Origin: an uncultured Opitutia bacterium
Lineage (GTDB): Bacteria; Verrucomicrobiota; Verrucomicrobiia; Opitutales; Coraliomargaritaceae
Length of the DNA stretch: 64,000 nucleotides
Reading direction: 5' to 3'
NCBI GenBank assembly: GCA_937136395.1
Contig: CAKZOI010000021.1
Location: forward strand, 186,001 to 250,000
The translations under genes were made by a program, and so were the position numbers. The notes under the pieces were generated by a model. The model searched no databases. It was not told the DNA's origin and saw nothing but the letters and a program-made list of their open reading frames with translations. Numbering within the stretch: position 1 is the stretch's first letter; every line of letters begins with the position of its first letter. This document shows, piece after piece, positions 1-64,000 of the stretch.

Positions 1-515
1 AGAAGTTAGAGGTCGATGGTAAGGTCTATTTGATTCAAGTTGGGAGTGCTGGTGGTTGTCTCGTTTATAGCGCACCGGAGGGGACGAAACCTGAGCTAGA
101 AAGTATTCAATCTTGGGGGAATTATTCTGCGTATTATCAGTCCGCCGATCCTGTGAAAGCGGACTATAAATTTAATCTTTATGGCCCCTATGTATGCTGG
201 GACTCAAATGATGAGTTGATTTCACGTAATTTTGCCGATGGGAAAGGCGCGATTCACTCTTATGACAAGAAGGGGCGAGTATTTCATAAAGAGTGGTCGC
301 TAATCGATGGGGAGACACGTAGTGAGAGTCGTGGTTATTATGATCGCTATGGTCACATCGCTCTGGAAGATCGAACGACTCGAAGTCCAGATGGTGTCTA
401 CACCTCTCAGATTTATCGATACCGTAAGCCCTGCAAGGCTAGCGAATTTGAATTCACTAAAGAGCTGTTGCTGGATAATTTTGATCTATACGACCATCCT
501 TACAGTGTGCGTTAG
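1..515 (+). CDS. Hypothetical protein, 5' end cut off by window edge
   Basis: The reading frame is open from base 3 and ends at the TAG at 513-515, so only the C-terminal 170 or so residues are seen. A TTG at 30 is in frame but is probably internal, because the upstream codons read on as plausible protein. The visible part is rich in Tyr, Gly and charged residues. It has loosely repeated YD-like segments ('YDKKGRVFHKEW', 'YYDRYGHIALEDR') reminiscent of RHS/YD or MORN-type beta repeats, but too few to assign a family. No catalytic motif is recognised. Function unknown. Confidence 0.6.
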   Translation, partial: KLEVDGKVYLIQVGSAGGCLVYSAPEGTKPELESIQSWGNYSAYYQSADPVKADYKFNLYGPYVCWDSNDELISRNFADGKGAIHSYDKKGRVFHKEWSLIDGETRSESRGYYDRYGHIALEDRTTRSPDGVYTSQIYRYRKPCKASEFEFTKELLLDNFDLYDHPYSVR

Positions 516-603
516 CCATGTCTTTGGGTTACACTGAGTGGTTTTGTGAGACCGCTTAAGAACGATAAATTTCACTGAAAGACTCAGCCTAAAGGCTTAG
601 GCT
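86..603 (+). other. Region note: hairpin after the first gene lies at 586-603
   Basis: The hairpin itself spans 586-603 (arms 586-592 AGCCTAA and 597-603 TTAGGCT, 4-base loop) and sits 71 bp after the stop of the first gene. No T-run follows, so it is only a weak candidate for a transcription stop. The wider coordinates here merely tie the hairpin to the end of the gene it would serve. Confidence 0.2.
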
Positions 604-681
604 AACAGGTGTATTTTATATGAGGAATTCAGACGTGCCTGGAAGCTTGCGAATTTTCAAAGTTTAGAAATAAATGGATCA

Positions 682-1440
682 ATGAAGTTATCCACCAGTT
701 GGCTAATCGTTTCGATGCTTGTTTTTCAGCCAGTTCGGGCGGTCGAGCAGTTGCAATACGAAATCGTTGCTTCGTATCCACATGATCCGAAGGCGTGGAC
801 GCAGGGACTATTCTATAATAACGGCACGCTTTACGAGAGCACTGGGCTTTATGGGCAGTCGAGCTTGCGGCGAGTTGATTTGAAGACTGGCCGAGTCTTG
901 CAGAATGAGGCACTCAGTGATCGATATTTTGCTGAGGGCATAACCCTGTTTAAAGATAAGCTATATCAACTGACATGGTTGGCTAATACAGGTTTTATTT
1001 ATAACCCGAAAAGCTTCGAGCGCATTGGTTCGTTCAAGTATTTTGGTGAAGGTTGGGGGCTGACTCACGATAGTTCCCATTTAATTCTGAGTGATGGCAC
1101 TTCAGTGATCCGTTTCATCGATCCCGAAACGATGATGACAGTTCGTCGTATCAACGTTCGCATGGATGAGGAAGCCATGATCGATTTGAACGAGTTAGAA
1201 TATATCGAAGGCTATATTTACGCGAATGTTTGGCATGAAAATATGATTTTGAAAATCGACCCAGCGAATGGTCAGGTCGTCGGTCTTCTAGATTTATCAG
1301 AGCTTTGGCCTGAGCGTCCTAAAGATGAGGGTGCCGTTTTGAATGGGATCGCCTACAATGCTGAGAAAGATGTATTTTACATCACTGGAAAATTTTGGGC
1401 TAAACTATTTGAAATCCGTTTGAAGGAATCAACGAAGTGA
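682..1440 (+). CDS. Glutaminyl-peptide cyclotransferase (plant-type glutamine cyclotransferase), secreted
   Basis: Converts N-terminal glutamine of peptides to pyroglutamate in the papaya-type five-bladed beta-propeller family (PF05096). A signal peptide covers about residues 1-20 (KLSTSWLIVSMLVFQPVRA), so the enzyme acts outside the cytoplasm. Family signatures are clear and in order: 'WTQGLFYNNGTLYESTGLYG', 'FAEGITLFKDKLYQLTW', 'GWGLTHDSSHLILSDG', 'LNELEYIEGYIYANVW' and 'LNGIAYNAEKDVFYITGK' near the C-terminus. The length of 252 aa is normal. The ATG at 682 places the signal peptide at the N-terminus. It is a monocistronic gene with 255 bp of non-coding sequence after it. Confidence 0.9.
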   Translation: MKLSTSWLIVSMLVFQPVRAVEQLQYEIVASYPHDPKAWTQGLFYNNGTLYESTGLYGQSSLRRVDLKTGRVLQNEALSDRYFAEGITLFKDKLYQLTWLANTGFIYNPKSFERIGSFKYFGEGWGLTHDSSHLILSDGTSVIRFIDPETMMTVRRINVRMDEEAMIDLNELEYIEGYIYANVWHENMILKIDPANGQVVGLLDLSELWPERPKDEGAVLNGIAYNAEKDVFYITGKFWAKLFEIRLKESTK

Positions 1441-1695
1441 GTTTCAGAGCTGATTCCCTGATACGTCAAGCAGGGGGGGCAGAGGACGTAAGTGGCTCAG
1501 AAGATAACATGGGAGTCGTTGCCAGTGGTGAGTAATCTCTAGGCTGACACTTTTACACCATAGAACTCCTTGTTTCGAAGCGTCATTTCAAGAGCGCTTT
1601 AGCGGCTCTAAATACTATCAGACTTCTTTTCTTTATCTTCGGTCTTGGCGATTGAGCACCTAGCAATTATGAATTAGAAACTTACCTCTTACTGT

Positions 1696-2826
1696 ATGTT
1701 AGTGAAAATTTACTTATTGCTACTCTGCTTATGCGTTGTCGCTGGCTGTTCGTCGACTTCGGAAACGGACTCATCCATGTCTACTACAAATCCTATGGGT
1801 AAATCTCCTTCGGCGCAGTCGAAGAAAGTATCACACGCGAAACGCTTTTCACAAAAGCAAACTGTAGAATCTCGCAAACCTGTCGAAGGCCTTACGCAAA
1901 CGGAGTCAGCAAAGCCCATAGCAACAATAAGACCTAAAAGCGAGGAGAGTGCTCCGCCTGAAGTGGAAGTGTCGCTCGTCGCCGAAACGCAGGAACCAAT
2001 GGATGTGGAGCTGCCAAAAAATGCGGCTGAGCCGACTTTAATGACAGTCATTACACCTGAGCCTGAAAACACAGTTAAACCTGAGCAGGTGCAGCCTGTT
2101 GTGGAAGCGCAACGATTCAAGGAAGCGGTGGAGGATCCAGAGCCAGTTGTCCAGCAAATGGACGCTCTAGAACCTGAACCTGTTATTATAACAGAGCTAG
2201 CTATCAGTGATTCAATCTCAGGTCCGACTCAGTTAGGGCTGACGGATACACTTCAGGTGCAGGGGCACGAGTCACTTGAAATGTATGATACGGTCGTTTC
2301 CGAAGTGACTTCGATTAAGATGGAGCCCGTTGGACCTGAACCTGCACTGATCCCTATTGTGAAGCCAGAAACGGCTCAGCTCGCATCTGAGGAAATTGAG
2401 CCTGAAGTGGAACAGCTAGAGATCGAAGACGCGAATACTGAAGAGTTGGCGGCTTCCACCTCGATGCCAGTAGAGTCCGTTGCGCAAGACACCTTAGACC
2501 GCTTCACTACAAAACTGACAGTGGTTGCTACAGGGCCACACCCTGTATACTTCATCTCAGAAGGTGAGTTGCTTGCAAGCGTAGCGGAAATCACTGATGC
2601 CAACGCAATGGTGGACTACGTCGGCCCCAGGGAATTAGAATTATGGAAGGCCGTCGGCAATGGGGCCGCTGATGCAAATTCTGTAATGGAGTATATCGGT
2701 TCGGTCACGCTGTCTGAAAAGTCCTCCGGCTATATCCTGATGTGCACAGCTGTTGATACAGCGTATGGAGGTATCGATTACTATCTTGAATTAATGCCTC
2801 AGGGCGCCGAGCTCGCTCCTCGGTAA
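1696..2826 (+). CDS. Glu/Pro-rich lipoprotein of unknown function
   Basis: The N-terminus is a lipoprotein signal peptide with Cys18 in 'VVAGC', so the product should be lipidated by Lgt (encoded nearby at 5171-6010). About residues 25-270 are low-complexity, rich in Glu, Pro, Val, Thr and Ser, with many 'EPEPV'/'PEPE' runs. This suggests an extended, acidic, periplasm-spanning linker. The last 100 residues are less biased and may fold ('DANAMVDYVGPRELELWKAVGNG'). No homologue is recognised. It converges with the PilC/GspF gene. Confidence 0.7.
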   Translation: MLVKIYLLLLCLCVVAGCSSTSETDSSMSTTNPMGKSPSAQSKKVSHAKRFSQKQTVESRKPVEGLTQTESAKPIATIRPKSEESAPPEVEVSLVAETQEPMDVELPKNAAEPTLMTVITPEPENTVKPEQVQPVVEAQRFKEAVEDPEPVVQQMDALEPEPVIITELAISDSISGPTQLGLTDTLQVQGHESLEMYDTVVSEVTSIKMEPVGPEPALIPIVKPETAQLASEEIEPEVEQLEIEDANTEELAASTSMPVESVAQDTLDRFTTKLTVVATGPHPVYFISEGELLASVAEITDANAMVDYVGPRELELWKAVGNGAADANSVMEYIGSVTLSEKSSGYILMCTAVDTAYGGIDYYLELMPQGAELAPR

Positions 2827-2917
2827 ATGTGTTGCTGGGCTCGCTCCGCTTCGAAGTCTTCTACGCTAGGGAATGTCGTGCTCAGGCAATCGATGTCTGC
2901 GGTTCAAACGAGAGCTT

Positions 2918-4204
2918 TTACATCGAGAGTGTTTTACTCACCTGGAAGACACTGGTAACGATACCGACTGCAATCAACGCGACGAGACAGAAGGCGAAAA
3001 GTAGGGCGCCTGTTGCGACAATATTCGTCAAAGCACTTAGGCGGGCACTGAGTTCAGCGCGAAAGCCTTTAGTGATTTCATCCATACTATGGCTCAAATT
3101 TCCAGTGTTTTCACCGACGCTTAAGATGTCGATTGCTAGGTCAGGCATGAACTCGTTGCGCTTGAAAGCTTGGGCTACAGAGAGTCCTTCGTTCACTTGG
3201 TTTCGAGCGGTTTTAAAGCGCTCGCGTAAATCCGTATTTTTAATGGTGCGTTCAGTAAGACGCAAGGTCTCTGTGGTATTGATTCCACTTTCGAGTAAGG
3301 TGCTGATCAAATTTCCGCATTGGAATAGGTCAGAGTAATAAAAAATCTTGCCGAGGAGGGGGATCTTTAACGCAAAGCGATCTGTAGCATGCAAGCCTTT
3401 GGGGCTGGATCGCCATTGCCGTAGCGCTAATGATGCGATGAAGCCTGCAATCAAAATGAATGGGCCGAACTTCAGCAGATAGTCTGATCCATCTATTAGC
3501 ATACGCGCACTAAAGGTCATTTCACCACCAAGTTTTTCGAGCATGCTTTGGATTTCGGGCAGGAGCACTAGTAGGAAAATGACGACGACAATAAATGCGA
3601 CAAAGCAAATAAATGCGGGATAGGCCATACTGGTGACGACTTTTTGTCGAATCGCCTGTTTCTCTTCCAAGTAATCGATGACTTTTCTTAAGATTGGCGC
3701 GAGGCTGCCCGTGGCTTCGCCTGCTTCGATTACGTAGGTAATCGATCCTGAATAATACTTCGGTTGGCGTGCCAGTGCGGAGGCAAGTGTATGCCCTTCG
3801 CTTAAGTCTCTCCAGAGTCCGTTGGCTAGTTGCTTTTGCTCTGGGTCACTTAAGCGCTGGCTCAAGATACGAATCGAGTCGCCGATTGGTAGGCCAGAGC
3901 CATGTAGCTCCATAAGGCGTTTCAAGAAATTCAATCCGACGCGTTCGCGCTTTGGGCTCTTACCTTTTGCCGCAGGTGTGTCGTTGTCACTACTGCTTGA
4001 CGATTGTTTTGTTTTTAGAGCCGATAGGGCACTGAGTAATCCCTGCAATGCAGAGGGTTTCTTCGCTGCTTGTTGCTTAAGCGTGATTGGGCTTAGGCTT
4101 TGCTCTTGCAAGCGCAGCATCGCTTGACGGCGATCAGGAGCTTCAATCGTTCCTGTCGAGATTTGCCCATCTTTTTGGCGCGCTTTATAGTCAAACTCTG
4201 GCAT
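2918..4204 (-). CDS. Type II secretion / type IV pilus inner-membrane protein, GspF/PilC family
   Basis: GspF/PilC proteins are the inner-membrane platform that couples the assembly ATPase to pseudopilus or pilus growth. The N-terminus 'MPEFDYKARQKDGQISTGTIEA' is the classical start of the family. Two GspF (T2SSF) domains follow at about 90-215 and 295-415, with hydrophobic segments near 200-225, 245-265 and 395-420. A Ser/Lys-rich linker (about 65-88) is slightly longer than usual. At 428 aa it is full length. No GspE, GspG, PilB or PilT gene is near, so it is an orphan here and either pilus or type II secretion membership is possible. Confidence 0.9.
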   Translation of the reverse strand: MPEFDYKARQKDGQISTGTIEAPDRRQAMLRLQEQSLSPITLKQQAAKKPSALQGLLSALSALKTKQSSSSSDNDTPAAKGKSPKRERVGLNFLKRLMELHGSGLPIGDSIRILSQRLSDPEQKQLANGLWRDLSEGHTLASALARQPKYYSGSITYVIEAGEATGSLAPILRKVIDYLEEKQAIRQKVVTSMAYPAFICFVAFIVVVIFLLVLLPEIQSMLEKLGGEMTFSARMLIDGSDYLLKFGPFILIAGFIASLALRQWRSSPKGLHATDRFALKIPLLGKIFYYSDLFQCGNLISTLLESGINTTETLRLTERTIKNTDLRERFKTARNQVNEGLSVAQAFKRNEFMPDLAIDILSVGENTGNLSHSMDEITKGFRAELSARLSALTNIVATGALLFAFCLVALIAVGIVTSVFQVSKTLSM

Positions 4205-4336
4205 ATTATTGGATTACAGATGTGTGCTGTGTTTGGAATTGAGTCGATGTTATTTGACTAGATCAATACATTTGGAACAAAAGGATGCCCTTGCTATCTT
4301 TAGTTCGATGTATTTGTTTCAGAATAGTATTATATT

Positions 4337-5140
4337 ATGAGATATTCATTATTTAAGTGCTCAATACCCGTATGCTTGCTGTTGATAGTGAATTCGCTCT
4401 TTGCTGATAAGAGCTTAGAGACGCTCACTTTTGACGAAGAGTCTATGAATGTGCTCATTCGGCAGACGGCAATGCCTGAGATGGGTGAGAGTCGACTAGA
4501 GACGATTTTGGCGCGCTACTATTCAGAGGGTCTTGGAGGTGTTGAGAATTGGAAGAAAATTGAAAGCCTTAAGGTTTTTGGCACGTTGAAAACAAAGACC
4601 GAGACTTTTAATTTAGCGGCATATCAAAAGAAGCCAAATCTCATTAAAATAACCCTTCGTAATGAGAACAAGCAGTTTACGCTCGGTTATAACGGAGAGA
4701 AGGCCTGGGAGCTCTTACCGGACTCGCGAGGGAAGGCTTCCGAGATGGACCTCGCAGTCGCTCGTCGCTTTATACACAGTGCCCATTTTGGTAATTATTT
4801 GCTCTATCCGTATGAGCAAGGAAAGACGGTTAGTTATGTGGATACGGTGCCCGTTGAAGGTTCGATTTGCCACCAGATTCGAGTGATTTTGGATACCAGT
4901 TATCAAGTGGATTATTTTATCGATATTAGGACCTATCTTGAAATTAAAGTGGTGAACACCGACCTCAGCGATCAATCGGTTAACTCCACTATCTTTACCG
5001 ATTACATTCGCGAATTCGGTATGCCGATCGCAAAAAATGTGCACAGCTATAAAAATGGTGAGTTTGTCAGTGAGCTCAATCTAGATGAGGTCAAAGTCAA
5101 CTCTGGCATTATGCCTTGGATGTTTAATATGCCAAACTAG
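4337..5140 (+). CDS. Exported LolA-like (outer-membrane lipoprotein-sorting-like) protein
   Basis: A signal peptide occupies residues 1-23 ('VCLLLIVNSLFADKS'). The mature part resembles the LolA-like beta-barrel seen in many exported proteins: 'LETILARYYSEGLGGVENWKKIESLKVFGTL', then 'LIKITLRNENKQFTLGYNGEKAW', then 'YLEIKVVNT' and a C-terminal 'YIREFGMPIAKNVHSY'. In such proteins the fold binds hydrophobic ligands. True lipoprotein transport by this one is not shown. The upstream 132 bp separate it from the divergent PilC gene, and it converges with lgt. Confidence 0.6.
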   Translation: MRYSLFKCSIPVCLLLIVNSLFADKSLETLTFDEESMNVLIRQTAMPEMGESRLETILARYYSEGLGGVENWKKIESLKVFGTLKTKTETFNLAAYQKKPNLIKITLRNENKQFTLGYNGEKAWELLPDSRGKASEMDLAVARRFIHSAHFGNYLLYPYEQGKTVSYVDTVPVEGSICHQIRVILDTSYQVDYFIDIRTYLEIKVVNTDLSDQSVNSTIFTDYIREFGMPIAKNVHSYKNGEFVSELNLDEVKVNSGIMPWMFNMPN

Positions 5141-5170
5141 CTGTTTTTGCCACGAGGTATAATGGGCGCC

Positions 5171-6010
5171 TCATGCACGCTTGCGTTGGCGTATCACAAG
5201 AATGATAGCTGCGCCGGCGGCTATCATAAATATCGAGTAGAATTGCCCACGGCTGAGTCCAAGAATCAAGTCTGCATCTGGTTGCCTATAGACTTCACAT
5301 ATGATTCTGGTGATCCCATAGAATATCAAGAATTCACCACTCAGTTGTCCCATTGAAGGCTTTGTGCGCCAATACCGCCATTGTAGATAAAGGAATGGAA
5401 GCAAGCCTTCCAAGGCGGCCTCGTAAAGTTGTGAGGGATGCCTTGGTTCCGGTCCGTAGATGCCTGTTGTAGTATCGAATTTAGACGGGCTGTATGGGAA
5501 GATGACTGCCCATGGCACGTTTGTGACGCGCCCCCAGAGTTCACCATTAATGAAATTGGCGATTCGCCCAAAGCATAGCCCAAGCGGCCCGACTGTGACC
5601 AAGACATCGCTGAGCGCGAGTATGCTGTGCCCTTGTTTGCGGGCGAACCAGATAATGGCCAGTAACACACCTACGAATCCACCATGACTGGCCATGCCGC
5701 CATCTTGCACCCGAAATATCAGAAGTGGATCACTTAGAAAGGCGTTTAAATCGTAGAGCAACATGTAGCCTAGGCGCCCACCGCCGAGCACGCCGAGGAT
5801 GATGGCAGTCATCAAGGTCGCACGCGCGTCCGAATCGATTGAGAATTTCCCCTTTTGATCGTAAACGCGAAGGAGCCACCAGGCCGCAATAAAACCTAGG
5901 AGGTAGGATAGGCCGTAGTAACGAATGCCGTCTAAACCAATTGGATTGTCGGGAAATTCGATAAGGAAGGGGCTCAGGTCATGCACCCAATAGTTACTTG
6001 CTCTCTCCAT
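5171..6010 (-). CDS. lgt: Prolipoprotein diacylglyceryl transferase
   Basis: Transfers diacylglycerol from phosphatidylglycerol to the lipobox cysteine of prolipoproteins in the inner membrane. Signature segments are present: 'ASHGGFVGVLLA', 'GRIANFINGELWGR' (Lgt signature), 'RHPSQLYEA' and a C-terminal hydrophobic helix. I chose the ATG at 6010 ('MERASNYWVHDLSPFL'), giving 279 aa, the usual family length. An upstream in-frame ATG at 6190 would add 60 unrelated residues and overlap the divergent MFS gene. Several lipoproteins that it could process lie within the window (1696, 9519, 32867). Confidence 0.95.
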   Translation of the reverse strand: MERASNYWVHDLSPFLIEFPDNPIGLDGIRYYGLSYLLGFIAAWWLLRVYDQKGKFSIDSDARATLMTAIILGVLGGGRLGYMLLYDLNAFLSDPLLIFRVQDGGMASHGGFVGVLLAIIWFARKQGHSILALSDVLVTVGPLGLCFGRIANFINGELWGRVTNVPWAVIFPYSPSKFDTTTGIYGPEPRHPSQLYEAALEGLLPFLYLQWRYWRTKPSMGQLSGEFLIFYGITRIICEVYRQPDADLILGLSRGQFYSIFMIAAGAAIILVIRQRKRA

Positions 6011-6117
6011 CGTGCATAGGATATACGGGCGTCTATCCAGAAGGTGCAACTCACAACTTTGATTTGAGGTGGTCTTTCCGTTTGCATTCACGAAGCGCAC
6101 GCTCATGCCTATGCGAT

Positions 6118-7503
6118 ATGAAATCGCCGTCGGGAGAAAAACAAAGGACTTTGAGTCGCTGGTGGAAGCCTGACTTTCCTTTGCGACCAAAGAGGTTTCC
6201 GTTTTTTTACGGTTGGGTGATCGTGGCTTTATCCACTTTAGGTATCTGTGCCAGTATGCCGGGGCAGACGGTCGGATTTAGCGTGTTTAAGTCGCGACTA
6301 TCGGAAGCCTTGGGCTTGAGCTCGATGGAGTTGAGTGTGGCGTATATGCTCGGCACTTTGTTGAGCGCAGTCGGTTTAAATGCAGGTGGGCGCTATTTTG
6401 ATCGAGCTGGTGCCCGTCGTTCGATCGTGATTTCGCTCATATCTTTAGGGCTTGTCCTGATTGGTTTAAGCTTCGTTGAAGTGATTTCCGCCTGGATCAC
6501 ATTATTCCCGCTGCTAGGAGCGACCTCCTGGCTTGCGCCGTTCTTAGTGTTGACCCTCGGTTTTGCGCTCCTGCGATTTACTGGGCAGGGTATGGTGACA
6601 CTTTCATCGCGTGCGATGATGGGCAAATGGTTTGATAAACGGCGCGGTGCGGTGACTGCATGGAGCGGTGCGATACTTTCATTTAGCTTTTCGGGTGCAC
6701 CGCTTGCGTTTGAAACGTTGATCCGGCGTTTCGGTTGGCAAGGCGCTTGGCAAGTTATCGGCTGCGTCTTGATCGGAGTGTTTGCTCTCTTATTTTGGGT
6801 CTTCGCGCGCGACAACCCAGAAGAGTGTGGCCTAGAGATGGACGGTGGCTATGTCGGCAAGCAGCGGCCAGATAACCCTGACTCTAAAATCTACCGTGAT
6901 TATACTTTGCCCGAGGCAAGACGCACTTTTTCATTTTGGGTATTCACGTTGATGTTTGGACTCAATGGATTAGTGATCACCGCCTATACGTTTCATATTT
7001 TTGAAGTAGCCGCTGAGATGAGCGTGAGCAACGACTATGTGCTCCATCTTTTTCTACCGACGGCTACTGTATCTGTCGTTTCTGGCTTCGTTATCGCCTG
7101 GCTGACAGATCAATCGTTTATGCGCATAAAATATCTTTTATGTGTCATGGCGATCTGTTCGACGGTCGGTTTTGCGACTCTGGGAATCGGTGAATACCCA
7201 AAAATGAGTTGGTTGCACATCTTGGGGTTTGGAATATCGGGAGGCTGCTGGGGCAGTTTATCCACGATTGTTTACCCGCGCTTTTTCGGGCGCAAGCACT
7301 TGGGTGCGATCTCGGGTTTGTTTATGACTGTGATTGTCGTCTCGAGTGCGATTGGCCCCGTCTTTTTTAGTTTCACTGCCAACTATTTGGGTGGATATCG
7401 CGTTGGCTTTTTATGCATGGCTGCGTTTGCTGCATTCATTGTGGTGGCATCACTGTGTGCCGAAAATCCGCAGCGTCGAGTTGCATCAAAAAGCGAGCTG
7501 TAG
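6118..7503 (+). CDS. Major facilitator superfamily transporter
   Basis: A 461-aa MFS carrier with about 12 predicted membrane helices, starting 'FFYGWVIVALSTLGICASMPGQ'. Helices 2-3 carry the MFS loop motif 'GGRYFDRAGARR'. The 'FFYGWVIV' opening and the late 'PRFFGRKHLGAISG' segment resemble the monocarboxylate/oxalate-formate branch, so an organic acid is a possible substrate, but this is only inference. The ATG at 6118 fits the cytosolic N-terminal tail and leaves 107 bp to divergent lgt. A hairpin plus T-run follows the stop. Confidence 0.85.
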   Translation: MKSPSGEKQRTLSRWWKPDFPLRPKRFPFFYGWVIVALSTLGICASMPGQTVGFSVFKSRLSEALGLSSMELSVAYMLGTLLSAVGLNAGGRYFDRAGARRSIVISLISLGLVLIGLSFVEVISAWITLFPLLGATSWLAPFLVLTLGFALLRFTGQGMVTLSSRAMMGKWFDKRRGAVTAWSGAILSFSFSGAPLAFETLIRRFGWQGAWQVIGCVLIGVFALLFWVFARDNPEECGLEMDGGYVGKQRPDNPDSKIYRDYTLPEARRTFSFWVFTLMFGLNGLVITAYTFHIFEVAAEMSVSNDYVLHLFLPTATVSVVSGFVIAWLTDQSFMRIKYLLCVMAICSTVGFATLGIGEYPKMSWLHILGFGISGGCWGSLSTIVYPRFFGRKHLGAISGLFMTVIVVSSAIGPVFFSFTANYLGGYRVGFLCMAAFAAFIVVASLCAENPQRRVASKSEL

Positions 7504-7507
7504 GGCG

Positions 7508-7528
7508 ATACACTTAGGTGTATTTTTT
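7508..7528 (+). terminator. Likely intrinsic terminator of the MFS gene
   Basis: Arms ATACAC (7508-7513) and GTGTAT (7518-7523) with a TTAG loop lead into a run of six T (7523-7528). The right half lies inside the 3' end of the convergent hydrolase gene, whose stop codon (7514-7516) falls in the loop. The stem is short (6 bp, AT-rich), so efficiency may be modest. Confidence 0.5.
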
Positions 7529-8068
7529 GACCAACTGAGTGAATGCCTTGAAGTGAGGGTGCTCTGCGCCGCCGAGTAAACTGTAGAAAATGGTTTCAGA
7601 CGGAAGCACGTGGGCCTCCATCGATAGCAGTTGCTTCAATATTGGCTCTCTGTCTTCTGGTCGGCGTTCGCTGATACAATCAGAGAGTAGAGTGACGCCG
7701 AGGTCTTGCCCGAGTCCTTGAACGGCGGTTTGGTAAACGCAGATCGAAGTTTCGATACCCGCGACGAGCAAGTGGTCGATTTGATTGGTCTCAATCCAGC
7801 GATCAATACCCTCAGCTTCAAATGCGGAAAAGGTGCTTTTTGAATAGGCGGGAGTGTGCTTTGGCAGGCATTTGGCGATGGCTTCCGTAGTCGCACCGAG
7901 TTTTTCGGGTAATTGTTCTGTGATCGCGATGCTGCAGCCTAGCAGCGAGGCCGCTTCTGCGGTGAAGCAAGTGCGCTTGATGAGTTGCTCACGGTCAGGG
8001 ATCGTGTTCAAGAAGACATCTTGGAAGTCGATAAAAAGGATGCCTAGGTGCTGTATGGGATCGGACAT
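7514..8068 (-). CDS. Isochorismatase-family cysteine hydrolase
   Basis: An alpha/beta hydrolase of the isochorismatase/nicotinamidase superfamily, 184 aa. The Asp-Lys-Cys triad is visible: Asp14 in 'LFIDFQD', Lys77 in 'KSTFSAF' and Cys110 in 'ETSICVYQTA', which also carries the usual cis-peptide region. Metal-binding histidines of nicotinamidases are not seen, so it is more like the YcaC/isochorismatase-like branch. The substrate is unknown. It stands alone, converging on the MFS gene. Confidence 0.85.
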   Translation of the reverse strand: MSDPIQHLGILFIDFQDVFLNTIPDREQLIKRTCFTAEAASLLGCSIAITEQLPEKLGATTEAIAKCLPKHTPAYSKSTFSAFEAEGIDRWIETNQIDHLLVAGIETSICVYQTAVQGLGQDLGVTLLSDCISERRPEDREPILKQLLSMEAHVLPSETIFYSLLGGAEHPHFKAFTQLVKKYT

Positions 8069-8140
8069 GATTGTTGTAGGAAACGCGTAAATGTTGAGAT
8101 AGTGGACTACTAAAGGCTGAAATACCTAGATACTGGAAGG

Positions 8141-8821
8141 CTAAACTGGATCTGGAAGGCGGCTACTGTGTGCGTAGGCGTTATGCGCACGCACCTGCAC
8201 GATTGCTTGCTCTTCAACAATGTAGGCAGTCAGGTGGCCCCCATACACACAGCCAGTGTCGATACCTATTGACTTGGGGCGCGATAAAACCTCCGGTCTG
8301 GGTGTGTGCCCATAAACGACGAATGGCTTACCAGACCAAGAGTCGGCCCAGGGGCGACCATCCGGGCAGTCGGAGCGCTTGGCTGCTTGGCCGTTTTTGT
8401 CGATCACTTGTATGCTCGTGATGAGCTCCAGTGCTTGTTCCTTCCAAGGTTGATTCGGAGCGAACCCACCGTGCACAAATACGGTTCGATTGGTTTTATC
8501 GTGTATGTAGTTGGGTAAGGATTTGAGAAACTTCCAGTCGGGTTTTGTTAATTGGTCGACTGTATCGAAATCGTAATCTTTGAGGAGGCTGGTGTCTTGT
8601 CGCTGATGAGCCGTCAACAGTCGCAACTCATGATTACCCATAATGGCTTCAATTTTGTATTCACGAGCGATTTTCAGCACTCGATGACTATCTGGGCCAC
8701 GATTGATGAGGTCGCCGACTTGTATCAGTCGGTCTTTTTTGCGAATATCTAGGGCTTGCAGTAACTCCTCAAACTCATCTGCGCAGCCGTGTATATCGCC
8801 AATAGCTATGGTTCGTCGCAT
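8141..8821 (-). CDS. ApaH/PrpE-like metallophosphatase (calcineurin-like phosphoesterase)
   Basis: A 226-aa phosphoesterase with the metal-binding blocks 'GDIHG' (8-12), 'GDLINRGPDS' (36-45), 'GNHE' (62-65) and C-terminal 'VYGHTPRPE' followed by 'IDTGCVYGGHLTA'. This is the arrangement of Ser/Thr-phosphatase-like and diadenosine-tetraphosphate hydrolases of the bacterial PPP family. Symmetrical Ap4A hydrolysis or protein dephosphorylation are both possible. The start at 8821 puts the first metal motif at residue 8, as in the family. Monocistronic. Confidence 0.85.
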   Translation of the reverse strand: MRRTIAIGDIHGCADEFEELLQALDIRKKDRLIQVGDLINRGPDSHRVLKIAREYKIEAIMGNHELRLLTAHQRQDTSLLKDYDFDTVDQLTKPDWKFLKSLPNYIHDKTNRTVFVHGGFAPNQPWKEQALELITSIQVIDKNGQAAKRSDCPDGRPWADSWSGKPFVVYGHTPRPEVLSRPKSIGIDTGCVYGGHLTAYIVEEQAIVQVRAHNAYAHSSRLPDPV

Positions 8822-9015
8822 CTGTTTGTAGTATAGAAATCTAGGTAGTTAGCTCTCGTCTTACTTAGGTTTAAGGCTCCTTGCTTGCCTGCAAGATTAT
8901 TTATTGTGCTATGTCATTAATGTCTAAAAATAAATGCTACAAATGAGGCTGTTGATGTGGTTTTGATTGCATCGTGTTGTGCACTACACACGCTATGGGC
9001 TTTATTACTATAGCT

Positions 9016-9513
9016 ATGGATTGGCAGATTAAAACTATTGCTCGAAAATCTTCGTTGTCTGAGACGCCTTTTGCGCCAGGGGAGCGCGTGACGTGCGTGA
9101 TCTATAAGGTGAAGGATGAAGATGAGCTTGGCCGTGCAGATCTTCTCGAAGCTGAGTTGGACGACTTTGAAATCCCAGGGAAGGTGCTCGGACGATGGAC
9201 GCGAATTGTCAAAGACCCAGACGATGAAGGCATGAATGCCCGAGAGACGATGGCGTCTGCGGAAGATTTTTTCTTTTCGCTGTATGAGGCCGAAGAGCCT
9301 GAAGCCGAGGAAGTGTCAAATATGCTTAAACACTTGCTTTCTTTGATGCTTGAGCGGAAACGTGTCTTACGCGTCGTGGGGCCACGTCAAACTGAGGGGC
9401 AACAGGCGTATCGTCATGTTAAAACGAAACAACAACTGACGGTGCCTGTCGTTGATATTTCTACGGAGCTGATGTTGAAAATTCAGGATACGATCGGCGA
9501 TATAATGCTATAA
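9016..9513 (+). CDS. Conserved hypothetical protein, acidic, cytosolic
   Basis: A 165-aa protein from the ATG at 9016 ('MDWQIKTIARKSSLSETPFAPGE'). An in-frame ATG at 8974 would add 14 residues with no visible support. The start ('F.PGERVTCVIYK') and the mid-part 'FFFSLYEAEEPEAEEVSNMLKHLLSLMLERKRVLRVVG' resemble small proteins of unknown function often found in Verrucomicrobiota. I cannot name a domain with certainty. It is followed after 5 bp by a lipoprotein gene, so the two are probably cotranscribed. Confidence 0.6.
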   Translation: MDWQIKTIARKSSLSETPFAPGERVTCVIYKVKDEDELGRADLLEAELDDFEIPGKVLGRWTRIVKDPDDEGMNARETMASAEDFFFSLYEAEEPEAEEVSNMLKHLLSLMLERKRVLRVVGPRQTEGQQAYRHVKTKQQLTVPVVDISTELMLKIQDTIGDIML

Positions 9514-9518
9514 AAATT

Positions 9519-10013
9519 ATGAAAACTACTATTTTGAAACCTCTTTTAGCGCTGCTGGCTTGCACGCTTCTTATACTTACAGGATGTCGGGATGAAGAAG
9601 ACCTCAACTTGAAAGTGCCTCGGTTGATGGTTGAAAATCGCGGCGTGAGCTACGGCAGCTTAAACGGTGAATCCGTCGTGTTGCCAATCAGTCGCACTAA
9701 GATTTCATTGCAGAAGGACCCAGTGGTTAATGAATTCGACATTGTAAATGTTGAGCTGGTTAAAGTGGAACTAGGTTTGGCATTGATGCTGCAAGTTTCG
9801 GAGCGCGGTGCGCGCGCTTTGTATCGTGCATCAGTTACCAACAATGGTGGGCGTATTGTTCTGATGGTGAATGATAACCCGATCGGTGCGCGTCGTCTGA
9901 ATGGAGCGATTCCGGATGGAACTTTTTACACTTTTGTTGAGGTGCCAGACGATGAGCTTGAAGCGCTTGTTTTAGACATGAAGGCAACGATTGTCGAACT
10001 ACAGTCTGAGTAA
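9519..10013 (+). CDS. Small lipoprotein of unknown function
   Basis: A 164-aa product with a lipoprotein signal peptide ('LACTLLILTGC', Cys23) and a mature domain with alternating hydrophobic and polar residues. It includes 'VVLPISRTKISLQKDPVVNEFDIVNVELVKVELG' split by short turns, suggesting a small beta-rich domain. No known family recognised. It lies 5 bp after the acidic cytosolic protein and 29 bp before the M23 peptidase, so an envelope-linked operon is likely. Confidence 0.65.
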   Translation: MKTTILKPLLALLACTLLILTGCRDEEDLNLKVPRLMVENRGVSYGSLNGESVVLPISRTKISLQKDPVVNEFDIVNVELVKVELGLALMLQVSERGARALYRASVTNNGGRIVLMVNDNPIGARRLNGAIPDGTFYTFVEVPDDELEALVLDMKATIVELQSE

Positions 10014-10042
10014 TACGGACCTGGGCCTAAGCATTTTGTTGT

Positions 10043-11062
10043 ATGCGTTTTGGGGAGAAGCGGACCTTATTATTCTTGGCTGCGCTTGGGTTGCTTAGCA
10101 GTAGTGCCACTGCAACTCTGATATGGCCGACTCCGAATCGAGCCTTTCAAGAAGGGCGCCCGATTAAGGATTTCATCCAGCCGACAGTTTCTGGTATCAC
10201 CGAGTCGGGCCTGTTTGGTTGCGTTCGCAATGGTGGGCATCGTTTTCATGAGGCACTCGACCTTTTCCCAGTAGAGCGTGATCGTCGAGGTGAGGCATTG
10301 GATGATATCTACTCAGTTCTCCCGGGGCAAGTGGTGCATGTGAGTTCGGTCGCGGGGCATAGTAGCTATGGCCGTTATGTTGTCGTCGTGCATGACGGTG
10401 AGTCACCTGCCTTCCATACGCTCTATGCGCACCTTGCAAACATCGCACCAGGCATCAAGCCCGGCGTGCGAGTCAGTCCAGGTTCGATACTTGGGCGCAT
10501 GGGGCGTTCTTCTGCTGCTTACAATATTCCACGCGATCGGGCACATTTACACTTCGAGATTGGTTTTCGTTTAACCGATTCTTTTCAAGTCTACTATGAC
10601 CGTCAAAAATACGGTAGCAAGAATCGCCACGGTAATTGGAATGGAATGAATATGGTGAGCATTAATCCTTTGCCTTTTTATGAAGCGATGCGAGCTGGCA
10701 CGGTGCAGAATATCGGTGAGTATTTGAAGACTTTGCCAGCTGTGGCACGAATTCGTGTCCATACGTCGCAGGTGCCGAGCTTTGTGCGAAATTACCCCGC
10801 CTTGGTGGCTCGACCATACGAGGGTCAACAGCTTGTCGCATGGGATATCGCGTTTACCAAGTATGGTGTGCCCAAAGAGTGGGTTCCACGTTTTGCCGAA
10901 GAAGCGCTAGGGGGACGTCGTGGTGATGTGAGAGTGCTGAGCTATAGCCCAAAGCTCTTAGAGGGGCAGTCCTGTCGCCAAGTTTTGAATACTAATGGAC
11001 GAACCCCGACGATTAGTTCCGGAACGATTAATACACTGAAGAAGCTATTCGGTTTTAAATAG
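10043..11062 (+). CDS. M23-family (LytM-type) peptidase, exported
   Basis: A 339-aa exported protein with a signal peptide of about 25 residues. The LytM/M23 domain (about 55-180) has the zinc motifs 'HEALDL' (HxxxD), 'HTLYAHL' and 'HLHFEIG' (HxH), typical of endopeptidases that cut peptidoglycan cross-bridges. All metal ligands seem present, so an active enzyme is expected. The C-terminal 150 residues have no recognised domain. It is third in a probable three-gene operon with the two preceding small genes. Confidence 0.85.
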   Translation: MRFGEKRTLLFLAALGLLSSSATATLIWPTPNRAFQEGRPIKDFIQPTVSGITESGLFGCVRNGGHRFHEALDLFPVERDRRGEALDDIYSVLPGQVVHVSSVAGHSSYGRYVVVVHDGESPAFHTLYAHLANIAPGIKPGVRVSPGSILGRMGRSSAAYNIPRDRAHLHFEIGFRLTDSFQVYYDRQKYGSKNRHGNWNGMNMVSINPLPFYEAMRAGTVQNIGEYLKTLPAVARIRVHTSQVPSFVRNYPALVARPYEGQQLVAWDIAFTKYGVPKEWVPRFAEEALGGRRGDVRVLSYSPKLLEGQSCRQVLNTNGRTPTISSGTINTLKKLFGFK

Positions 11063-11086
11063 GATACGCATTCAGACTCTAATTGA

Positions 11087-11755
11087 ATGAATCATCCGGA
11101 CTCAACCCAAGCCGTTCGCCAAGCAATGAGTTCGCTTTGCCCAGATGGAGTGTGTGTGCAAATCGCCATGGCCTCCGCAGCATATGAGGCGATTGGAGAC
11201 GAATTCGCTCACATTGAGAAAGCTGTCGAGCATCGACGAAATGAATTTGTGACAGGGCGGCATTGTTTACGATCTGCGATGGCTGAATTGGATTATCCGG
11301 CGCAAGCTATTTTGCCTGATAGCGATGGGGTGCCGCAATTACCAGATAGCGTGCTTGGCTCAATTTCTCATTCACGTGGCTTATGTCTCGCGATCGCTGC
11401 GAAGTCTGCAGATTATTCGTATCTGGCCGTTGATGTAGAAAAAACAAATCGCCTCAGTATCGCAGCGCGAAAACGTGTGGTGCATCCTGTCGAAGCTGAA
11501 TGGTGCGCAGAGAACCAATTGCGCGCGAGTGTTTTGTTTTCAATGAAAGAAGCGTTCTATAAGGCGCAGTTTCCCAGCACACGACTCAGCGGTAATTTCC
11601 AAGATTTGGCACTCGTGGTCAACGATTCAACGCAGTGCGCTACGGTGCATTCTGTTTCGGATACCTTCCGTGAAGCGTTAGGCCAGTCTGTAGTATCGTT
11701 TCAATTTCGTTACTGCCTGGTGGGGGACTATGTTGTATCCTTGTGCTATTACTAA
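11087..11755 (+). CDS. 4'-phosphopantetheinyl transferase, EntD/Sfp type
   Basis: Attaches the phosphopantetheine arm of CoA to a serine of acyl or peptidyl carrier proteins. EntD-like landmarks are seen: 'RRNEFVTGRHCLRSAM' (CoA binding), 'GSISHSRGLCLA', the Mg-binding 'VDVE' and 'FSMKEAFYKAQ'. At 222 aa the length is typical for EntD. No polyketide or non-ribosomal peptide genes are in the window, so its carrier-protein partner is elsewhere. It sits 24 bp after the M23 peptidase on the same strand. Confidence 0.85.
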   Translation: MNHPDSTQAVRQAMSSLCPDGVCVQIAMASAAYEAIGDEFAHIEKAVEHRRNEFVTGRHCLRSAMAELDYPAQAILPDSDGVPQLPDSVLGSISHSRGLCLAIAAKSADYSYLAVDVEKTNRLSIAARKRVVHPVEAEWCAENQLRASVLFSMKEAFYKAQFPSTRLSGNFQDLALVVNDSTQCATVHSVSDTFREALGQSVVSFQFRYCLVGDYVVSLCYY

Positions 11756-11804
11756 GTGGGTTTAGTATTCTGCTGATATTGTGAAAATGAATGGTTATGT
11801 TATC

Positions 11805-11816
11805 GTTAAGCTTAAC
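11805..11816. promoter_or_regulatory. 12-bp perfect palindrome upstream of ackA
   Basis: GTTAAGCTTAAC lies 67 bp before the ackA start in the 127-bp gap after the phosphopantetheinyl transferase gene. Position and symmetry fit a dimeric repressor or activator site for the ackA-pta pair. No cognate regulator is visible nearby. Confidence 0.25.
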
Positions 11817-11882
11817 TAATTAAACTGCATATCAGTGAGAGGTCTTGCTAATGAAGGATGAATTTGAATGTAATAATAGATT

Positions 11883-13073
11883 ATGACGACTGAAGGACAT
11901 GATTGTGTGCTGGTGATTAACTGTGGGAGCTCTTCGGTTAAGTTCGCCTTAATCGATCTCACAAGAGAGGCACCGCGCATTACTGGTTTGGTCGAGTGCG
12001 TGAATAGTCCGGTTGCGTTGCTGACTTGGAAGTTAGATGGTAAAAAGCATTCGAAGCCTTTACCAGATGCGACGCTGACTGAGGGGCTCGCGGAGGTGAT
12101 TGCCGTGCTGCCTGCTGATGTTGAGCTGATTGCCGTTGGACATCGTGTTGTGCATGGTGCCGAGGAATTTTCGGGTAGTGTGATCATTAATGATCGTGTC
12201 TTAGAAAGCTTAGAGCGTTGTTCGGCATTAGCGCCTTTGCACAATCCGGTTAATATTGCTGGGATACGAGCGGCTCAAAAAGTTTTCCCTGAATTACCAC
12301 AAGTTGGGGTTTTTGATACCGCATTTCACCAGACGATTCCAGAACATGCGTATCTCTATGCAGTTCCTTACGCTTGGTATCAGGAGCATGGAGTGCGTCG
12401 ATACGGCTTCCATGGCACGAGTCATCGTTATGTCGCAAATGAAACTGCACGTCGTCTGAATCGGAAATCAGAAGAAACGAGTATGATCATTGCCCATCTA
12501 GGCAATGGCTGTAGCGCTTGCGCGATAGAAGCGGGCAAGAGTGTGGATACCACGATGGGTATTTCACCGTTGGAGGGTTTAGTTATGGGCACACGTAGTG
12601 GTGACGTCGATCCCGCACTGCATGAGTTTATTTCTAAAGCACTTGGTTGGTCCTTAGATCGTGTAATGACTGCATTGAATAAAGAAAGCGGGTTGCTTGG
12701 GTTGTCAGGAAAGAGCAATGATATGCGCACGCTCGTGGAGGCTGCGGCTGCTGACGACCCGCATGCAAAAATCGCGATTGAGGTCTTTGCCTATCGACTT
12801 GCGAAATCGATTATGAGCCTCACTGCGGCACTCTCTAAATTGGATGCAATCGTGTTTACAGGAGGTATCGGTGAGAATTCATGTAAAGTGCGTGCGCGGA
12901 CTTTGGAGCATTTGCAGGTGCTCGGCATAGAGGTCGATTCTAGTTTAAACGCTGTCAATGGTGAGTCGAACACAGGACGTATCACGAAAGAGGGTTGTGT
13001 GCCTTGTCTGGTAGTGCCGACTAATGAAGAGCTGATGATCGCACGCGAAACCTCAACTATCCTTAAATCATGA
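11883..13073 (+). CDS. ackA: Acetate kinase
   Basis: Makes ATP from acetyl phosphate and ADP in acetate fermentation or overflow, cytosolic. ASKHA-fold landmarks: 'VINCGSSSVKFALID' (phosphate 1), 'GHRVVHG', 'PLHNPVNIAGI', 'VFDTAFHQTIP', 'HLGNGCSACAIEAGKS' (signature), 'MGTRSGDVDP' and 'FTGGIGENS'. At 396 aa it is full length. Its stop overlaps the pta start by four bases (ATGA, 13070-13073), so translation is likely coupled. Confidence 0.97.
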   Translation: MTTEGHDCVLVINCGSSSVKFALIDLTREAPRITGLVECVNSPVALLTWKLDGKKHSKPLPDATLTEGLAEVIAVLPADVELIAVGHRVVHGAEEFSGSVIINDRVLESLERCSALAPLHNPVNIAGIRAAQKVFPELPQVGVFDTAFHQTIPEHAYLYAVPYAWYQEHGVRRYGFHGTSHRYVANETARRLNRKSEETSMIIAHLGNGCSACAIEAGKSVDTTMGISPLEGLVMGTRSGDVDPALHEFISKALGWSLDRVMTALNKESGLLGLSGKSNDMRTLVEAAAADDPHAKIAIEVFAYRLAKSIMSLTAALSKLDAIVFTGGIGENSCKVRARTLEHLQVLGIEVDSSLNAVNGESNTGRITKEGCVPCLVVPTNEELMIARETSTILKS

Positions 13074-15238
13074 AACATGTTTTCTTTCTAGCCGCTTCGG
13101 GGGTCGAAAGTGGCCTGACATCAATTTCTCAAGGCGTATTTCGAGCGCTTGACCGTCGTGGTATTCGAGTTGGTTTTTGTAAGCCGATCAGTCAAGAGAC
13201 CTTTACTGAAGGCGAAGAAGATCCATCAATTAGTCTGGTCGCGAAAACCACAGGTTTTAGTCCCGTTGCGCCGATGCCGCTAGAAGAGGCGGAAGCATAT
13301 TTACGCAGTGATCGGATGGAAGACTTGATGGAGGCGGTGGTCGACAAAGTGCGCACACATGCAGAAGAAGTTGACGTGATGGTTGTTGAAGGCCTACTGC
13401 CGACAGAAAGTCAAAGTTTCCCTAGTCGTATCAATCGAGCGGTGGCGACCGCCCTAAGCGCGGAAGTGATTCTAGTGAACGCGATGCGTGGGATCAGCAC
13501 TAAGGAACTGCAAGATGAGCTTGAGACGGCTGCTTCACTTTTTGGAGGTTGGCAGAACAAGAACATTATAGGCTGTATCTTGAATAAGGTGCAATTCGAA
13601 CGACCTGAAGTCTCCTCTAGCGCGATGTCTGTGCAAGGCGCGAGTGAGGAGGCTGAACCGAGTTTTAAGGGGTATATGTCTACCTCAGACTTGAAGACTC
13701 TGAAAACAAAAATTGAAAGTGAATGCCCTTTGTTTTCACGCGATGGATTTGAGCTGATCGGCTGTGTGCCATGGAATGTCGATCTCCCTTCGTTTCGAGT
13801 GAGCGATGTGGCGCGTCACCTCAATGCGAAATTTGTCAATGAAGGCGATAGTGAGACGCGACGTGTAAAGGCCGTTGCACTGAGTGCTCGAAACCTTCAA
13901 AATATTCTGCACATTTTCAATCCTGGGCGGCTTATTGTCGCGCCCGGTGATCGTATCGATGTTTTGATGACCGCAGCCCTTGCGACGATGGATAAGATAC
14001 CACTTGCGGGAATTGTGCTGACAGGGGGAATGGAATTAAGTCAGGAAATTATCGATCTATGCGATCCCGCTTTCAAGAGGGGATTGCCCGTTTTGAGTGT
14101 CGATACCGATAGCTTCGCGACCGCGACTCAACTGTCGCGTATGCGTAACTATATTCCTGGTGATGATATCGAACGGTTTAATGTGACTCTAGATTTTGTC
14201 GCACGGCACCTTGATGTAAACGTTTTACAGTCACGTGTGGAAAGTGAGCTATCGATGCGCATGTCACCAGCGGCGTTTCGCCATCAAATCTCTAAGCGCG
14301 CCCGCAAGGCTAATAAGCGCATTATATTACCCGAAGGTGATGAGCCCAGAACGATTGAAGCAGCCGTCCTATGCAAAAAACGTGGTCTCGCCACACCTGT
14401 ATTGATTGGTAATCCAAGCGACGTGAGGCGCGTCGCGAGTAATATCAGTATTGACCTCGGAGATATAGAGGTGATCGATCCAGAAGCGGTGCGCGAACGC
14501 TACGTTCCTGCGCTCATGGAGATGCGAAAGCATAAAAATATGAGCGACAAGGAAGCGCGTGAAGCTCTAGAAGACACCGTTATGCTTGGCACATTGATGC
14601 TCGCGCTTGACGAGGTAGATGGACTCGTGTCCGGCGCAGTGCATTCGTCTGCAAACACCATTCGTCCTGCGTTACAGTTAATTAAGACCGCGCCAGAAGC
14701 AAAGGTGGTGTCGTCGGTGTTCTTTATGTGTTTGCCAGACCAGGTCTTGGTATATGGTGATTGCGCGGTTAATCCCGATCCTGATGCAGAAAGTCTGGCA
14801 GATATTGCAATTCAAAGTGCAGAATCGGCGACCAATTTTGGCATTCCAGCTAAGGTCGCTTTGATCAGTTATAGCACTGGGCAGTCCGGCTCTGGAGCAG
14901 GCGTAGATAAAGTGCGCGAAGCGACTCGCTTAGCTAAAGAGGCACGCCCTGAATTGCTACTTGATGGACCTTTGCAATACGATGCTGCGTCCGAGGCAGA
15001 TGTCGCCGCGACGAAAGCGCCTGACAGTCCAGTTGCGGGTCAGGCAACAATCTTTGTATTTCCAGATTTAAATACTGGAAATACCACTTACAAGGCGGTT
15101 CAGCGCGCTGCGAATGTCATTAGTATTGGGCCTATGCTGCAAGGTTTGCGCAAGCCAGTGAATGACTTGTCACGTGGTGCATGGGTGGACGATATCGTAT
15201 ACACGATCGCAATTACAGCGATTCAAGCAGACATCTAA
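13070..15238 (+). CDS. pta: Phosphate acetyltransferase (long, three-domain form)
   Basis: Converts acetyl-CoA plus phosphate to acetyl phosphate, feeding AckA. The 722-aa protein is the long form: an N-terminal P-loop, dethiobiotin-synthetase-like domain (from 'AASGVESGLTSIS'), a DRTGG domain (about 230-350) and the catalytic PTA_PTB domain (about 390-720). The latter contains 'ILPEGDEPRTIEAA', 'VDGLVSGAVHSSANTIRPAL', 'SYSTGQSGSGAGVDKV' and 'PDLNTGNTTYKAVQR'. It is translationally coupled to ackA. The extra domains in this class are linked to allosteric control. It converges with mnmA 15 bp downstream. Confidence 0.96.
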   Translation: MKHVFFLAASGVESGLTSISQGVFRALDRRGIRVGFCKPISQETFTEGEEDPSISLVAKTTGFSPVAPMPLEEAEAYLRSDRMEDLMEAVVDKVRTHAEEVDVMVVEGLLPTESQSFPSRINRAVATALSAEVILVNAMRGISTKELQDELETAASLFGGWQNKNIIGCILNKVQFERPEVSSSAMSVQGASEEAEPSFKGYMSTSDLKTLKTKIESECPLFSRDGFELIGCVPWNVDLPSFRVSDVARHLNAKFVNEGDSETRRVKAVALSARNLQNILHIFNPGRLIVAPGDRIDVLMTAALATMDKIPLAGIVLTGGMELSQEIIDLCDPAFKRGLPVLSVDTDSFATATQLSRMRNYIPGDDIERFNVTLDFVARHLDVNVLQSRVESELSMRMSPAAFRHQISKRARKANKRIILPEGDEPRTIEAAVLCKKRGLATPVLIGNPSDVRRVASNISIDLGDIEVIDPEAVRERYVPALMEMRKHKNMSDKEAREALEDTVMLGTLMLALDEVDGLVSGAVHSSANTIRPALQLIKTAPEAKVVSSVFFMCLPDQVLVYGDCAVNPDPDAESLADIAIQSAESATNFGIPAKVALISYSTGQSGSGAGVDKVREATRLAKEARPELLLDGPLQYDAASEADVAATKAPDSPVAGQATIFVFPDLNTGNTTYKAVQRAANVISIGPMLQGLRKPVNDLSRGAWVDDIVYTIAITAIQADI

Positions 15239-15253
15239 TCTTACACCTAGTCC

Positions 15254-16327
<1,074 letters not shown>

Positions 16328-16329
16328 AG

Positions 16330-16638
16330 CTAGGAATCTAACTTTGTTTCAAGTTGCTTTAGATACTCCCAGCTAAAGAGGCCGCTACTGTGACCGTCAC
16401 TGAAAGTAGGGCGCATGGCGTAGTTACCTTGAAAGTCCCAAGTGGAAATGGTCACGCCAGGAAATTCTTTGGGCCCGTCACCGCCGTATTGATTTCCCAG
16501 AATGTCGACCTCGCCAATATTCTGAGCACTGGGTGAGTGCTTACGCAAAAACTCCGCTGGGAAGTAGCTCTCGGTTCCATCGTCCCAAAAAATGCATAGG
16601 TCCGTGCCGATGAGTTGTATGTTTTTGGGTGCAGGCAT
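16330..16638 (-). CDS. DUF971 domain protein
   Basis: A 102-aa protein consisting only of a DUF971 domain, the small fold also found at the N-terminus of gamma-butyrobetaine hydroxylase. Typical features: '[23 protein letters not shown]' and C-terminal '[15 protein letters not shown]' with the HSSGLYSW-like motif. In related proteins this fold often accompanies Fe-S or metal-cofactor proteins, but no activity is established. Sandwiched between metF and mnmA, 2 bp from the latter. Confidence 0.85.
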
Positions 16639-16672
16639 TGGAAGTGAGCTATAGAAAAATAGAATGTAACGG

Positions 16673-17566
16673 TTACGCGGTATAAAATCCGACAGCCTGC
16701 AGTTTATCCATCAGTACGATGGCTGGTTGAGCGCGATTCATGATGTAGAGGTGGATGCCTGGGGCACCTTTCTCTAGGAGTTCGCGTGCTTGCTGGAAGC
16801 TCCATTCCACGCCGACGGCTTCTACGGCGGCTTTATCGTCGCCAGCTGCGATGAGCTGTGCGTCGAGATCTGCGGGGATGGACGTGCCACACATTGCGCA
16901 GAAGCGGATCGCTTGGTTGCGCGATGTGATTGACATCAGGCCGGGTAATATCGGTGTGTGAATACCTGCGCGTTGGCAGTTTTCGACGAATTTAAAATAG
17001 TGCTCGTTGTCAAAAAACAACTGCGTGGTGACGAAGTCGGCACCAGAGTCGACCTTGCGCTTGAGATTCAACAGGTCGAGTTCAGCAGAGGGTGCTTCTG
17101 GGTGCTTCTCTGGATAACCAGCGACGCCCAGCACACATTCTGGATACACTTCATCGATGAGACTGACCAACTCATTTGCATAGCTCAATCCATCAGGATG
17201 CGGTGTGAAGTTCGCTTCTCCTTTGGGTGGGTCGCCGCGAAGTGCCATGATTTGGCTCAGCCCTGCTGCCTTAAATTCGGCAATGATCTGCTTTAACTCA
17301 TCGCGCGAATGACCGACACAGGTGAGGTGAGGCATGACCGTGTAGCCGTAGTCTTCGCTAAGGCTACGTGCATACTTAAGTGTGCGACTGCGTGTGCTAC
17401 CTCCTGCGCCATAAGTTATTGAAGCGAAGTCGGGTGAATACACACGCAAGCGCTCTGCTGTGCGCAGCAGTTGCTCGGCAGTTGCGTCCGACTTGGGAGG
17501 GAAAAATTCAATCGAAAAGAGTGGTTTGTTACACTCTAGACGATGCTTGATGGAATGATTTGTCAT
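16673..17566 (-). CDS. metF: Methylenetetrahydrofolate reductase
   Basis: Reduces 5,10-methylene-THF to 5-methyl-THF, the methyl donor for methionine. The start of the TIM barrel 'PLFSIEFFPPKSDA', the 'ASITYGAGGSTRSRT' segment, 'MPHLTCVGHSRDEL' and 'DFVTTQLFFDNEHYFKFV' are diagnostic. I chose the ATG at 17566 ('MTNHSIKHRLECNKPLFS'), giving 297 aa, the E. coli-like length. An upstream in-frame ATG at 17776 would run into the divergent metX gene. Together with metX-metW it forms a divergent methionine locus. Confidence 0.95.
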   Translation of the reverse strand: MTNHSIKHRLECNKPLFSIEFFPPKSDATAEQLLRTAERLRVYSPDFASITYGAGGSTRSRTLKYARSLSEDYGYTVMPHLTCVGHSRDELKQIIAEFKAAGLSQIMALRGDPPKGEANFTPHPDGLSYANELVSLIDEVYPECVLGVAGYPEKHPEAPSAELDLLNLKRKVDSGADFVTTQLFFDNEHYFKFVENCQRAGIHTPILPGLMSITSRNQAIRFCAMCGTSIPADLDAQLIAAGDDKAAVEAVGVEWSFQQARELLEKGAPGIHLYIMNRAQPAIVLMDKLQAVGFYTA

Positions 17567-17585
17567 TTGACGGATCAAAATATAA

Positions 17586-17601
17586 TGATATGTTGATATG
17601 T
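17586..17601. promoter_or_regulatory. Tandem 8-bp direct repeat in the metF-metX divergent promoter region
   Basis: TGATATGT occurs twice back to back (17586-17593 and 17594-17601), 20 bp upstream of metF and 83 bp upstream of metX. In a 117-bp gap between two divergent methionine genes this could be a shared operator. No known riboswitch could be folded convincingly by eye. The cognate regulator is unknown. Confidence 0.3.
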
Positions 17602-17683
17602 AAAGTGGTAATGTGCGTTTTACGCTGGATTCAAGGCATGTGCGCTCTATACCCAAACACAACGCTTTCTTTTTAATATTTGT

Positions 17684-18823
17684 ATGAACGATTCCGAACA
17701 AGCAGCGCACTTTTCCAATGAAGGGGAAGTTGGCGTCGTCGAGTATCAGGATTTCATCTCCCGTAAGCCATTTCAATTTGAGTCCGGGGGGTCGATTCCT
17801 GAGCTATGCTTGCGTTATGAGACCTATGGGCGCTTGAACGAAGCAAAAGACAATGCTGTATTACTTTGCCATGCGTTGACAGGGAACCACCACGCGGCAG
17901 GCGTGCACAGTATAGATGAGCGCAAGCAAGGCTGGTGGAACTTCATGGTTGGTCCAGGCAAGCCCATTGATACCTCCAAATATTTCGTGATCTGCTCCAA
18001 TGTGCTGGGTGGTTGCAGTGGCTCGACTGGCCCGGAGTCGATCAATCCAGTGACTGGCACTCGCTACAATCTTGATTTCCCAAAACTCACTGTGGGCGAC
18101 ATGGTTCACGCGCAGGCACTGCTGATTGATCATCTCGGAATCGATCGATTGCATTCAGTGATCGGTGGTAGTATGGGCGGGATGCAGACCTTGCAATGGA
18201 CGATTGCCTACCCAGAGCGAGTGGGTAGCTACATTGCGCTAGCGTGTTGTGCGCGTCACAATGCTCAGGCAATCGCCTTTAATGATACGGGCCGCCAAGC
18301 GATCATTAGCGATCCAGGCTGGAAGAAGGGGAATTATCCTGACGGGGAGCAACCAGGTGATGGACTCTCGGTTGCTCGGATGATGGCGCACATCACCTAT
18401 CTATCGGATGCTGGCATGGAGGCAAAGTTTGGTCGTAAGCGTCGTCATCGCGATGCTGATGAACACTTTGATGTCGAATTTGAAGTGGAGAGCTACCTGC
18501 GCTATCAAGGGCAGGCATTTGTCTCCCGTTTCGATGCGAATACCTATTTATATTTAACTAAGGCACTAGATCGTTTCGACATGCACGGACCTGAGGGCAC
18601 TTTGGACGAAACACTCAAAGTGGTCACTGCACCAGGTCTAATGGTCGGCTTTACTTCGGATTGGTTGTATCCACCACAAGGTAATCGTGAGGTGGTCGAG
18701 GCTTTATTGCGCCTAGGCAAAGATGCCACCTACGCAGAACTTGCTATGGATGCGGGGCACGATTCATTTTTGTTACGTGCGCCTAAACTCGATAATTTGA
18801 TCCGCAGCTTTCTCGCTCGCTAA
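17684..18823 (+). CDS. metX: Homoserine O-acetyltransferase
   Basis: Acetylates homoserine from acetyl-CoA, the first committed step of methionine synthesis. Alpha/beta-hydrolase fold with nucleophile elbow 'GGSMGGMQTLQW', the conserved 'NVLGGCSGSTGPES' segment, 'RFDANTYLYLTKALDRFD' and catalytic His in 'DAGHDSFLL'. At 379 aa it is normal for MetX. Succinyl- versus acetyl-CoA preference cannot be read safely. metW follows after 5 bp, the usual metX-metW arrangement. Confidence 0.95.
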   Translation: MNDSEQAAHFSNEGEVGVVEYQDFISRKPFQFESGGSIPELCLRYETYGRLNEAKDNAVLLCHALTGNHHAAGVHSIDERKQGWWNFMVGPGKPIDTSKYFVICSNVLGGCSGSTGPESINPVTGTRYNLDFPKLTVGDMVHAQALLIDHLGIDRLHSVIGGSMGGMQTLQWTIAYPERVGSYIALACCARHNAQAIAFNDTGRQAIISDPGWKKGNYPDGEQPGDGLSVARMMAHITYLSDAGMEAKFGRKRRHRDADEHFDVEFEVESYLRYQGQAFVSRFDANTYLYLTKALDRFDMHGPEGTLDETLKVVTAPGLMVGFTSDWLYPPQGNREVVEALLRLGKDATYAELAMDAGHDSFLLRAPKLDNLIRSFLAR

Positions 18824-18828
18824 TCCTG

Positions 18829-19434
18829 ATGAATCCGAACTCAAAAAAACGACAGGTTGATTTTCAAGTCATCGCTCAATGGGTGAATGAGGGCGACCGC
18901 GTGCTCGATTTGGGCTGTGGCAGGGGAGTCTTGTTGGAATACCTTATACAGAAAAAGGCGATCTACGGAGTCGGCGTGGATATCGATTTTGATAAAATCC
19001 TTAGCTGCGTGAAGCGGCGTGTGCCTGCGTATCATGGTGATGTCGGTAAATTACTTGCGCAGTTTGAAGATAACAGTTTCGACCGCGTGATTTTTAGTCG
19101 ATCGGTGGAGTTGCTTGACGACCCCGACACGATTTTGACCGATGCGCTACGCGTTGGCAAACGGGTGACGGTCGGTTTTGTAAATCATGGTTATTGGAAA
19201 AACCGTTTTAGCTTTTTGCAAACGGGAAGTCGCGGAATTAACGAGGTCTACCCGAAGCCTTGGTATGAGACACTCCGTGCAAACCATTTCAGCGCCCTTG
19301 AATTTGAAAGCTACTGCAGTGCACGAAACTTCAAAATAGAAGATAAGGTGTATTTGCGTGGTGATTGGCGTAATGAATGCAAGGTTCTGCCCAATTTACT
19401 GGCAGGTTATGCGATCTACGACCTAGCGAAGTAG
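18829..19434 (+). CDS. metW: Methionine biosynthesis protein MetW
   Basis: A 201-aa Rossmann-fold methyltransferase-like protein with the SAM-binding motif 'VLDLGCGRGVLLEYL', then 'GVDIDFDKILSCVKRRVPAYHGD' and 'FDRVIFSRSVELLDDP', as in MetW. MetW proteins associate with MetX in many bacteria and are thought to support its activity. It is encoded 5 bp downstream of metX, which supports the assignment. The C-terminal 'CKVLPNLLAGYAIYDLAK' is also typical. Confidence 0.92.
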   Translation: MNPNSKKRQVDFQVIAQWVNEGDRVLDLGCGRGVLLEYLIQKKAIYGVGVDIDFDKILSCVKRRVPAYHGDVGKLLAQFEDNSFDRVIFSRSVELLDDPDTILTDALRVGKRVTVGFVNHGYWKNRFSFLQTGSRGINEVYPKPWYETLRANHFSALEFESYCSARNFKIEDKVYLRGDWRNECKVLPNLLAGYAIYDLAK

Positions 19435-19440
19435 GGCGCT

Positions 19441-20292
19441 TTAATATTGTGCAATCTCGTCCAAAACTTTTTGGCGAGAATAGTTTAAGCTCGGTAGCTG
19501 TATAGTCTTCGCTAGCTCGATGGCTTCCTGAATGCGCCCCAGTTTACCCAGAACTCGCGCTCTGTGTAGATCGACGATCTCGCGGCGTAGTTCATCATCA
19601 ATCGTTTTGCGCACTTCGTTCCAGTGTAGTAGCGCTGATTTCCAGTCGGGGCTGGCTTGATCATAATAAGCTTCCCCCAAGCGCATCTGGAAATCGAAAT
19701 TATCAGGTGTGAGCATCGCTGCTTTGTGAAATGCCTTCACCGTTTCTCGATCTAGCGCGTCGCGTGTGAAGATTTGGTCTTTTAGAAATTCATCTCTGAA
19801 TTCATATAGTAATTGCCCTAAAGAAAAATGATACAGCGCTGTCTCTGGTTCGAGTTCAACGGCCTGAAGGTAGAAGGTTAGAGCTGCTTTTCCTTTGCCT
19901 TGTTCGGCTAGGTGGGTGCCGATCTGTTGCTTCACCACTGCAAGTTTGGGGTCGAGCTCATCGGCTTTTAGGAAGGCTGTGAACGCCTGATTGGTTTGAT
20001 CTGTGCGGCGTAGTAATTTGCCGTAGAGTATGAGTGCATTTACATCATCTGGATGATCTGTCAGATAGGTGCGGTAGGACTGCGTGAGCTCTTCAATCCG
20101 CCGTTGCAGGTCTGAGTCGGAATAGTGGTCTGGATCTTCAGCGATCTTTTTATAGATCGACTCTTCTTTCTGCGATATTTTCAACAAGCGCTCAGTCGAT
20201 AGCGAGGATTGCGCGAGTAAGGCATTACCTAACAGCGAAAACAAAGATGCGCAGGCAATAAAATGGAGCGGAGTGCGAAAAAGAAATATCAT
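19441..20292 (-). CDS. Exported TPR-repeat protein
   Basis: A 283-aa protein with a signal peptide from the ATG at 20292 (hydrophobic 'IACASLFSLLGNALLAQ'). An in-frame start at 20319 would add nine residues before it. It has several tetratricopeptide repeats: 'VNALILYGKLLRRTDQTNQA', 'AVVKQQIGTHLAEQGKGKAA' and 'LYHFSLGQLLYEFRDEF', then 'FQMRLGEAYYDQA' and 'LGKLGRIQEAIELAKTI'. TPRs mediate protein contacts; a specific partner cannot be inferred. It converges with metW with 6 bp between them. Confidence 0.8.
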   Translation of the reverse strand: MIFLFRTPLHFIACASLFSLLGNALLAQSSLSTERLLKISQKEESIYKKIAEDPDHYSDSDLQRRIEELTQSYRTYLTDHPDDVNALILYGKLLRRTDQTNQAFTAFLKADELDPKLAVVKQQIGTHLAEQGKGKAALTFYLQAVELEPETALYHFSLGQLLYEFRDEFLKDQIFTRDALDRETVKAFHKAAMLTPDNFDFQMRLGEAYYDQASPDWKSALLHWNEVRKTIDDELRREIVDLHRARVLGKLGRIQEAIELAKTIQLPSLNYSRQKVLDEIAQY

Positions 20293-20403
20293 AGCAATAG
20301 GGCGTTTATAAATCGCCATATACTATGTATCAAACTTGAAAGGAAAGTTGCGTAAAAAAGTAATTAGTGTGAAGGCGTCGCGCACTGCTTGAGTAAGCGA
20401 ACG

Positions 20404-20440
20404 GTGTGCCCTTAGGCAGCTGCTTGCTAAAGCAGCACAC
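20404..20440. repeat. Nested inverted repeat after xylB
   Basis: An inner hairpin at 20419-20436 (arms GCTGCTT and AAGCAGC, loop GCTA) is flanked by GTGTGC (20404-20409) and GCACAC (20435-20440). It lies 19 bp beyond the xylB stop on the minus strand. No T-run follows, so a classical terminator is not supported. It could stabilise the 3' end of the xylB mRNA. Confidence 0.35.
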
Positions 20441-20458
20441 ACTTTCCAAGTGAAACGT

Positions 20459-22015
20459 TTACAAGTGAGTGCTCAATAATTCGTCTAGGCGAGCTGCGGT
20501 CGATGTGTAGGTTGCAGCCTCGACTTGTGGCTCAATTGTGCTGTCTGCCTGTGGTTGGCAGAATTGATCGCCGAGTGCGCCTAAATCGCTGCCAAATACA
20601 CTGTTCGCGGCACGCATCGCGCCCCCCAGACCAACAGATCCAGTCACAGCAAGGCGTTGCACTTTTGCCTGAAAGACATCGGCCACGACTTGCGCAATCG
20701 CATCGTTTTTCGATGCGCCACCAGTCAGATAGATTACTTCGGGCTTTAGTTGCATCCAGTCAGAGCGTAGTTTCATATTCACAAATTGACCTTCCACACA
20801 GGCGCGGATAGCGGAGTCGGCTTCCTGCCAGTTCACAAAGGTTTCGGTGCCTGCTAACAAGGGTGCTTCAAGCTCGATGCGCGGGCTGATCTCTGGACTG
20901 AAAAAAGGAAGCATCACATTGCCATTGTTGGCTGGAGCCGTTGCGCTGAATGCGCTGGTAAAGGCCTCCCAATCGTAAGCAAATTTATCTTTCACCGCTT
21001 CACGTGCCAATGAGCCATTGACGAAGCATTGCAAAGACATGGAGCCGCCAGCTGGATTGCCAAAAACATGACCACAGCCATTTGGATCGGCAACGACGCT
21101 AGGCATCGCGGCAAAAAAGGTATCCGAAGTGCCGAGTGAGATAACCACTTTACCAGGTTGGCTTGCGCCCATACCCACGAGGCTACTTGGATTGTCGCCA
21201 GTAAAAACAACGACTTCGGCACCTGGGGTAAATCCATATTTTGCAACGAAATACTCAGAGATGACGCCCACTTTGCTGGAGCCTTGGCTGACCTCTGGGA
21301 GCTTGGCTTTCAGTGCGGGTGCCGTGGCGTCGAGCAGCTCGTCATCCCATTCCCAAGTCTGAATGTTCAAGAGATTCATGCCTGCACCATCACCCGTATC
21401 GATCGGTGCATCAGCCCCGCATAAGATCGAGCATAAAAAGGAACTGACTAAATGAATGCGCTCGGTTTTTTGATAGGCAGCTTCGTCATTTTTATAGAAA
21501 CGGCGAATTTGTGGCCCCGTGAAACGCTCGACCGCAATCGAGCCTGACTTTTTGCAGACAATGCTATCACCGCCGACAGCAGAGGCAATTTCCGCGCACT
21601 CTTTGCGAGTTGAGGAATCCATCCAGATCGGGGAGGTGGCACGAGCCAGGCAGGGCTGAATTTGCTTTGAAAGTGGTTCTGTAGAATCGAGGGTATCGAC
21701 CGCATAAAACCATTGGTCGTTGAGGTAGATTGATCCGTGCTGCTGTCCTGCTCCTGAGATGGCGGCGACTTTTGATAAGTCGCAAAGCTTACCAAGATCT
21801 TCGAGCAAAAGGTCGAGCGCATCTAACCACATTAAAGGATCAGCATGAACCACGCCGTCAGCGCTACCTTCGATAAAGCCTGAAGGGGCACTGTAGTGCG
21901 GGAGGCGTTCGCCAAAATTGACTGCCGCTTCAGCGACGGCTGTGCCTGTGTCCGTGTCGATGACGATCGCGGAGCAGCTTTGAGTGGAGGAATCAATACC
22001 GAGTGAGTAGGGCAT
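20459..22015 (-). CDS. xylB: Xylulokinase
   Basis: Phosphorylates D-xylulose to xylulose-5-phosphate. FGGY-kinase landmarks: N-terminal 'SLGIDSSTQSCSAIVIDTDTG', the substrate-loop 'ISGAGQQHGSIYL', 'VVISLGTSDTFFA' (phosphate loop) and 'YLTGGASKNDAIAQVVADVF' (adenosine). At 518 aa it is slightly longer than E. coli XylB. It follows xylA by 137 bp on the same strand, with a strong hairpin between them. The neighbour supports xylulose as substrate over other sugars. Confidence 0.92.
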   Translation of the reverse strand: MPYSLGIDSSTQSCSAIVIDTDTGTAVAEAAVNFGERLPHYSAPSGFIEGSADGVVHADPLMWLDALDLLLEDLGKLCDLSKVAAISGAGQQHGSIYLNDQWFYAVDTLDSTEPLSKQIQPCLARATSPIWMDSSTRKECAEIASAVGGDSIVCKKSGSIAVERFTGPQIRRFYKNDEAAYQKTERIHLVSSFLCSILCGADAPIDTGDGAGMNLLNIQTWEWDDELLDATAPALKAKLPEVSQGSSKVGVISEYFVAKYGFTPGAEVVVFTGDNPSSLVGMGASQPGKVVISLGTSDTFFAAMPSVVADPNGCGHVFGNPAGGSMSLQCFVNGSLAREAVKDKFAYDWEAFTSAFSATAPANNGNVMLPFFSPEISPRIELEAPLLAGTETFVNWQEADSAIRACVEGQFVNMKLRSDWMQLKPEVIYLTGGASKNDAIAQVVADVFQAKVQRLAVTGSVGLGGAMRAANSVFGSDLGALGDQFCQPQADSTIEPQVEAATYTSTAARLDELLSTHL

Positions 22016-22075
22016 TATTATGGGAACGTTTAACGTCCAATTTGATAGGTTCTAAATGGGGGAGGAGGCTGCAGT

Positions 22076-22135
22076 AAAAATGCCCTAATCATGGCTGTGA
22101 GATTGCGAGAGCAAGACCAACCAAGATTAGGGCAT
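22076..22135 (-). terminator. Hairpin with T-run between xylA and xylB
   Basis: A perfect 11-bp inverted repeat (ATGCCCTAATC at 22080-22090, GATTAGGGCAT at 22125-22135) encloses a second small hairpin whose sequence TTGC-GAGA-GCAA has a GNRA-type loop. Read on the minus strand it is followed by five T (22080-22076). It lies just after the xylA stop, so it should end or reduce transcription before xylB. Confidence 0.65.
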
Positions 22136-22152
22136 AGATGGGGGGGGAGTGA

Positions 22153-23457
22153 TTAAATGAATTCGTTCAAGAGATTTTCCATCATTTCTTGACGGCCACT
22201 GCCGAGAATTGGCTCTGGATTTTCGAGGGCGTATTTCTCAAGGTCTTCGAAGCTGACTTCGCCAGCCTCGACCTTCGCGCCGATGTCCTTATCGAATGTG
22301 CTGTAGCGCGCCTGCACGAAATCGCTCATTCTGCCGTCTTGGCGGATCGCATGTGCGATCTTTAGGCCACGTGCAAAGGCATCCATGCCGCCGATGTGAG
22401 CATGCATGAGGTCAATCGGCTCGTGCGACTCGCGACGACGTTTTGCGTCGAAATTCAAACCACCAGTCGTAAAGCCACCCATTTCAAGCACAACAAGCAT
22501 CACTTGTGTGGTGAGGTAAATGTCGGTGGGGAATTGATCCGTGTCCCAGCCGATGAGCTCATCGCCACGATTTGCATCAATACTGCCGAGCATATTTGCA
22601 TTGGTGCAGACGGTAAGTTCATGCTCCATCGTGTGCCCTGCAAGTGTGGCGTGGTTTGTTTCGATGTTGAGTTTGAAGTGATCCATCAGCCCATACTCAC
22701 GAAGGAAATTCAAGCAAGCTGCTGAGTCTGAATCGTATTGGTGAGTGGAAGGCTCGCGCGGTTTTGGCTCGATGTAGAAGGGGCCGTTGAAGCCGATCTT
22801 CTTTGCGTGGTCGACGGCCATGTGCAAGAACGCGGCAAGGTGATCGAGCTCACGCTTCATGTTAGTGTTGAGTAAAGTGGCATAGCCCTCACGACCGCCC
22901 CAGAAGGTGTAGCCTAAGCCGTCGAGTTCGTTAGTGCACTCGAGTGCCTTTTTTACCTGTGCCGCTGCATACGCAAATACTTGAGCATTTGGCGACGTGG
23001 CGCCGCCTTGTGAATAGCGTGGGTGCGAGAAGAGGCACGCGGTGCCCCATAGCAGTTTAACGCCTGTCTCTTGTTGCTTGGTTTTCAGCTTGGCGACAAC
23101 TGTATCTAAAGCAGCATTTGAAGCTGCGAGGTCGTTGAGCTCGGGAGCGATGTCTCGGTCGTGCCAGCAATAAAAATCAATGCCAATTTTTTCGAGAAAT
23201 TCAAAAAAGACGTCGACACGGGCGAGAGCATTTTCAGTGGAGTTGCTACCGTCATCCCATGGCATTTGTGCGGTGCCACCACCAAAAGGGTCGGCGAGTT
23301 CGTTACGCATGACGTGCCAGTAGGGCGCTGCGAAACGGAGGTGGTCCTTCATTGTCTTGCCGTCAATGAGCTCGCTCGCGTTGTAGTGCTTGAAAGCCAG
23401 TGGGTTTTTTGAAGACGTTCCTTCAAATTCAATTTTGCCGCAGTCGAAATATTCCAT
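22153..23457 (-). CDS. xylA: Xylose isomerase
   Basis: Interconverts D-xylose and D-xylulose; a TIM-barrel metalloenzyme. Family motifs include '[11 protein letters not shown]' (catalytic His/Asp), '[17 protein letters not shown]', '[16 protein letters not shown]' (metal and substrate binding), '[20 protein letters not shown]' and '[20 protein letters not shown]'. At 434 aa it is a class II enzyme. First gene of the xylA-xylB unit, divergent from a XylR-type regulator. No xylose transporter is in the window. Confidence 0.97.
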
Positions 23458-23462
23458 AGTGT

Positions 23463-23517
23463 TGTATCAGGGTTTGTAGGTAATTAACTAGTGCACTATA
23501 CGGATTATTTTGATACA
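23463..23517. promoter_or_regulatory. Spaced inverted repeat in the xylA-xylR intergenic region
   Basis: TGTATCA (23463-23469) and TGATACA (23511-23517) form 7-bp half-sites 48 bp apart, covering the region just upstream of xylA. A second pair, TACGG/CCGTA, overlaps it. The spacing is compatible with two bound regulator units or with a loop. The divergent regulator is the obvious candidate ligand, by inference only. Confidence 0.3.
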
Positions 23518-23585
23518 CGGGAACCGTAAATTGCGTATATATTCTGTTGATTTGCGTCGAAGGTGTGATATTCATTTTGCCGATT

Positions 23586-24713
23586 ATGGATCAGCAGATA
23601 GCAATCGTTATGACCGAGGTATTCTTACGCCGTTTGACGCCTGCATTGATGCCTTTTGTGCGTCGAGATTCGGATTTTCGAATCGTGAGTATTCATCGTC
23701 CGGTTAACGAGCTGAAGGACTTGCTCGAAACACTTCAGCCAAGTGGCTTGATTACTGAATGGTTACCTGAAGTGACGGATTCGCTCTTGGATTTACAAAT
23801 ACCGACGGTGATTGCTGATACTGATTTCATTTATCCAAATGCAGTCAGCATTGATGTGGACGACAAAGCGGTCGGTGCTGCGGCAGCAGAAGCTTTCAAG
23901 CAAGCGGGGTTTAGAAGCGTCGCTTGTTTGGGTAATGGCACTCCATATTCCGACCAGCGTATTGCTGGGTTTAGCGCCGAATTCCCACAAGTAATTCCTG
24001 TTCATACAGAAACGGCCTTTGAAGATGCACGCTACAGTGAGCACTTTGTGGCGCCTGGAGAGGACCTATCGAATTGGCTACGCCAGCTACCAAAGCCTGT
24101 GGGTATTTTTGCCGTGCACGACCCCCTGGGGCGCTTTCTTTGTGGCGCGTGTCAACAATTGGGCATTGCCGTGCCAGAGCAGGTGGCCGTCATCGGGGCG
24201 AATAATGATGAGCTGGTGTGTGGTCTTAGTTATCCGATGCTGTCGAGTGTCTCGATTCCGTGGGATACCATTGGTGCTTTAGTGGGTGAGTCCATGCAGG
24301 CGCTGCTCGCTAAAGGGCGGACTCTCGAAGCGCCAGTCTTGGTTCCGCCAAGTGGTGTCGTGCTGCGACATTCGGCAAATCATCTTGCGGTAGAGGATGC
24401 AGTGCTCCGTCGTGCGATGTCCTACTTGTCCGAGCATCTCGAAGATATTGTGAGTGTTGGTAAGATGTGCGATGATTTGCGTATGGCACGTCGTAGTCTG
24501 GAACGAAAGTTCAAAGAATACTATCGATGCACCCCTTGGGAAATGTTGTGTCGGATGCGTGTCGATCGCGCCAAGCAGTTGCTCGCCGATACGAATCACC
24601 CCGTTTCAATTATCGCGGAACTGTGCGGTTTTAATGATCCAGAGCGTATGGCAGTGGTTTTTAAGCGTGTGACAGGGGAGCCGCCGACACACTGGAGGAA
24701 AAAATTAAGATAA
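23586..24713 (+). CDS. XylR-type regulator: LacI-like sugar-binding domain plus AraC DNA-binding domain
   Basis: A 375-aa regulator. The N-terminal 270 residues form a periplasmic-binding-protein-like ligand domain ('TVIADTDFIYPNAVSIDVDD', then 'QLGIAVPEQVAVIGANND' and 'LSSVSIPWDTIG', as in LacI/XylR). The C-terminal 100 residues carry two helix-turn-helix units of AraC type ('VGKMCDDLRMARRSLERKFKE', then 'IIAELCGFNDPERMAVVFKRV'). This is the build of E. coli XylR, which activates xylose genes with xylose. The ATG at 23586 ('MDQQIAIVMTEVFLRR') fits family starts. Divergent from xylA by 128 bp. Confidence 0.88.
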   Translation: MDQQIAIVMTEVFLRRLTPALMPFVRRDSDFRIVSIHRPVNELKDLLETLQPSGLITEWLPEVTDSLLDLQIPTVIADTDFIYPNAVSIDVDDKAVGAAAAEAFKQAGFRSVACLGNGTPYSDQRIAGFSAEFPQVIPVHTETAFEDARYSEHFVAPGEDLSNWLRQLPKPVGIFAVHDPLGRFLCGACQQLGIAVPEQVAVIGANNDELVCGLSYPMLSSVSIPWDTIGALVGESMQALLAKGRTLEAPVLVPPSGVVLRHSANHLAVEDAVLRRAMSYLSEHLEDIVSVGKMCDDLRMARRSLERKFKEYYRCTPWEMLCRMRVDRAKQLLADTNHPVSIIAELCGFNDPERMAVVFKRVTGEPPTHWRKKLR

Positions 24714-24759
24714 GAATAGAATCGAATTTATGGCACAATTGGTAAACCTTAGGCTATCT

Positions 24760-25407
24760 ATGAAAATCGAATCCGCTACATTCATCGCCAGTGCCGTCGA
24801 CTTGGAAGCATGTCCGCCATCAAGCATGCCTGAGTTCGCCTTTGTTGGCCGATCTAATGTAGGCAAATCATCTTTAATTAATTTACTTACAAACACCAAG
24901 CAGCTTGCTAAAACATCTGGCACGCCGGGTAAAACTAAGTTGATCAATTTGTTCCGAATTAACAACAGCTGGACGTTGGTCGATCTGCCGGGGTATGGTT
25001 ACGCGAAATTATCTAAGAAGCAGCAGGGCGAGTTTAATTTACACGTCAGTGAATACTTGAACGTTCGTGAAAATTTAAAGCACATTTTCCTGCTCATTGA
25101 TTCACAACTGGAGCCACTCGACGGGGATCTCGCATTCGCAGAATGGCTACAGCAGTGCGAGCTGCCATACTCCATTATTTTCACCAAAACAGATCGTAGT
25201 TCGGATACGGCTGTGAAGAATCATGCGAGTCAGTTTCTGGAGGCGTGCGATGAGTGGGGGCTTCAGCCCACTAAAGTGTTTTATTGTTCAGCAAAAACAA
25301 AGCGCGGCCGCGCACCAATTGTGCAATGGATCGATGGGCAACTGCCGAAGAAAAAGAAGGATAAAAAATCGCCAACAATTAATGTCGGTTGGATGAAGAA
25401 GCGGTAG
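24760..25407 (+). CDS. engB: Ribosome-biogenesis GTPase EngB (YihA/YsxC)
   Basis: A 215-aa small GTPase needed for assembly of the large ribosomal subunit. All G motifs are present: G1 'GRSNVGKSSLIN', G2 'SGTPGKT', G3 'DLPGYGYA', G4 'TKTD' and G5 'SAKTKRG'. The ATG at 24760 ('MKIESATFIAS') matches family starts. An in-frame ATG at 24730 would add ten residues. Forty-six bases separate it from the upstream regulator on the same strand. Confidence 0.95.
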   Translation: MKIESATFIASAVDLEACPPSSMPEFAFVGRSNVGKSSLINLLTNTKQLAKTSGTPGKTKLINLFRINNSWTLVDLPGYGYAKLSKKQQGEFNLHVSEYLNVRENLKHIFLLIDSQLEPLDGDLAFAEWLQQCELPYSIIFTKTDRSSDTAVKNHASQFLEACDEWGLQPTKVFYCSAKTKRGRAPIVQWIDGQLPKKKKDKKSPTINVGWMKKR

Positions 25408-25454
25408 TTCAGCTTCGTCATTGTCAAGTGATGTGGGCCGTGTAGTGTTCATTC

Positions 25455-26018
25455 ATGCCGATTGATCATCACTACCACAGAGACGAGCGAGTGGTCGTTC
25501 GTTTGGCATTGATGCTTTGTGTGGTGGTCGGGGTTCTCGCAATTGTGCTCTCGCAAACGGTGGGTAATCACACTGAACCTGTATCCCCTGATGAGGTATG
25601 GTCTTATATTGAGGAGCAAGCTTCCAGGCAGGGGATCGACCCTGAATTTGTCTATGCGATCGCTTGGGCGGAAAGTAGTTTGAATGCGCGTGCACGTAGT
25701 TCTGTGGCTCGTGGTATGATGCAAATCACACGGCCTGCGTGGAGAGAGGTGAGCGATGAGTCGTATCGGCATGCTTGGGATTGGCGCACGAACGTCCGAG
25801 TCGGGATCGACTACCTAGCTTTTTGCCGTGACTACTTGAAACAGCATGGCGAATTCACCTATCCACTTCTCGCCGCGGCCTATCGTTATGGCCCGTATCA
25901 TGTGAAAAAGTCCGACTTTAAGATCAGTGAAATGGAGCCGCCTGAAAACTTGATCTATGAAAGTATATTCAACGGGCACACGAATCCAGTAGAGCCGCCA
26001 GCACTTAACAGTGACTGA
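25455..26018 (+). CDS. Membrane-anchored lytic transglycosylase (SLT domain)
   Basis: A 187-aa protein with an N-terminal membrane anchor (about residues 16-35, 'LALMLCVVVGVLAIVL') and one SLT domain. The catalytic Glu is Glu73 in 'AIAWAESSLNARARSS', followed by 'GMMQIT' and 'AAAYRYGP'. Such enzymes cleave the MurNAc-GlcNAc bond to form anhydro-MurNAc. Because it lacks other domains it is a short, type-1-like variant. Forty-seven bases downstream of engB. Confidence 0.85.
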   Translation: MPIDHHYHRDERVVVRLALMLCVVVGVLAIVLSQTVGNHTEPVSPDEVWSYIEEQASRQGIDPEFVYAIAWAESSLNARARSSVARGMMQITRPAWREVSDESYRHAWDWRTNVRVGIDYLAFCRDYLKQHGEFTYPLLAAAYRYGPYHVKKSDFKISEMEPPENLIYESIFNGHTNPVEPPALNSD

Positions 26019-26029
26019 TCGCGACTTGG

Positions 26030-26914
26030 CTAATGTATCCGCGAACCGAGCTCTTCGATGAGTTCAATTAAGAAGGTATTGTTGCCTCCTAGTGCTTTAG
26101 CAGCGTGGATCGCTCTTTCTGTATGCTGCTTGGCTTCCGCATGGGCTCCCTCGATTCCGTGCAAGGCGACATAAGTGCTCTTTTCAGCTGCATCATCGTT
26201 GCCGACCGGTTTCCCCATAACCTCAGCACTCGAAGTGGCATCGAGAATATCGTCAACGATTTGAAAAGTCATGCCCATGTGGTAGCCGACCTCCGTGATT
26301 TGCTCGATTTGTTGTTCACTTGGACCACAGAAGCGTAAGCCCATCGTCAGTGCCGCCGTTAATAAAGCGCCAGTTTTATTTTCATGAATGAAGGTGAGCA
26401 TCTCCGCATCGATAGGCTTGCCCTCATTGTCGACGTCTTCCATTTGCCCCCCGATCAAGCGCTCGCTACCGCTGGCCTCTGAGAGGTCGGCAACTAAGTC
26501 ACAAGCGAGTTCTGGGCGGTCTCGATACGCACGCGTGAGCAACTGAAAGGCAAATGTGAGTAGGGCATCGCCAGCAAGAACCGCGGTCGCTTCGTCAAAC
26601 TGTGTATGGCAAGAGGCGCGCCCCCGACGTAGATCACTGTCATCAATCGAGGGCAGGTCGTCATGGATTAATGTATACGTGTGTAGACACTCGATGGCAA
26701 CGGCCGCAGCCTCTGGTGAGGCATCTGATGGAAAGAGTTCGCTAGCTGCGAGGATCAGCACGGGACGTATCCGCTTGCCGCCAGCTTCCATCGAATAGCG
26801 CATCGCTTCGTGTAGTTTGACAGGGCGTGTCTGCGCGGAGGGGATGTATACGTCGATAGCGGATTCGACGCGCTGCTGATATTGACGTAATTTTTCTTTC
26901 AATGACTGATTCAC
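26030..26914 (-). CDS. ispA: Short-chain polyprenyl diphosphate synthase (farnesyl diphosphate synthase type)
   Basis: Condenses IPP with allylic diphosphates to make farnesyl (or geranylgeranyl) diphosphate. Both Asp-rich motifs are seen: 'DDLPSIDDSDLRRGRASCH' (first, with the IspA-type insertion) and 'FQIVDDILDATSS' (second). 'GGKRIRPVL' at the start of the helix bundle and 'EAGGKR' fit. The start is a GTG at 26914, giving 294 aa ('VNQSLKEKLRQYQ'). A longer frame to 26983 would overlap the divergent DUF4013 gene. Product chain length cannot be fixed by eye. Confidence 0.9.
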   Translation of the reverse strand: MNQSLKEKLRQYQQRVESAIDVYIPSAQTRPVKLHEAMRYSMEAGGKRIRPVLILAASELFPSDASPEAAAVAIECLHTYTLIHDDLPSIDDSDLRRGRASCHTQFDEATAVLAGDALLTFAFQLLTRAYRDRPELACDLVADLSEASGSERLIGGQMEDVDNEGKPIDAEMLTFIHENKTGALLTAALTMGLRFCGPSEQQIEQITEVGYHMGMTFQIVDDILDATSSAEVMGKPVGNDDAAEKSTYVALHGIEGAHAEAKQHTERAIHAAKALGGNNTFLIELIEELGSRIH

Positions 26915-26924
26915 TGCGATAGTT

Positions 26925-27548
26925 ATGAAGAGTAATTTTATGAAGGGAACGCCAATTTTTGAAGAAGTTTTTATGCGCCTCATCCGTCAGCCAGGTTTTT
27001 GGCTGAAGTTGTTGATTGGGGGCTTGCTCTCATTTGTGCCAATTGTGAATATTTTCGCCTTCGGTTACTTGTATCGTTTATCCAGTCAAATACGTAGAAC
27101 CGGGCAGATTTCGCTTCCAGAATGGACGGATTGGCGGGCCCTGTTTTTTGATGGTTTACGCTTCGGAGTCGTGTGGCTGAGTTACTGGTTGCTGCCCATT
27201 CTTATCATTTCATTGCTATCGGGTGCACTTGGAAGCCTGGGGCTTGTCGCCATTTCATATCTAGTGCTATCACTTACGTTTTTGATCTCTCCTGTGTTGT
27301 TCAGCTCGGCTCTGTATCGATTACAAATGCGGTCGGACTTCAAAGACCTTTTAGATGTGCCACTCATTATACGAATGACCTATATGGAATTGCCGCGATT
27401 CGTGATACCTGCGTTCGTCTTTATCGGTATTTTTGCACTTTCAGCGCCGTTATATGGGTTTGCGGTTTATTTCGGGTTCCTTATGTTGATAAGCTATACT
27501 GGACTTTGCTATCGCTCGCTTGAGCACGGGAGACCAACTAATATCTAA
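26925..27548 (+). CDS. DUF4013 membrane protein
   Basis: A 207-aa integral membrane protein with about five hydrophobic segments. The N-terminal pattern 'LIGGLLSFVPIVNIFAFGYLYRL' followed by a short basic loop and 'LPEWTDWRALFFDGLRF' is characteristic of DUF4013, known from archaea and bacteria with no defined role. It starts 10 bp from the divergent ispA start, so promoters overlap. The next two genes on this strand follow at 5 and 8 bp, so an operon is likely. Confidence 0.75.
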   Translation: MKSNFMKGTPIFEEVFMRLIRQPGFWLKLLIGGLLSFVPIVNIFAFGYLYRLSSQIRRTGQISLPEWTDWRALFFDGLRFGVVWLSYWLLPILIISLLSGALGSLGLVAISYLVLSLTFLISPVLFSSALYRLQMRSDFKDLLDVPLIIRMTYMELPRFVIPAFVFIGIFALSAPLYGFAVYFGFLMLISYTGLCYRSLEHGRPTNI

Positions 27549-27553
27549 TTATT

Positions 27554-28258
27554 ATGTGTGCTGTTAAGAAGAAAACGGAAGAGCCATCGGTTCTGGGAAT
27601 GTGTTTTTATGGAATGCTGACCGCACTTTTCGGTGCAGTCCTCGGTGCTCTCTATATGGCATCCTTTCCGGCGACTCCGCTCAATAATGCGCGTGACCTA
27701 GCGAAGTTCGAGGAAGCGCAAGAAGATGCTTATTCGAGTCCTAAGGATATTTATTACATGCAGGGGCCTAATTCGACTGTTAAAACATGGATTGATAAGC
27801 GCCAAGCTTGGGTGGATGGCAACTTGGATGCAGTCGAGTTTACCCATCGGGAAGTGAATGCATGGCTATCGGCGAAGTTCAAACCTGCAACTGCGCCAAG
27901 TGGTGAGGGGGCACCTAAAATGCTCATCTTGCCAGGGGTGCCGAATATTCATATAACTAAGTATTTAATCACCCTAAGTTTGCCCACCAGTTTCATTATC
28001 AATGGTAAGACTTACTCACGCACAGTGATCGTTACTGGTGTGTTCGACGATAGTGGTGACAGTGTCGAATTTTCGATGAAGAGTGTGCGCATCGATAGCG
28101 CGAGCGTTCCCTTGGTCGACATCATCGGGCATCGGATTGTCGACACCTTACTCAAGGCATACACGGGCTCCGATGAATTTCTCGCTATTGAGAGTGCTTG
28201 GTCTAGCGTGACGTCTGTTGAGCTCTCAGACGGTATCATCCGTTTACAGCTACAATAA
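27554..28258 (+). CDS. Hypothetical membrane-anchored protein
   Basis: A 234-aa protein with one N-terminal transmembrane segment (about 14-37, 'LGMCFYGMLTALFGAVLGAL') and a soluble remainder. The middle part has 'VEFTHREVNAWLSAKFKP' and a beta-rich stretch 'HITKYLITLSLPTSFIINGK', looking like a small periplasmic beta-domain. No named family recognised. Operon context with DUF4013 and the next exported protein suggests an envelope role. Confidence 0.6.
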   Translation: MCAVKKKTEEPSVLGMCFYGMLTALFGAVLGALYMASFPATPLNNARDLAKFEEAQEDAYSSPKDIYYMQGPNSTVKTWIDKRQAWVDGNLDAVEFTHREVNAWLSAKFKPATAPSGEGAPKMLILPGVPNIHITKYLITLSLPTSFIINGKTYSRTVIVTGVFDDSGDSVEFSMKSVRIDSASVPLVDIIGHRIVDTLLKAYTGSDEFLAIESAWSSVTSVELSDGIIRLQLQ

Positions 28259-28266
28259 TCAAAGCG

Positions 28267-29397
28267 ATGCGCTTCATTCACCGCTTAATAATTGGGGGGC
28301 TATTCTGCCCATTGATCTCTGCCGCCGCGAATTTGGTGTCCATTGAAAGCACTTACTTTGATGTGGTCGGTGTGGATAACCGCTCCGTGTCTTATGTCAG
28401 TGAGCTTGCGGAGCATATTGCGGCGCAGAGTAATCGCTATTTGCCAGAGAATGGTGTCTTCTTCCCGAACCGAGTCTTGATCGCGCTACGCCCTGATGAG
28501 CACGTTGCGTTTGAGGGTCGCTCAGCACTCAGCCTAGGCCCTCAAGGTAGTGTGCGACTCGACTTCCGTTGGGATGAGTCGCTGGATTTGGAGCAAGCAT
28601 GTTTTGCGATTACGCAGGCTTACTTGACACGTTATACAATTTATAAGTATGGCCCCAAGGCGCCTCTGGGGATGAAGGCGTGGCCAGTCCATGCGCTCGC
28701 GCTCGAAAGCCTCCATTCGATACGACCGAGCTTTTTGATCAGTCAGTTGAAGGCGTCGAAAGGAGCTGATTTCATTGATTCGAAGGCATTGTTGACACCG
28801 TCTCTAGCCGATTCATCTGAGGCTAATTTCAGCCATCACGCTTACTACTTTTTATGCGCATTACGCCAAAGCGCATTCTATCGCGATACCCTACGTTCAA
28901 TCATCGAAAGTGCGCTTGCAGGTGGCGACCCTTCTGAAGGCATCACTAAGCTGTTACCTGAAGACGCATCAGCCGATGCTGTAAACAGTTTAGATGTTTG
29001 GTGGCGTGCGGAGCGCGACGAATTGGTCGCCACCGAGTATGAGCTTTTTGAAACGATGACTCAATCGCGCATATGGCTGGAGCAGATGGTTGATTTTACT
29101 GTTTTTCGCGAAGCAGGTGGTGAACTTAAAAACCTACGTAGTCTCTGGAATTTACGTGAAAATGAAGAAATTCGCACGATACTAGAAGCGCGTATCGAGT
29201 TGATCTCATTGCGCTTAGAAATCGTGAATCCACTCTATTTCAATGCGACACGTTCACTTGGGGCGCTGTATGAAACTGTGTTGGATCCTGAAACACCCTC
29301 ATATCAGTTTATGCATGCACTGGTGGCTTATCTTAGTGATTATGAAGATGCCAAAAAAATCGAGGAGACCACGCTGGATCTCCTCGATGCTAAATAA
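28267..29397 (+). CDS. Hypothetical exported protein
   Basis: A 376-aa protein with a signal peptide of about 20 residues ('IIGGLLFCPLISAAA'-like). The N-terminal third ('YFDVVGVDNRSVSYVSELAEHIAAQSN', 'VLIALRPDE', 'DLEQACFAITQAYLTRY') recalls the layout of peptidase-MA-like proteins, but no HExxH zinc motif is seen at the expected place, so I do not call it a peptidase. The C-terminal half is largely helical. It is last in the three-gene unit and converges with eda. Confidence 0.55.
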   Translation: MRFIHRLIIGGLFCPLISAAANLVSIESTYFDVVGVDNRSVSYVSELAEHIAAQSNRYLPENGVFFPNRVLIALRPDEHVAFEGRSALSLGPQGSVRLDFRWDESLDLEQACFAITQAYLTRYTIYKYGPKAPLGMKAWPVHALALESLHSIRPSFLISQLKASKGADFIDSKALLTPSLADSSEANFSHHAYYFLCALRQSAFYRDTLRSIIESALAGGDPSEGITKLLPEDASADAVNSLDVWWRAERDELVATEYELFETMTQSRIWLEQMVDFTVFREAGGELKNLRSLWNLRENEEIRTILEARIELISLRLEIVNPLYFNATRSLGALYETVLDPETPSYQFMHALVAYLSDYEDAKKIEETTLDLLDAK

Positions 29398-29411
29398 GTC
29401 TTGAGTGGCGA

Positions 29412-30038
29412 CTAGGCTTGCTCGGCTTTGGCCAGTGCTTCTTTCACCTGAGCGGTGATGGTGGACCAGTCCTTATTGGCAATCTGTGCTTTTGTCGCGA
29501 GCCAAGAGCCACCGATCGCAAATACTTCAGGGATGGCTAGGTAGTCGTTCATGTTGTCCAAAGACACGCCGCCCGTTGGGCAAAACTGAATGCCAAGGTT
29601 GGCATACGGTGCCGCCATTGCTTTAAGTAGTTTCGTGCCACCGGCAGCGCCTGCAGGAAAGAACTTCAGTGAGCGACAACCTGCTTTGACCGCAGCTTGT
29701 ATATCTGACGGGGTCATGATGCCTGGCACGAAGGGGATGCCCTTTGAGTTGAAGTAGGCGATCGTTTCAGGGTCGGTTCCTGGTGCGAGGCCAAACTTAC
29801 TGCCAGAATCGATTGCTTGCTTTGCCTGATCGGGAGTCACGACCGTTCCTGCGCCAACCATCATATCCGGAAATGCGTTTGCAATGCGTTCGATAGCGAG
29901 GGGAGCAGCCGCAGTCCGAAAAGTCACCTCAATGATATTAAGGCCACCATTCAGGAGCGCTTCTGCGAGTGGTTCAGCATCGTTCGCGTCGTCAATAACG
30001 ATCACGGGGATCACTGGGAACTGGTGTAAGTCTGACAT
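29412..30038 (-). CDS. eda: 2-keto-3-deoxy-6-phosphogluconate / 4-hydroxy-2-oxoglutarate aldolase
   Basis: Splits KDPG to pyruvate and glyceraldehyde-3-phosphate. TIM-barrel family blocks: 'PVIPVIVIDDANDAEPLAEA', 'GGLNIIEVTFRT', 'MVGAGTVVTPDQA', 'PFVPGIMTPSDI', the Schiff-base Lys region 'SLKFFPAGAAGG' and 'FCPTGGVSLDN'. The ATG at 30038 gives 208 aa, the usual length. It lies 34 bp after kdgK, forming the KDG-degrading pair. Confidence 0.95.
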   Translation of the reverse strand: MSDLHQFPVIPVIVIDDANDAEPLAEALLNGGLNIIEVTFRTAAAPLAIERIANAFPDMMVGAGTVVTPDQAKQAIDSGSKFGLAPGTDPETIAYFNSKGIPFVPGIMTPSDIQAAVKAGCRSLKFFPAGAAGGTKLLKAMAAPYANLGIQFCPTGGVSLDNMNDYLAIPEVFAIGGSWLATKAQIANKDWSTITAQVKEALAKAEQA

Positions 30039-30072
30039 AGTTCGTATGTAGAATTTGAAATTAAACGGCTGC

Positions 30073-31170
30073 CTAGCGATCGACACGTGCGCCACCGCCA
30101 GCCTTGATTTTCTTCACTTCTTTTAGTGAGGCCATTGTGGTGTCACCCGGAGTGGTCATCGCCAACGCGCCGTGCACGCAGCCATAGTCTGCAGCTTCTT
30201 GTGGGTCGTTCTCAGAAAGGAATCCGTAGATCAAACCCGAAGCAAAACTGTCGCCACCGCCCACACGGTCCATGATTTCAAGTTCTGGGAACTGCATGGA
30301 CTCGTAGAACTCGCCGTCATGCCAAACCATCGCCGCCCAGTCATTTACAGTCGCTGTTTTAACCGCGCGAAGTGTGGTTGCGGTTGCTTGGAAATTCGGG
30401 AATTCCTTAATCGCTGTGCCGATCATACTTTTGAACGCTTCGACAGGGATGTGGGAGATGTTCTCGTCCACACCTTCGACTTCAAATCCAAGGCAGGCTG
30501 TAAAGTCTTCTTCATTGCCGATCATGACGTCGACGTATCTTGCAATTTCACGGTTCACTTCTTGGCACTTAGCCAATCCACCGAAATCTTTCCAAAGGGA
30601 AGGGCGGTAGTTTAAGTCATAACTCACGATCGTGCCATGCTTCTTTGCGCATTTCACTGCTTCCAAAACCACCTCTGGAGTGCTTTCGCTCAGTGCTGCG
30701 TAGATGCCACCAGTGTGGAACCATTGCGCACCACGCTTGCCGAAGATCTCTTCCCAGTCGATGTCGCCTGGTTTGAGTTGGCTAGCAGCTGTGTTGCCGC
30801 GGTCTGGGCAACCGACGGCGCCGCGTATACCGAACCCGCGCTCGGTGAAATTCATACCATTGCGAACAGTGCGCCCGATGCCATCGTAGTCCACCCATTT
30901 GATGAATTGCGTGTCCACGCCGCCTTGGAGAATGAAATCCTCGACCAGACGTCCCACTGGATTGTCGGCAAACGCAGTCACGACTGCTGTCTTGAGACCA
31001 AAGCAACGACGAAGTCCACGAGCGACATTATATTCACCGCCGCCTTCCCAGGCAGTAAATTGACGAGCGGTATGCACACGCCCTTCACCGGGATCGAGGC
31101 GCAACATCACCTCACCGAGGGAGATGCAGCCGTATTCACAAGAGTCAGCAGATTTAATTTGGATAGCCAT
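30073..31170 (-). CDS. kdgK: 2-keto-3-deoxygluconate kinase (PfkB family)
   Basis: Phosphorylates 2-keto-3-deoxygluconate to KDPG, the substrate of the adjacent eda product. PfkB landmarks: 'GEVMLRLDPGEGRVHTARQF', 'WEGGGEYNVARGLRRCFG' and the late 'DRVGGGDSFASGLIYGF' with the catalytic Asp. The 'GGGEYNVA' element and the eda neighbour favour KDG over fructose or ribose. At 365 aa it is longer than many family members. Divergent from a sugar regulator, 103 bp from its start. Confidence 0.9.
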   Translation of the reverse strand: MAIQIKSADSCEYGCISLGEVMLRLDPGEGRVHTARQFTAWEGGGEYNVARGLRRCFGLKTAVVTAFADNPVGRLVEDFILQGGVDTQFIKWVDYDGIGRTVRNGMNFTERGFGIRGAVGCPDRGNTAASQLKPGDIDWEEIFGKRGAQWFHTGGIYAALSESTPEVVLEAVKCAKKHGTIVSYDLNYRPSLWKDFGGLAKCQEVNREIARYVDVMIGNEEDFTACLGFEVEGVDENISHIPVEAFKSMIGTAIKEFPNFQATATTLRAVKTATVNDWAAMVWHDGEFYESMQFPELEIMDRVGGGDSFASGLIYGFLSENDPQEAADYGCVHGALAMTTPGDTTMASLKEVKKIKAGGGARVDR

Positions 31171-31260
31171 AGGAGTATGTTGATTGAGTTGAATATTCGA
31201 AAAACGGCAAATCTATCAAAAGTAGCCGGTAATTAAAATTGCATAAATTCTAGTTCTTTT

Positions 31261-31270
31261 GCAAATTTGC
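31261..31270. promoter_or_regulatory. Palindrome overlapping the start region of the KDG-locus regulator
   Basis: GCAAATTTGC ends 3 bp before the ATG of the divergent regulator. A further GCAAAT occurs at 31207-31212, between it and kdgK. A site so close to a start codon could let the regulator repress its own gene. This is inference from position and symmetry alone. Confidence 0.3.
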
Positions 31271-31273
31271 GCA

Positions 31274-32377
31274 ATGGCGCGAACAAAGCATGTATTAATG
31301 GTATTGGGTAGTTATGACCAATCAGCACACGAGGGGATTGCTCGGTATGCGCGACAGCACGGTTGGCACCTAAATGTAAGCATTCTAAAAGACTTCCAAT
31401 TACCAGAACATTGGCAGGGGGATGGCATTATTACTTCGCTAAATTCTAGCCGGCAACTGGAGGACTTTGTATTGAACGCCAATGTGCCTACAGTAGATCT
31501 TTCCATTTGGCGGGAAGACATTGATTTACCGCGAGTGGCGGCGGATAACGCCGCGATTGGGCGACTGGGCGCAATGCACTTTATTGAGTTGGGACATAAG
31601 AATTGCGCTTGGTTCGGGCTCGCAAGTAATCCTGCAAGCCGAGCACGCTTCAAGGCCTATCATGACTGCTTACAAGAGGTGGGCATTGACTGTATGCGGC
31701 TCGATACGGTGCGTCCTCAGGATGCGGCGTATATGACTGAGCGGTTGCTTGCGCTGCCGAAGCCCTGCGCAATCTATACGAAAAGCGATTACGATTCGGC
31801 TTGGGTTTCGAACTTGTGCTATGACGCAGGGCTCAAGGTTCCTGACGACGTCGCGATACTAGGTGCGGATGATAATTCGCTCATTTGCAACAGTCAGTCG
31901 GTGTCCTTGTCTAGCGTGCGCTACGATTTGTCAAAAATCGGCTTTGAAGGGGCAAAGATGCTGGACCAATTAATGAAAGGCGACGCTCTAAAACAGCGAC
32001 TCGTGCTCATCCCGCCAACAGGTATCACGATACGCCAAAGCACGGACGCGATCGCGGTGCTGGATCCGTTTATTCGTCAGGTCTTACTGTATCTGCGTGA
32101 AAACTTCCGTAAATCGATCGGCACAAAAGATCTCGCTGAGCACTTCCGAGTCAGTCGAAGGCACTTGGAAAGTAAGTTTCGCGAGAATATGAGCAGCAGC
32201 ATCCGTGAATATCTGATCGGCTTGCGCCTCAATGAAGCGAAGGCGCAATTGCAATTTACCGATGAACCTGTGGAAACCATTGCTGCGCTGACAGGCTTTT
32301 GCCATGCGCCACATTTCAGCAGCACGTTTAAAAAGCACTTCGGTATTTCACCGACAAATTACCGTAAACAAACCTAG
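31274..32377 (+). CDS. XylR-type hybrid regulator next to kdgK-eda
   Basis: A 367-aa protein with the same two-part build as the regulator at 23586: a LacI/PBP-like ligand domain ('VLMVLGSYDQSAHEGIARYAR', 'VPTVDLSIWREDIDLPRVAADN', 'GLKVPDDVAILGADDNSLIC') and a C-terminal AraC domain ('TKDLAEHFRVSRRHLESKFRE', 'IAALTGFCHAPHFSSTFKKHFG'). It most likely senses a sugar acid and controls the divergent kdgK-eda genes. The ATG at 31274 is used; one at 31259 would add five residues. Confidence 0.87.
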   Translation: MARTKHVLMVLGSYDQSAHEGIARYARQHGWHLNVSILKDFQLPEHWQGDGIITSLNSSRQLEDFVLNANVPTVDLSIWREDIDLPRVAADNAAIGRLGAMHFIELGHKNCAWFGLASNPASRARFKAYHDCLQEVGIDCMRLDTVRPQDAAYMTERLLALPKPCAIYTKSDYDSAWVSNLCYDAGLKVPDDVAILGADDNSLICNSQSVSLSSVRYDLSKIGFEGAKMLDQLMKGDALKQRLVLIPPTGITIRQSTDAIAVLDPFIRQVLLYLRENFRKSIGTKDLAEHFRVSRRHLESKFRENMSSSIREYLIGLRLNEAKAQLQFTDEPVETIAALTGFCHAPHFSSTFKKHFGISPTNYRKQT

Positions 32378-32399
32378 TCTGCACTGGATGGCTGAATCG

Positions 32400-32867
32400 C
32401 TATTTCAAGGAAATTTCGCCCGTTTCAGTCACTGTCGTGGAGGGCATCCATTTAGAAGTGGTGCCCAATTTGGCCTTAAGGCGATAGGTCCAAGTCTCGC
32501 GCGGTTCGTTGATCATCATCGAGATGAAACGCGCGCTGCTGATCATGCCTGCTGCGGAATTAACGGAGACCACGGTATCGCTAAAACCTTCAATCGGTGG
32601 AATGTTTCTAGCGGTGCCCGTGATTAAGTCGATACCTTCTAGATTGAGCTCATAATAGAGCCCCTTCAAATTCAAGGTTTCAGCATTCGGATTCACGATG
32701 CGTAGTTGCAAGGTAAACTGAAGCGCCGCAGTATCCGTCTCGCTCTTTGTGACACCGACGACATCAACCTTCGGCCTTTCGTAATCTCGATCCATTGTTG
32801 CGCAGCCACCGAGCAGGGCGACAACTAGGAAAAGGAATGGGCTAACAGGGTTGAATAAACTTTTCAT
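32400..32867 (-). CDS. LEA14-like (LEA type 2) lipoprotein
   Basis: A 155-aa lipoprotein: signal peptide with 'LVVALLGGC' (Cys22), then one LEA type 2 / WHy beta-sandwich domain ('PKVDVVGVTKSETDTAALQF', 'LRIVNPNAETLNLKGLYYEL', 'GFSDTVVSVNSAAG'). In bacteria such domains bind the envelope side or stress ligands, not defined. The ATG at 32867 ('MKSLFNPVSPFLF') is chosen because it places the lipobox correctly; 32924 would add 19 residues. Converges with the KDG-locus regulator. Confidence 0.82.
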   Translation of the reverse strand: MKSLFNPVSPFLFLVVALLGGCATMDRDYERPKVDVVGVTKSETDTAALQFTLQLRIVNPNAETLNLKGLYYELNLEGIDLITGTARNIPPIEGFSDTVVSVNSAAGMISSARFISMMINEPRETWTYRLKAKLGTTSKWMPSTTVTETGEISLK

Positions 32868-33029
32868 AGTGTGGTTTCGATAAGGTAGACCGATGAGAGT
32901 GGCATTGGTTTCATTGGAGTTCAATACTTGTCATCGTCGTGGATCAAGATTTACCTTATTGCTCATTGAATACCCTTATAAATATGGCACTTGTGCACAC
33001 GCCGTCGGCTGGCGAAATGGACCTCTAAA

Positions 33030-35027
33030 ATGCGAAGACGGTGCTTGAAATTTATTGCCTACCTATTGCTGTTCTTAGCTGTGTGCTTTGGGCTCCTGCT
33101 TTACAATGCCGCGTCGATTTTTGAGCGATTCGCCAACCAAATGCTCGTTGAACGGGGCGGTGTTATCGAAATTCAGAGCCTATCGATAAGGCCTGAGTCG
33201 GGGCTGGTTGTCGTGATTCAGAAATACCAGGAACCGGATGTAACGCTCGAAGATTTAAGGTTGCAAGTGCCGCTGATGGCACTCCTCGATCATCAGAACC
33301 AATTGTCGGTCCAAGTGGAGATTCACAAATGCTCAGTGAAGCGAACACTTGGGGAGGGGGCTCAGGAGCCAGTAAAGCTCCATGAGCAATTGGATCGATT
33401 GCACGAGCGCATCGTCGAAACTTGTCAGACGATTGTCGCCAACGTGAGTCAATTACCACTTCAAAGTCTTGGCCTGCGGATTGATGATCTACAGGTTTCA
33501 GCAAATCAGTTTAGCTACCAATCCTCTCTGACGCTTCAAGTCGATAAACAGGGAGCCGATAAACTCGTTTCGACACTTCGATCGGAAGGCGAGTATTTCG
33601 GACTACAAGCAAACATCAATATCGATAGCCTGAATCAAACCGTAGCGCTAGATGGTTCGATGAGTGCTCGTGACTGGGAGGGCATTTCAAAGAATTACTT
33701 AAGCGAATTGACGGCCATACTCTCGCAGAAGAATGCAGAGCTGTATATCGATCCTTTGGGCGCATCGACCTTCGCCGAAGTATCGGGATACTTTCGTTGG
33801 AACGCGCAACAACCGGAGCACTATAATGCCGCGGTTCTGGGCAATGTTGGTCCCTCTGAAGTATTGATGGATGCACTCGAAGGTAGCACTCAGTCTGCTT
33901 CCTTCGGTATCGCGACAAATGGCAATGATGTGTTTCGAGCCTATCTAACGCTTCCACTTGAGCAGCTGTATGTGGGCACGGAGACCTATGACAGTGGGGA
34001 ACTTTCACTGCGGATTGAGAATCAGCAATGTCACCTAAAGATGGCTCTTGGCGACAATCTTGTAGAACTTTCAAGCCGTGGATATACCTCCTTCGTTGAG
34101 GGCTTCGGGCAGGTCGATTTTAATACACAGCTCAATAGCCTTGGTTCTGGCTTGATCGGCTCACTTGCCGCAGAGCTGTTGCCCGCAGATCTTAGTTTTA
34201 CAGCGAATGCAGGTATGAAAGGGCGTGTAGATGTGGACGCTTGGTCAGTCTTGGCGGCCAAGTCGGATATTACGTGGAGTCTAAAAGATGTGAGTTGGTC
34301 GAGTCAGAGCCTATCCGTAAATGAGCTCTCAGGTGTCGCGCAGGTGGATTACGAAAAAGAGTTTAAGCAAAACGTCAGCACCACGATCCAAGCTGGTTTG
34401 ATGCAAGTCGCCGGTGTTGATTTTACGGAGCTCTCACTCGCATTGAGTATGTCCGACCCTAGTGAATTAGGCATACGTAGTTTTCATGTGAATACAATGG
34501 GTGGGAAAATTTACGCGAATGATTTTACGCTCAAGCTTAAGGATCGTTCATCAGATCCCATACAGCTAAACTTGGAGCGTATACAACTCGATCAACTCGC
34601 AAAGGCGGTGCCACAATTTAAGGGTGAATTGTCTGGCTCCGTATCTGGAGCGCTGATCGTTCAGTCAAAATCTGCAGCCTTTCAAATCAACGGGGGTGGG
34701 CTAGAACTCGACTCTGAGCATGGGGCACGTCTTTCGTATTCAATGAACGGATTGTTGACCCAAGGCCTCAGGCCAGGCACCGCCGCATATACACAATACC
34801 TGCTTGCAGAACGGGCGCTTGAAGATCTTGCACTGCAGCGTTTTAAAATCGATTTCTTTCCAGATTCAAATGAGACCAAGCCGATACTGTTGACCTTCTA
34901 TGGCGAATCGACACAGGAGGGCACGATCGTTCCAGTCGATTACACGCTAAACGTGAATGCCAATGACAGTGCTGGATTGATTCAGTTACTGCAAATGATG
35001 CAACGCGGTGAACTGGAACTCAACTAG
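33030..35027 (+). CDS. YdbH/AsmA-like envelope protein
   Basis: A 665-aa protein with one N-terminal transmembrane helix ('FIAYLLLFLAVCFGLLLYNA') and a long, repeat-poor beta-rich periplasmic part. The last 130 residues ('QINGGGLELDSEHGARLSYSM', then 'ALEDLALQRFKIDFF', ending in short beta strands 'VDYTLNVNAND') resemble the C-terminal domain of E. coli YdbH, an AsmA/TamB relative proposed to bridge inner and outer membranes in phospholipid transport. Start at 33030 ('MRRRCLKFIAYLL') gives a normal anchor. The LEA14-like lipoprotein gene is divergent from it. Confidence 0.65.
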   Translation: MRRRCLKFIAYLLLFLAVCFGLLLYNAASIFERFANQMLVERGGVIEIQSLSIRPESGLVVVIQKYQEPDVTLEDLRLQVPLMALLDHQNQLSVQVEIHKCSVKRTLGEGAQEPVKLHEQLDRLHERIVETCQTIVANVSQLPLQSLGLRIDDLQVSANQFSYQSSLTLQVDKQGADKLVSTLRSEGEYFGLQANINIDSLNQTVALDGSMSARDWEGISKNYLSELTAILSQKNAELYIDPLGASTFAEVSGYFRWNAQQPEHYNAAVLGNVGPSEVLMDALEGSTQSASFGIATNGNDVFRAYLTLPLEQLYVGTETYDSGELSLRIENQQCHLKMALGDNLVELSSRGYTSFVEGFGQVDFNTQLNSLGSGLIGSLAAELLPADLSFTANAGMKGRVDVDAWSVLAAKSDITWSLKDVSWSSQSLSVNELSGVAQVDYEKEFKQNVSTTIQAGLMQVAGVDFTELSLALSMSDPSELGIRSFHVNTMGGKIYANDFTLKLKDRSSDPIQLNLERIQLDQLAKAVPQFKGELSGSVSGALIVQSKSAAFQINGGGLELDSEHGARLSYSMNGLLTQGLRPGTAAYTQYLLAERALEDLALQRFKIDFFPDSNETKPILLTFYGESTQEGTIVPVDYTLNVNANDSAGLIQLLQMMQRGELELN

Positions 35028-35071
35028 AGTGCGTTGAACTCCAGTCTCGGGGAGGGCAGTTATATCGTCGA

Positions 35072-35353
35072 CTAAGCCAATTTTGAAATTCGTTCTGCTA
35101 TTCCTGCTTCGGCGCCTGCTTCAGTTCGGATGAAAAGCTCCTGCAGTCCTTTCGCCGATTGAGTGGCCGCTTTGATGCCCCCGTCTCCAACGCGCTGCAC
35201 CTTGACCGATCCTGTTCGACTTTGTTTGCCCAATGATTTCCCGCCATAAGAGTGCCCGATAATGACACCAATCACACCCTCCATATTCTCGATTTTATCG
35301 ATCATACGGCGACACTCTTTCGATGTGCTTTGGTGGCGTCCACGTGAGGGCAT
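35072..35353 (-). CDS. Small basic conserved hypothetical protein
   Basis: A 93-aa protein, Gly/Lys/Arg rich, beginning 'MPSRGRHQSTSKECRRMIDKIE' and containing 'GVIGVIIGHSYGGKSLG' and 'KVQRVGDGGIKAATQSAKGLQELFIR'. The last part looks like a nucleic-acid or ligand-binding half-domain. I cannot assign a family. Coding is supported by the open frame on the minus strand between two recognised genes, but the evidence is not strong. Confidence 0.5.
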   Translation of the reverse strand: MPSRGRHQSTSKECRRMIDKIENMEGVIGVIIGHSYGGKSLGKQSRTGSVKVQRVGDGGIKAATQSAKGLQELFIRTEAGAEAGIAERISKLA

Positions 35354-35483
35354 GTTACGAATGGTTTATCTAAATGAAGAAGTGGACTTGAACCGTTAAT
35401 AAACGTGCATGAAGGTCAATGGAGAATGGCACTCACTTAGGAAAGTATCCGATGACAAGCTGAAGCACCGCGCTCATCACTCG

Positions 35484-36161
35484 CTATTGAAACGTTGCGT
35501 GCTTAGGCGTCGGAATCAAAGTCGTGCCCAGAACGAAGCCACCGATGAAGCCACCGATATGCGCACCAAAAGCAACGCCAGAACGGTCCCCAAGGATTCC
35601 GCTGATATCGAGTAAAATGCCTAGCGCAGCAAAAATCATTAATCGTTCTTGGGCAATTGGATGAGAGATCGGCCAAACATCTGGGTTGGGTAAGCGCCAA
35701 CGCAGCGCCATTCCAAAGTAGACACCTTCCAGGCCGAGTAAAGCACCCGATGCGCCAAGGACTGGGATCACTGATTCGGGGTCTAGTAAGATTTGCCCGA
35801 CGCTGCCTGTGATCGCTGTGAATATAAAGATCCCCAAAAACCAAATAGCTCCAAGCTCTCGCAACACCAACGATCCAAACACCCAGATAAAGACCAGATT
35901 CATTGCAATATGCTCCACATCTGCATGCAGAAACGCGGCGCTCAATAAAGTGATGAAGGCGGGTAACTGATTCGGCTCATAGCCATTAGCGAGGAACTCC
36001 TGCCAACTCGCGGTCACTTCAGACGGAACCAACAAAAAGCGATCCATCCAATCATTTCCTTGCGCGGATAGAATTGCCTCCGCAGTAAACCCCAAAACAC
36101 AGACCGCAAAAACCACTGCGAATGGCCAATAGGATCGAAGGAAAGTTCTGAATTGAGACAT
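35484..36161 (-). CDS. Rhomboid-family intramembrane serine protease
   Basis: A 225-aa polytopic membrane protease of about six helices. The catalytic Ser138 is in 'GASGALLGLEGVYFG' and the catalytic His201 in 'FGAHIGGFIGG'. Conserved His residues of helix 2 are in 'FLHADVEHIAMNLVFIW'. Such enzymes cleave substrate transmembrane helices within the membrane. Ser-His dyad complete, so likely active. Isolated gene. Confidence 0.92.
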   Translation of the reverse strand: MSQFRTFLRSYWPFAVVFAVCVLGFTAEAILSAQGNDWMDRFLLVPSEVTASWQEFLANGYEPNQLPAFITLLSAAFLHADVEHIAMNLVFIWVFGSLVLRELGAIWFLGIFIFTAITGSVGQILLDPESVIPVLGASGALLGLEGVYFGMALRWRLPNPDVWPISHPIAQERLMIFAALGILLDISGILGDRSGVAFGAHIGGFIGGFVLGTTLIPTPKHATFQ

Positions 36162-36312
36162 GAGGATTAATTAAATCGCTAGTGGATGCTAAATCAACCG
36201 CTCACTCAGCGAGAGGTTGTCGGTGAGATGAATACATTTAGTTTATCTGACACCTTTGTAAAGATAGCGCTTGTTATCATTAACGAGCCGCTGCAATGCC
36301 TGTATCGTAAGC

Positions 36313-36636
36313 TTACTGCGAATCTCCGGATTCCCCTAAACGAAATCGATGCGTCCGTCCTTTAAGGAAATTACGTAAAAACTGATCGCCGCATTCCATG
36401 TAATGCTTGTGCGATGTCGCACGGAAAAGGGCGCTGACCTCACTTTTGGACACTCGAAAGCCAACACCTTCCATGGTCTCGATCATATCCGTGTCTTTCA
36501 TTTCAAAAGCGATGCGCAATTTCCGCAGAATATCATTATTATTGATCGAAGATTTGGATACTTTGGTAGCTGGGCGATCGCTCGGGCTACGGCGTTCTAA
36601 AATAAGACCATCCAAAAATGCATGAAGGTGATCGAG
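36313..36636 (-). pseudogene. DUF1456 (YehS-like) gene, N-terminal half lost at the IS3 junction
   Basis: The open frame from 36636 down to 36313 matches only the second of the two repeats of DUF1456 (YehS) proteins: 'INNNDILRKLRIAFEMKD', then 'GFRVSKSEVSALFRATSHKHY' and 'ECGDQFLRNFLKG'. The residues just upstream, 'LDHLHAFLDGLILERR', match the end of repeat 1 and then stop at 36637-36639, where the IS element begins. The first start codon is a TTG at 36615, so an intact protein is not made. The missing repeat was not found on the other side of the IS. Confidence 0.8.
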
Positions 36637-37600
36637 TTACCCAAACTGGGCCAGAGCTTTCGTTAGTCTGGATGGGTTAATGATGTGTTCTAAGTTGTAG
36701 AGTAAGTCAATGCTGGGGCGCAGGGAGGGCGTAGCCCGACCGGAGGCCCAGCATTGGGTTGGTGGTTCTTCTTTGATCTCCTCCTTAGCAAACTCAAGAG
36801 GCGTGATATATCCAAGAGACCTGTGCGGACGTATATTGTTATACTTCCATAGCCAGTCCTCGATGACGACACGTGCTTCGGACAGAGTCCATAGCTGCTC
36901 TCGGTTCAGGCACTCTTCCCGGAAGCGTGCATTGAAGCTCTCGATGTATCCGTTCTGCCACGGACTGCCTGGTTCGATATGAAGCGTCTTGATTTGATTA
37001 TCTGCCAACTAAGCGCGCAGATCCTTCTCAATGAACTCAGAGCCATTGTCGCTGCGGATATGTTCGGGAGCCCCATGGATATCAATCAGCTCTGAGATAA
37101 TGCGACGCACTTTCCGGGCATTGATCCGCCGGTCCACATAAATACTCAGGCATTCCCGAGTGAACTCGTCGATTATATTGAGCATTCGTAGCTTCCCTCC
37201 ACGCACCGTAGTATCGTGAACGAAGTCCCAGGTCCATACATGGCCCACGGTGCGTCGCTTTAGTCGGCAGCCCGGTAGAGACGCCTTGTCGCCGCTTCTT
37301 AGGCTTCTTGGCTGGAACGGCCAGGCCGAGTTCTCGGCGCAGGCGTTGCACCATGCGTGTGCCAACCTTCCAGCCTTCATCTTTGAGTAACTTCGTCACC
37401 TTGGGATACCCCATCTCGGGATGCTGGTTGGAGACGCGTCGCAGGGCTGCCTTGAGCCTGGCCAGCCATGCATCTGGTTGCTTCGCTTCATAGGCAAAAG
37501 TGCTGCGGTGCAGCCCAAAGTGACGACAGGTCGCACGGGCCGTGCAACGTCCCCCGGAAACAAACTCTTCAGAGACCTGACGCTTGTGTCCGGGGCTCAT
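36637..37600 (-). pseudogene. IS3-family transposase OrfB, inactivated
   Basis: Reads from the ATG at 37600 as HTH_21-type start 'MSPGHKRQVSEEFVSGGRC'. At 37244-37246 an extra base in a C run breaks the frame; the next part resumes at 'GHVWTWDFVHDTT'. The DDE residues lie at 'WTWDF', 'IRSDNGSEFI' and 'GYIESFNARFREE'. A TAG at 37009-37011 replaces a Trp codon after 'EKDLRA'. The stop (36637-36639) lies just outside the terminal repeat, i.e. in flanking DNA. Confidence 0.85.
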
Positions 37601-37866
37601 AACTTTTTTTCAAGCGCCTCCTTCAGCAGCTCTTTGCCGAGCATCTCATCGGCCAACATCCGCTTGAGCCGGGCGTTCTCACGCTGGAGTTCTTTCAATT
37701 GCTTTGCCTGATCAACTTCAAGCATCCCCATCTCACGCTTCCAGCGGTGGAAGGTCTGCTCGCTGATCTGACGCTCACGACAGACGTCTTGGATCGTCTT
37801 GTCACTGCTCTCCGCCTCCCGTAGGATGCGGATCTTCTGTTCGGTTGTGTATCTTTTGCCTTTCAT
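37597..37866 (-). CDS. IS3-family transposase OrfA
   Basis: An 89-aa OrfA with an N-terminal helix-turn-helix ('RYTTEQKIRILREAE', 'VCRERQISEQTFHRWKRE') and a C-terminal leucine-zipper-like helix. It is intact, and ends 'LEKKL' at a -1 frameshift site that leads into OrfB. OrfA binds IS ends and regulates transposition. Not useful without OrfB. Confidence 0.9.
   Translation of the reverse strand: MKGKRYTTEQKIRILREAESSDKTIQDVCRERQISEQTFHRWKREMGMLEVDQAKQLKELQRENARLKRMLADEMLGKELLKEALEKKL
37603..37609 (-). promoter_or_regulatory. Programmed -1 frameshift site of the IS3 element
   Basis: On the minus strand the heptamer A-AAA-AAG lies in the right phase at the end of OrfA (codons gaa-aaa-aag). 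A -1 slip there joins OrfA to OrfB, which starts two codons on in the -1 frame. This is the classical signal of IS3-family fusion transposases. Confidence 0.8.
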
Positions 37867-37918
37867 TGTCTGGTTCCTTTCTAGGGTTCCAGACTAACTT
37901 TTCAAGTGGACCAGTTTA

Positions 37919-38238
37919 AGCCACCTCGACCAGTCCAAGGTTGACTATTGAATGACTTCCAAAAGGGGACTTTGATGGTGGAATCGTTGAGCTTTTTAAT
38001 TGGGGCGAATTAGCCATAATTAAAGTCGGCTGAGGGTGGATCTGCGATGAGATCCATGAGGGCGGAGTCGCTCCTCTCCATTCATTCTTGAAATCCAGGC
38101 AAAAAAAAGACGCGCCCTTTATGTGCATTCTCCATGGGGACCAGAGGCACGGCGCGTGTGTTACCTCTAAAAGTTAAAATTAATCCCAAAAAGTGCAAGG
38201 ATTTGTGCGTGCACTGAGATGGGGAGGTTCTATATCTA
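37919..38238. other. 320-bp stretch without a gene next to the IS element
   Basis: I see no convincing coding frame. On the minus strand a hairpin followed by eight T (38101-38157) lies in its middle. A short frame reading 'LNDSTIKVPFWKSF' close to the IS end has a stop nearby and may be a remnant of an older mobile element, which I cannot confirm. The + strand dehydrogenase pair starts at its right edge. Confidence 0.5.
38101..38157 (-). terminator. Orphan intrinsic terminator-like hairpin
   Basis: Arms GGCGCGT (38151-38157) and ACGCGCC (38110-38116), with an additional GTGC/GCAC pair just inside (38123-38126 and 38147-38150). On the minus strand the stem is followed by eight T (38108-38101). 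It is well formed yet no minus-strand gene ends here, so it may be left from a lost gene or belong to a small RNA. Confidence 0.45.
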
Positions 38239-38742
38239 ATGTTAATGGAATTTTCGAGGCGGCGGTTTGTGATTGGGAGTTTGGTGCTGGGGTGTTCGAC
38301 CTTGGTGGGGCGCTTGTGTGGGCAGACGGTTTCTTTGCCTCGTTTGGAACTTGCTTTGCAGGCTTGGGTAGAGACTTTGTTGCCGTCGGATGAGGGCTCT
38401 CTTGGTGCGGGTCGTTTGAATGTGCATCTGGATGTGATCGAACTGGCGAGTGAGAATAAACAGTATCAACAGTTGTTGGAAATTGGTATCCGTTGGGCGG
38501 ATACTGAAGCGCGGAAGCTCGGTGTGGAGGGTTTTGCTGAGCTGTCTCCGGAGCAGGCGGAAGGGCTGGTGAGTCTTGCTGAATCGATGGGCCTACAAAG
38601 TATGCCTGGTTTGTTTTTTTATCATACGCTGAAGGATGCGAAGCGGGTGTATTTTGCACGTAAAGGATCGTGGGGCGGCGTGGGCTTTCCGCATGCGCCT
38701 CAACCCTTGGGCTACATGGATTACACGGAGGCGCCTAAATGA
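38239..38742 (+). CDS. Small, Tat-exported subunit of a dehydrogenase (gluconate 2-dehydrogenase subunit 3 family)
   Basis: A 167-aa protein with a twin-arginine signal 'FSRRRFVIGSLVLGCSTLVG' and a DUF1485-like / gluconate-2-dehydrogenase subunit 3 region ('LELALQAWVETLLP', 'LGVEGFAELSPEQAEGLVSL'). In the known three-subunit gluconate/FAD glucose dehydrogenases this subunit carries the flavoprotein across the membrane. It overlaps the GMC gene by 4 bp (ATGA at 38739-38742), so both are coupled. No cytochrome c subunit follows. Confidence 0.85.
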   Translation: MLMEFSRRRFVIGSLVLGCSTLVGRLCGQTVSLPRLELALQAWVETLLPSDEGSLGAGRLNVHLDVIELASENKQYQQLLEIGIRWADTEARKLGVEGFAELSPEQAEGLVSLAESMGLQSMPGLFFYHTLKDAKRVYFARKGSWGGVGFPHAPQPLGYMDYTEAPK

Positions 38743-40373
38743 GTGCGGACTACGATGTCCTGATCATTGGCTCGGGTGCAGGTGGGGGCACGATGGCGTA
38801 TGCCTTGACTGAGCGCCAGTTGAAGGTGCTGGTCCTGGAGGCGGGGCCGAAGTTTAATCCATTCACCGATTATAAACTGAGCGAGGAATCCTGGGAGACT
38901 CAGTATTTCCCGCATAAGGAACGATCCGAGGGGCGGCATATCTACGCGCCGCTGCAAAAGCTGCATTCGGCTTGGGACGATTTGCGCTCGTGGAATTCGG
39001 TTGCTGGTCGAATGAATCCATCGAACGAGCGTAAGGCCTACAAATACCACCATGTGCGTGGCGTGGGAGGCTCTACGTTAACGTTTACAGGTGAGTCGCA
39101 TCGTATGCATCCGGATGCGATGCAAATGCGATCTCGCTTTGGGGTCGCTGCGGACTGGCCAGTTAATTACGCGGAGCTGGAGTCCTATTATTGCCGTGCG
39201 GAAACCTTGGTTGGTGTGGCGGGTCCTGAAGACGGTGGAGCGCGCTGGCGCAGTGAGCCGTATCCATTGCCTGCGCATGCTTTGGGCTATGCGAGTGTGC
39301 AAATTCAGAAGGGTGCGCGTGTCTTGGACTTGAATTGGGGGCCGAATGCGCGTGCGGCATTGTCGCGTCCGTATGATAAGCGGCCGAGCTGTAATTATTG
39401 TGCAAATTGCACGCGTGGCTGTCCGCGCACGGACAAGGGAAGTGTGGATGTGACCTTCTTACGCAAAGCGGTGGAGAGTGGTCTGTGCGAGATTCGCGCT
39501 GGAGTGGTCGTCACTCGTATTGAGTCGGGCAATGAGGATGCGATACGTGGCGTGCACCTTATCGATGAAGCAGGTGCGGAGGTCTTTCTTGAAACGAAGC
39601 AATTGGTCGTCGCTTGCGGTGCGGTAGAGACGCCGCGTTTGTTATTGGCTTCAGACAACTTGTGCAATGAGTCCGGTCAGGTCGGGCGCAACTTTATGGA
39701 GACCTTGTCATGGTCGGTGAGTGGCTTACACCCAGATCCGATGGGGAGCTATCGCGGTTTGCCGGCAGATAGTATTTGTTGGGATTTTAATGCGCCTGAT
39801 TCGATACCCGATGTGGTGGGTGGTTGCCGTTTCTCGACGGGTGTGCATGAGGCTGGGCTGAATGGTCCGCTGGCCTATTCGAATCGTATCGTTAGCGGCT
39901 GGGGGCGTGCGCATAAAGCTGCGATGCGTGATGCCTTTGGTAAAGTGCTGACGGTTGGGGCGATTGGTGAGTCACTGCCAAATCCGAAGAGTTTTGTGGA
40001 TTTAGATCCTGAAGCAATCGATGTGAATGGTCGACCGTTAGCGCGTATTCATAGTCACTTAGGCCAGGGAGAACTCAAGCGCTTGCGCTTTATGGCAGAA
40101 AAATGCCGCGCGATTTTAAAGGCCTCCGGTGTCGATAAATTTGTCGAGGAGTATGGCACCTATGACTATTTTAGTAGCACGCATGTGTTTGGCACCTGCC
40201 GTATGGGGAATGATCCCGAAAGCTCGGTTGTGGATTCGTATGGCCGCAGCCATCGTTGGAAGAATCTGACGATTATGGATGCGAGTATCTTCCCCAGTTC
40301 AGGCGGCGGCGAATCGCCTTCATTGACCATCGAAGCCTTGGCTTTGCGTAGTGCAGAACGCTTTGCGCGCTAG
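38739..40373 (+). CDS. GMC-family FAD-dependent dehydrogenase with ferredoxin-type Cys motif
   Basis: A 544-aa GMC oxidoreductase. FAD-binding 'VLIIGSGAGGGTMAYALTE' is at the N-terminus; 'GVGGSTLTFTGESHRMHPDA' is the second FAD block; the C-terminus has 'HVFGTCRMGNDPESSVVD' and 'FPSSGGGESPSLTIEALAL'. At residues 218-229 lies 'CNYCANCTRGCP', a CxxCxxCxxxCP motif like a 3Fe-4S or 4Fe-4S ligand set; a Cys cluster here is known in some FAD glucose dehydrogenases. No signal of its own, so export with the Tat subunit is expected. Substrate unknown, sugar or sugar acid likely. Confidence 0.9.
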   Translation: MSADYDVLIIGSGAGGGTMAYALTERQLKVLVLEAGPKFNPFTDYKLSEESWETQYFPHKERSEGRHIYAPLQKLHSAWDDLRSWNSVAGRMNPSNERKAYKYHHVRGVGGSTLTFTGESHRMHPDAMQMRSRFGVAADWPVNYAELESYYCRAETLVGVAGPEDGGARWRSEPYPLPAHALGYASVQIQKGARVLDLNWGPNARAALSRPYDKRPSCNYCANCTRGCPRTDKGSVDVTFLRKAVESGLCEIRAGVVVTRIESGNEDAIRGVHLIDEAGAEVFLETKQLVVACGAVETPRLLLASDNLCNESGQVGRNFMETLSWSVSGLHPDPMGSYRGLPADSICWDFNAPDSIPDVVGGCRFSTGVHEAGLNGPLAYSNRIVSGWGRAHKAAMRDAFGKVLTVGAIGESLPNPKSFVDLDPEAIDVNGRPLARIHSHLGQGELKRLRFMAEKCRAILKASGVDKFVEEYGTYDYFSSTHVFGTCRMGNDPESSVVDSYGRSHRWKNLTIMDASIFPSSGGGESPSLTIEALALRSAERFAR

Positions 40374-42820
40374 CGTTTACGTTGCTGCCTTGTAAGCGCG
40401 GGGAAATTCATGAAGGGGAGCTCAAGCTTGTAGGTCTCTACATACGTGGCACAAGCGGACTGGAGCTCGGACCATCGATCCCAATCATAGTCGGGAGCGG
40501 TGGCGATGTGTCGCATCAAGCTGTGCCATTCGACACGAGCCCGTTCGATATCGCCACGGCTGAGTTCCTCATCGAGGTAGGTTTCTATGCGTCGACTTTT
40601 GTTCACTATCGTATAGAGGATTTCGCTGGCGCCATCGCCATAATCTTCAGGTAGGCCTCGGCGCAAATAACCCGGGATGCTGCGCAGGCCGTAGCGTTCT
40701 TGGCAGAGCGCAGATAGGGGGCGTCCAGCGAGTGCTAATGCTTGAAAGCGATGACCTGCACGAATATTCGCTAGATCATATAGAATCTCTTCTATTGGGT
40801 AAGTGGCCTCTTCGAGGGCTGCGGCGATAGCTAGACCTTCTCCATGGTTGAAGAAGGAAAAGAGAATGCCGCGCCGAGTCGGAATGCCCTGCATGTCGAT
40901 TAAGCCGAGCGCATGCCATTGCTCCGCGACACTACGCGGGTTCGACTGTTGTGGTGATGGGCCCTGCGAGTCCATTGCCGTTTCCGTGCCAGCGATCAAA
41001 CGTTTGCGCTCGGTCGGATTTAGGAGCCCTTTACCGCTCAGGTCTTTAAATGCATGGATCTGCGCGTGACTGTAGTCCAGTTGCACGAGCAGTGTATTGC
41101 TGCGTTCGGTTATGCCGACACTCTGACCGCCTTGAGTCAGTTGTGGCATTTGCGGCAAGAGCACTTTCTCGATCTTATTTAACGTCCATAGCTTCGGGAC
41201 GTTTGGTTTTTTCCCATCTGCGCGTGCTTGTTCGCGAAGCACTTTCACGATCCACTTGGAAAGTGTGAGACGGTTCTCGCAGTTATCTTTCGGAAAGGTC
41301 GCGATCGGCGCTTCGATTCCGTAACGTCGTGCCTTGCCTGTGCCAAACTTACAGATGGTGCCAATGCGTAAACTAGCAACAATTTTGGGGCTACTTAAAC
41401 CGGGCCGCCATTGCGCGCCTTCTAGATACCATGTGTCTTTAAGCTCAAAAAGTTGGGCGGCGCGTTTACGCTCCCAGACGCCTTCGCTATTTTGAAATTC
41501 GACAACGGTGCCACTGGCTAGCTGTTGCTCTTTAAGCGTAGGCGTTTGCGTTGCTGGCGAGCTGCCGCGATGCTCGAGGAAATCATCTAAGCCTAAGCGA
41601 ATAGGGGTTCGACTAAATAAGCGCTGGGTCAATTCGCGAGTTGCTTGCAGCGGGCTTTGATTTGCTTCAACAGCGGCTTGAATCACGCCGATAAGGGAGG
41701 GCCAGTCGACAATCGTTTCGCGTGTCAGTGTGAGTGGGCGTGCTTCGGCTAGACGTGGCTTGCCGTTGACATACAAGACCGTGCCGCGCTTATCCAGCCC
41801 TCGACGACCTGCACGGCCAAACATCTGTAAAAGTTCATCAGAACGTAGCATTCGATGTGCTTCCGCCACACGATATTCACGTTCGAGCACGAGCACGGAA
41901 CGCATGGAAAAATTAATACCAGCAGCTAAACCAGTTGTCGCGACAATGACTTTAAGTTGACTGTTTTTAGCCAAGGGTTCGACCAGGCCAGCACGTTGCG
42001 CATAGCTCATTCCACTATGGTGAAAAGCGACGCGATTCTTAAGGCATCGGGTGAGCTGTGTGCCTGCCATAGCTTGTTGCTCTGGTGTGAGCACGAGCGG
42101 ATCGTATTCGGGAAGCGCTGCAGCAAGTGTGCGTGCCAGGTTTTCGGCAACTTTACGTCTCGGAGCAAAGATCAGAATCGGGCCAAGCTCTGCGGCGAGT
42201 GCGCGCGCAATATAGCGCGGCCAGCGCCCATGTATACTCTTCGGAATGTGGTCGGGTAAGGCATCTAGATGGATTTCATCCAACGGCACCGCCCGTTCCT
42301 CGTGTGCGATCGATACCGCAGTGCGCCCACAGCGTTGTAGCCACTGAGTCATTTCCTGATAGTTGGCGACACTACCACTCAGTAAGAGCAACTGGGTCTC
42401 AGGAGGTGCCATCGCAATTGCGATTTCATAATTCACACCACGCGCCGAGTCGCCCAGCATTTGATATTCGTCAACCACTAGTAGCTTTGGACCACGCCCA
42501 GCGATCAAAGCGCGCTTTTGAGTTTCTAGAGTCGCGACGACCATTGGCGCATTCGTGTTATGCGTCACATCACCCGTGGTGATTCCGACATTCCAGCCCT
42601 TCGCAACCCACTCGCAATATTTATCATTCGCCAGGGCTCGCGTCGGCACCGTATAGACCGCTTTTCCTGGAAATGACTCCATGACTAGACTTTCGAAAAT
42701 GAAGGTCTTTCCCGAGCCCGTTGGCGCATGCACGACCACATCATGCTTCGCACGCAAAAGGTTCACAGCCTTCTGCTGCCAAATATCCGGCACAATGAGT
42801 GATGTCGAAAGCGTCTCCAT
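40370..42820 (-). CDS. Ski2-like DEAD/DEAH-box helicase
   Basis: An 816-aa superfamily 2 helicase. Motif I 'APTGSGKT' (32-39), motif II 'DEYQ' (about 116-119), 'SGSV' (III), 'GLAAGINFSMRSVLVLER' (V) and 'LLQMFGRAGRRGLDKRG' (VI) are all present. The Ski2-like order and 'GRAGRRGLD' signature favour an RNA or DNA helicase of the Mtr4/Hel308 side. The C-terminal half is unlike standard families. It shares its stop codon tetramer with the GMC gene. Confidence 0.85.
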   Translation of the reverse strand: METLSTSLIVPDIWQQKAVNLLRAKHDVVVHAPTGSGKTFIFESLVMESFPGKAVYTVPTRALANDKYCEWVAKGWNVGITTGDVTHNTNAPMVVATLETQKRALIAGRGPKLLVVDEYQMLGDSARGVNYEIAIAMAPPETQLLLLSGSVANYQEMTQWLQRCGRTAVSIAHEERAVPLDEIHLDALPDHIPKSIHGRWPRYIARALAAELGPILIFAPRRKVAENLARTLAAALPEYDPLVLTPEQQAMAGTQLTRCLKNRVAFHHSGMSYAQRAGLVEPLAKNSQLKVIVATTGLAAGINFSMRSVLVLEREYRVAEAHRMLRSDELLQMFGRAGRRGLDKRGTVLYVNGKPRLAEARPLTLTRETIVDWPSLIGVIQAAVEANQSPLQATRELTQRLFSRTPIRLGLDDFLEHRGSSPATQTPTLKEQQLASGTVVEFQNSEGVWERKRAAQLFELKDTWYLEGAQWRPGLSSPKIVASLRIGTICKFGTGKARRYGIEAPIATFPKDNCENRLTLSKWIVKVLREQARADGKKPNVPKLWTLNKIEKVLLPQMPQLTQGGQSVGITERSNTLLVQLDYSHAQIHAFKDLSGKGLLNPTERKRLIAGTETAMDSQGPSPQQSNPRSVAEQWHALGLIDMQGIPTRRGILFSFFNHGEGLAIAAALEEATYPIEEILYDLANIRAGHRFQALALAGRPLSALCQERYGLRSIPGYLRRGLPEDYGDGASEILYTIVNKSRRIETYLDEELSRGDIERARVEWHSLMRHIATAPDYDWDRWSELQSACATYVETYKLELPFMNFPALTRQQRKR

Positions 42821-42991
42821 TAAAATGTGCCAAATTAGTGACCCGATAAGTAATGAAAACCCTTAAAGTGTGCGACACTTACTTAAGAAGGCTTTTGGTC
42901 AAAAACTGCAGCCTTTGTTCGGCGGATAACACGGCCTCCTAAATTGTGAAAATAGTGTTTCATATTTGAAAGTATGTGCCACGATATGCGC

Positions 42992-44305
42992 ATGAGTGAT
43001 ACCCCAACGATTCGCCCTGTTGTTTTAATTGGCGCCTGCTCACTGACTTTATTGGTGGGCGTATTGATTGGCTCAAGCCTCGCTGGAGGTGATTCGGAGT
43101 CGGGTGATCGCTTAGAGCGGAGCACAGCGAGTGCCTTGGATTCACGAGAAAACAATTTGCCTGAACCAGGAGCGGGGCGTGAGGCGGGCACAATGCTTTC
43201 AATAGATCCAAATGCGTCTGAAGCCGCAGCGAGAATGAGCCCAGAAATGGCTGACTTAAACGCGTTTCTTCAACTGACTCAGATGGATCCATTGAGTGCC
43301 GCTCAAGAAGCACTCAACGAATCGAATGATTTGGATCGAATCTCAAAGCTAGCTCTTTTGCTCGCAGAAGCCAGTCCAGAGGTGATGCCCGAGCTTGCGG
43401 ATTTGATCAGTAATACCCGAAATGATTATGAGCGTATGCAGCAAATGGGGATGCTTTTTTACGCATGGGGTCGTATCGATGCACCTGCTGCAGTGACTTA
43501 TTCGGAATCGATGGGTGGTCGTGTCGCGGGCATGACGACTGCAGTCGCACTCTCCTCATGGGCGAGTCTCGATCCGGGTAGTGCACGTGCATGGGTCGAT
43601 GGTATGAAAAATCCTGAGCGCTATCAACGCGGCCTCATGATGGGCTGGAGTGAAAACAATCCTTTGCAAGCCCTACAATATCTTTCCGAGCAGAGCGCGG
43701 ATTCTAATATCATGAACCGCTGGACCTCGGCAGAAGTGTCTCGTAATCTTGTCGCTCAGCGTGGGGTGATGGCGATCGATGATTTGGCTAGCTTACCCGC
43801 GAGCCGAAATCGCCAAGAGCTACTGGAGCGTTTGGCTAATGAGCTAGGGGAGACACAACCTGCGGCTGCGGCGGCCCGTTTAGCAAACATCAACGACCCA
43901 GAGGTGTTAAAGACTGCGGTGCCAGAAGTTGCCGAAGGGTGGGCTCAAGATGATCCCGAAGCTGCGGTGGCTTTTGTCACCGACTACAAGGAGAATGAAC
44001 AGGTCTATGGCCGCGCGATGGCGAAAGTGATTGAAGAATGGGCAGAGCGCGATCCGTATGAGGCAGGCCAGTTCTTAAATGAGCAGCCAGCTTCACCTGA
44101 ATTAGATCGTTCGGTGGCAGAATATTCCCGCGAAGTTGCCAAAATCGATCCCGCTGGAGCGATGAGTTTTGCAGTCTCGGTAAATGACGAAAAGTTACGT
44201 TCCGATACGATTCGCCGAGTGGCCAGAGACTGGAAACGCGCGTCGCTCGAAGAGTATACTGCCTGGGAAAAGGCAAATCCCGGCATTGTGCCAAAAGGTA
44301 AATAG
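42992..44305 (+). CDS. Membrane-anchored DP-repeat helical protein (paralogue of 59652-60968)
   Basis: A 437-aa protein with an N-terminal membrane anchor (about residues 11-30, 'VLIGACSLTLLVGVLIG') and at least five loosely repeated units with the pattern W-x3-D/N-P-x-x-A. Examples: 'SWASLDPGSARAWVDGMK', 'GWAQDDPEAAVAFVTDY' and 'EWAERDPYEAGQFLNEQPAS'. The repeats should form an alpha-solenoid like HEAT/TPR. The motif 'ASPELDRSVAEY' recurs in the paralogue. Function unknown. The ATG at 42992 fits the anchor; one at 42974 would add six residues. Confidence 0.75.
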   Translation: MSDTPTIRPVVLIGACSLTLLVGVLIGSSLAGGDSESGDRLERSTASALDSRENNLPEPGAGREAGTMLSIDPNASEAAARMSPEMADLNAFLQLTQMDPLSAAQEALNESNDLDRISKLALLLAEASPEVMPELADLISNTRNDYERMQQMGMLFYAWGRIDAPAAVTYSESMGGRVAGMTTAVALSSWASLDPGSARAWVDGMKNPERYQRGLMMGWSENNPLQALQYLSEQSADSNIMNRWTSAEVSRNLVAQRGVMAIDDLASLPASRNRQELLERLANELGETQPAAAAARLANINDPEVLKTAVPEVAEGWAQDDPEAAVAFVTDYKENEQVYGRAMAKVIEEWAERDPYEAGQFLNEQPASPELDRSVAEYSREVAKIDPAGAMSFAVSVNDEKLRSDTIRRVARDWKRASLEEYTAWEKANPGIVPKGK

Positions 44306-44343
44306 TAGTTCTAGCGAACTGAAAACGCGCCAGAGGATACTAG

Positions 44344-45681
44344 CTAAGCGCCAGCCATCGCCAAGCCAGCGAGTCGTCCTCCCGTCCAAGCGGCTTGGAA
44401 ATTAAACCCACCGGTAATGCCGTCGATGTCGAGGCACTCACCTGCAAAGTAAAGCCCAGGGACCAGTTTACTTTCCATATTCTTAAAGTTGACCTCTTTC
44501 AGGCTGACGCCACCACAGGTGACGAATTCATCCTTATTAGTAGTCTTGCCTTGGACCGAGTAGTGACCGTCTATGAGCTCGTCGATGAGTGTAGCCTCTC
44601 TATCTTTCGGGAGTTGTGCCCATTTTTGATCCTCAGAGATGCCGACGACTTCGACAAGGCGTTCCCACAAGCGACGAGGGATTTGCTCGAAGACTTTGCT
44701 TTTCACCTGCGTCTTGCCTTTGCGAAGGCGCGCGAATTTTTCACGTAGTTGATTTTCGGATACGGTCCCAAGCCAATTGATGGAAACCTCGAAATGATAG
44801 TTCTTCTCTTGTAGTGGACGAGCTTGCCATGCGGAGAGTCGAAGGATTGCTGGGCCACTGAGTCCGCGGTGGGTGATAAGGATAGGGCCAATTTGAGGTT
44901 CGGGTTTGCGCTGGCGTGAAACGGCCTTCGCATCCGGCTTCGCTTGGCTACTCCGCGACAAGAGCAAAGGCCCTACGAGTGAGACGCTGGCGTTTTGCAC
45001 GGAGAGGCCAGCGAGGCCTTGGGTGCGTTTATCGGCTAGGTTGAAGGCGAAGAGTGAAGGGGCGAGTGGGGCGATCGTATGTCCGAGCGCTTCGAGTGAG
45101 TGTGTAAGGGCGGACGCCTTGAGTGAACCAGTTGCGATGAGGACTTTATCCGCCGACATTTGGGTGTCATCGGATAGATGAACGATCAATGATGACTGGT
45201 TCGCCTTCGTATCGCTACAGCGTGGCAAGGTGATGCGCTTGACTGCGCATTCCTTCCGGAGTTCGACGCCAGCTGCTTGAGCTGCATCGTGGAAACAGTT
45301 GATGATCGTTTGCGAATCATCAGTGATGGGAAACATGCGACCATCAGCCTCGGCTTTGATCTGCACGCCGCGTTTGGCAAACCAGTTGATGGTATCTTGA
45401 GGCTGCCAACGATGAAACGCGCCACGGAGTTCACGAGCGCCGCGTGGATAGTTCTGAGCCAATTTTGCAGGGTCGAAGCACTGATGGGTCACATTACAAC
45501 GACCGCCACCCGAGAGCTTCACCTTTGTGAGCGTGCGCTTGCTCTGCTCGTAGATCGTGACTTTCGCCTTTGGGTTCGCTTCCGCTGCAGTGATCGCCGC
45601 GAAGTAGCCAGCAGCGCCACCGCCAATGATTGCGATTGATGGGGAGTTTGACCTAGTTGCTGAATGAGTTTCCGAAAGCAT
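44344..45681 (-). CDS. BaiN/HI0933-family flavoprotein (NAD(P)/FAD-dependent oxidoreductase)
   Basis: A 445-aa flavoprotein. FAD-binding 'IAIIGGGAAGYFAAITAAE' at the N-terminus, then 'VKLSGGGRCNVTHQ', 'GRMFPITDDSQTII', 'LITHRGLSGPAILRLS', 'VTCGGVSLKEVN' and 'GLYFAGECLDIDGITGGFN', the order typical of HI0933 and BaiN. Substrates in this family are mostly unknown. The ATG at 45681 is used, as it suits the family start; 45726 would add 15 residues. Converges with the DP-repeat gene. Confidence 0.9.
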   Translation of the reverse strand: MLSETHSATRSNSPSIAIIGGGAAGYFAAITAAEANPKAKVTIYEQSKRTLTKVKLSGGGRCNVTHQCFDPAKLAQNYPRGARELRGAFHRWQPQDTINWFAKRGVQIKAEADGRMFPITDDSQTIINCFHDAAQAAGVELRKECAVKRITLPRCSDTKANQSSLIVHLSDDTQMSADKVLIATGSLKASALTHSLEALGHTIAPLAPSLFAFNLADKRTQGLAGLSVQNASVSLVGPLLLSRSSQAKPDAKAVSRQRKPEPQIGPILITHRGLSGPAILRLSAWQARPLQEKNYHFEVSINWLGTVSENQLREKFARLRKGKTQVKSKVFEQIPRRLWERLVEVVGISEDQKWAQLPKDREATLIDELIDGHYSVQGKTTNKDEFVTCGGVSLKEVNFKNMESKLVPGLYFAGECLDIDGITGGFNFQAAWTGGRLAGLAMAGA

Positions 45682-45770
45682 TAAACTATAATATTCGAAG
45701 CAGGTTGTTCGACGATCAACGCTCAAATAGCTCTATCGAGGTAAATCTTAATTCCATGAGCATTCGCGGT

Positions 45771-45838
45771 GTGCATAGAGAAGCTTGCGAGGCACCATAA
45801 CCTTCGTGCGGCGTGAGACACGCCTGCGCTACCTTAAG
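45771..45838. repeat. 68-bp direct repeat, copy A
   Basis: Agrees at 62 of 68 positions with copy B at 46028-46095. Both contain the core CTTGCGAGGCACCATAA, then TTCGTGCGGCGTGAGACA and CGCCTGCG. It lies in a non-coding gap. Confidence 0.9.
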
Positions 45839-45853
45839 AGATTTTTTTGGGTA

Positions 45854-45876
45854 GGGTCGCCTCGCCGAGGCGACCC
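45854..45876. repeat. Long perfect palindrome (REP-like hairpin)
   Basis: Arms GGGTCGCCTCG and CGAGGCGACCC (11 bp each) with one base between. Seven T precede it on the left (plus strand) and no T-run follows it on either strand, so it is not a typical terminator. Its very strong stem could stop exonucleases or be recognised by a protein. Confidence 0.85.
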
Positions 45877-46027
45877 CAACTCTTATGAAGGCTGAAAACA
45901 TCATGAAGGTAGTGCCATTCGAGACAGGCCTGCGTCAGGCCAGCACCTTGATCATCTTATTGCATAACTCGCACCTCCTCGACTGCTTCAAGCTGGTGTC
46001 GCTGGGTAGCGCGGCACCGTCTTCGGT

Positions 46028-46095
46028 GCGCATATAGAAACTTGCGAGGCACCATAAACTTCGTGCGGCGTGAGACACGCCTGCGCCACCTTGAG
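46028..46095. repeat. 68-bp direct repeat, copy B
   Basis: Second copy of the repeat described at 45771-45838, six mismatches apart. Hairpin GCACCG-TCTT-CGGTGC (46014-46029) abuts it and GGTTGCG/CGCAACC (46119-46138) follows. Confidence 0.9.
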
Positions 46096-46152
46096 GCGTA
46101 ATATATCGTGAGATACGCGGTTGCGACAGAGCGCAACCCTCCAGCGAATTCA

Positions 46153-46854
46153 CTATTTCAAATGTTTTGTTCCTTCGATGAGCATGTTAACTACGCAGTC
46201 GTCGCTGATGTGGTCGGTATTAATCACTAGATCGTAGGTCTGTGGATCGTCGATGTCGCAATTGAAATGCTGCTTCATGTATTTTCGACGGGCGACGTCT
46301 TCATCATGAACGAACTCCTTGGCACCTTTTTCTGTCATGCCATGCGCATGCACCATTCGATAGATTCGATTCACTTCATTTCCGATCAATCGCACACGCA
46401 ATACGTTCCGCATACCATGTGTAATGACATTGCCCGCACGTCCGACAATGATGCAGTGGCCCATACGACTTAAGCGAACAATGGTGCTAGTGGTTTTTTC
46501 AAAGAGTGACCAGAGGGAAGGGTGGCGGCCTAGAATCTCGTTGATCGAGCTCTCTAGTTCGCTGACAGTTGACTCTGGCATGAACTTCTCAAGCTCTGCT
46601 GGTAGGTCATTATCTTCTAGCACTTGTTGAACTAAATTTTCATCAAACAAACCCCATGGAACATAAGTATTGGGCGATTCGGCATTGAGTGATTTCTGTA
46701 ACTCGTGAGCGATGCTTCGCCCTCTGGCACCTGCTTGCCTTGAGATCGTTATTGTCGGGTATGTATGACGTTCTGCTGTAGCATCGTGTTGCATGAGTTG
46801 AGCCGCTACATAGCCACGGCATTCATTGATGGTGGGGTAGGTTTTCATATCCAA
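46153..46854 (-). CDS. Cytidylate-kinase-like family protein
   Basis: A 233-aa P-loop protein of the Cytidylate_kin2 family. The Walker-like loop is 'TISRQAGARGRSIAHELQK', then 'FDENLVQQVLEDNDLPAE', 'GHCIIVGRAGNVI' and the C-terminal 'YDLVINTDHISDD'. Such proteins resemble CMP kinase but their true substrate is mostly unknown. Length is normal. Stand-alone gene followed (on the minus strand) by the repeat patch. Confidence 0.85.
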   Translation of the reverse strand: MDMKTYPTINECRGYVAAQLMQHDATAERHTYPTITISRQAGARGRSIAHELQKSLNAESPNTYVPWGLFDENLVQQVLEDNDLPAELEKFMPESTVSELESSINEILGRHPSLWSLFEKTTSTIVRLSRMGHCIIVGRAGNVITHGMRNVLRVRLIGNEVNRIYRMVHAHGMTEKGAKEFVHDEDVARRKYMKQHFNCDIDDPQTYDLVINTDHISDDCVVNMLIEGTKHLK

Positions 46855-47097
46855 GCCTTTCTGTATTATATAGATCGCGGTGGCGTGCCATCCGCTAGAG
46901 AACTGCTAAAAAGCTATCGAAATCGAGACGGCTTGGCAAGAGATATCGGCCGTTATTAGGCAGTCGAATACCATTGTTTAGAGGCCTTGAAGCTCTGCCT
47001 TGCCGGGTCCCTTGAGGCTGGCTTTCAATCGGTTCATGTTGCCACATAGTTGCTGGTCGGAATGGGATCTAGTGAACTCTCTAGGCTCAAAGTCCTT

Positions 47098-47784
47098 TCA
47101 CTCAACTGCCCATTGATCGAGCAGTTCAAACAGGGCATCATGCATCGCTTGAAAAGTGGCGATAGGTTCCGATTGCATACGTTCGGGGTCTTGGATGTAG
47201 GGCGCGTCGACGAGCTCATTACTACAAGCTGCAGAAAGTAGACTGACACCCTCGGGGGTCACTTCAAGGTGGCATTGGAGTGCGAGCACCTTGGAGTGAT
47301 GAATGAAGCCCTGATTGTCGCAGGCGTCGCTACAGGCGATCGGCGTGGCGTGGTAGGGCACGGTAAAGGTTTCTCCATACCAATGAAATACCTTGAGCGA
47401 TTCGGGCAGCGAACATTCATCGGGACATTCATCCGTTCGTCGAATCGGGAACCAGCCGATTTCTTTATTTGCTCCTGCGGTGACTTTCGCGCCCATGGCT
47501 ACGGCGATGAGTTGTGCACCAAGGCAAATACCCATCACATGCTTCCCAGCTGCAATAACGCCGCGAAGATATCGCTTCTCCATCTCTAGCCATGGATGCT
47601 GATCGCTATCATGGACGCTCATGGGGCCACCCATGAAAACAAAGGCATCATACTTTTCAGGCGAGGGCAGCTGTTGCGTTTGGTAAATAGGAAGCACGTC
47701 TAAATGATGCCCATTCATTTGCGCCCATAGTGCAATGGCGCCGGGGCCTTCAAAGTTGATGTGCTTTACGCAAAGTATCTTCAT
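47098..47784 (-). CDS. Class I glutamine amidotransferase (GMP-synthase-like)
   Basis: A 228-aa GATase1 domain. The triad is visible: nucleophile Cys87 in 'GICLGAQLIA', and His172/Glu174 in 'CHLEVTPEG'. Such single-domain proteins are close to YfeJ/GuaA-like amidotransferases and some act as gamma-glutamyl hydrolases. No partner synthase is near. The 243 bp between it and the cytidylate-kinase-like gene show no clear feature. Confidence 0.9.
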   Translation of the reverse strand: MKILCVKHINFEGPGAIALWAQMNGHHLDVLPIYQTQQLPSPEKYDAFVFMGGPMSVHDSDQHPWLEMEKRYLRGVIAAGKHVMGICLGAQLIAVAMGAKVTAGANKEIGWFPIRRTDECPDECSLPESLKVFHWYGETFTVPYHATPIACSDACDNQGFIHHSKVLALQCHLEVTPEGVSLLSAACSNELVDAPYIQDPERMQSEPIATFQAMHDALFELLDQWAVE

Positions 47785-47874
47785 GTAAATTTAAGGTAAC
47801 TATTGAGTATTTATGTCGATACAACAGTTTCATTCAAAGTTGAATTCTAAGCCCTTCTACATACGCTTCAGATC

Positions 47875-49470
47875 ATGCGTCTAATTCGTCCCATATTAAC
47901 ACTCTGTTGCTTAGCTATCCTTGGGGCGATTGTTGGTTTCATGCTTTCAAAGCAGTTGCAGCGTCCTGTTGAAGTGACTGCTACTGATGTGCCTGCGAAG
48001 CATACAGAAATCCAGGTGAATGTTGCTGGCAGTGTCACGCTACCACGCGAAGAGAGCCCTGAATTCCTTGAAATTGATTATCCAAAAAACGCGATACCAG
48101 GCGAACTGGTTCTGCAATTTTCGAATCAAGCTGACTATGCCGCATATTTAGAGATGCTCGCTGAAGCTGGTCAGCTACCACTAGGGCAGATTGACGCGTT
48201 AATGGTAATTCGGATCGACACTGGCACCTTAAACCGAGTCAATCCCAGAGGGTTTGAAATAACACCTAGTTTTTCTTATGAGGTGGCACGACCGCTGCCA
48301 CCGATTGAATTATCACCAGAAGCTTTGGCTAGTTTGAAAGGCTTCGGTCAAAGTGCTCGACAAATATCGGGAGGGTCCGTTGACGGCGACGGCACTGGGG
48401 TGCTAGTGGCAATCCTTGATTCAGGTATTCAAGCGCATTCTCAATTTGATGATGTATCTATTGTTCCAATTGATTTGGCAGGAGGTGGGGTAGCTGGGAC
48501 TGGAGCGGCGCACGGCACATCCGTCGCTTCGATCATATCGGGCAGTGAAGGCATCGCTCCCAATAGTGACTTGCTCGTTGTTCGTGTGCTCGATGACGAG
48601 GGTCTAGGAAATAGTTTTCATGTAGCCGAAGGTATTGTGCAAGCCACGGACCTCGGTGCGCAAATTATCAATATGAGTTTAGCAGTGTATCAAGACTCTG
48701 CTGTGCTACGACAGGCAATCAGCTATGCAAATGATAAGGGTGTGCTGATGGTTGCAGCTGCTGGGAACGACGGCTATACAACTATGCCTTACCCTGCGGC
48801 TTACGAAACTGTTATCGCGGTGACTGCTGTTGATGCAAACGGGAAGCAGGCGCTGTTTCCAAACCAGTCCACATCGATCGACATCGCCGCACCAGGTGTT
48901 TCGATATTAACTGCCAAAGAGAACTTCGGCACGACGCTGTTTACCGGAACTTCCGCGGCAGCTCCATTTGTCAGTGGCACACTTGCTTCGATGCTCTCAG
49001 CGGAGCATTCACTGGCACCGAAGCAAGTCGTTGATTTAGTAAAAAACTACCTCAACGATGCGGGGAGCCCGGGCGAGGACAGCGCCTATGGTGACGGTGT
49101 GATTGATTGGGATCGTCTGCGAGAACGAGATACACCTGGCATCTTAGATTTATCCATCGCTGACATACACCTCGATCCATCTGCTCAGCCCGGAACCACG
49201 ATGCCAATTGAGGTGACCGTGCAAAACCGCGGCACGTCCTGGTCGACAGAATCCGAACTGGATATTGTTATTGGTGAAGCAGACCCAGTAAGCTTTACCA
49301 TTGGAGCGCTTGGCCCCGGATTAACTACCACACGTAAAGTGTTTACTGCCGTGCCTGCGGACAAGCAGGCTGGGCGTTTGAGTATTTCCGCTCAGATCTT
49401 ACCTAAAGATTTGAACACCGATGTCCGTTTAGAAAACAATCGTAAGGGTGCCTATTATCAAGCGAAGTAG
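47875..49470 (+). CDS. Membrane-anchored S8 (subtilisin-type) serine protease with C-terminal CARDB domain
   Basis: A 531-aa protein. N-terminal hydrophobic segment (7-25) is a signal or anchor, then a linker or propeptide to about 170. The catalytic domain has Asp182 in 'VAILDSGIQ', His213 in 'AAHGTSVASIISG', Asn298 in 'VAAAGNDG' and Ser360 in 'FTGTSAAAPFVSG'. The C-terminal 95 residues ('LSIADIHLDPSAQPG', 'VTVQNRGTSWSTES') form a CARDB-like adhesion domain. Predicted to be exported and active. Confidence 0.92.
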   Translation: MRLIRPILTLCCLAILGAIVGFMLSKQLQRPVEVTATDVPAKHTEIQVNVAGSVTLPREESPEFLEIDYPKNAIPGELVLQFSNQADYAAYLEMLAEAGQLPLGQIDALMVIRIDTGTLNRVNPRGFEITPSFSYEVARPLPPIELSPEALASLKGFGQSARQISGGSVDGDGTGVLVAILDSGIQAHSQFDDVSIVPIDLAGGGVAGTGAAHGTSVASIISGSEGIAPNSDLLVVRVLDDEGLGNSFHVAEGIVQATDLGAQIINMSLAVYQDSAVLRQAISYANDKGVLMVAAAGNDGYTTMPYPAAYETVIAVTAVDANGKQALFPNQSTSIDIAAPGVSILTAKENFGTTLFTGTSAAAPFVSGTLASMLSAEHSLAPKQVVDLVKNYLNDAGSPGEDSAYGDGVIDWDRLRERDTPGILDLSIADIHLDPSAQPGTTMPIEVTVQNRGTSWSTESELDIVIGEADPVSFTIGALGPGLTTTRKVFTAVPADKQAGRLSISAQILPKDLNTDVRLENNRKGAYYQAK

Positions 49471-49484
49471 GCAAACGCATCCAA

Positions 49485-49772
49485 CTACATGTCGCTAACA
49501 CTGATGCCTAATTGATGCTGCACCTCTGGAAATTCGCTTAGTTCAGCGACAAACTCATCCACAGAAAAGTCGGCGACCATGAAGTCTTCATATTCAAAAG
49601 TCGGTGTCTTGGTTTGACCGCTCAGTGCGACCATAGCATCCATGTCTTTAGCGTTTTTTAGGACATCGCGCACATCAAGGTCGACTCCCTGAGCATTGAA
49701 AAAGGTGAGCGCTTCGCGGCACCATGGGCAGGCAGGTTTAACGTAAAGAATAGGTGTGGTTTTTCGACTCAT
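49485..49772 (-). CDS. Glutaredoxin-family protein
   Basis: A 95-aa thioredoxin-fold protein with the redox motif Cys15-Pro-Trp-Cys18 ('VKPACPWCREALTFF') and a cis-Pro region ('KTPTFEYEDF'). Length and motif fit a glutaredoxin or NrdH-like protein. The motif CPWC is a variant of the usual CPYC. Converges with the subtilisin gene. Confidence 0.88.
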   Translation of the reverse strand: MSRKTTPILYVKPACPWCREALTFFNAQGVDLDVRDVLKNAKDMDAMVALSGQTKTPTFEYEDFMVADFSVDEFVAELSEFPEVQHQLGISVSDM

Positions 49773-49890
49773 ATCTTGTGCTTAAGCATAGGATATCTTC
49801 GCTCGAAAACAACGTAAATTGAACAATATTTGACTTTATTTTACGTAGTCTTGCGCTTTGGTCGATAGCTCTATATGAAGAGCGAATTTA

Positions 49891-52749
49891 ATGCTATCTA
49901 TGTCACTTCCAACTGTACCTGATTCCCAAACGATATCTGTTCGAGGTGCGCGTGAACACAATTTGCGCAACGTCGATGTGGAGCTACCGCGTAATCAGTT
50001 TGTGGTCATTACGGGTGTGAGTGGTTCGGGTAAATCATCGCTAGCGTTCGATACTATTTACGCGGAAGGCTATCGTAAATACATTGATAGTCTATCAACC
50101 AAAGCACGTATGGTGCTTGAGCAAATACCGAGGCCGGACGTTGATTTCATAGAAGGCTTGTCGCCAGTGATTGCTCTTGAGCAACGCACTGGAGGTGGAG
50201 GCAATCCTCGTAGCACAGTGGCTACGGTAACCGAGATTGCTGATTTCGCGCGTGTGCTGTGGGCAGTGTGCGGCACTGCCTATTGCCCGAAAGATGGCGC
50301 ACGTATCGAGCGACGTTCGATGGACGATTGCCTGACACGTGTGTTTGCAGAACCAGAGGGAAGTCGCTTAATGATTGTGGCACCTTGGATGTCTGCAAAG
50401 CCAGCGATCTTACGTGAGGAATTACCGCGTCTACAACAAAGAGGATTTCAGCGTGTGCGTTTAAATGGCGAACTGTTTCGTTTAGATGATACGAACATTA
50501 TCGATTCGAAGGCCAAAGAAATTGCTGTGGAAATTGTGATTGATCGCATTCGACTTCGAGCCGACCAGCGCAGCCGTTTAGCCGACTCACTCGAGCTAGC
50601 ATTTTGCGAAGGCGATGACCGTGCACTTATTTTGGTCGAAGATAAAACTCAGGCTAGCGGTTGGCGCGAGTTAGCATTAAGTAATCGTCTTGCCTGTGTG
50701 AATTGCGGTGATGTTTACGAGCCGATCTCACCGCGTCACTTTTCGTGGAATCATGCCGAAGGCGCGTGTCAAGAATGCGGTGGCCTTGGAGAGACCTTGC
50801 AATTTCAGCCAGAGCTTTTGGTCCCAGACGCAAGCAAGTCGGTGCAAAAGGGGGCCATCAAACCTTGGCGCTTAGGATCTAAGCAGATGATCATAAAGCG
50901 AAATGCTATCCTCAAGCAACTCGCTGAGCAGCTACCTTTTGACCCTAAAATACCTTGGGATGAACTCGACCCGAAAGTTCGAAAGCAAATTTTACATGGC
51001 ACTGGAAAGCGCATATTCAGCTTTAAGTTGAGAGGTGGAAATACAAAGCCAGAAGCCATGACTTTTGAGGGTGTCCTTGCTGACTTAGAGGAGATGCGAC
51101 GAACGACCAGTAGCGACGGCTTGCGCGCACGATTGATGGCTTTTCAAACGAGCAGTCCATGTGAAGCTTGTCGGGGTCAACGTCTAAGCCCCGCGAGCCT
51201 GAATGTATTAATCGAAGGCAAGTCGATTACCGACCTTTTGGCGATGTCTCTAGCCGAGGCGGATGCCTTTGTTGGTGTGCTCGAATCGAGTCCGAAGTAT
51301 GCGCAAGTGAAAGATGCGGTGCGTGGTCTATCCTCGCGGCTACGTTTTTTAAATAAGGTCGGCCTCGACTACCTGACGTTGAATCGAAGCTACAGTAGTT
51401 TGAGCGGCGGAGAAGCGCAACGAGTGCGCTTAGCCACTCAACTCGGAATGTCGCTCATCGGTGTGGTTTATTTATTGGATGAGCCGAGCATCGGTTTGCA
51501 CCCTTTGGACAATCGTCGTTTAATCGAGACTTTGATTGGTTTAAGAGATCGAGGTAATTCTGTTGTGGTCGTCGAACACGATGGCGAAACTATGCGTGCT
51601 GCCGATCACTTGATCGAGCTTGGCCCGGGTGCTGGTGTTGAAGGTGGTCGGCTTATTTTTGAGGGTAGCCCAGAGGCATCTTTTGAATCGAAAGAAAGCT
51701 TAAGCGGGATGTTTCTGAGTGGCGTTCGGCGTGTTGAAAAAAATGCCGACCGACTACGATCAACCTGTGATTGGCTAACAGTCTATGGTGCAGCTGAGAA
51801 TAATTTAAAGACGATTGATGCACGTTTCCCTGTCGGCTTATTGACCGTTGTGTGTGGCCTTTCAGGCTCAGGGAAAAGCACATTGATCAATGACATCTTG
51901 GCAAAAGCAGCGGCGTTTCAACTAAATCGTGCTAAGGCAATACCAGGTAAACATGCGAGCTTAGACGGCCTCGACCATTTTAAATCAGTGGTGCAAGTCA
52001 ACCAAGAGCCAATCGGACGCAGTCCACGTTCTAATCCCGCAACCTACATCAAATTATTTGATCAGTTACGCGACCTCTATTCGAAATGCTCATTGGCTAA
52101 AATTCGCGGTTATAAAAGTAGCCGTTTTAGTTTCAATGTTAGCGGAGGTCGCTGCGAACGCTGTAAGGGCGATGGTGTGATTAAATTAGATATGCAGTTT
52201 ATGGCGGACGTCTATGCCGAGTGCACCAGTTGCCAAGGGCGCCGTTATAATCGAGAGACATTGGATATCCGCTTTAAGGGATTTAGTATCGCTGACGTGT
52301 TAGCCATGAGTGTCGATGAGGCTCTAGAGGTCTTTAACAAACAACCGCGTATCGCCGAGAAGTTGCGCACACTGTCGGATGTTGGCTTGGGGTATATTAA
52401 GCTCGGCCAACCAGCGACAACGCTTTCAGGCGGTGAAGCGCAGCGGATTAAGCTATCCTTAGAACTGAGTAAGCGTCAACAAGGCGAGACGCTCTATATA
52501 TTAGATGAGCCAACAACCGGGCTCCATTGGTTAGACGTGCAGCGCCTAATGGATTTATTGTTTAAGCTGCGCGACGCTGGAAATACAGTGCTCGTTATTG
52601 AGCATGATCTCGATGTTATCCGTATGGCTGATTGGGTTGTCGAACTTGGACCAGTTGGTGGAGATCTTGGGGGCGAAATCGTCTTTGCTGGTGATGGCAT
52701 TTCCTTTCAGCAAGGCAAGGGCACGCCGACTCAGTCAGTGCTGGGCTGA
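49891..52749 (+). CDS. uvrA: Excinuclease ABC subunit A (UvrA family), divergent
   Basis: A 952-aa protein with the full UvrA plan: first Walker A '[12 protein letters not shown]', zinc ligands 'CVNCGD' and 'CQECGGLG', signature '[17 protein letters not shown]', second Walker A '[12 protein letters not shown]', 'CERCKGDGV' and '[10 protein letters not shown]', and second signature '[13 protein letters not shown]' with 'LDEPTTGLH'. The insertion-domain segment '[19 protein letters not shown]' differs from the common 'K-T-T-S-H-NPRST', so this may be a second UvrA copy. UvrB is not in the window. ATG at 49891 or 49900 possible. Confidence 0.88.
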
Positions 52750-52834
52750 TTCTCGTAAGCTTTCACGAGGAGACCGCCTCTGGATAAATTAGAAGCTGCA
52801 AGCACTGCGGGCGCCACCAGTAGCGACCCTAAGA

Positions 52835-53722
52835 TTAAACATCCGATGCACGCTTTTTATAGGTTTCGCCGCCGTCCCAAGCAGATTTCAAGGTAACGAA
52901 CTCCGTCTCGTAATGCTCGGTTAATAAACCTTGTTTACGAAGTGCAATAACGGTCTGTTTAAACGCTTTTTTAGAGGTATTAAAGGTCTCGCGAATCTCT
53001 GCGGGATCGGTCTTATCGTTAAAGGGAAGGCTGCCGCCTGCTTCTTCGAGTTTCTCAAGTATGAGCTCCGATAAAGATTCAACACGCCGACGCCCGGAGA
53101 CATCTCGGCGGATATCAATCTTGCCGCTATCATGCACTTCCTTGATGTATCCAGTGAACTGATCACCGGGTTCTAATATGTCGGAAGTTTCCTCATGGTA
53201 GAGCAGGGCGCGGTGCTTCTTGTCTACGATTGCCTTATAGCCCAAAGGTGAGTTGTCGTAAATCAACACTTGGACAGGTTGGTTAGGATGATACTCTGGC
53301 TTCGTTTCCGAAAAGTGACGGTGTAATCGGCAGGAGGCGACAATACGATTTGTGTGCTCGTCGAGATAGACTGCCACTAATGCGCCATCGCCTTCATTAA
53401 AGCTCCATTCGCCTTGTTCACGATACGGTAGTAAGAGATCCTTCTTGAGTCCCCAATCGAGAAAGGCGCCGACTTGATTTACGCTGACAACTTCGAGGTA
53501 AGCAAATTCACCAACCTGCACAAAGGGTGTCTCCGTTGTCGCAACGAGACGATCTTCAGAATCGTTGTAAATAAAGACATCGATCTCATCACCGATATCC
53601 ATCTCTTCTGTGACGTAGGCATTGGGCAATAGAATATTATCCAACGGTTTAGCATTTAGATACAGACCGTGATCTGATTGCTCTACGATAAGTAATTTGT
53701 TAAAGCGGCCAATATGGATCAT
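52835..53722 (-). CDS. cvfB: CvfB-like RNA-binding protein (S1-like domains)
   Basis: A 295-aa protein made of tandem S1-like domains with a C-terminal winged helix, as in CvfB/YitL. Cues: '[20 protein letters not shown]', '[17 protein letters not shown]', '[18 protein letters not shown]' and '[20 protein letters not shown]' (winged helix). Family members bind RNA and affect virulence-gene or growth control. Length is typical. Minus-strand neighbours are unrelated. Confidence 0.9.
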
Positions 53723-53796
53723 AAAATATGTTTCGGAGGAGGGCGTTTAGCATTCAGTCGCTGGCTGTGTGGCAAAATCAAAACTGATGTGTTTTT

Positions 53797-54177
53797 TTAG
53801 GAATAGAGTGATTGGTTCTGACCGTCTGCAAATGAATAGGCGCGTTCTGGTGCGTCTTGGTTAATATTCATACGATCTTTTGTGATCGGTCGGGTGAGCA
53901 CAACGGTGGTTTTGTCTGTAGATTTTCCTTGGTAGGTCGTTTGCCCAAGCCACGGACTCTTTTTTACCGTGAAGCGATACCCCTTTGATTCAAGGTCTTT
54001 ACCTAGGGAAACAATCTTATTTGAGTTGGTGTTGGTTCCTGAAAAATCGATAACTAAGTGCCCGTGTTCACCTTTATCTTCATCTAGGCGGCAATCCACC
54101 TCGGGCGTATGCTTTTGGATGATAACGAGGAGTTTTGCGGCTTTTTCGAGTCGATGGCGTAGGCTACGTGCTTTCAT
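53797..54177 (-). CDS. Small hypothetical protein
   Basis: A 126-aa, lysine-rich protein of unknown family ('MKARSLRHRLEKAAKLLVII', 'DEDKGEHGHLVIDFSGTN'). Strands and turns suggest a small beta-rich fold. It lies between cvfB and the PfkB gene with over 60 bp on both sides. Coding is supported by the open frame and balanced composition only. Confidence 0.5.
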   Translation of the reverse strand: MKARSLRHRLEKAAKLLVIIQKHTPEVDCRLDEDKGEHGHLVIDFSGTNTNSNKIVSLGKDLESKGYRFTVKKSPWLGQTTYQGKSTDKTTVVLTRPITKDRMNINQDAPERAYSFADGQNQSLYS

Positions 54178-54240
54178 GGGTTTTACTGTATGACTTATTG
54201 ATAGTTAATCAAGAGTCGCATTTGGGATAAAGCGAATCAT

Positions 54241-55149
54241 TCAAAGTGCTGCGCCAAGCAGACGAGCTACTTCAGCCTTTCTTGGAATGGCTGTTCGGGC
54301 GCCGTTTTTCAAGCAGGTCAATGCACCCACTGCGCACGCACTTCGCATATTATCCCTCGGGCTCATTCCTTGTGCGACACCGAGAGCGAACGCGCCATGA
54401 AAGGCATCGCCGGCACCATTGGTGTCGACCGCAGAAATATCAAATGCAGCAGTGTGTTTTTGCCCGTATTCGTCTTGCCAATACACGCCACCTTCGCCCC
54501 ATGTGCAGGCGATAAATGGCGCGGCACCATCTAAATAGGCGAGGGCAATGCGCGGATTATTTTCACCGCTAAGATCACGGGCAAACTTCTCTGAAGTGAC
54601 TAGATAGTCGACTTTATTAAATAGTAACTGTGTGCCGTCATTTACTGAGCCTGCGTCCAGTATGCTCGGGATGCCGAGAGTGCGAGCCTCTTCAATAAGC
54701 TTTAGGGACAATAAAGGCTGGTGTCCATCTATGAGTAATACCTTTGCAGGATACGCGCTTAATGAAATCGCATCTTCAGGGGCTATTGCGCTGGGTGAAC
54801 GATAATCTACAATCGAACGCGCTCCATCGGGCTTTGTCAGAACCGAAGCGATCGGTGTCGGTGCTGTGCCGCGATGTATGCCACGCACATGCACGCCTTC
54901 GGATTGAAGTTCACAAATATGTGCATCACCAAAGGCATCGTCTCCAAGGTATCCACAGAAACGCGCTGTGCCACCCAAGCGCACGACAGTGACAGCCGCA
55001 TTGGCTGCTGGGCCACCGCCACATGTTTGTAAGCTAGTGGCGCGCATTTTCTCATCCGCACTCGGATGATGCGAACCGGTAAAATTGAGATCCACGCAAG
55101 CGTAGCCCACACAGAGCACATCGACTGGGATGGGCACGTGTGTCGTCAT
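54241..55149 (-). CDS. PfkB-family carbohydrate kinase, substrate unknown
   Basis: A 302-aa ribokinase-fold kinase. N-terminal '[21 protein letters not shown]', glycine-rich '[18 protein letters not shown]' and late '[18 protein letters not shown]' with the catalytic Asp are clear. The ATG at 55149 ('[16 protein letters not shown]') gives a normal length; an open frame to 55353 would overlap cysJ. Not similar enough to kdgK at 30073 to infer the same substrate. Just 26 bp after the cysJ stop on the same strand. Confidence 0.85.
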
Positions 55150-55175
55150 GTCCGTATTGAGGTGCGCTGTGCGTA

Positions 55176-56981
55176 TTAGTAGACGTCGCGCAAGTAGCGC
55201 TTGTCCGTCTTCAACTGTTTCACAAAAGCTGCGGCGTCTTCTTTGCTCATGCCGCCTTCTTGCTCGATAATATCGTGCAGAGCGACATCGACATCGGTTG
55301 CCATGCGGCTCGCATCGCCGCAAACGTAGAAGGACGCGCCTTCTTGGATCCATGCATAGAGCTCTTTGGCGTTTTCACGCATACGGTCTTGCACATAGAC
55401 CTTCTCTTTTTGGTCGCGTGAGAAGGCTACATCGAGTTTGGTCAGTATGCCGTCGGCCAAGTAGTCCTGCCATTCGGTTTGATAAAGGAAATCGGTCAAA
55501 TAGTGCTGGTCGCCAAAAAAGAGCCAATTTTTACCCTTTGCATCGGTGGCCTTGCGTTCTTCAACAAACGCACGAAACGGTGCAATGCCGGTGCCAGGGC
55601 CGACCATGATCATTGGGGCATCTGGATTTGCGGGAACTTTAAAGTGTTTATTCGGTGTGACGAAAACATCGACCTTGTCACCTTCTTGGATGCGTTCTGC
55701 CAGATAGGTCGAGCAGACACCTTTACGGTTGCGGCCATGCGCATCGTAGCGGACCACACCCACAGTTAGGTGCACTTCACCCGGGTGGGCTTTAGGGCTC
55801 GACGCAATTGAATACAGACGTGGCGGAAGTTTACGCATAATGCCAACGAGAGCATCTGCGGTGATCTCCTTTGCGGGAAAATCTTTTAATACGTCAATAA
55901 TCTCACGACCATATAAATAAGCCTGCAGCTGTGCCTTATTCTCAGGGTTGAGCATCTCAGCGAGTTTCACATCTTTGGCAATTTCGTTGTAGCGCTTTAA
56001 CACCGGGAGCGAAATACCGGTCACATCGAGCTGACTGGTCAGCGCATCTTTCAATGTGAAATCTTGCTCCTTAATCAATACGGGAGCATCCGCGTCGAGA
56101 TTGGTGATTTTAATAATATCCTCGACGATATCATCAGCATTGTGAGGGACCACGGCAAGTGCGTCGCCGGCTTGATAGTCTAGACCTGAACCTTCGAGGC
56201 TCATTTCAAGGTGTATGGTTTCCTTCGCAGAGCCTTCACAATTGAGAATGACCCGCTCTGTTAATTCAGCTGGAAATGGGTTTTTACGAGAGTAGGCGAC
56301 CGTAGGTGTTGCAACTGCCGCAGTCATGACACCGCCGGCGCTTTCCGTGGGTTGCGCAATATCTGAAAGGGCGGCGAGGGCGCCTTTTTGCCACGCTACA
56401 AAGGCATCATCGTAATCCACATCGCAATCTACACGATCAAACACGCGCTTGGCGCCGAGCGCTTCAAGCCGTGCATCGAAGTCTTTGCCCATCTTGCAAA
56501 AATGCTCGTAGCTTGTATCGCCGAGGCCGAGCACTGAGAAGTGAACCCCTTCAAGTTTTGGCGCACTGTCACTCATGAACGCTTCGTAGAAATCTACAGC
56601 ATTTTCAGGCGGATCACCTTCGCCCCATGTGCTGACAATCACCAGTAGGTTTTCAACACCTTTCAGCTTAGCTGGCTTAATGTCTCCCATGCTGACGGCC
56701 TTTGCTTTGAAGCCTGATTTGTTGGCGACCTTTACAGTCTGATCTGCCAAGGACTCCGAATTGCCCGACTCGGTCCCATAGAGCACAGTCAACTGTGGAG
56801 TGGTGGCCGGAGCGGCGAGTGTTGAAGGCGCGCCAGCTTTACCTGCGCGTAGCCCGCTGACGAAACCTTCGAGCCATGTCAATTGGTCAGGCTGGAGTGC
56901 GGGTAGGAAACTGTTGAGCCATTGCACTTGTTCCGGTGCGAATGGAGCTGTATTCGGGACGACTGGGTCTGTGTTGCTCAT
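55176..56981 (-). CDS. cysJ: Sulfite reductase flavoprotein, alpha subunit
   Basis: A 601-aa diflavin reductase that passes NADPH electrons to CysI. FMN domain: '[15 protein letters not shown]', '[15 protein letters not shown]', '[16 protein letters not shown]'. FAD/NADP domain: '[18 protein letters not shown]', '[11 protein letters not shown]', '[16 protein letters not shown]', '[17 protein letters not shown]', '[13 protein letters not shown]' and terminal 'DKRYLRDVY'. Divergent from cysI with 199 bp in between, and followed by the PfkB gene. Confidence 0.93.
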
Positions 56982-57051
56982 GATCTAGCTAGCTTAAGAA
57001 AGTGTGGTATCAAACCAGCCAGCAGCTAAAATGCTAGCCTGAATTGACTTT

Positions 57052-57088
57052 TTAGTTTCTTTTTATTAGTTGTTGAGTTATAAACTAA
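57052..57088. promoter_or_regulatory. Inverted repeats in the cysJ-cysI divergent region
   Basis: TTAGTTT (57052-57058) and AAACTAA (57082-57088) form a 7-bp inverted repeat. Inside the right arm is the palindrome AGTT-ATA-AACT (57076-57086). It could be the operator of a regulator controlling both sulfite-reductase genes. No cys regulator is encoded nearby. Confidence 0.3.
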
Positions 57089-57180
57089 AGAATGAAGCCT
57101 ATTTGCAACCACAATTTCGTTAAAAACCGACGTATTGAGGTTTGCGCCGCTGCAAAGAACCTCTTTATTTCATCCGAATT

Positions 57181-58932
57181 ATGATATCCGACAGCCAATC
57201 CGAACCTCAATTACATAAAAATGAGGGCATTAAAACTCGTAGTAATTATCTACGCGGCACGATCCTAGAAGGTCTCGCAGATGTGTCGACTGGCTCCATT
57301 GCGGCAGATGACCAGCAGCTAACCAAGTTTCACGGGCTCTATCAACAAGATGACCGCGATGTGCGCAGTCAGCGTCGTAAGCACAAGTTGGATAAAGCTT
57401 ATTCATTTTTGGCACGCATCTGCCTGCCAGGTGGTATTTGCACACCAGAGCAGTGGATCGTGATGGATGAACTGGCGAACTATTGTGCGTTCAACACGCT
57501 GAAGTTGACCACACGTCAAGCCTTCCAATTACACGGCATTCTAAAAGGAAACCTCAAGGATGTGATCAGCTCTTGTAACGAAGTGGCTATGACCACACTC
57601 GCTGCCTGTGGTGACGTGAATCGTAATGTGATGTGTAATCCAGTGCCGTTCGCGAGTGAGGTGCATCAAGAGGTGCAAGCGATCACTGAGCAAATCGACG
57701 CGCACTTGAAGCCGCAAACTCCAGCATTCTCGGAAATGTGGCTTGATGGCAAGCCTATCAAACTCACCGTTGAGCAAGCCGCAGTGCGCTCTAAGGATTG
57801 CAAGGGAGATGAGGTTGAGCCGCTTTACGGCAAGACTTATCTCCCGCGCAAGTTCAAGATCGCAGTCGCCATACCGCCTTATAATGACGTAGATATTTTC
57901 GCTAATTGCCTCGGCTTCATCGCAATCGTTGAAGACGGTAAATTACTCGGCTTTAATGTAACCGTTGGTGGCGGCATGGGTATGACGCATGGTAATGAGA
58001 AGACATTTCCACGCCTAGCTGATGTGCTGGCATTCTGCACGCCCGATCAAGCTGTCGCCGTTGCTGAAAAGATAGTCACTATTCAGCGCGATCACGGCAA
58101 TCGTGTCGAACGCGCCAACGCACGTTTCAAATATACGGTTGAGCGTCTCGGCAAAGAGTGGATTCGTGAAGAGCTAGAGAACCGCCTAGGCTACAAACTC
58201 GAAGACCCTCGCGATTACACGTTTACCAGCACCGGTGATCGCTACGGTTGGATGGAAGGTGCCAATGGCAAATGGCATCTCGGACTCTTCATCGAAGGCG
58301 GTCGCGTCGTCGATACCGAAGGCAAACCACTTAAAACGGGAATGCTAGAAATTGCGAAGGTGCACAAAGGCGACTTTCGTTTAACGGGGAATCAAAACTT
58401 AGTCATTGGCAATGTGGATGCTGCCGATAAAGCGCAAATCGATGCGCTCGTTGAACAATATGGCCTGGATGGCTACAAGACTGCATCGGGTATGCGTCGC
58501 AGCCAAATTGCTTGCGTATCGTTGCCGACTTGCGGACTCGCACTTGCTGAGTCTGAGCGCTACTTGCCGACACTGGTCAGCGACCTTGAAGTCATCCTTG
58601 AAGAAGCTGGGCTACAAAACGACGAAATCGTGATTCGCTCAACAGGTTGCCCGAATGGTTGTGGCCGTCCGTATCTTGGCGAAATTGGACTCGTGGGTAA
58701 AGTGCCAGGTAAATATAATTTATATCTGGGGGCTGGATTCGACGGAGAGCGGTTGAATAAGCTCTACAAAACGTCTGTTAGCCACCAAGAGATCATTGAT
58801 GCCCTCAAGCCAATTCTTCTAGATTATGCTAAGGAGCGCAACGAAGGTGAGCGTTTTGGTGATTTTACGATTCGTAAGGACTACGTTAAAGCGACCACGG
58901 CAGGGAATAACTTCCACGCAAATATCGGGTAA
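57181..58932 (+). CDS. cysI: Sulfite reductase hemoprotein, beta subunit
   Basis: A 583-aa siroheme/4Fe-4S sulfite reductase reducing sulfite to sulfide. Family cues: 'LTTRQAFQLHGILKGNLKDV', 'CGDVNRNVMCNP', 'RKFKIAVAIPPYNDVDIFAN' and 'FNVTVGGGMGMTHGN'. The four Cys ligands sit in 'SLPTCGLALAE' and 'STGCPNGCGRP' plus the paired cysteine. The ATG at 57181 ('MISDSQSEPQL') fits; 57142 would add 13 residues. Terminated by a hairpin with T-run. Confidence 0.95.
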   Translation: MISDSQSEPQLHKNEGIKTRSNYLRGTILEGLADVSTGSIAADDQQLTKFHGLYQQDDRDVRSQRRKHKLDKAYSFLARICLPGGICTPEQWIVMDELANYCAFNTLKLTTRQAFQLHGILKGNLKDVISSCNEVAMTTLAACGDVNRNVMCNPVPFASEVHQEVQAITEQIDAHLKPQTPAFSEMWLDGKPIKLTVEQAAVRSKDCKGDEVEPLYGKTYLPRKFKIAVAIPPYNDVDIFANCLGFIAIVEDGKLLGFNVTVGGGMGMTHGNEKTFPRLADVLAFCTPDQAVAVAEKIVTIQRDHGNRVERANARFKYTVERLGKEWIREELENRLGYKLEDPRDYTFTSTGDRYGWMEGANGKWHLGLFIEGGRVVDTEGKPLKTGMLEIAKVHKGDFRLTGNQNLVIGNVDAADKAQIDALVEQYGLDGYKTASGMRRSQIACVSLPTCGLALAESERYLPTLVSDLEVILEEAGLQNDEIVIRSTGCPNGCGRPYLGEIGLVGKVPGKYNLYLGAGFDGERLNKLYKTSVSHQEIIDALKPILLDYAKERNEGERFGDFTIRKDYVKATTAGNNFHANIG

Positions 58933-58956
58933 GTGTTGCCACAGTAAATTTACGAA

Positions 58957-58985
58957 AGAGCGTCCATCAATGGGCGCTCTTTTTT
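58957..58985 (+). terminator. Intrinsic terminator of cysI
   Basis: A 10-bp stem, AGAGCGTCCA (58957-58966) with TGGGCGCTCT (58971-58980, one G-U), loop TCAA, followed by a run of T. It lies 24 bp after the cysI stop. Confidence 0.8.
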
Positions 58986-59063
58986 GTAGGGACTTCATTG
59001 ATAAAGACCGCCGAGCAATGGCCTAACGAACTGAGGTCTTTATAAATAAAACCTCTACAGGAG

Positions 59064-59597
59064 CTACTCTTCAGTCGCCAAAAGAATATCATCTGCACTG
59101 GAGACAACCGTGATCTCTTGACCTAGGAATTCCAATAAGATCTGTATGCGATCAGAGGAGGGGAGTTGTGCCAGAACTTGCCCATTGAGGCCTTTTAAAG
59201 AGCCTGACACAAATTCGATTTTTGCGCCTGGCTCAATGCTTGGATCGGGCGCTTCGATAATACCCTCAGGCACATTTTCCTTAAGTTGGTTGATCAATGA
59301 CTCGGGGATCGCCTTGCGCTCTCCCTGGTGCACTAGGCTCGACACACCCTGCGTATGAATGATGCGACGGTAATTATCTTGGAGTGAAAATTTAGCGAAA
59401 ATATAGCCCGGAAACATTGCCTCAACGAAGCGCTTTTTGCCCGATCGTGTTTTCTTTATTTGACTGATTCGAGGGCAAAAGACTTCGACTGCATCGATCT
59501 TCGACAGTATCGCCGCAGCAATATGCTCGCGTTTTGTTTGCGTGCGTAAACAAAACCACTCGAGTTGCTTTCCTGTATCAGTAGACGAAGTATTCAC
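59064..59597 (-). CDS. NusG-paralogue transcription factor (RfaH/UpxY-like)
   Basis: A 177-aa protein with an N-terminal NGN domain ('EWFCLRTQTKREHIAAAILS', 'FCPRISQIKKTRSGKKRFVEAMFPGYIFA' as two parts) and a C-terminal KOW region ('GAKIEFVSGSLKGLNGQVL'). The spacing and the 'PGYIFAKF' core match RfaH and UpxY. Such paralogues enhance expression of long operons, often for polysaccharides. No long operon is next to it, so its target lies elsewhere. Confidence 0.8.
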   Translation of the reverse strand: MNTSSTDTGKQLEWFCLRTQTKREHIAAAILSKIDAVEVFCPRISQIKKTRSGKKRFVEAMFPGYIFAKFSLQDNYRRIIHTQGVSSLVHQGERKAIPESLINQLKENVPEGIIEAPDPSIEPGAKIEFVSGSLKGLNGQVLAQLPSSDRIQILLEFLGQEITVVSSADDILLATEE

Positions 59598-59651
59598 TAC
59601 AAATTATGCTAGACCTGCTGCAGCTTGAAATACAACGGAAAAGCAAATGGC

Positions 59652-60968
59652 TTAACGATTGCCGCGCCCACGACCGCCGCCAAATCCTCCGCGACCTTCA
59701 GCCGTTCTTAGCGCCTCTTTTTGTTCATCGGTCAGCTCAGATGACTCCACATACTGTTCAAATGCTGCAGGGTCCTCACTTTTCCAAGTGGCGGCGACGC
59801 TCTTCATTAAGCGATCTCGCACCCAGTCACTAGAAACGGATTCCGCCCAAGTCATCGCAGAGGCAGGGTCTTCTTGAGCTGCTCGGAAAGTATAGCTAGC
59901 AACCGCACGGTCCAGCTCCGGAGACGCCGGAAGGCCGTTCAGCCATTCTGCAGAAGCGGTGAGGTCGTAACGTGTCCATTCACGTATCACTTCACTCGCC
60001 GCACGTGAGACTGCTGGATCTTCAACATCTAGTCCGCTGAGCCATGCGGCCGCAGCTGCTGGATCGCTCTCTGCCCATTCGCCAACAAGGGATGTTTTTA
60101 AACGAGTAGAGGCGGAATCCCCCAAGGACTCAATATAGGTGGCGGCGCTAGTGGGATCAAATTTGGCCCATTCACTGACCAGTTCACGAGTCATATTCTC
60201 TTTAGTTTCAGGGTCCGATATCAGTTCAATCGCTAATTTTGCCTGTTCGATTTGTCCGTCGCGGGCCTGAGTTTCGATCACTTCAGCCATCATTTGATTT
60301 CGTATACGTTGCTCATCTCTCGAACTTGCGGGCAGTGTTTGTGCCGCTAAAAAGGCTGCTTGCGGATTGAGCGTGGCATAGCCTCGATACAGTGCGCGCA
60401 TTTGCGAACTGTATAAGTGGTTCGGCTCGTCTGCTAAGGCGAGCTTCGCCCATGCCATCGCCGCAACAGGATCATCTTTTGCCCAAACTTCCAAGATGGC
60501 GACCTTAGCGCGCTCAGAATCTCTGAGTGAACCAATGCTTGCGGTGAGCCCATAGGCTTCTTGCGGATTCGTGCTCGCTAACTGACTCAGTAGTGCCGTG
60601 ATCAAGCGCGCACGACTGGGGTCGGATGTCGGCAACGCAAATGCCTCATTTAAAAAATCCCTCGTTTCGCTCGGACTTAAGCTGTCAATACCAGCAAGCA
60701 CATCTGCGAGCGTCATTTCGTTCCCTTCGAAATACGCGGTGAGCACTTCTCCTGCTTCTGTAATAAGAGTAGCCTCTGCGCCAAGTTCCGAGGGCGTGCT
60801 GCCGCCAATTGATTGCTCGCCAGTGACCGTGCGTTGAATCGCTGCTGCCGTCTGCGCGGGCGTCTCGGCTTCTACCGAAGAAGGCGCTATGGAGCGCCCA
60901 TATATAAATGCTATGATAAGGCTGGCGAACCAGACAGTTAGGCCGATAAGGATTCGTGGACGTTTCAT
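59652..60968 (-). CDS. Membrane-anchored DP-repeat helical protein (paralogue of 42992-44305)
   Basis: A 438-aa protein with an N-terminal anchor ('LIGLTVWFASLIIAFIYGRS') and repeated units such as 'EVWAKDDPVAAMAWAKLA', 'EWAKFDPTSAATYIESLG', 'EWAESDPAAAAAWLSGL' and 'EDPASAMTWAESV'. The segment 'PASPELDRAVASYTF' matches the other copy. The C-terminus is Gly/Arg-rich ('GRGGFGGGRGRGNR'), absent from the paralogue. Likely an alpha-solenoid exposed outside the inner membrane. Function unknown. Confidence 0.75.
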   Translation of the reverse strand: MKRPRILIGLTVWFASLIIAFIYGRSIAPSSVEAETPAQTAAAIQRTVTGEQSIGGSTPSELGAEATLITEAGEVLTAYFEGNEMTLADVLAGIDSLSPSETRDFLNEAFALPTSDPSRARLITALLSQLASTNPQEAYGLTASIGSLRDSERAKVAILEVWAKDDPVAAMAWAKLALADEPNHLYSSQMRALYRGYATLNPQAAFLAAQTLPASSRDEQRIRNQMMAEVIETQARDGQIEQAKLAIELISDPETKENMTRELVSEWAKFDPTSAATYIESLGDSASTRLKTSLVGEWAESDPAAAAAWLSGLDVEDPAVSRAASEVIREWTRYDLTASAEWLNGLPASPELDRAVASYTFRAAQEDPASAMTWAESVSSDWVRDRLMKSVAATWKSEDPAAFEQYVESSELTDEQKEALRTAEGRGGFGGGRGRGNR

Positions 60969-61028
60969 GAAGTGTAGTTTAGGGGTTTAGAATAAACACC
61001 TATCGGCACCTAGGCGACAAAGTTTCAC

Positions 61029-61570
61029 TCAATCTTCAACAATCGACAGTAAATCTCCAGGTTCGACCATTTCAAATAATTCGACCACATCGGAATTCAG
61101 CATTTCGATGCAACCACCGCTAAAAGGTTCGCCAATACGATCTTCGTGATTTGTGCCATGTATATAGACATAGCGCGCGTAAGTATCGCAGCCTTCACCA
61201 GTGTTTTTCCCCGCCTCAAGGCCATGTAGGCGTATTATTCGCGAGGTGATTAAATTACTGAACTGCTCTTCGGGCGTATACTGGGTATAATGCTTTGTCG
61301 GCATTCGCCCTTTAAAGACCATGCCAACGGGCGCTTCAGAACCAATGAAATCAGCTAGTTTGTGCAGGCCAAGGGGAGTCCCATATGAATCGGCGAGGCA
61401 AGAGGGCGCTTTTTTGGAAGTTGAAATACGAAAAATTCGCACAATTTCTCCATCATTGAGCAACGCCATCTCTTGACTTGCGATGGAAACGATCAACATT
61501 CGTTTGGTCGGCGTGATTGACAAGGCATCGCAGCTTTGTTTTACACGCCCGTTTTCATTTATATAATCAA

Positions 61571-61577
<7 letters not shown>
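61029..61577 (-). CDS. L,D-transpeptidase (YkuD domain)
   Basis: A protein of up to 182 aa with the YkuD catalytic motif: His140 in 'VYIHGTNHEDRIG' and nucleophile Cys156 in 'SGGCIEM'. These enzymes form 3-3 cross-links or attach lipoproteins in peptidoglycan. The start is unclear: ATG at 61577 overlaps the asd start, whereas ATG at 61499 ('MLIVSIASQEMALLND') would leave 71 bp for the asd promoter and begins right at the domain. No signal peptide is seen with either. Confidence 0.85.
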
Positions 61578-62584
<1,007 letters not shown>

Positions 62585-62590
62585 TATAGC

Positions 62591-62992
62591 ATGCTCGAAC
62601 TCACCGGACATCTTCTTGATTTCGGTATGGTAGTGTTGCTCTGGCTCGTGCAGTTGGTCATCTACCCAAGCTTTCTACGCATGGAGAAAGCGGTGTTGCT
62701 GGAGTGGCATCGCACCTATACCTTTCGTGTATCGTTCGTGATTATTCCCATGATGTTTGGTCAACTTGGCATTTGGAGTTACGCTGTGTTCCAGATGACG
62801 GACGGACTACGCATTACTGGGCTCAGCTTAGTATTCATATGTTGGATACTTACGTTTTGCGTGTCGGTCCCCCTGCATCGAAGGATCGAACACGGGGAGG
62901 GGAGTTCCGAGGTGTTAATGGCACTTGTCGATACAAACTGGTATCGAACTGTGTGCTGGACTGGGGTCTTCGTTGTCGGGTTATTTAGGTAG
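62591..62992 (+). CDS. Small membrane protein of unknown function
   Basis: A 133-aa protein with four predicted transmembrane helices ('MVVLLWLVQLVIYPSF', 'VSFVIIPMMFGQLGIWSYAVF', 'LSLVFICWILTFCVSV', 'TVCWTGVFVVGLF' roughly). It follows asd by 6 bp on the same strand and is likely cotranscribed. The layout recalls DUF1772-type proteins but I cannot confirm the family. Confidence 0.65.
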   Translation: MLELTGHLLDFGMVVLLWLVQLVIYPSFLRMEKAVLLEWHRTYTFRVSFVIIPMMFGQLGIWSYAVFQMTDGLRITGLSLVFICWILTFCVSVPLHRRIEHGEGSSEVLMALVDTNWYRTVCWTGVFVVGLFR

Positions 62993-63034
62993 CGGCAGAC
63001 GTCCCGATCGCCATTACTGAGCTGATTGTTGCAT

Positions 63035-63448
63035 TCAACTTTCCCAGGCTGGTGGTATCTCGATCGGCTTACGATTTCCTTTTTTACGTATCCAGTTTAC
63101 CATGCGCTGCACGCGAGGCATTCGAATGATACGAACTTGAACACGTCTTTTCGCTGGAAAGTCGATTAAACTCAACCCGATCAGGATCGATAGAATGCCT
63201 TGTCCTGGTAGAATCAACATCAGTATTCCGCTTAGTAAAAAGAGGCCACCTACGATATTTTTAGCCGCCTTGAGACACAGTCGTGCGATACTGAGCGTAG
63301 TGGCAGTTCTGATTGGTCGTGTGAAAAAATCAACCGGCAGGTTTAGGATAATGATCGGCACGACTATCAAGGAGCCTATAAATGCCATCAAACTGATTGC
63401 GCCAAGTAGGGCGAACCATTCTTCATTGCTGCTTAACCATGCATACAC
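63035..63448 (-). CDS. PGPGW-type small transmembrane protein
   Basis: A 137-aa protein, with a GTG start at 63448. Two or three helices are predicted, with the family-like motif 'LPGQGILSILIGLSLIDFP' (PGPGW-type transmembrane family) and a basic C-terminal tail. Function unknown. It begins 5 bp after the malQ stop on the same strand, so the two may be cotranscribed. Confidence 0.65.
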   Translation of the reverse strand: MYAWLSSNEEWFALLGAISLMAFIGSLIVVPIIILNLPVDFFTRPIRTATTLSIARLCLKAAKNIVGGLFLLSGILMLILPGQGILSILIGLSLIDFPAKRRVQVRIIRMPRVQRMVNWIRKKGNRKPIEIPPAWES

Positions 63449-63453
63449 GGCGA

Positions 63454-64000
63454 CTATCGACCATAGAGGTAGAGCTGCTCACGTAAGTAAGCAGCACTGT
63501 TGATTTCCAGCTCATCTAATTGATATGCTTGATAACGCCATTGCCAATTTCCGACTGGTGCGCCGGGTGTATTTAGGCGTGCAGCGCTGTCCAAGCTCAT
63601 CAGATCTTGCATTGGGAAGATGGCTAAATGCGCGCAGGACTGAATCGCTGTGCGAATCAAATCCCAAGAAATTGTATCGCCGGAAACGCCTAAGTAGCGA
63701 CGTATATGATCCTGTGAATCTTCGTCCAAACTTCGATACCAACCGAGAGTAGTATCATTATCATGCGTGCCAGAGTAGACGACACAGTTGTGCCTGTAGT
63801 TGTGTGGCATATACGAATTATCAGACTCTCCGCCAAATGCAAATTGCAAAACCGCCATGCCTGGAAGGCCGGTCGCTTTGCGTAGTTCATTCACTTCATC
63901 GGTGATCACTCCGAGATCTTCGGCGACAAGTTTGGCATCTGGGCAGGCTTTGGCAATTGCCTGAAAAAGCTTCAAGCCTGGGCACTTAATCCATTTCCCT
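63454..64000 (-). CDS. malQ: 4-alpha-glucanotransferase (amylomaltase), C-terminal part only
   Basis: The gene runs off the right edge; the visible 182 residues cover the C-terminal third of MalQ. Telling motifs: 'KLVAEDLGVITDEVNELRK' (acid/base region), 'GLPGMAVLQFAFGG', 'VVYSGTHDNDTTLGWY' (catalytic region) and 'FPMQDLMSLDSAARLNTPG'. It reshuffles alpha-1,4-glucans in glycogen and maltodextrin metabolism. The frame is open to base 64000. Confidence 0.93.
   Translation of the reverse strand, partial: GKWIKCPGLKLFQAIAKACPDAKLVAEDLGVITDEVNELRKATGLPGMAVLQFAFGGESDNSYMPHNYRHNCVVYSGTHDNDTTLGWYRSLDEDSQDHIRRYLGVSGDTISWDLIRTAIQSCAHLAIFPMQDLMSLDSAARLNTPGAPVGNWQWRYQAYQLDELEINSAAYLREQLYLYGR

Follow-up and report, generated by a model that had tools for sequence, protein, structure and literature searches.

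A GMC flavoprotein with a four-cysteine, ferredoxin-like motif and a Tat-signal partner in an uncultured Opitutia bacterium

We analysed a 64,000-nucleotide stretch of DNA (hereafter the window) from an uncultured Opitutia bacterium, in which a gene for a GMC flavoprotein lies directly behind a gene for a small protein with a Tat signal (Table 1). As the first-pass annotation had reported, the two genes overlap by 4 bp; the overlap reads ATGA and joins the stop of the partner to the start of the flavoprotein, from which we infer translational coupling. In Pfam searches the flavoprotein matched GMC_oxred_C (80 bits) and GMC_oxred_N (55 bits), both above the cut-off, and a sub-threshold Fer4_10 match sits exactly over its cysteine motif. 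The partner matched PF13618 (Gluconate_2-dh3) with 36.0 bits against a cut-off of 23.4. Profile searches of the bacterium's own genome returned a single PF00732 match and a single PF13618 match, which are this pair. The operon consists of these two genes alone, since a DEAD-box helicase gene is convergent downstream and integrase-core (rve) ORFs, split across frames, lie directly upstream on the minus strand (36313-37863). The flavoprotein gene and the opposite-strand helicase-like gene overlap by 4 bp (40370-40373). By appearance the rve ORFs are an IS3-type transposase, and this element may have displaced the upstream neighbours of the operon. A secreted-looking protein of ~165-200 aa adjoins the GMC pair in five other loci, upstream in L051, L054, L056 and L058 and downstream in L067.

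Table 1 Features of the GMC pair locus, in window coordinates.
Feature	Position	Strand	Detail or basis
Small Tat-signal partner gene ('hitch-hiker'), Gluconate_2-dh3 family PF13618	38239..38742	+	167 aa
Twin-arginine motif S-R-R-R-F (FSRRRF) of the partner signal peptide	38254..38268	+	R7 and R8 nearly invariant in homologues
4-bp ATGA overlap, partner stop/GMC start	38739..38742	+	sequence
GMC flavoprotein gene	38739..40373	+	544 aa; FDH/GDH-like fold by AlphaFold and Foldseek
Codon 115 (Thr) at the BcGDH His105 position	39081..39083	+	His in 28/37 clade members
Cysteine motif CNYCANCTRGCP, C218-N-Y-C221-A-N-C224-T-R-G-C228-P, residues 218-229	39390..39425	+	alignment with BcGDH and FDH
His482, catalytic His of the GMC fold	40182..40184	+	His in 36/37 clade members
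E525-S526, site of the second GMC catalytic residue	40311..40316	+	alignment

The first-pass annotation had assigned the Tat signal to the small partner and none to the flavoprotein, and both assignments stand. The partner carries the FSRRRF motif in its signal peptide, and the flavoprotein begins directly at its FAD-binding strand with no signal peptide of its own. A twin-arginine signal on the partner alone is what is expected of a hitch-hiker, and its two arginines are nearly invariant among homologues; the weak PF10518 (TAT_signal) model matched 3/24 partners in the clade described below. The annotation's view of the partner as unusual was not borne out: it is a standard PF13618 protein, found in 24/24 scanned clade members and also beside the plasmid relatives of the pair. 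No cysteine follows the signal region in the window partner; some other clade partners hold one, none of them conserved. The partner model is all-helical (pLDDT 89), and neither a fold search nor a profile search against the PDB gave a solved-structure match. By analogy, the small subunit may dock to the flavoprotein as in known hitch-hiker systems.

The flavoprotein was modelled with AlphaFold2 from the alignment (pLDDT 87.2, pTM 0.90). The top Foldseek matches were entries for fructose dehydrogenase (FDH) and the FAD glucose dehydrogenase of B. cepacia (BcGDH), with TM 0.79-0.83 and E about 1e-40, followed by pyranose oxidases with E about 1e-27. The same two enzymes were the best solved relatives by sequence (E about 1e-40), and the full-length GMC fold is common to the window protein and the large subunit of Gluconobacter japonicus FDH (PDB 7w2j; TM 0.81-0.82). 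GMC enzymes usually use a catalytic His together with a second His or Asn (PMC6719666), a pair that is common but not universal in the superfamily. Here His482 is kept and the Asn, present in FDH, is replaced by Ser526. The second residue is Asn in 42/43 outgroup sequences but Ser (26), Ala (10) or Gly (1) in the clade, where it lies in an invariant GGGE(S/A/G)P motif that includes Glu525 directly ahead of it. The sister sequence L077 is the sole outgroup sharing Ser at this site. Relative to the outgroups, the clade sequences are one residue longer at this point, and the alignment suggests that the catalytic Asn may have its counterpart in Glu525 and not in Ser526. Placement in the GMC superfamily stands despite the altered pair, as it rests on the two GMC_oxred domains (N and C) and on the FAD fold typical of GMC proteins; activity on alcohols or sugars is only assumed, because the catalytic Asn is missing. 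The window protein also differs from BcGDH in having Thr115 at the position of His105, the proposed covalent link to FAD in that enzyme (PMC6719666).

An iron-sulfur-type cysteine motif had been noted in the first-pass annotation at residues 218-229, and CNYCANCTRGCP is what is read there. Alignment with FAD glucose dehydrogenases, which the annotation had named as a check, is gap-free across this stretch (RPQCCGNNNCMPICP in the window against RPSCNYCANCTRGCP in the known enzymes FDH and GDH), and C218, C224 and C228 coincide with Cys212, Cys218 and Cys222 of BcGDH, which bind a [3Fe-4S] cluster in the crystal structure (PMC6719666). Three of the four cysteines therefore match crystallographic ligand positions, in agreement with their reading as iron-sulfur ligands, and C221 is an extra, fourth cysteine. 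Counted from the first ligand, the cysteines fall at 0, +3, +6 and +10 in the window protein and at 0, +1, +6 and +10 in the known enzymes. In BcGDH the +1 residue, Cys213, is disulfide-bonded to Cys152 of the gamma subunit (PMC6719666); in the window flavoprotein it is replaced by Asn219, and the pair lacks the disulfide cysteines altogether. The catalytic subunit with a Tat hitch-hiker and the three ligand positions are nonetheless common to the window pair and the gamma-alpha complex of BcGDH (PDB 6a2u, 8grj). FDH (7w2j) likewise shares the three ligand positions and the context RPYDxRPxC...CP, with one cysteine moved between its CCGNNNCMPICP and the window CNYCANCTRGCP.

At the level of sequence, the three retained ligands and the new +3 cysteine complete the classical [4Fe-4S] spacing CxxCxxCxxxCP. 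The comparison with [3Fe-4S] enzymes in the first-pass annotation thus held for the three shared ligand positions, but the fourth cysteine makes the pattern [4Fe-4S]-like. The spacing and the terminal Pro are identical to those of bacterial [4Fe-4S] ferredoxins, whereas the GMC motif is embedded in a flavoprotein loop, provides for one cluster only and scores below threshold with the Pfam Fer4 models. Such spacing is no proof of a cubane, as a [3Fe-4S] cluster with a free cysteine, or with a labile fourth iron, would look alike. One relative (L007) carries CIYDGWCDAGCP, with Asp at the fourth-ligand position; Asp here is a feature of some ferredoxins in which one iron can be exchanged.

Conservation of the motif was analysed across a wider set of loci. 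Scanning genome contigs yielded 37 loci: 36 belong to the clade, and the remaining one matches over 67 residues only. In an alignment of 34 homologues (49-74% identity to the window protein, mean column identity 64%), the four motif cysteines are invariant in 34/34, so that poor conservation of the cysteines, which the first-pass annotation had given as grounds for abandoning its reading, was not found. Of the 544 positions, 81 are invariant across all 34 sequences; the other cysteines vary, with C347 (33/34) and C487 (32/34) nearly invariant, and weak Fer4_10 matches occur in 20/34 members. There is one other C..C..C...C string across all six frames of the window, and a chance origin of the motif is excluded by its conservation in the homologues. 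Bias from searching with the CNYCANCT peptide was also considered and rejected. The peptide is present in the window and two homologues only, and a class-wide full-length profile search, independent of the cysteine peptide, gave equal cysteine invariance: all 14 clade members found in 369 genomes have the four cysteines and the small partner (12 are additional; L057 and L058 had already been aligned).

A UFBoot value of 100 supports the clade. L077, the closest outgroup sampled, is 37% identical and has Ala at the +3 position. In most outgroups this position is R, A, N, M, G, L, Y, I or D. A +3 cysteine is found in 7/43 outgroup sequences at four separate tree positions (L079-L082, L097, L100 and L084), with the spacing to the last cysteine off by one residue in L100 and L084. 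The idea that the four-cysteine motif is unique within GMC proteins was therefore rejected, given the same spacing in L079-L082 and L097 and the variants in the other two. L079-L082 come from four genomes of one genus in the same class and form another GMC branch, with CDQCGFCFQGC and the usual catalytic Asn; since its four-cysteine spacing is identical, the +3 cysteine arose or survived more than once. The clade is best classed as an uncharacterised branch of the GMC/hitch-hiker dehydrogenases for which a [4Fe-4S] cluster is predicted. Searches limited to the open-access literature found no description of a GMC protein with a [4Fe-4S] cluster or of one linked to PEP-CTERM.

We consider it probable that the pair is a periplasmic FAD dehydrogenase, co-exported with its small partner, that passes electrons from FAD to an iron-sulfur cluster, probably [4Fe-4S], and on to a separately encoded acceptor. 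The GMC subunit would fold and bind FAD in the cytoplasm, where a cluster, probably of the ferredoxin-type [4Fe-4S], would assemble on C218, C221, C224 and C228. Bound to the partner with the sole signal peptide, it would then cross the Tat pore. Electrons would run from the substrate to FAD and to the cluster (12-13 Å apart in the homologous glucose dehydrogenase), and from there to an acceptor encoded elsewhere, such as a soluble cytochrome c or the membrane quinone system. The main alternative is a [3Fe-4S] cluster exactly as in FDH and GDH, in which C221 would be either uninvolved or a fourth ligand that can be exchanged. In its favour, the wider family conserves the three proven ligands as its core, and [3Fe-4S] is what the homologue of known structure carries, but C221 is invariant throughout the clade while most outgroups have a residue other than Cys there, and we also count against this alternative that several other GMC branches have Cys at that position; we therefore regard it as rather unlikely.

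No c-type cytochrome gene adjoins the GMC pair in the window, and no heme protein turns up repeatedly in the neighbourhoods of clade loci. The first-pass annotation was right that a cytochrome c subunit is absent beside the pair, but this is not distinctive: many plasmid relatives, 31-35% identical, also lack a neighbouring cytochrome, and the missing cytochrome was rejected as a distinguishing mark because its lack is common in such two-gene pairs. Plasmids and chromosomes carry further GMC/PF13618 pairs, whose name comes from subunit 3 of gluconate 2-dehydrogenase; they share with the window pair the architecture, the partner family and the frequent lack of a cytochrome. The plasmid relatives listed have mostly three motif cysteines and keep the Asn, with the exception of the Cereibacter protein (56% identical), which is a clade member. 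As in gluconate 2-dehydrogenase, a PF13618 subunit 3 adjoins the flavoprotein, but the cytochrome c subunit of that enzyme was not found. The three ligand cysteines of DET-type three-subunit FDH/GDH are present, but no three-heme cytochrome lies beside the pair or among the PF00034 and PF13442 matches of the own genome, and the small subunit is of family PF13618, not PF12318. A separate Verrucomicrobiota GMC subclade (L085, L086, L087, L090, L092 and L094) has the motif CxxxxxCxxxxCP, with one extra residue, and adjoins a cytochrome c with 8-9 hemes and 336-405 aa; it is possibly a multiheme-linked dehydrogenase.

An ordinary three-subunit gluconate/glucose-type dehydrogenase with its cytochrome subunit encoded elsewhere appears improbable. 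The own genome does have c-type cytochromes, but those found in PF13442 and PF00034 searches have one CxxCH per protein and none has three; no heme gene recurs beside the clade loci; and the window partner belongs to PF13618, while L104, a Burkholderia relative next to which a three-heme cytochrome is encoded, is paired with a PF12318 protein (122 bits). A structural zinc or disulfide site with no redox role, although also built from four cysteines in other proteins and conceivable for a protein expected to work in an oxidising compartment, was rejected as very improbable from the ligand equivalence with BcGDH, in whose crystal structure three of the four positions bind the Fe-S cluster, and Tat export fits loading of a cofactor in the cytoplasm.

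The commonest Pfam family among 91 scanned neighbour proteins was the PEP-CTERM tail. This association arose from the first locus set, and the class sample provides a semi-independent test. There, a gene with a PEP-CTERM-type tail lies within 1.5 kb of the pair in 6/14 clade loci; five of the tails reach the Pfam cut-off (L129, L130, L136, L137 and G913) and that of L132 is VPLPA-type, just below it. The number expected from the PEP-CTERM gene numbers per genome is 0.18, giving P(>=6) = 8e-9 and P(>=5) = 5e-7 under independence, with kinship ignored and genome sizes rounded. Two of six PEP-CTERM-adjoining loci (L114 and L115) are 90% identical, leaving five lineages that are 54-64% identical to each other. 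An exosortase was found in 12/14 carriers against 115/355 non-carriers (Fisher p = 9e-5), and in 23/36 genomes of the first set against 54/299 sampled Pseudomonadota, both comparisons ignoring kinship. In the window genome, exosortase was matched twice and PEP-CTERM 15 times; no PEP-CTERM tail was recognised beside the window operon or beside its close relatives.

The association with surface-anchored PEP-CTERM proteins suggests a role for the enzyme at the cell envelope or matrix. Whether the link is instead indirect, reflecting a shared lifestyle or lineage and not joint function, we regard as a toss-up. The presence of exosortase depends on lineage (34% of the class sample have it), PEP-CTERM genes are missing beside the window locus and its close relatives, and those next to other clade loci differ in family and orientation; against this stands adjacency in five lineages 54-64% identical to each other, where 0.18 cases were expected. 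More tentatively, this broadly scattered branch could comprise GMC dehydrogenases exported by Tat that have a [4Fe-4S] cluster and a His482/Glu525 pair, lack a dedicated heme subunit and are coupled in function to the PEP-CTERM/exosortase system, oxidising, for instance, a matrix component or a group on PEP-CTERM proteins. The altered catalytic residue and the PEP-CTERM link are new points beyond the first-pass annotation.

The solved glucose dehydrogenase of this type, with [3Fe-4S], serves in glucose sensors, and a natural branch with a fourth cysteine would illustrate how one fold can accommodate changes of cluster type and potential. With two genes and no multi-heme subunit, the pair is also an enzyme complete in itself. 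A genuine PEP-CTERM link would provide a candidate redox enzyme for the exosortase system, about whose physiological role little is understood.
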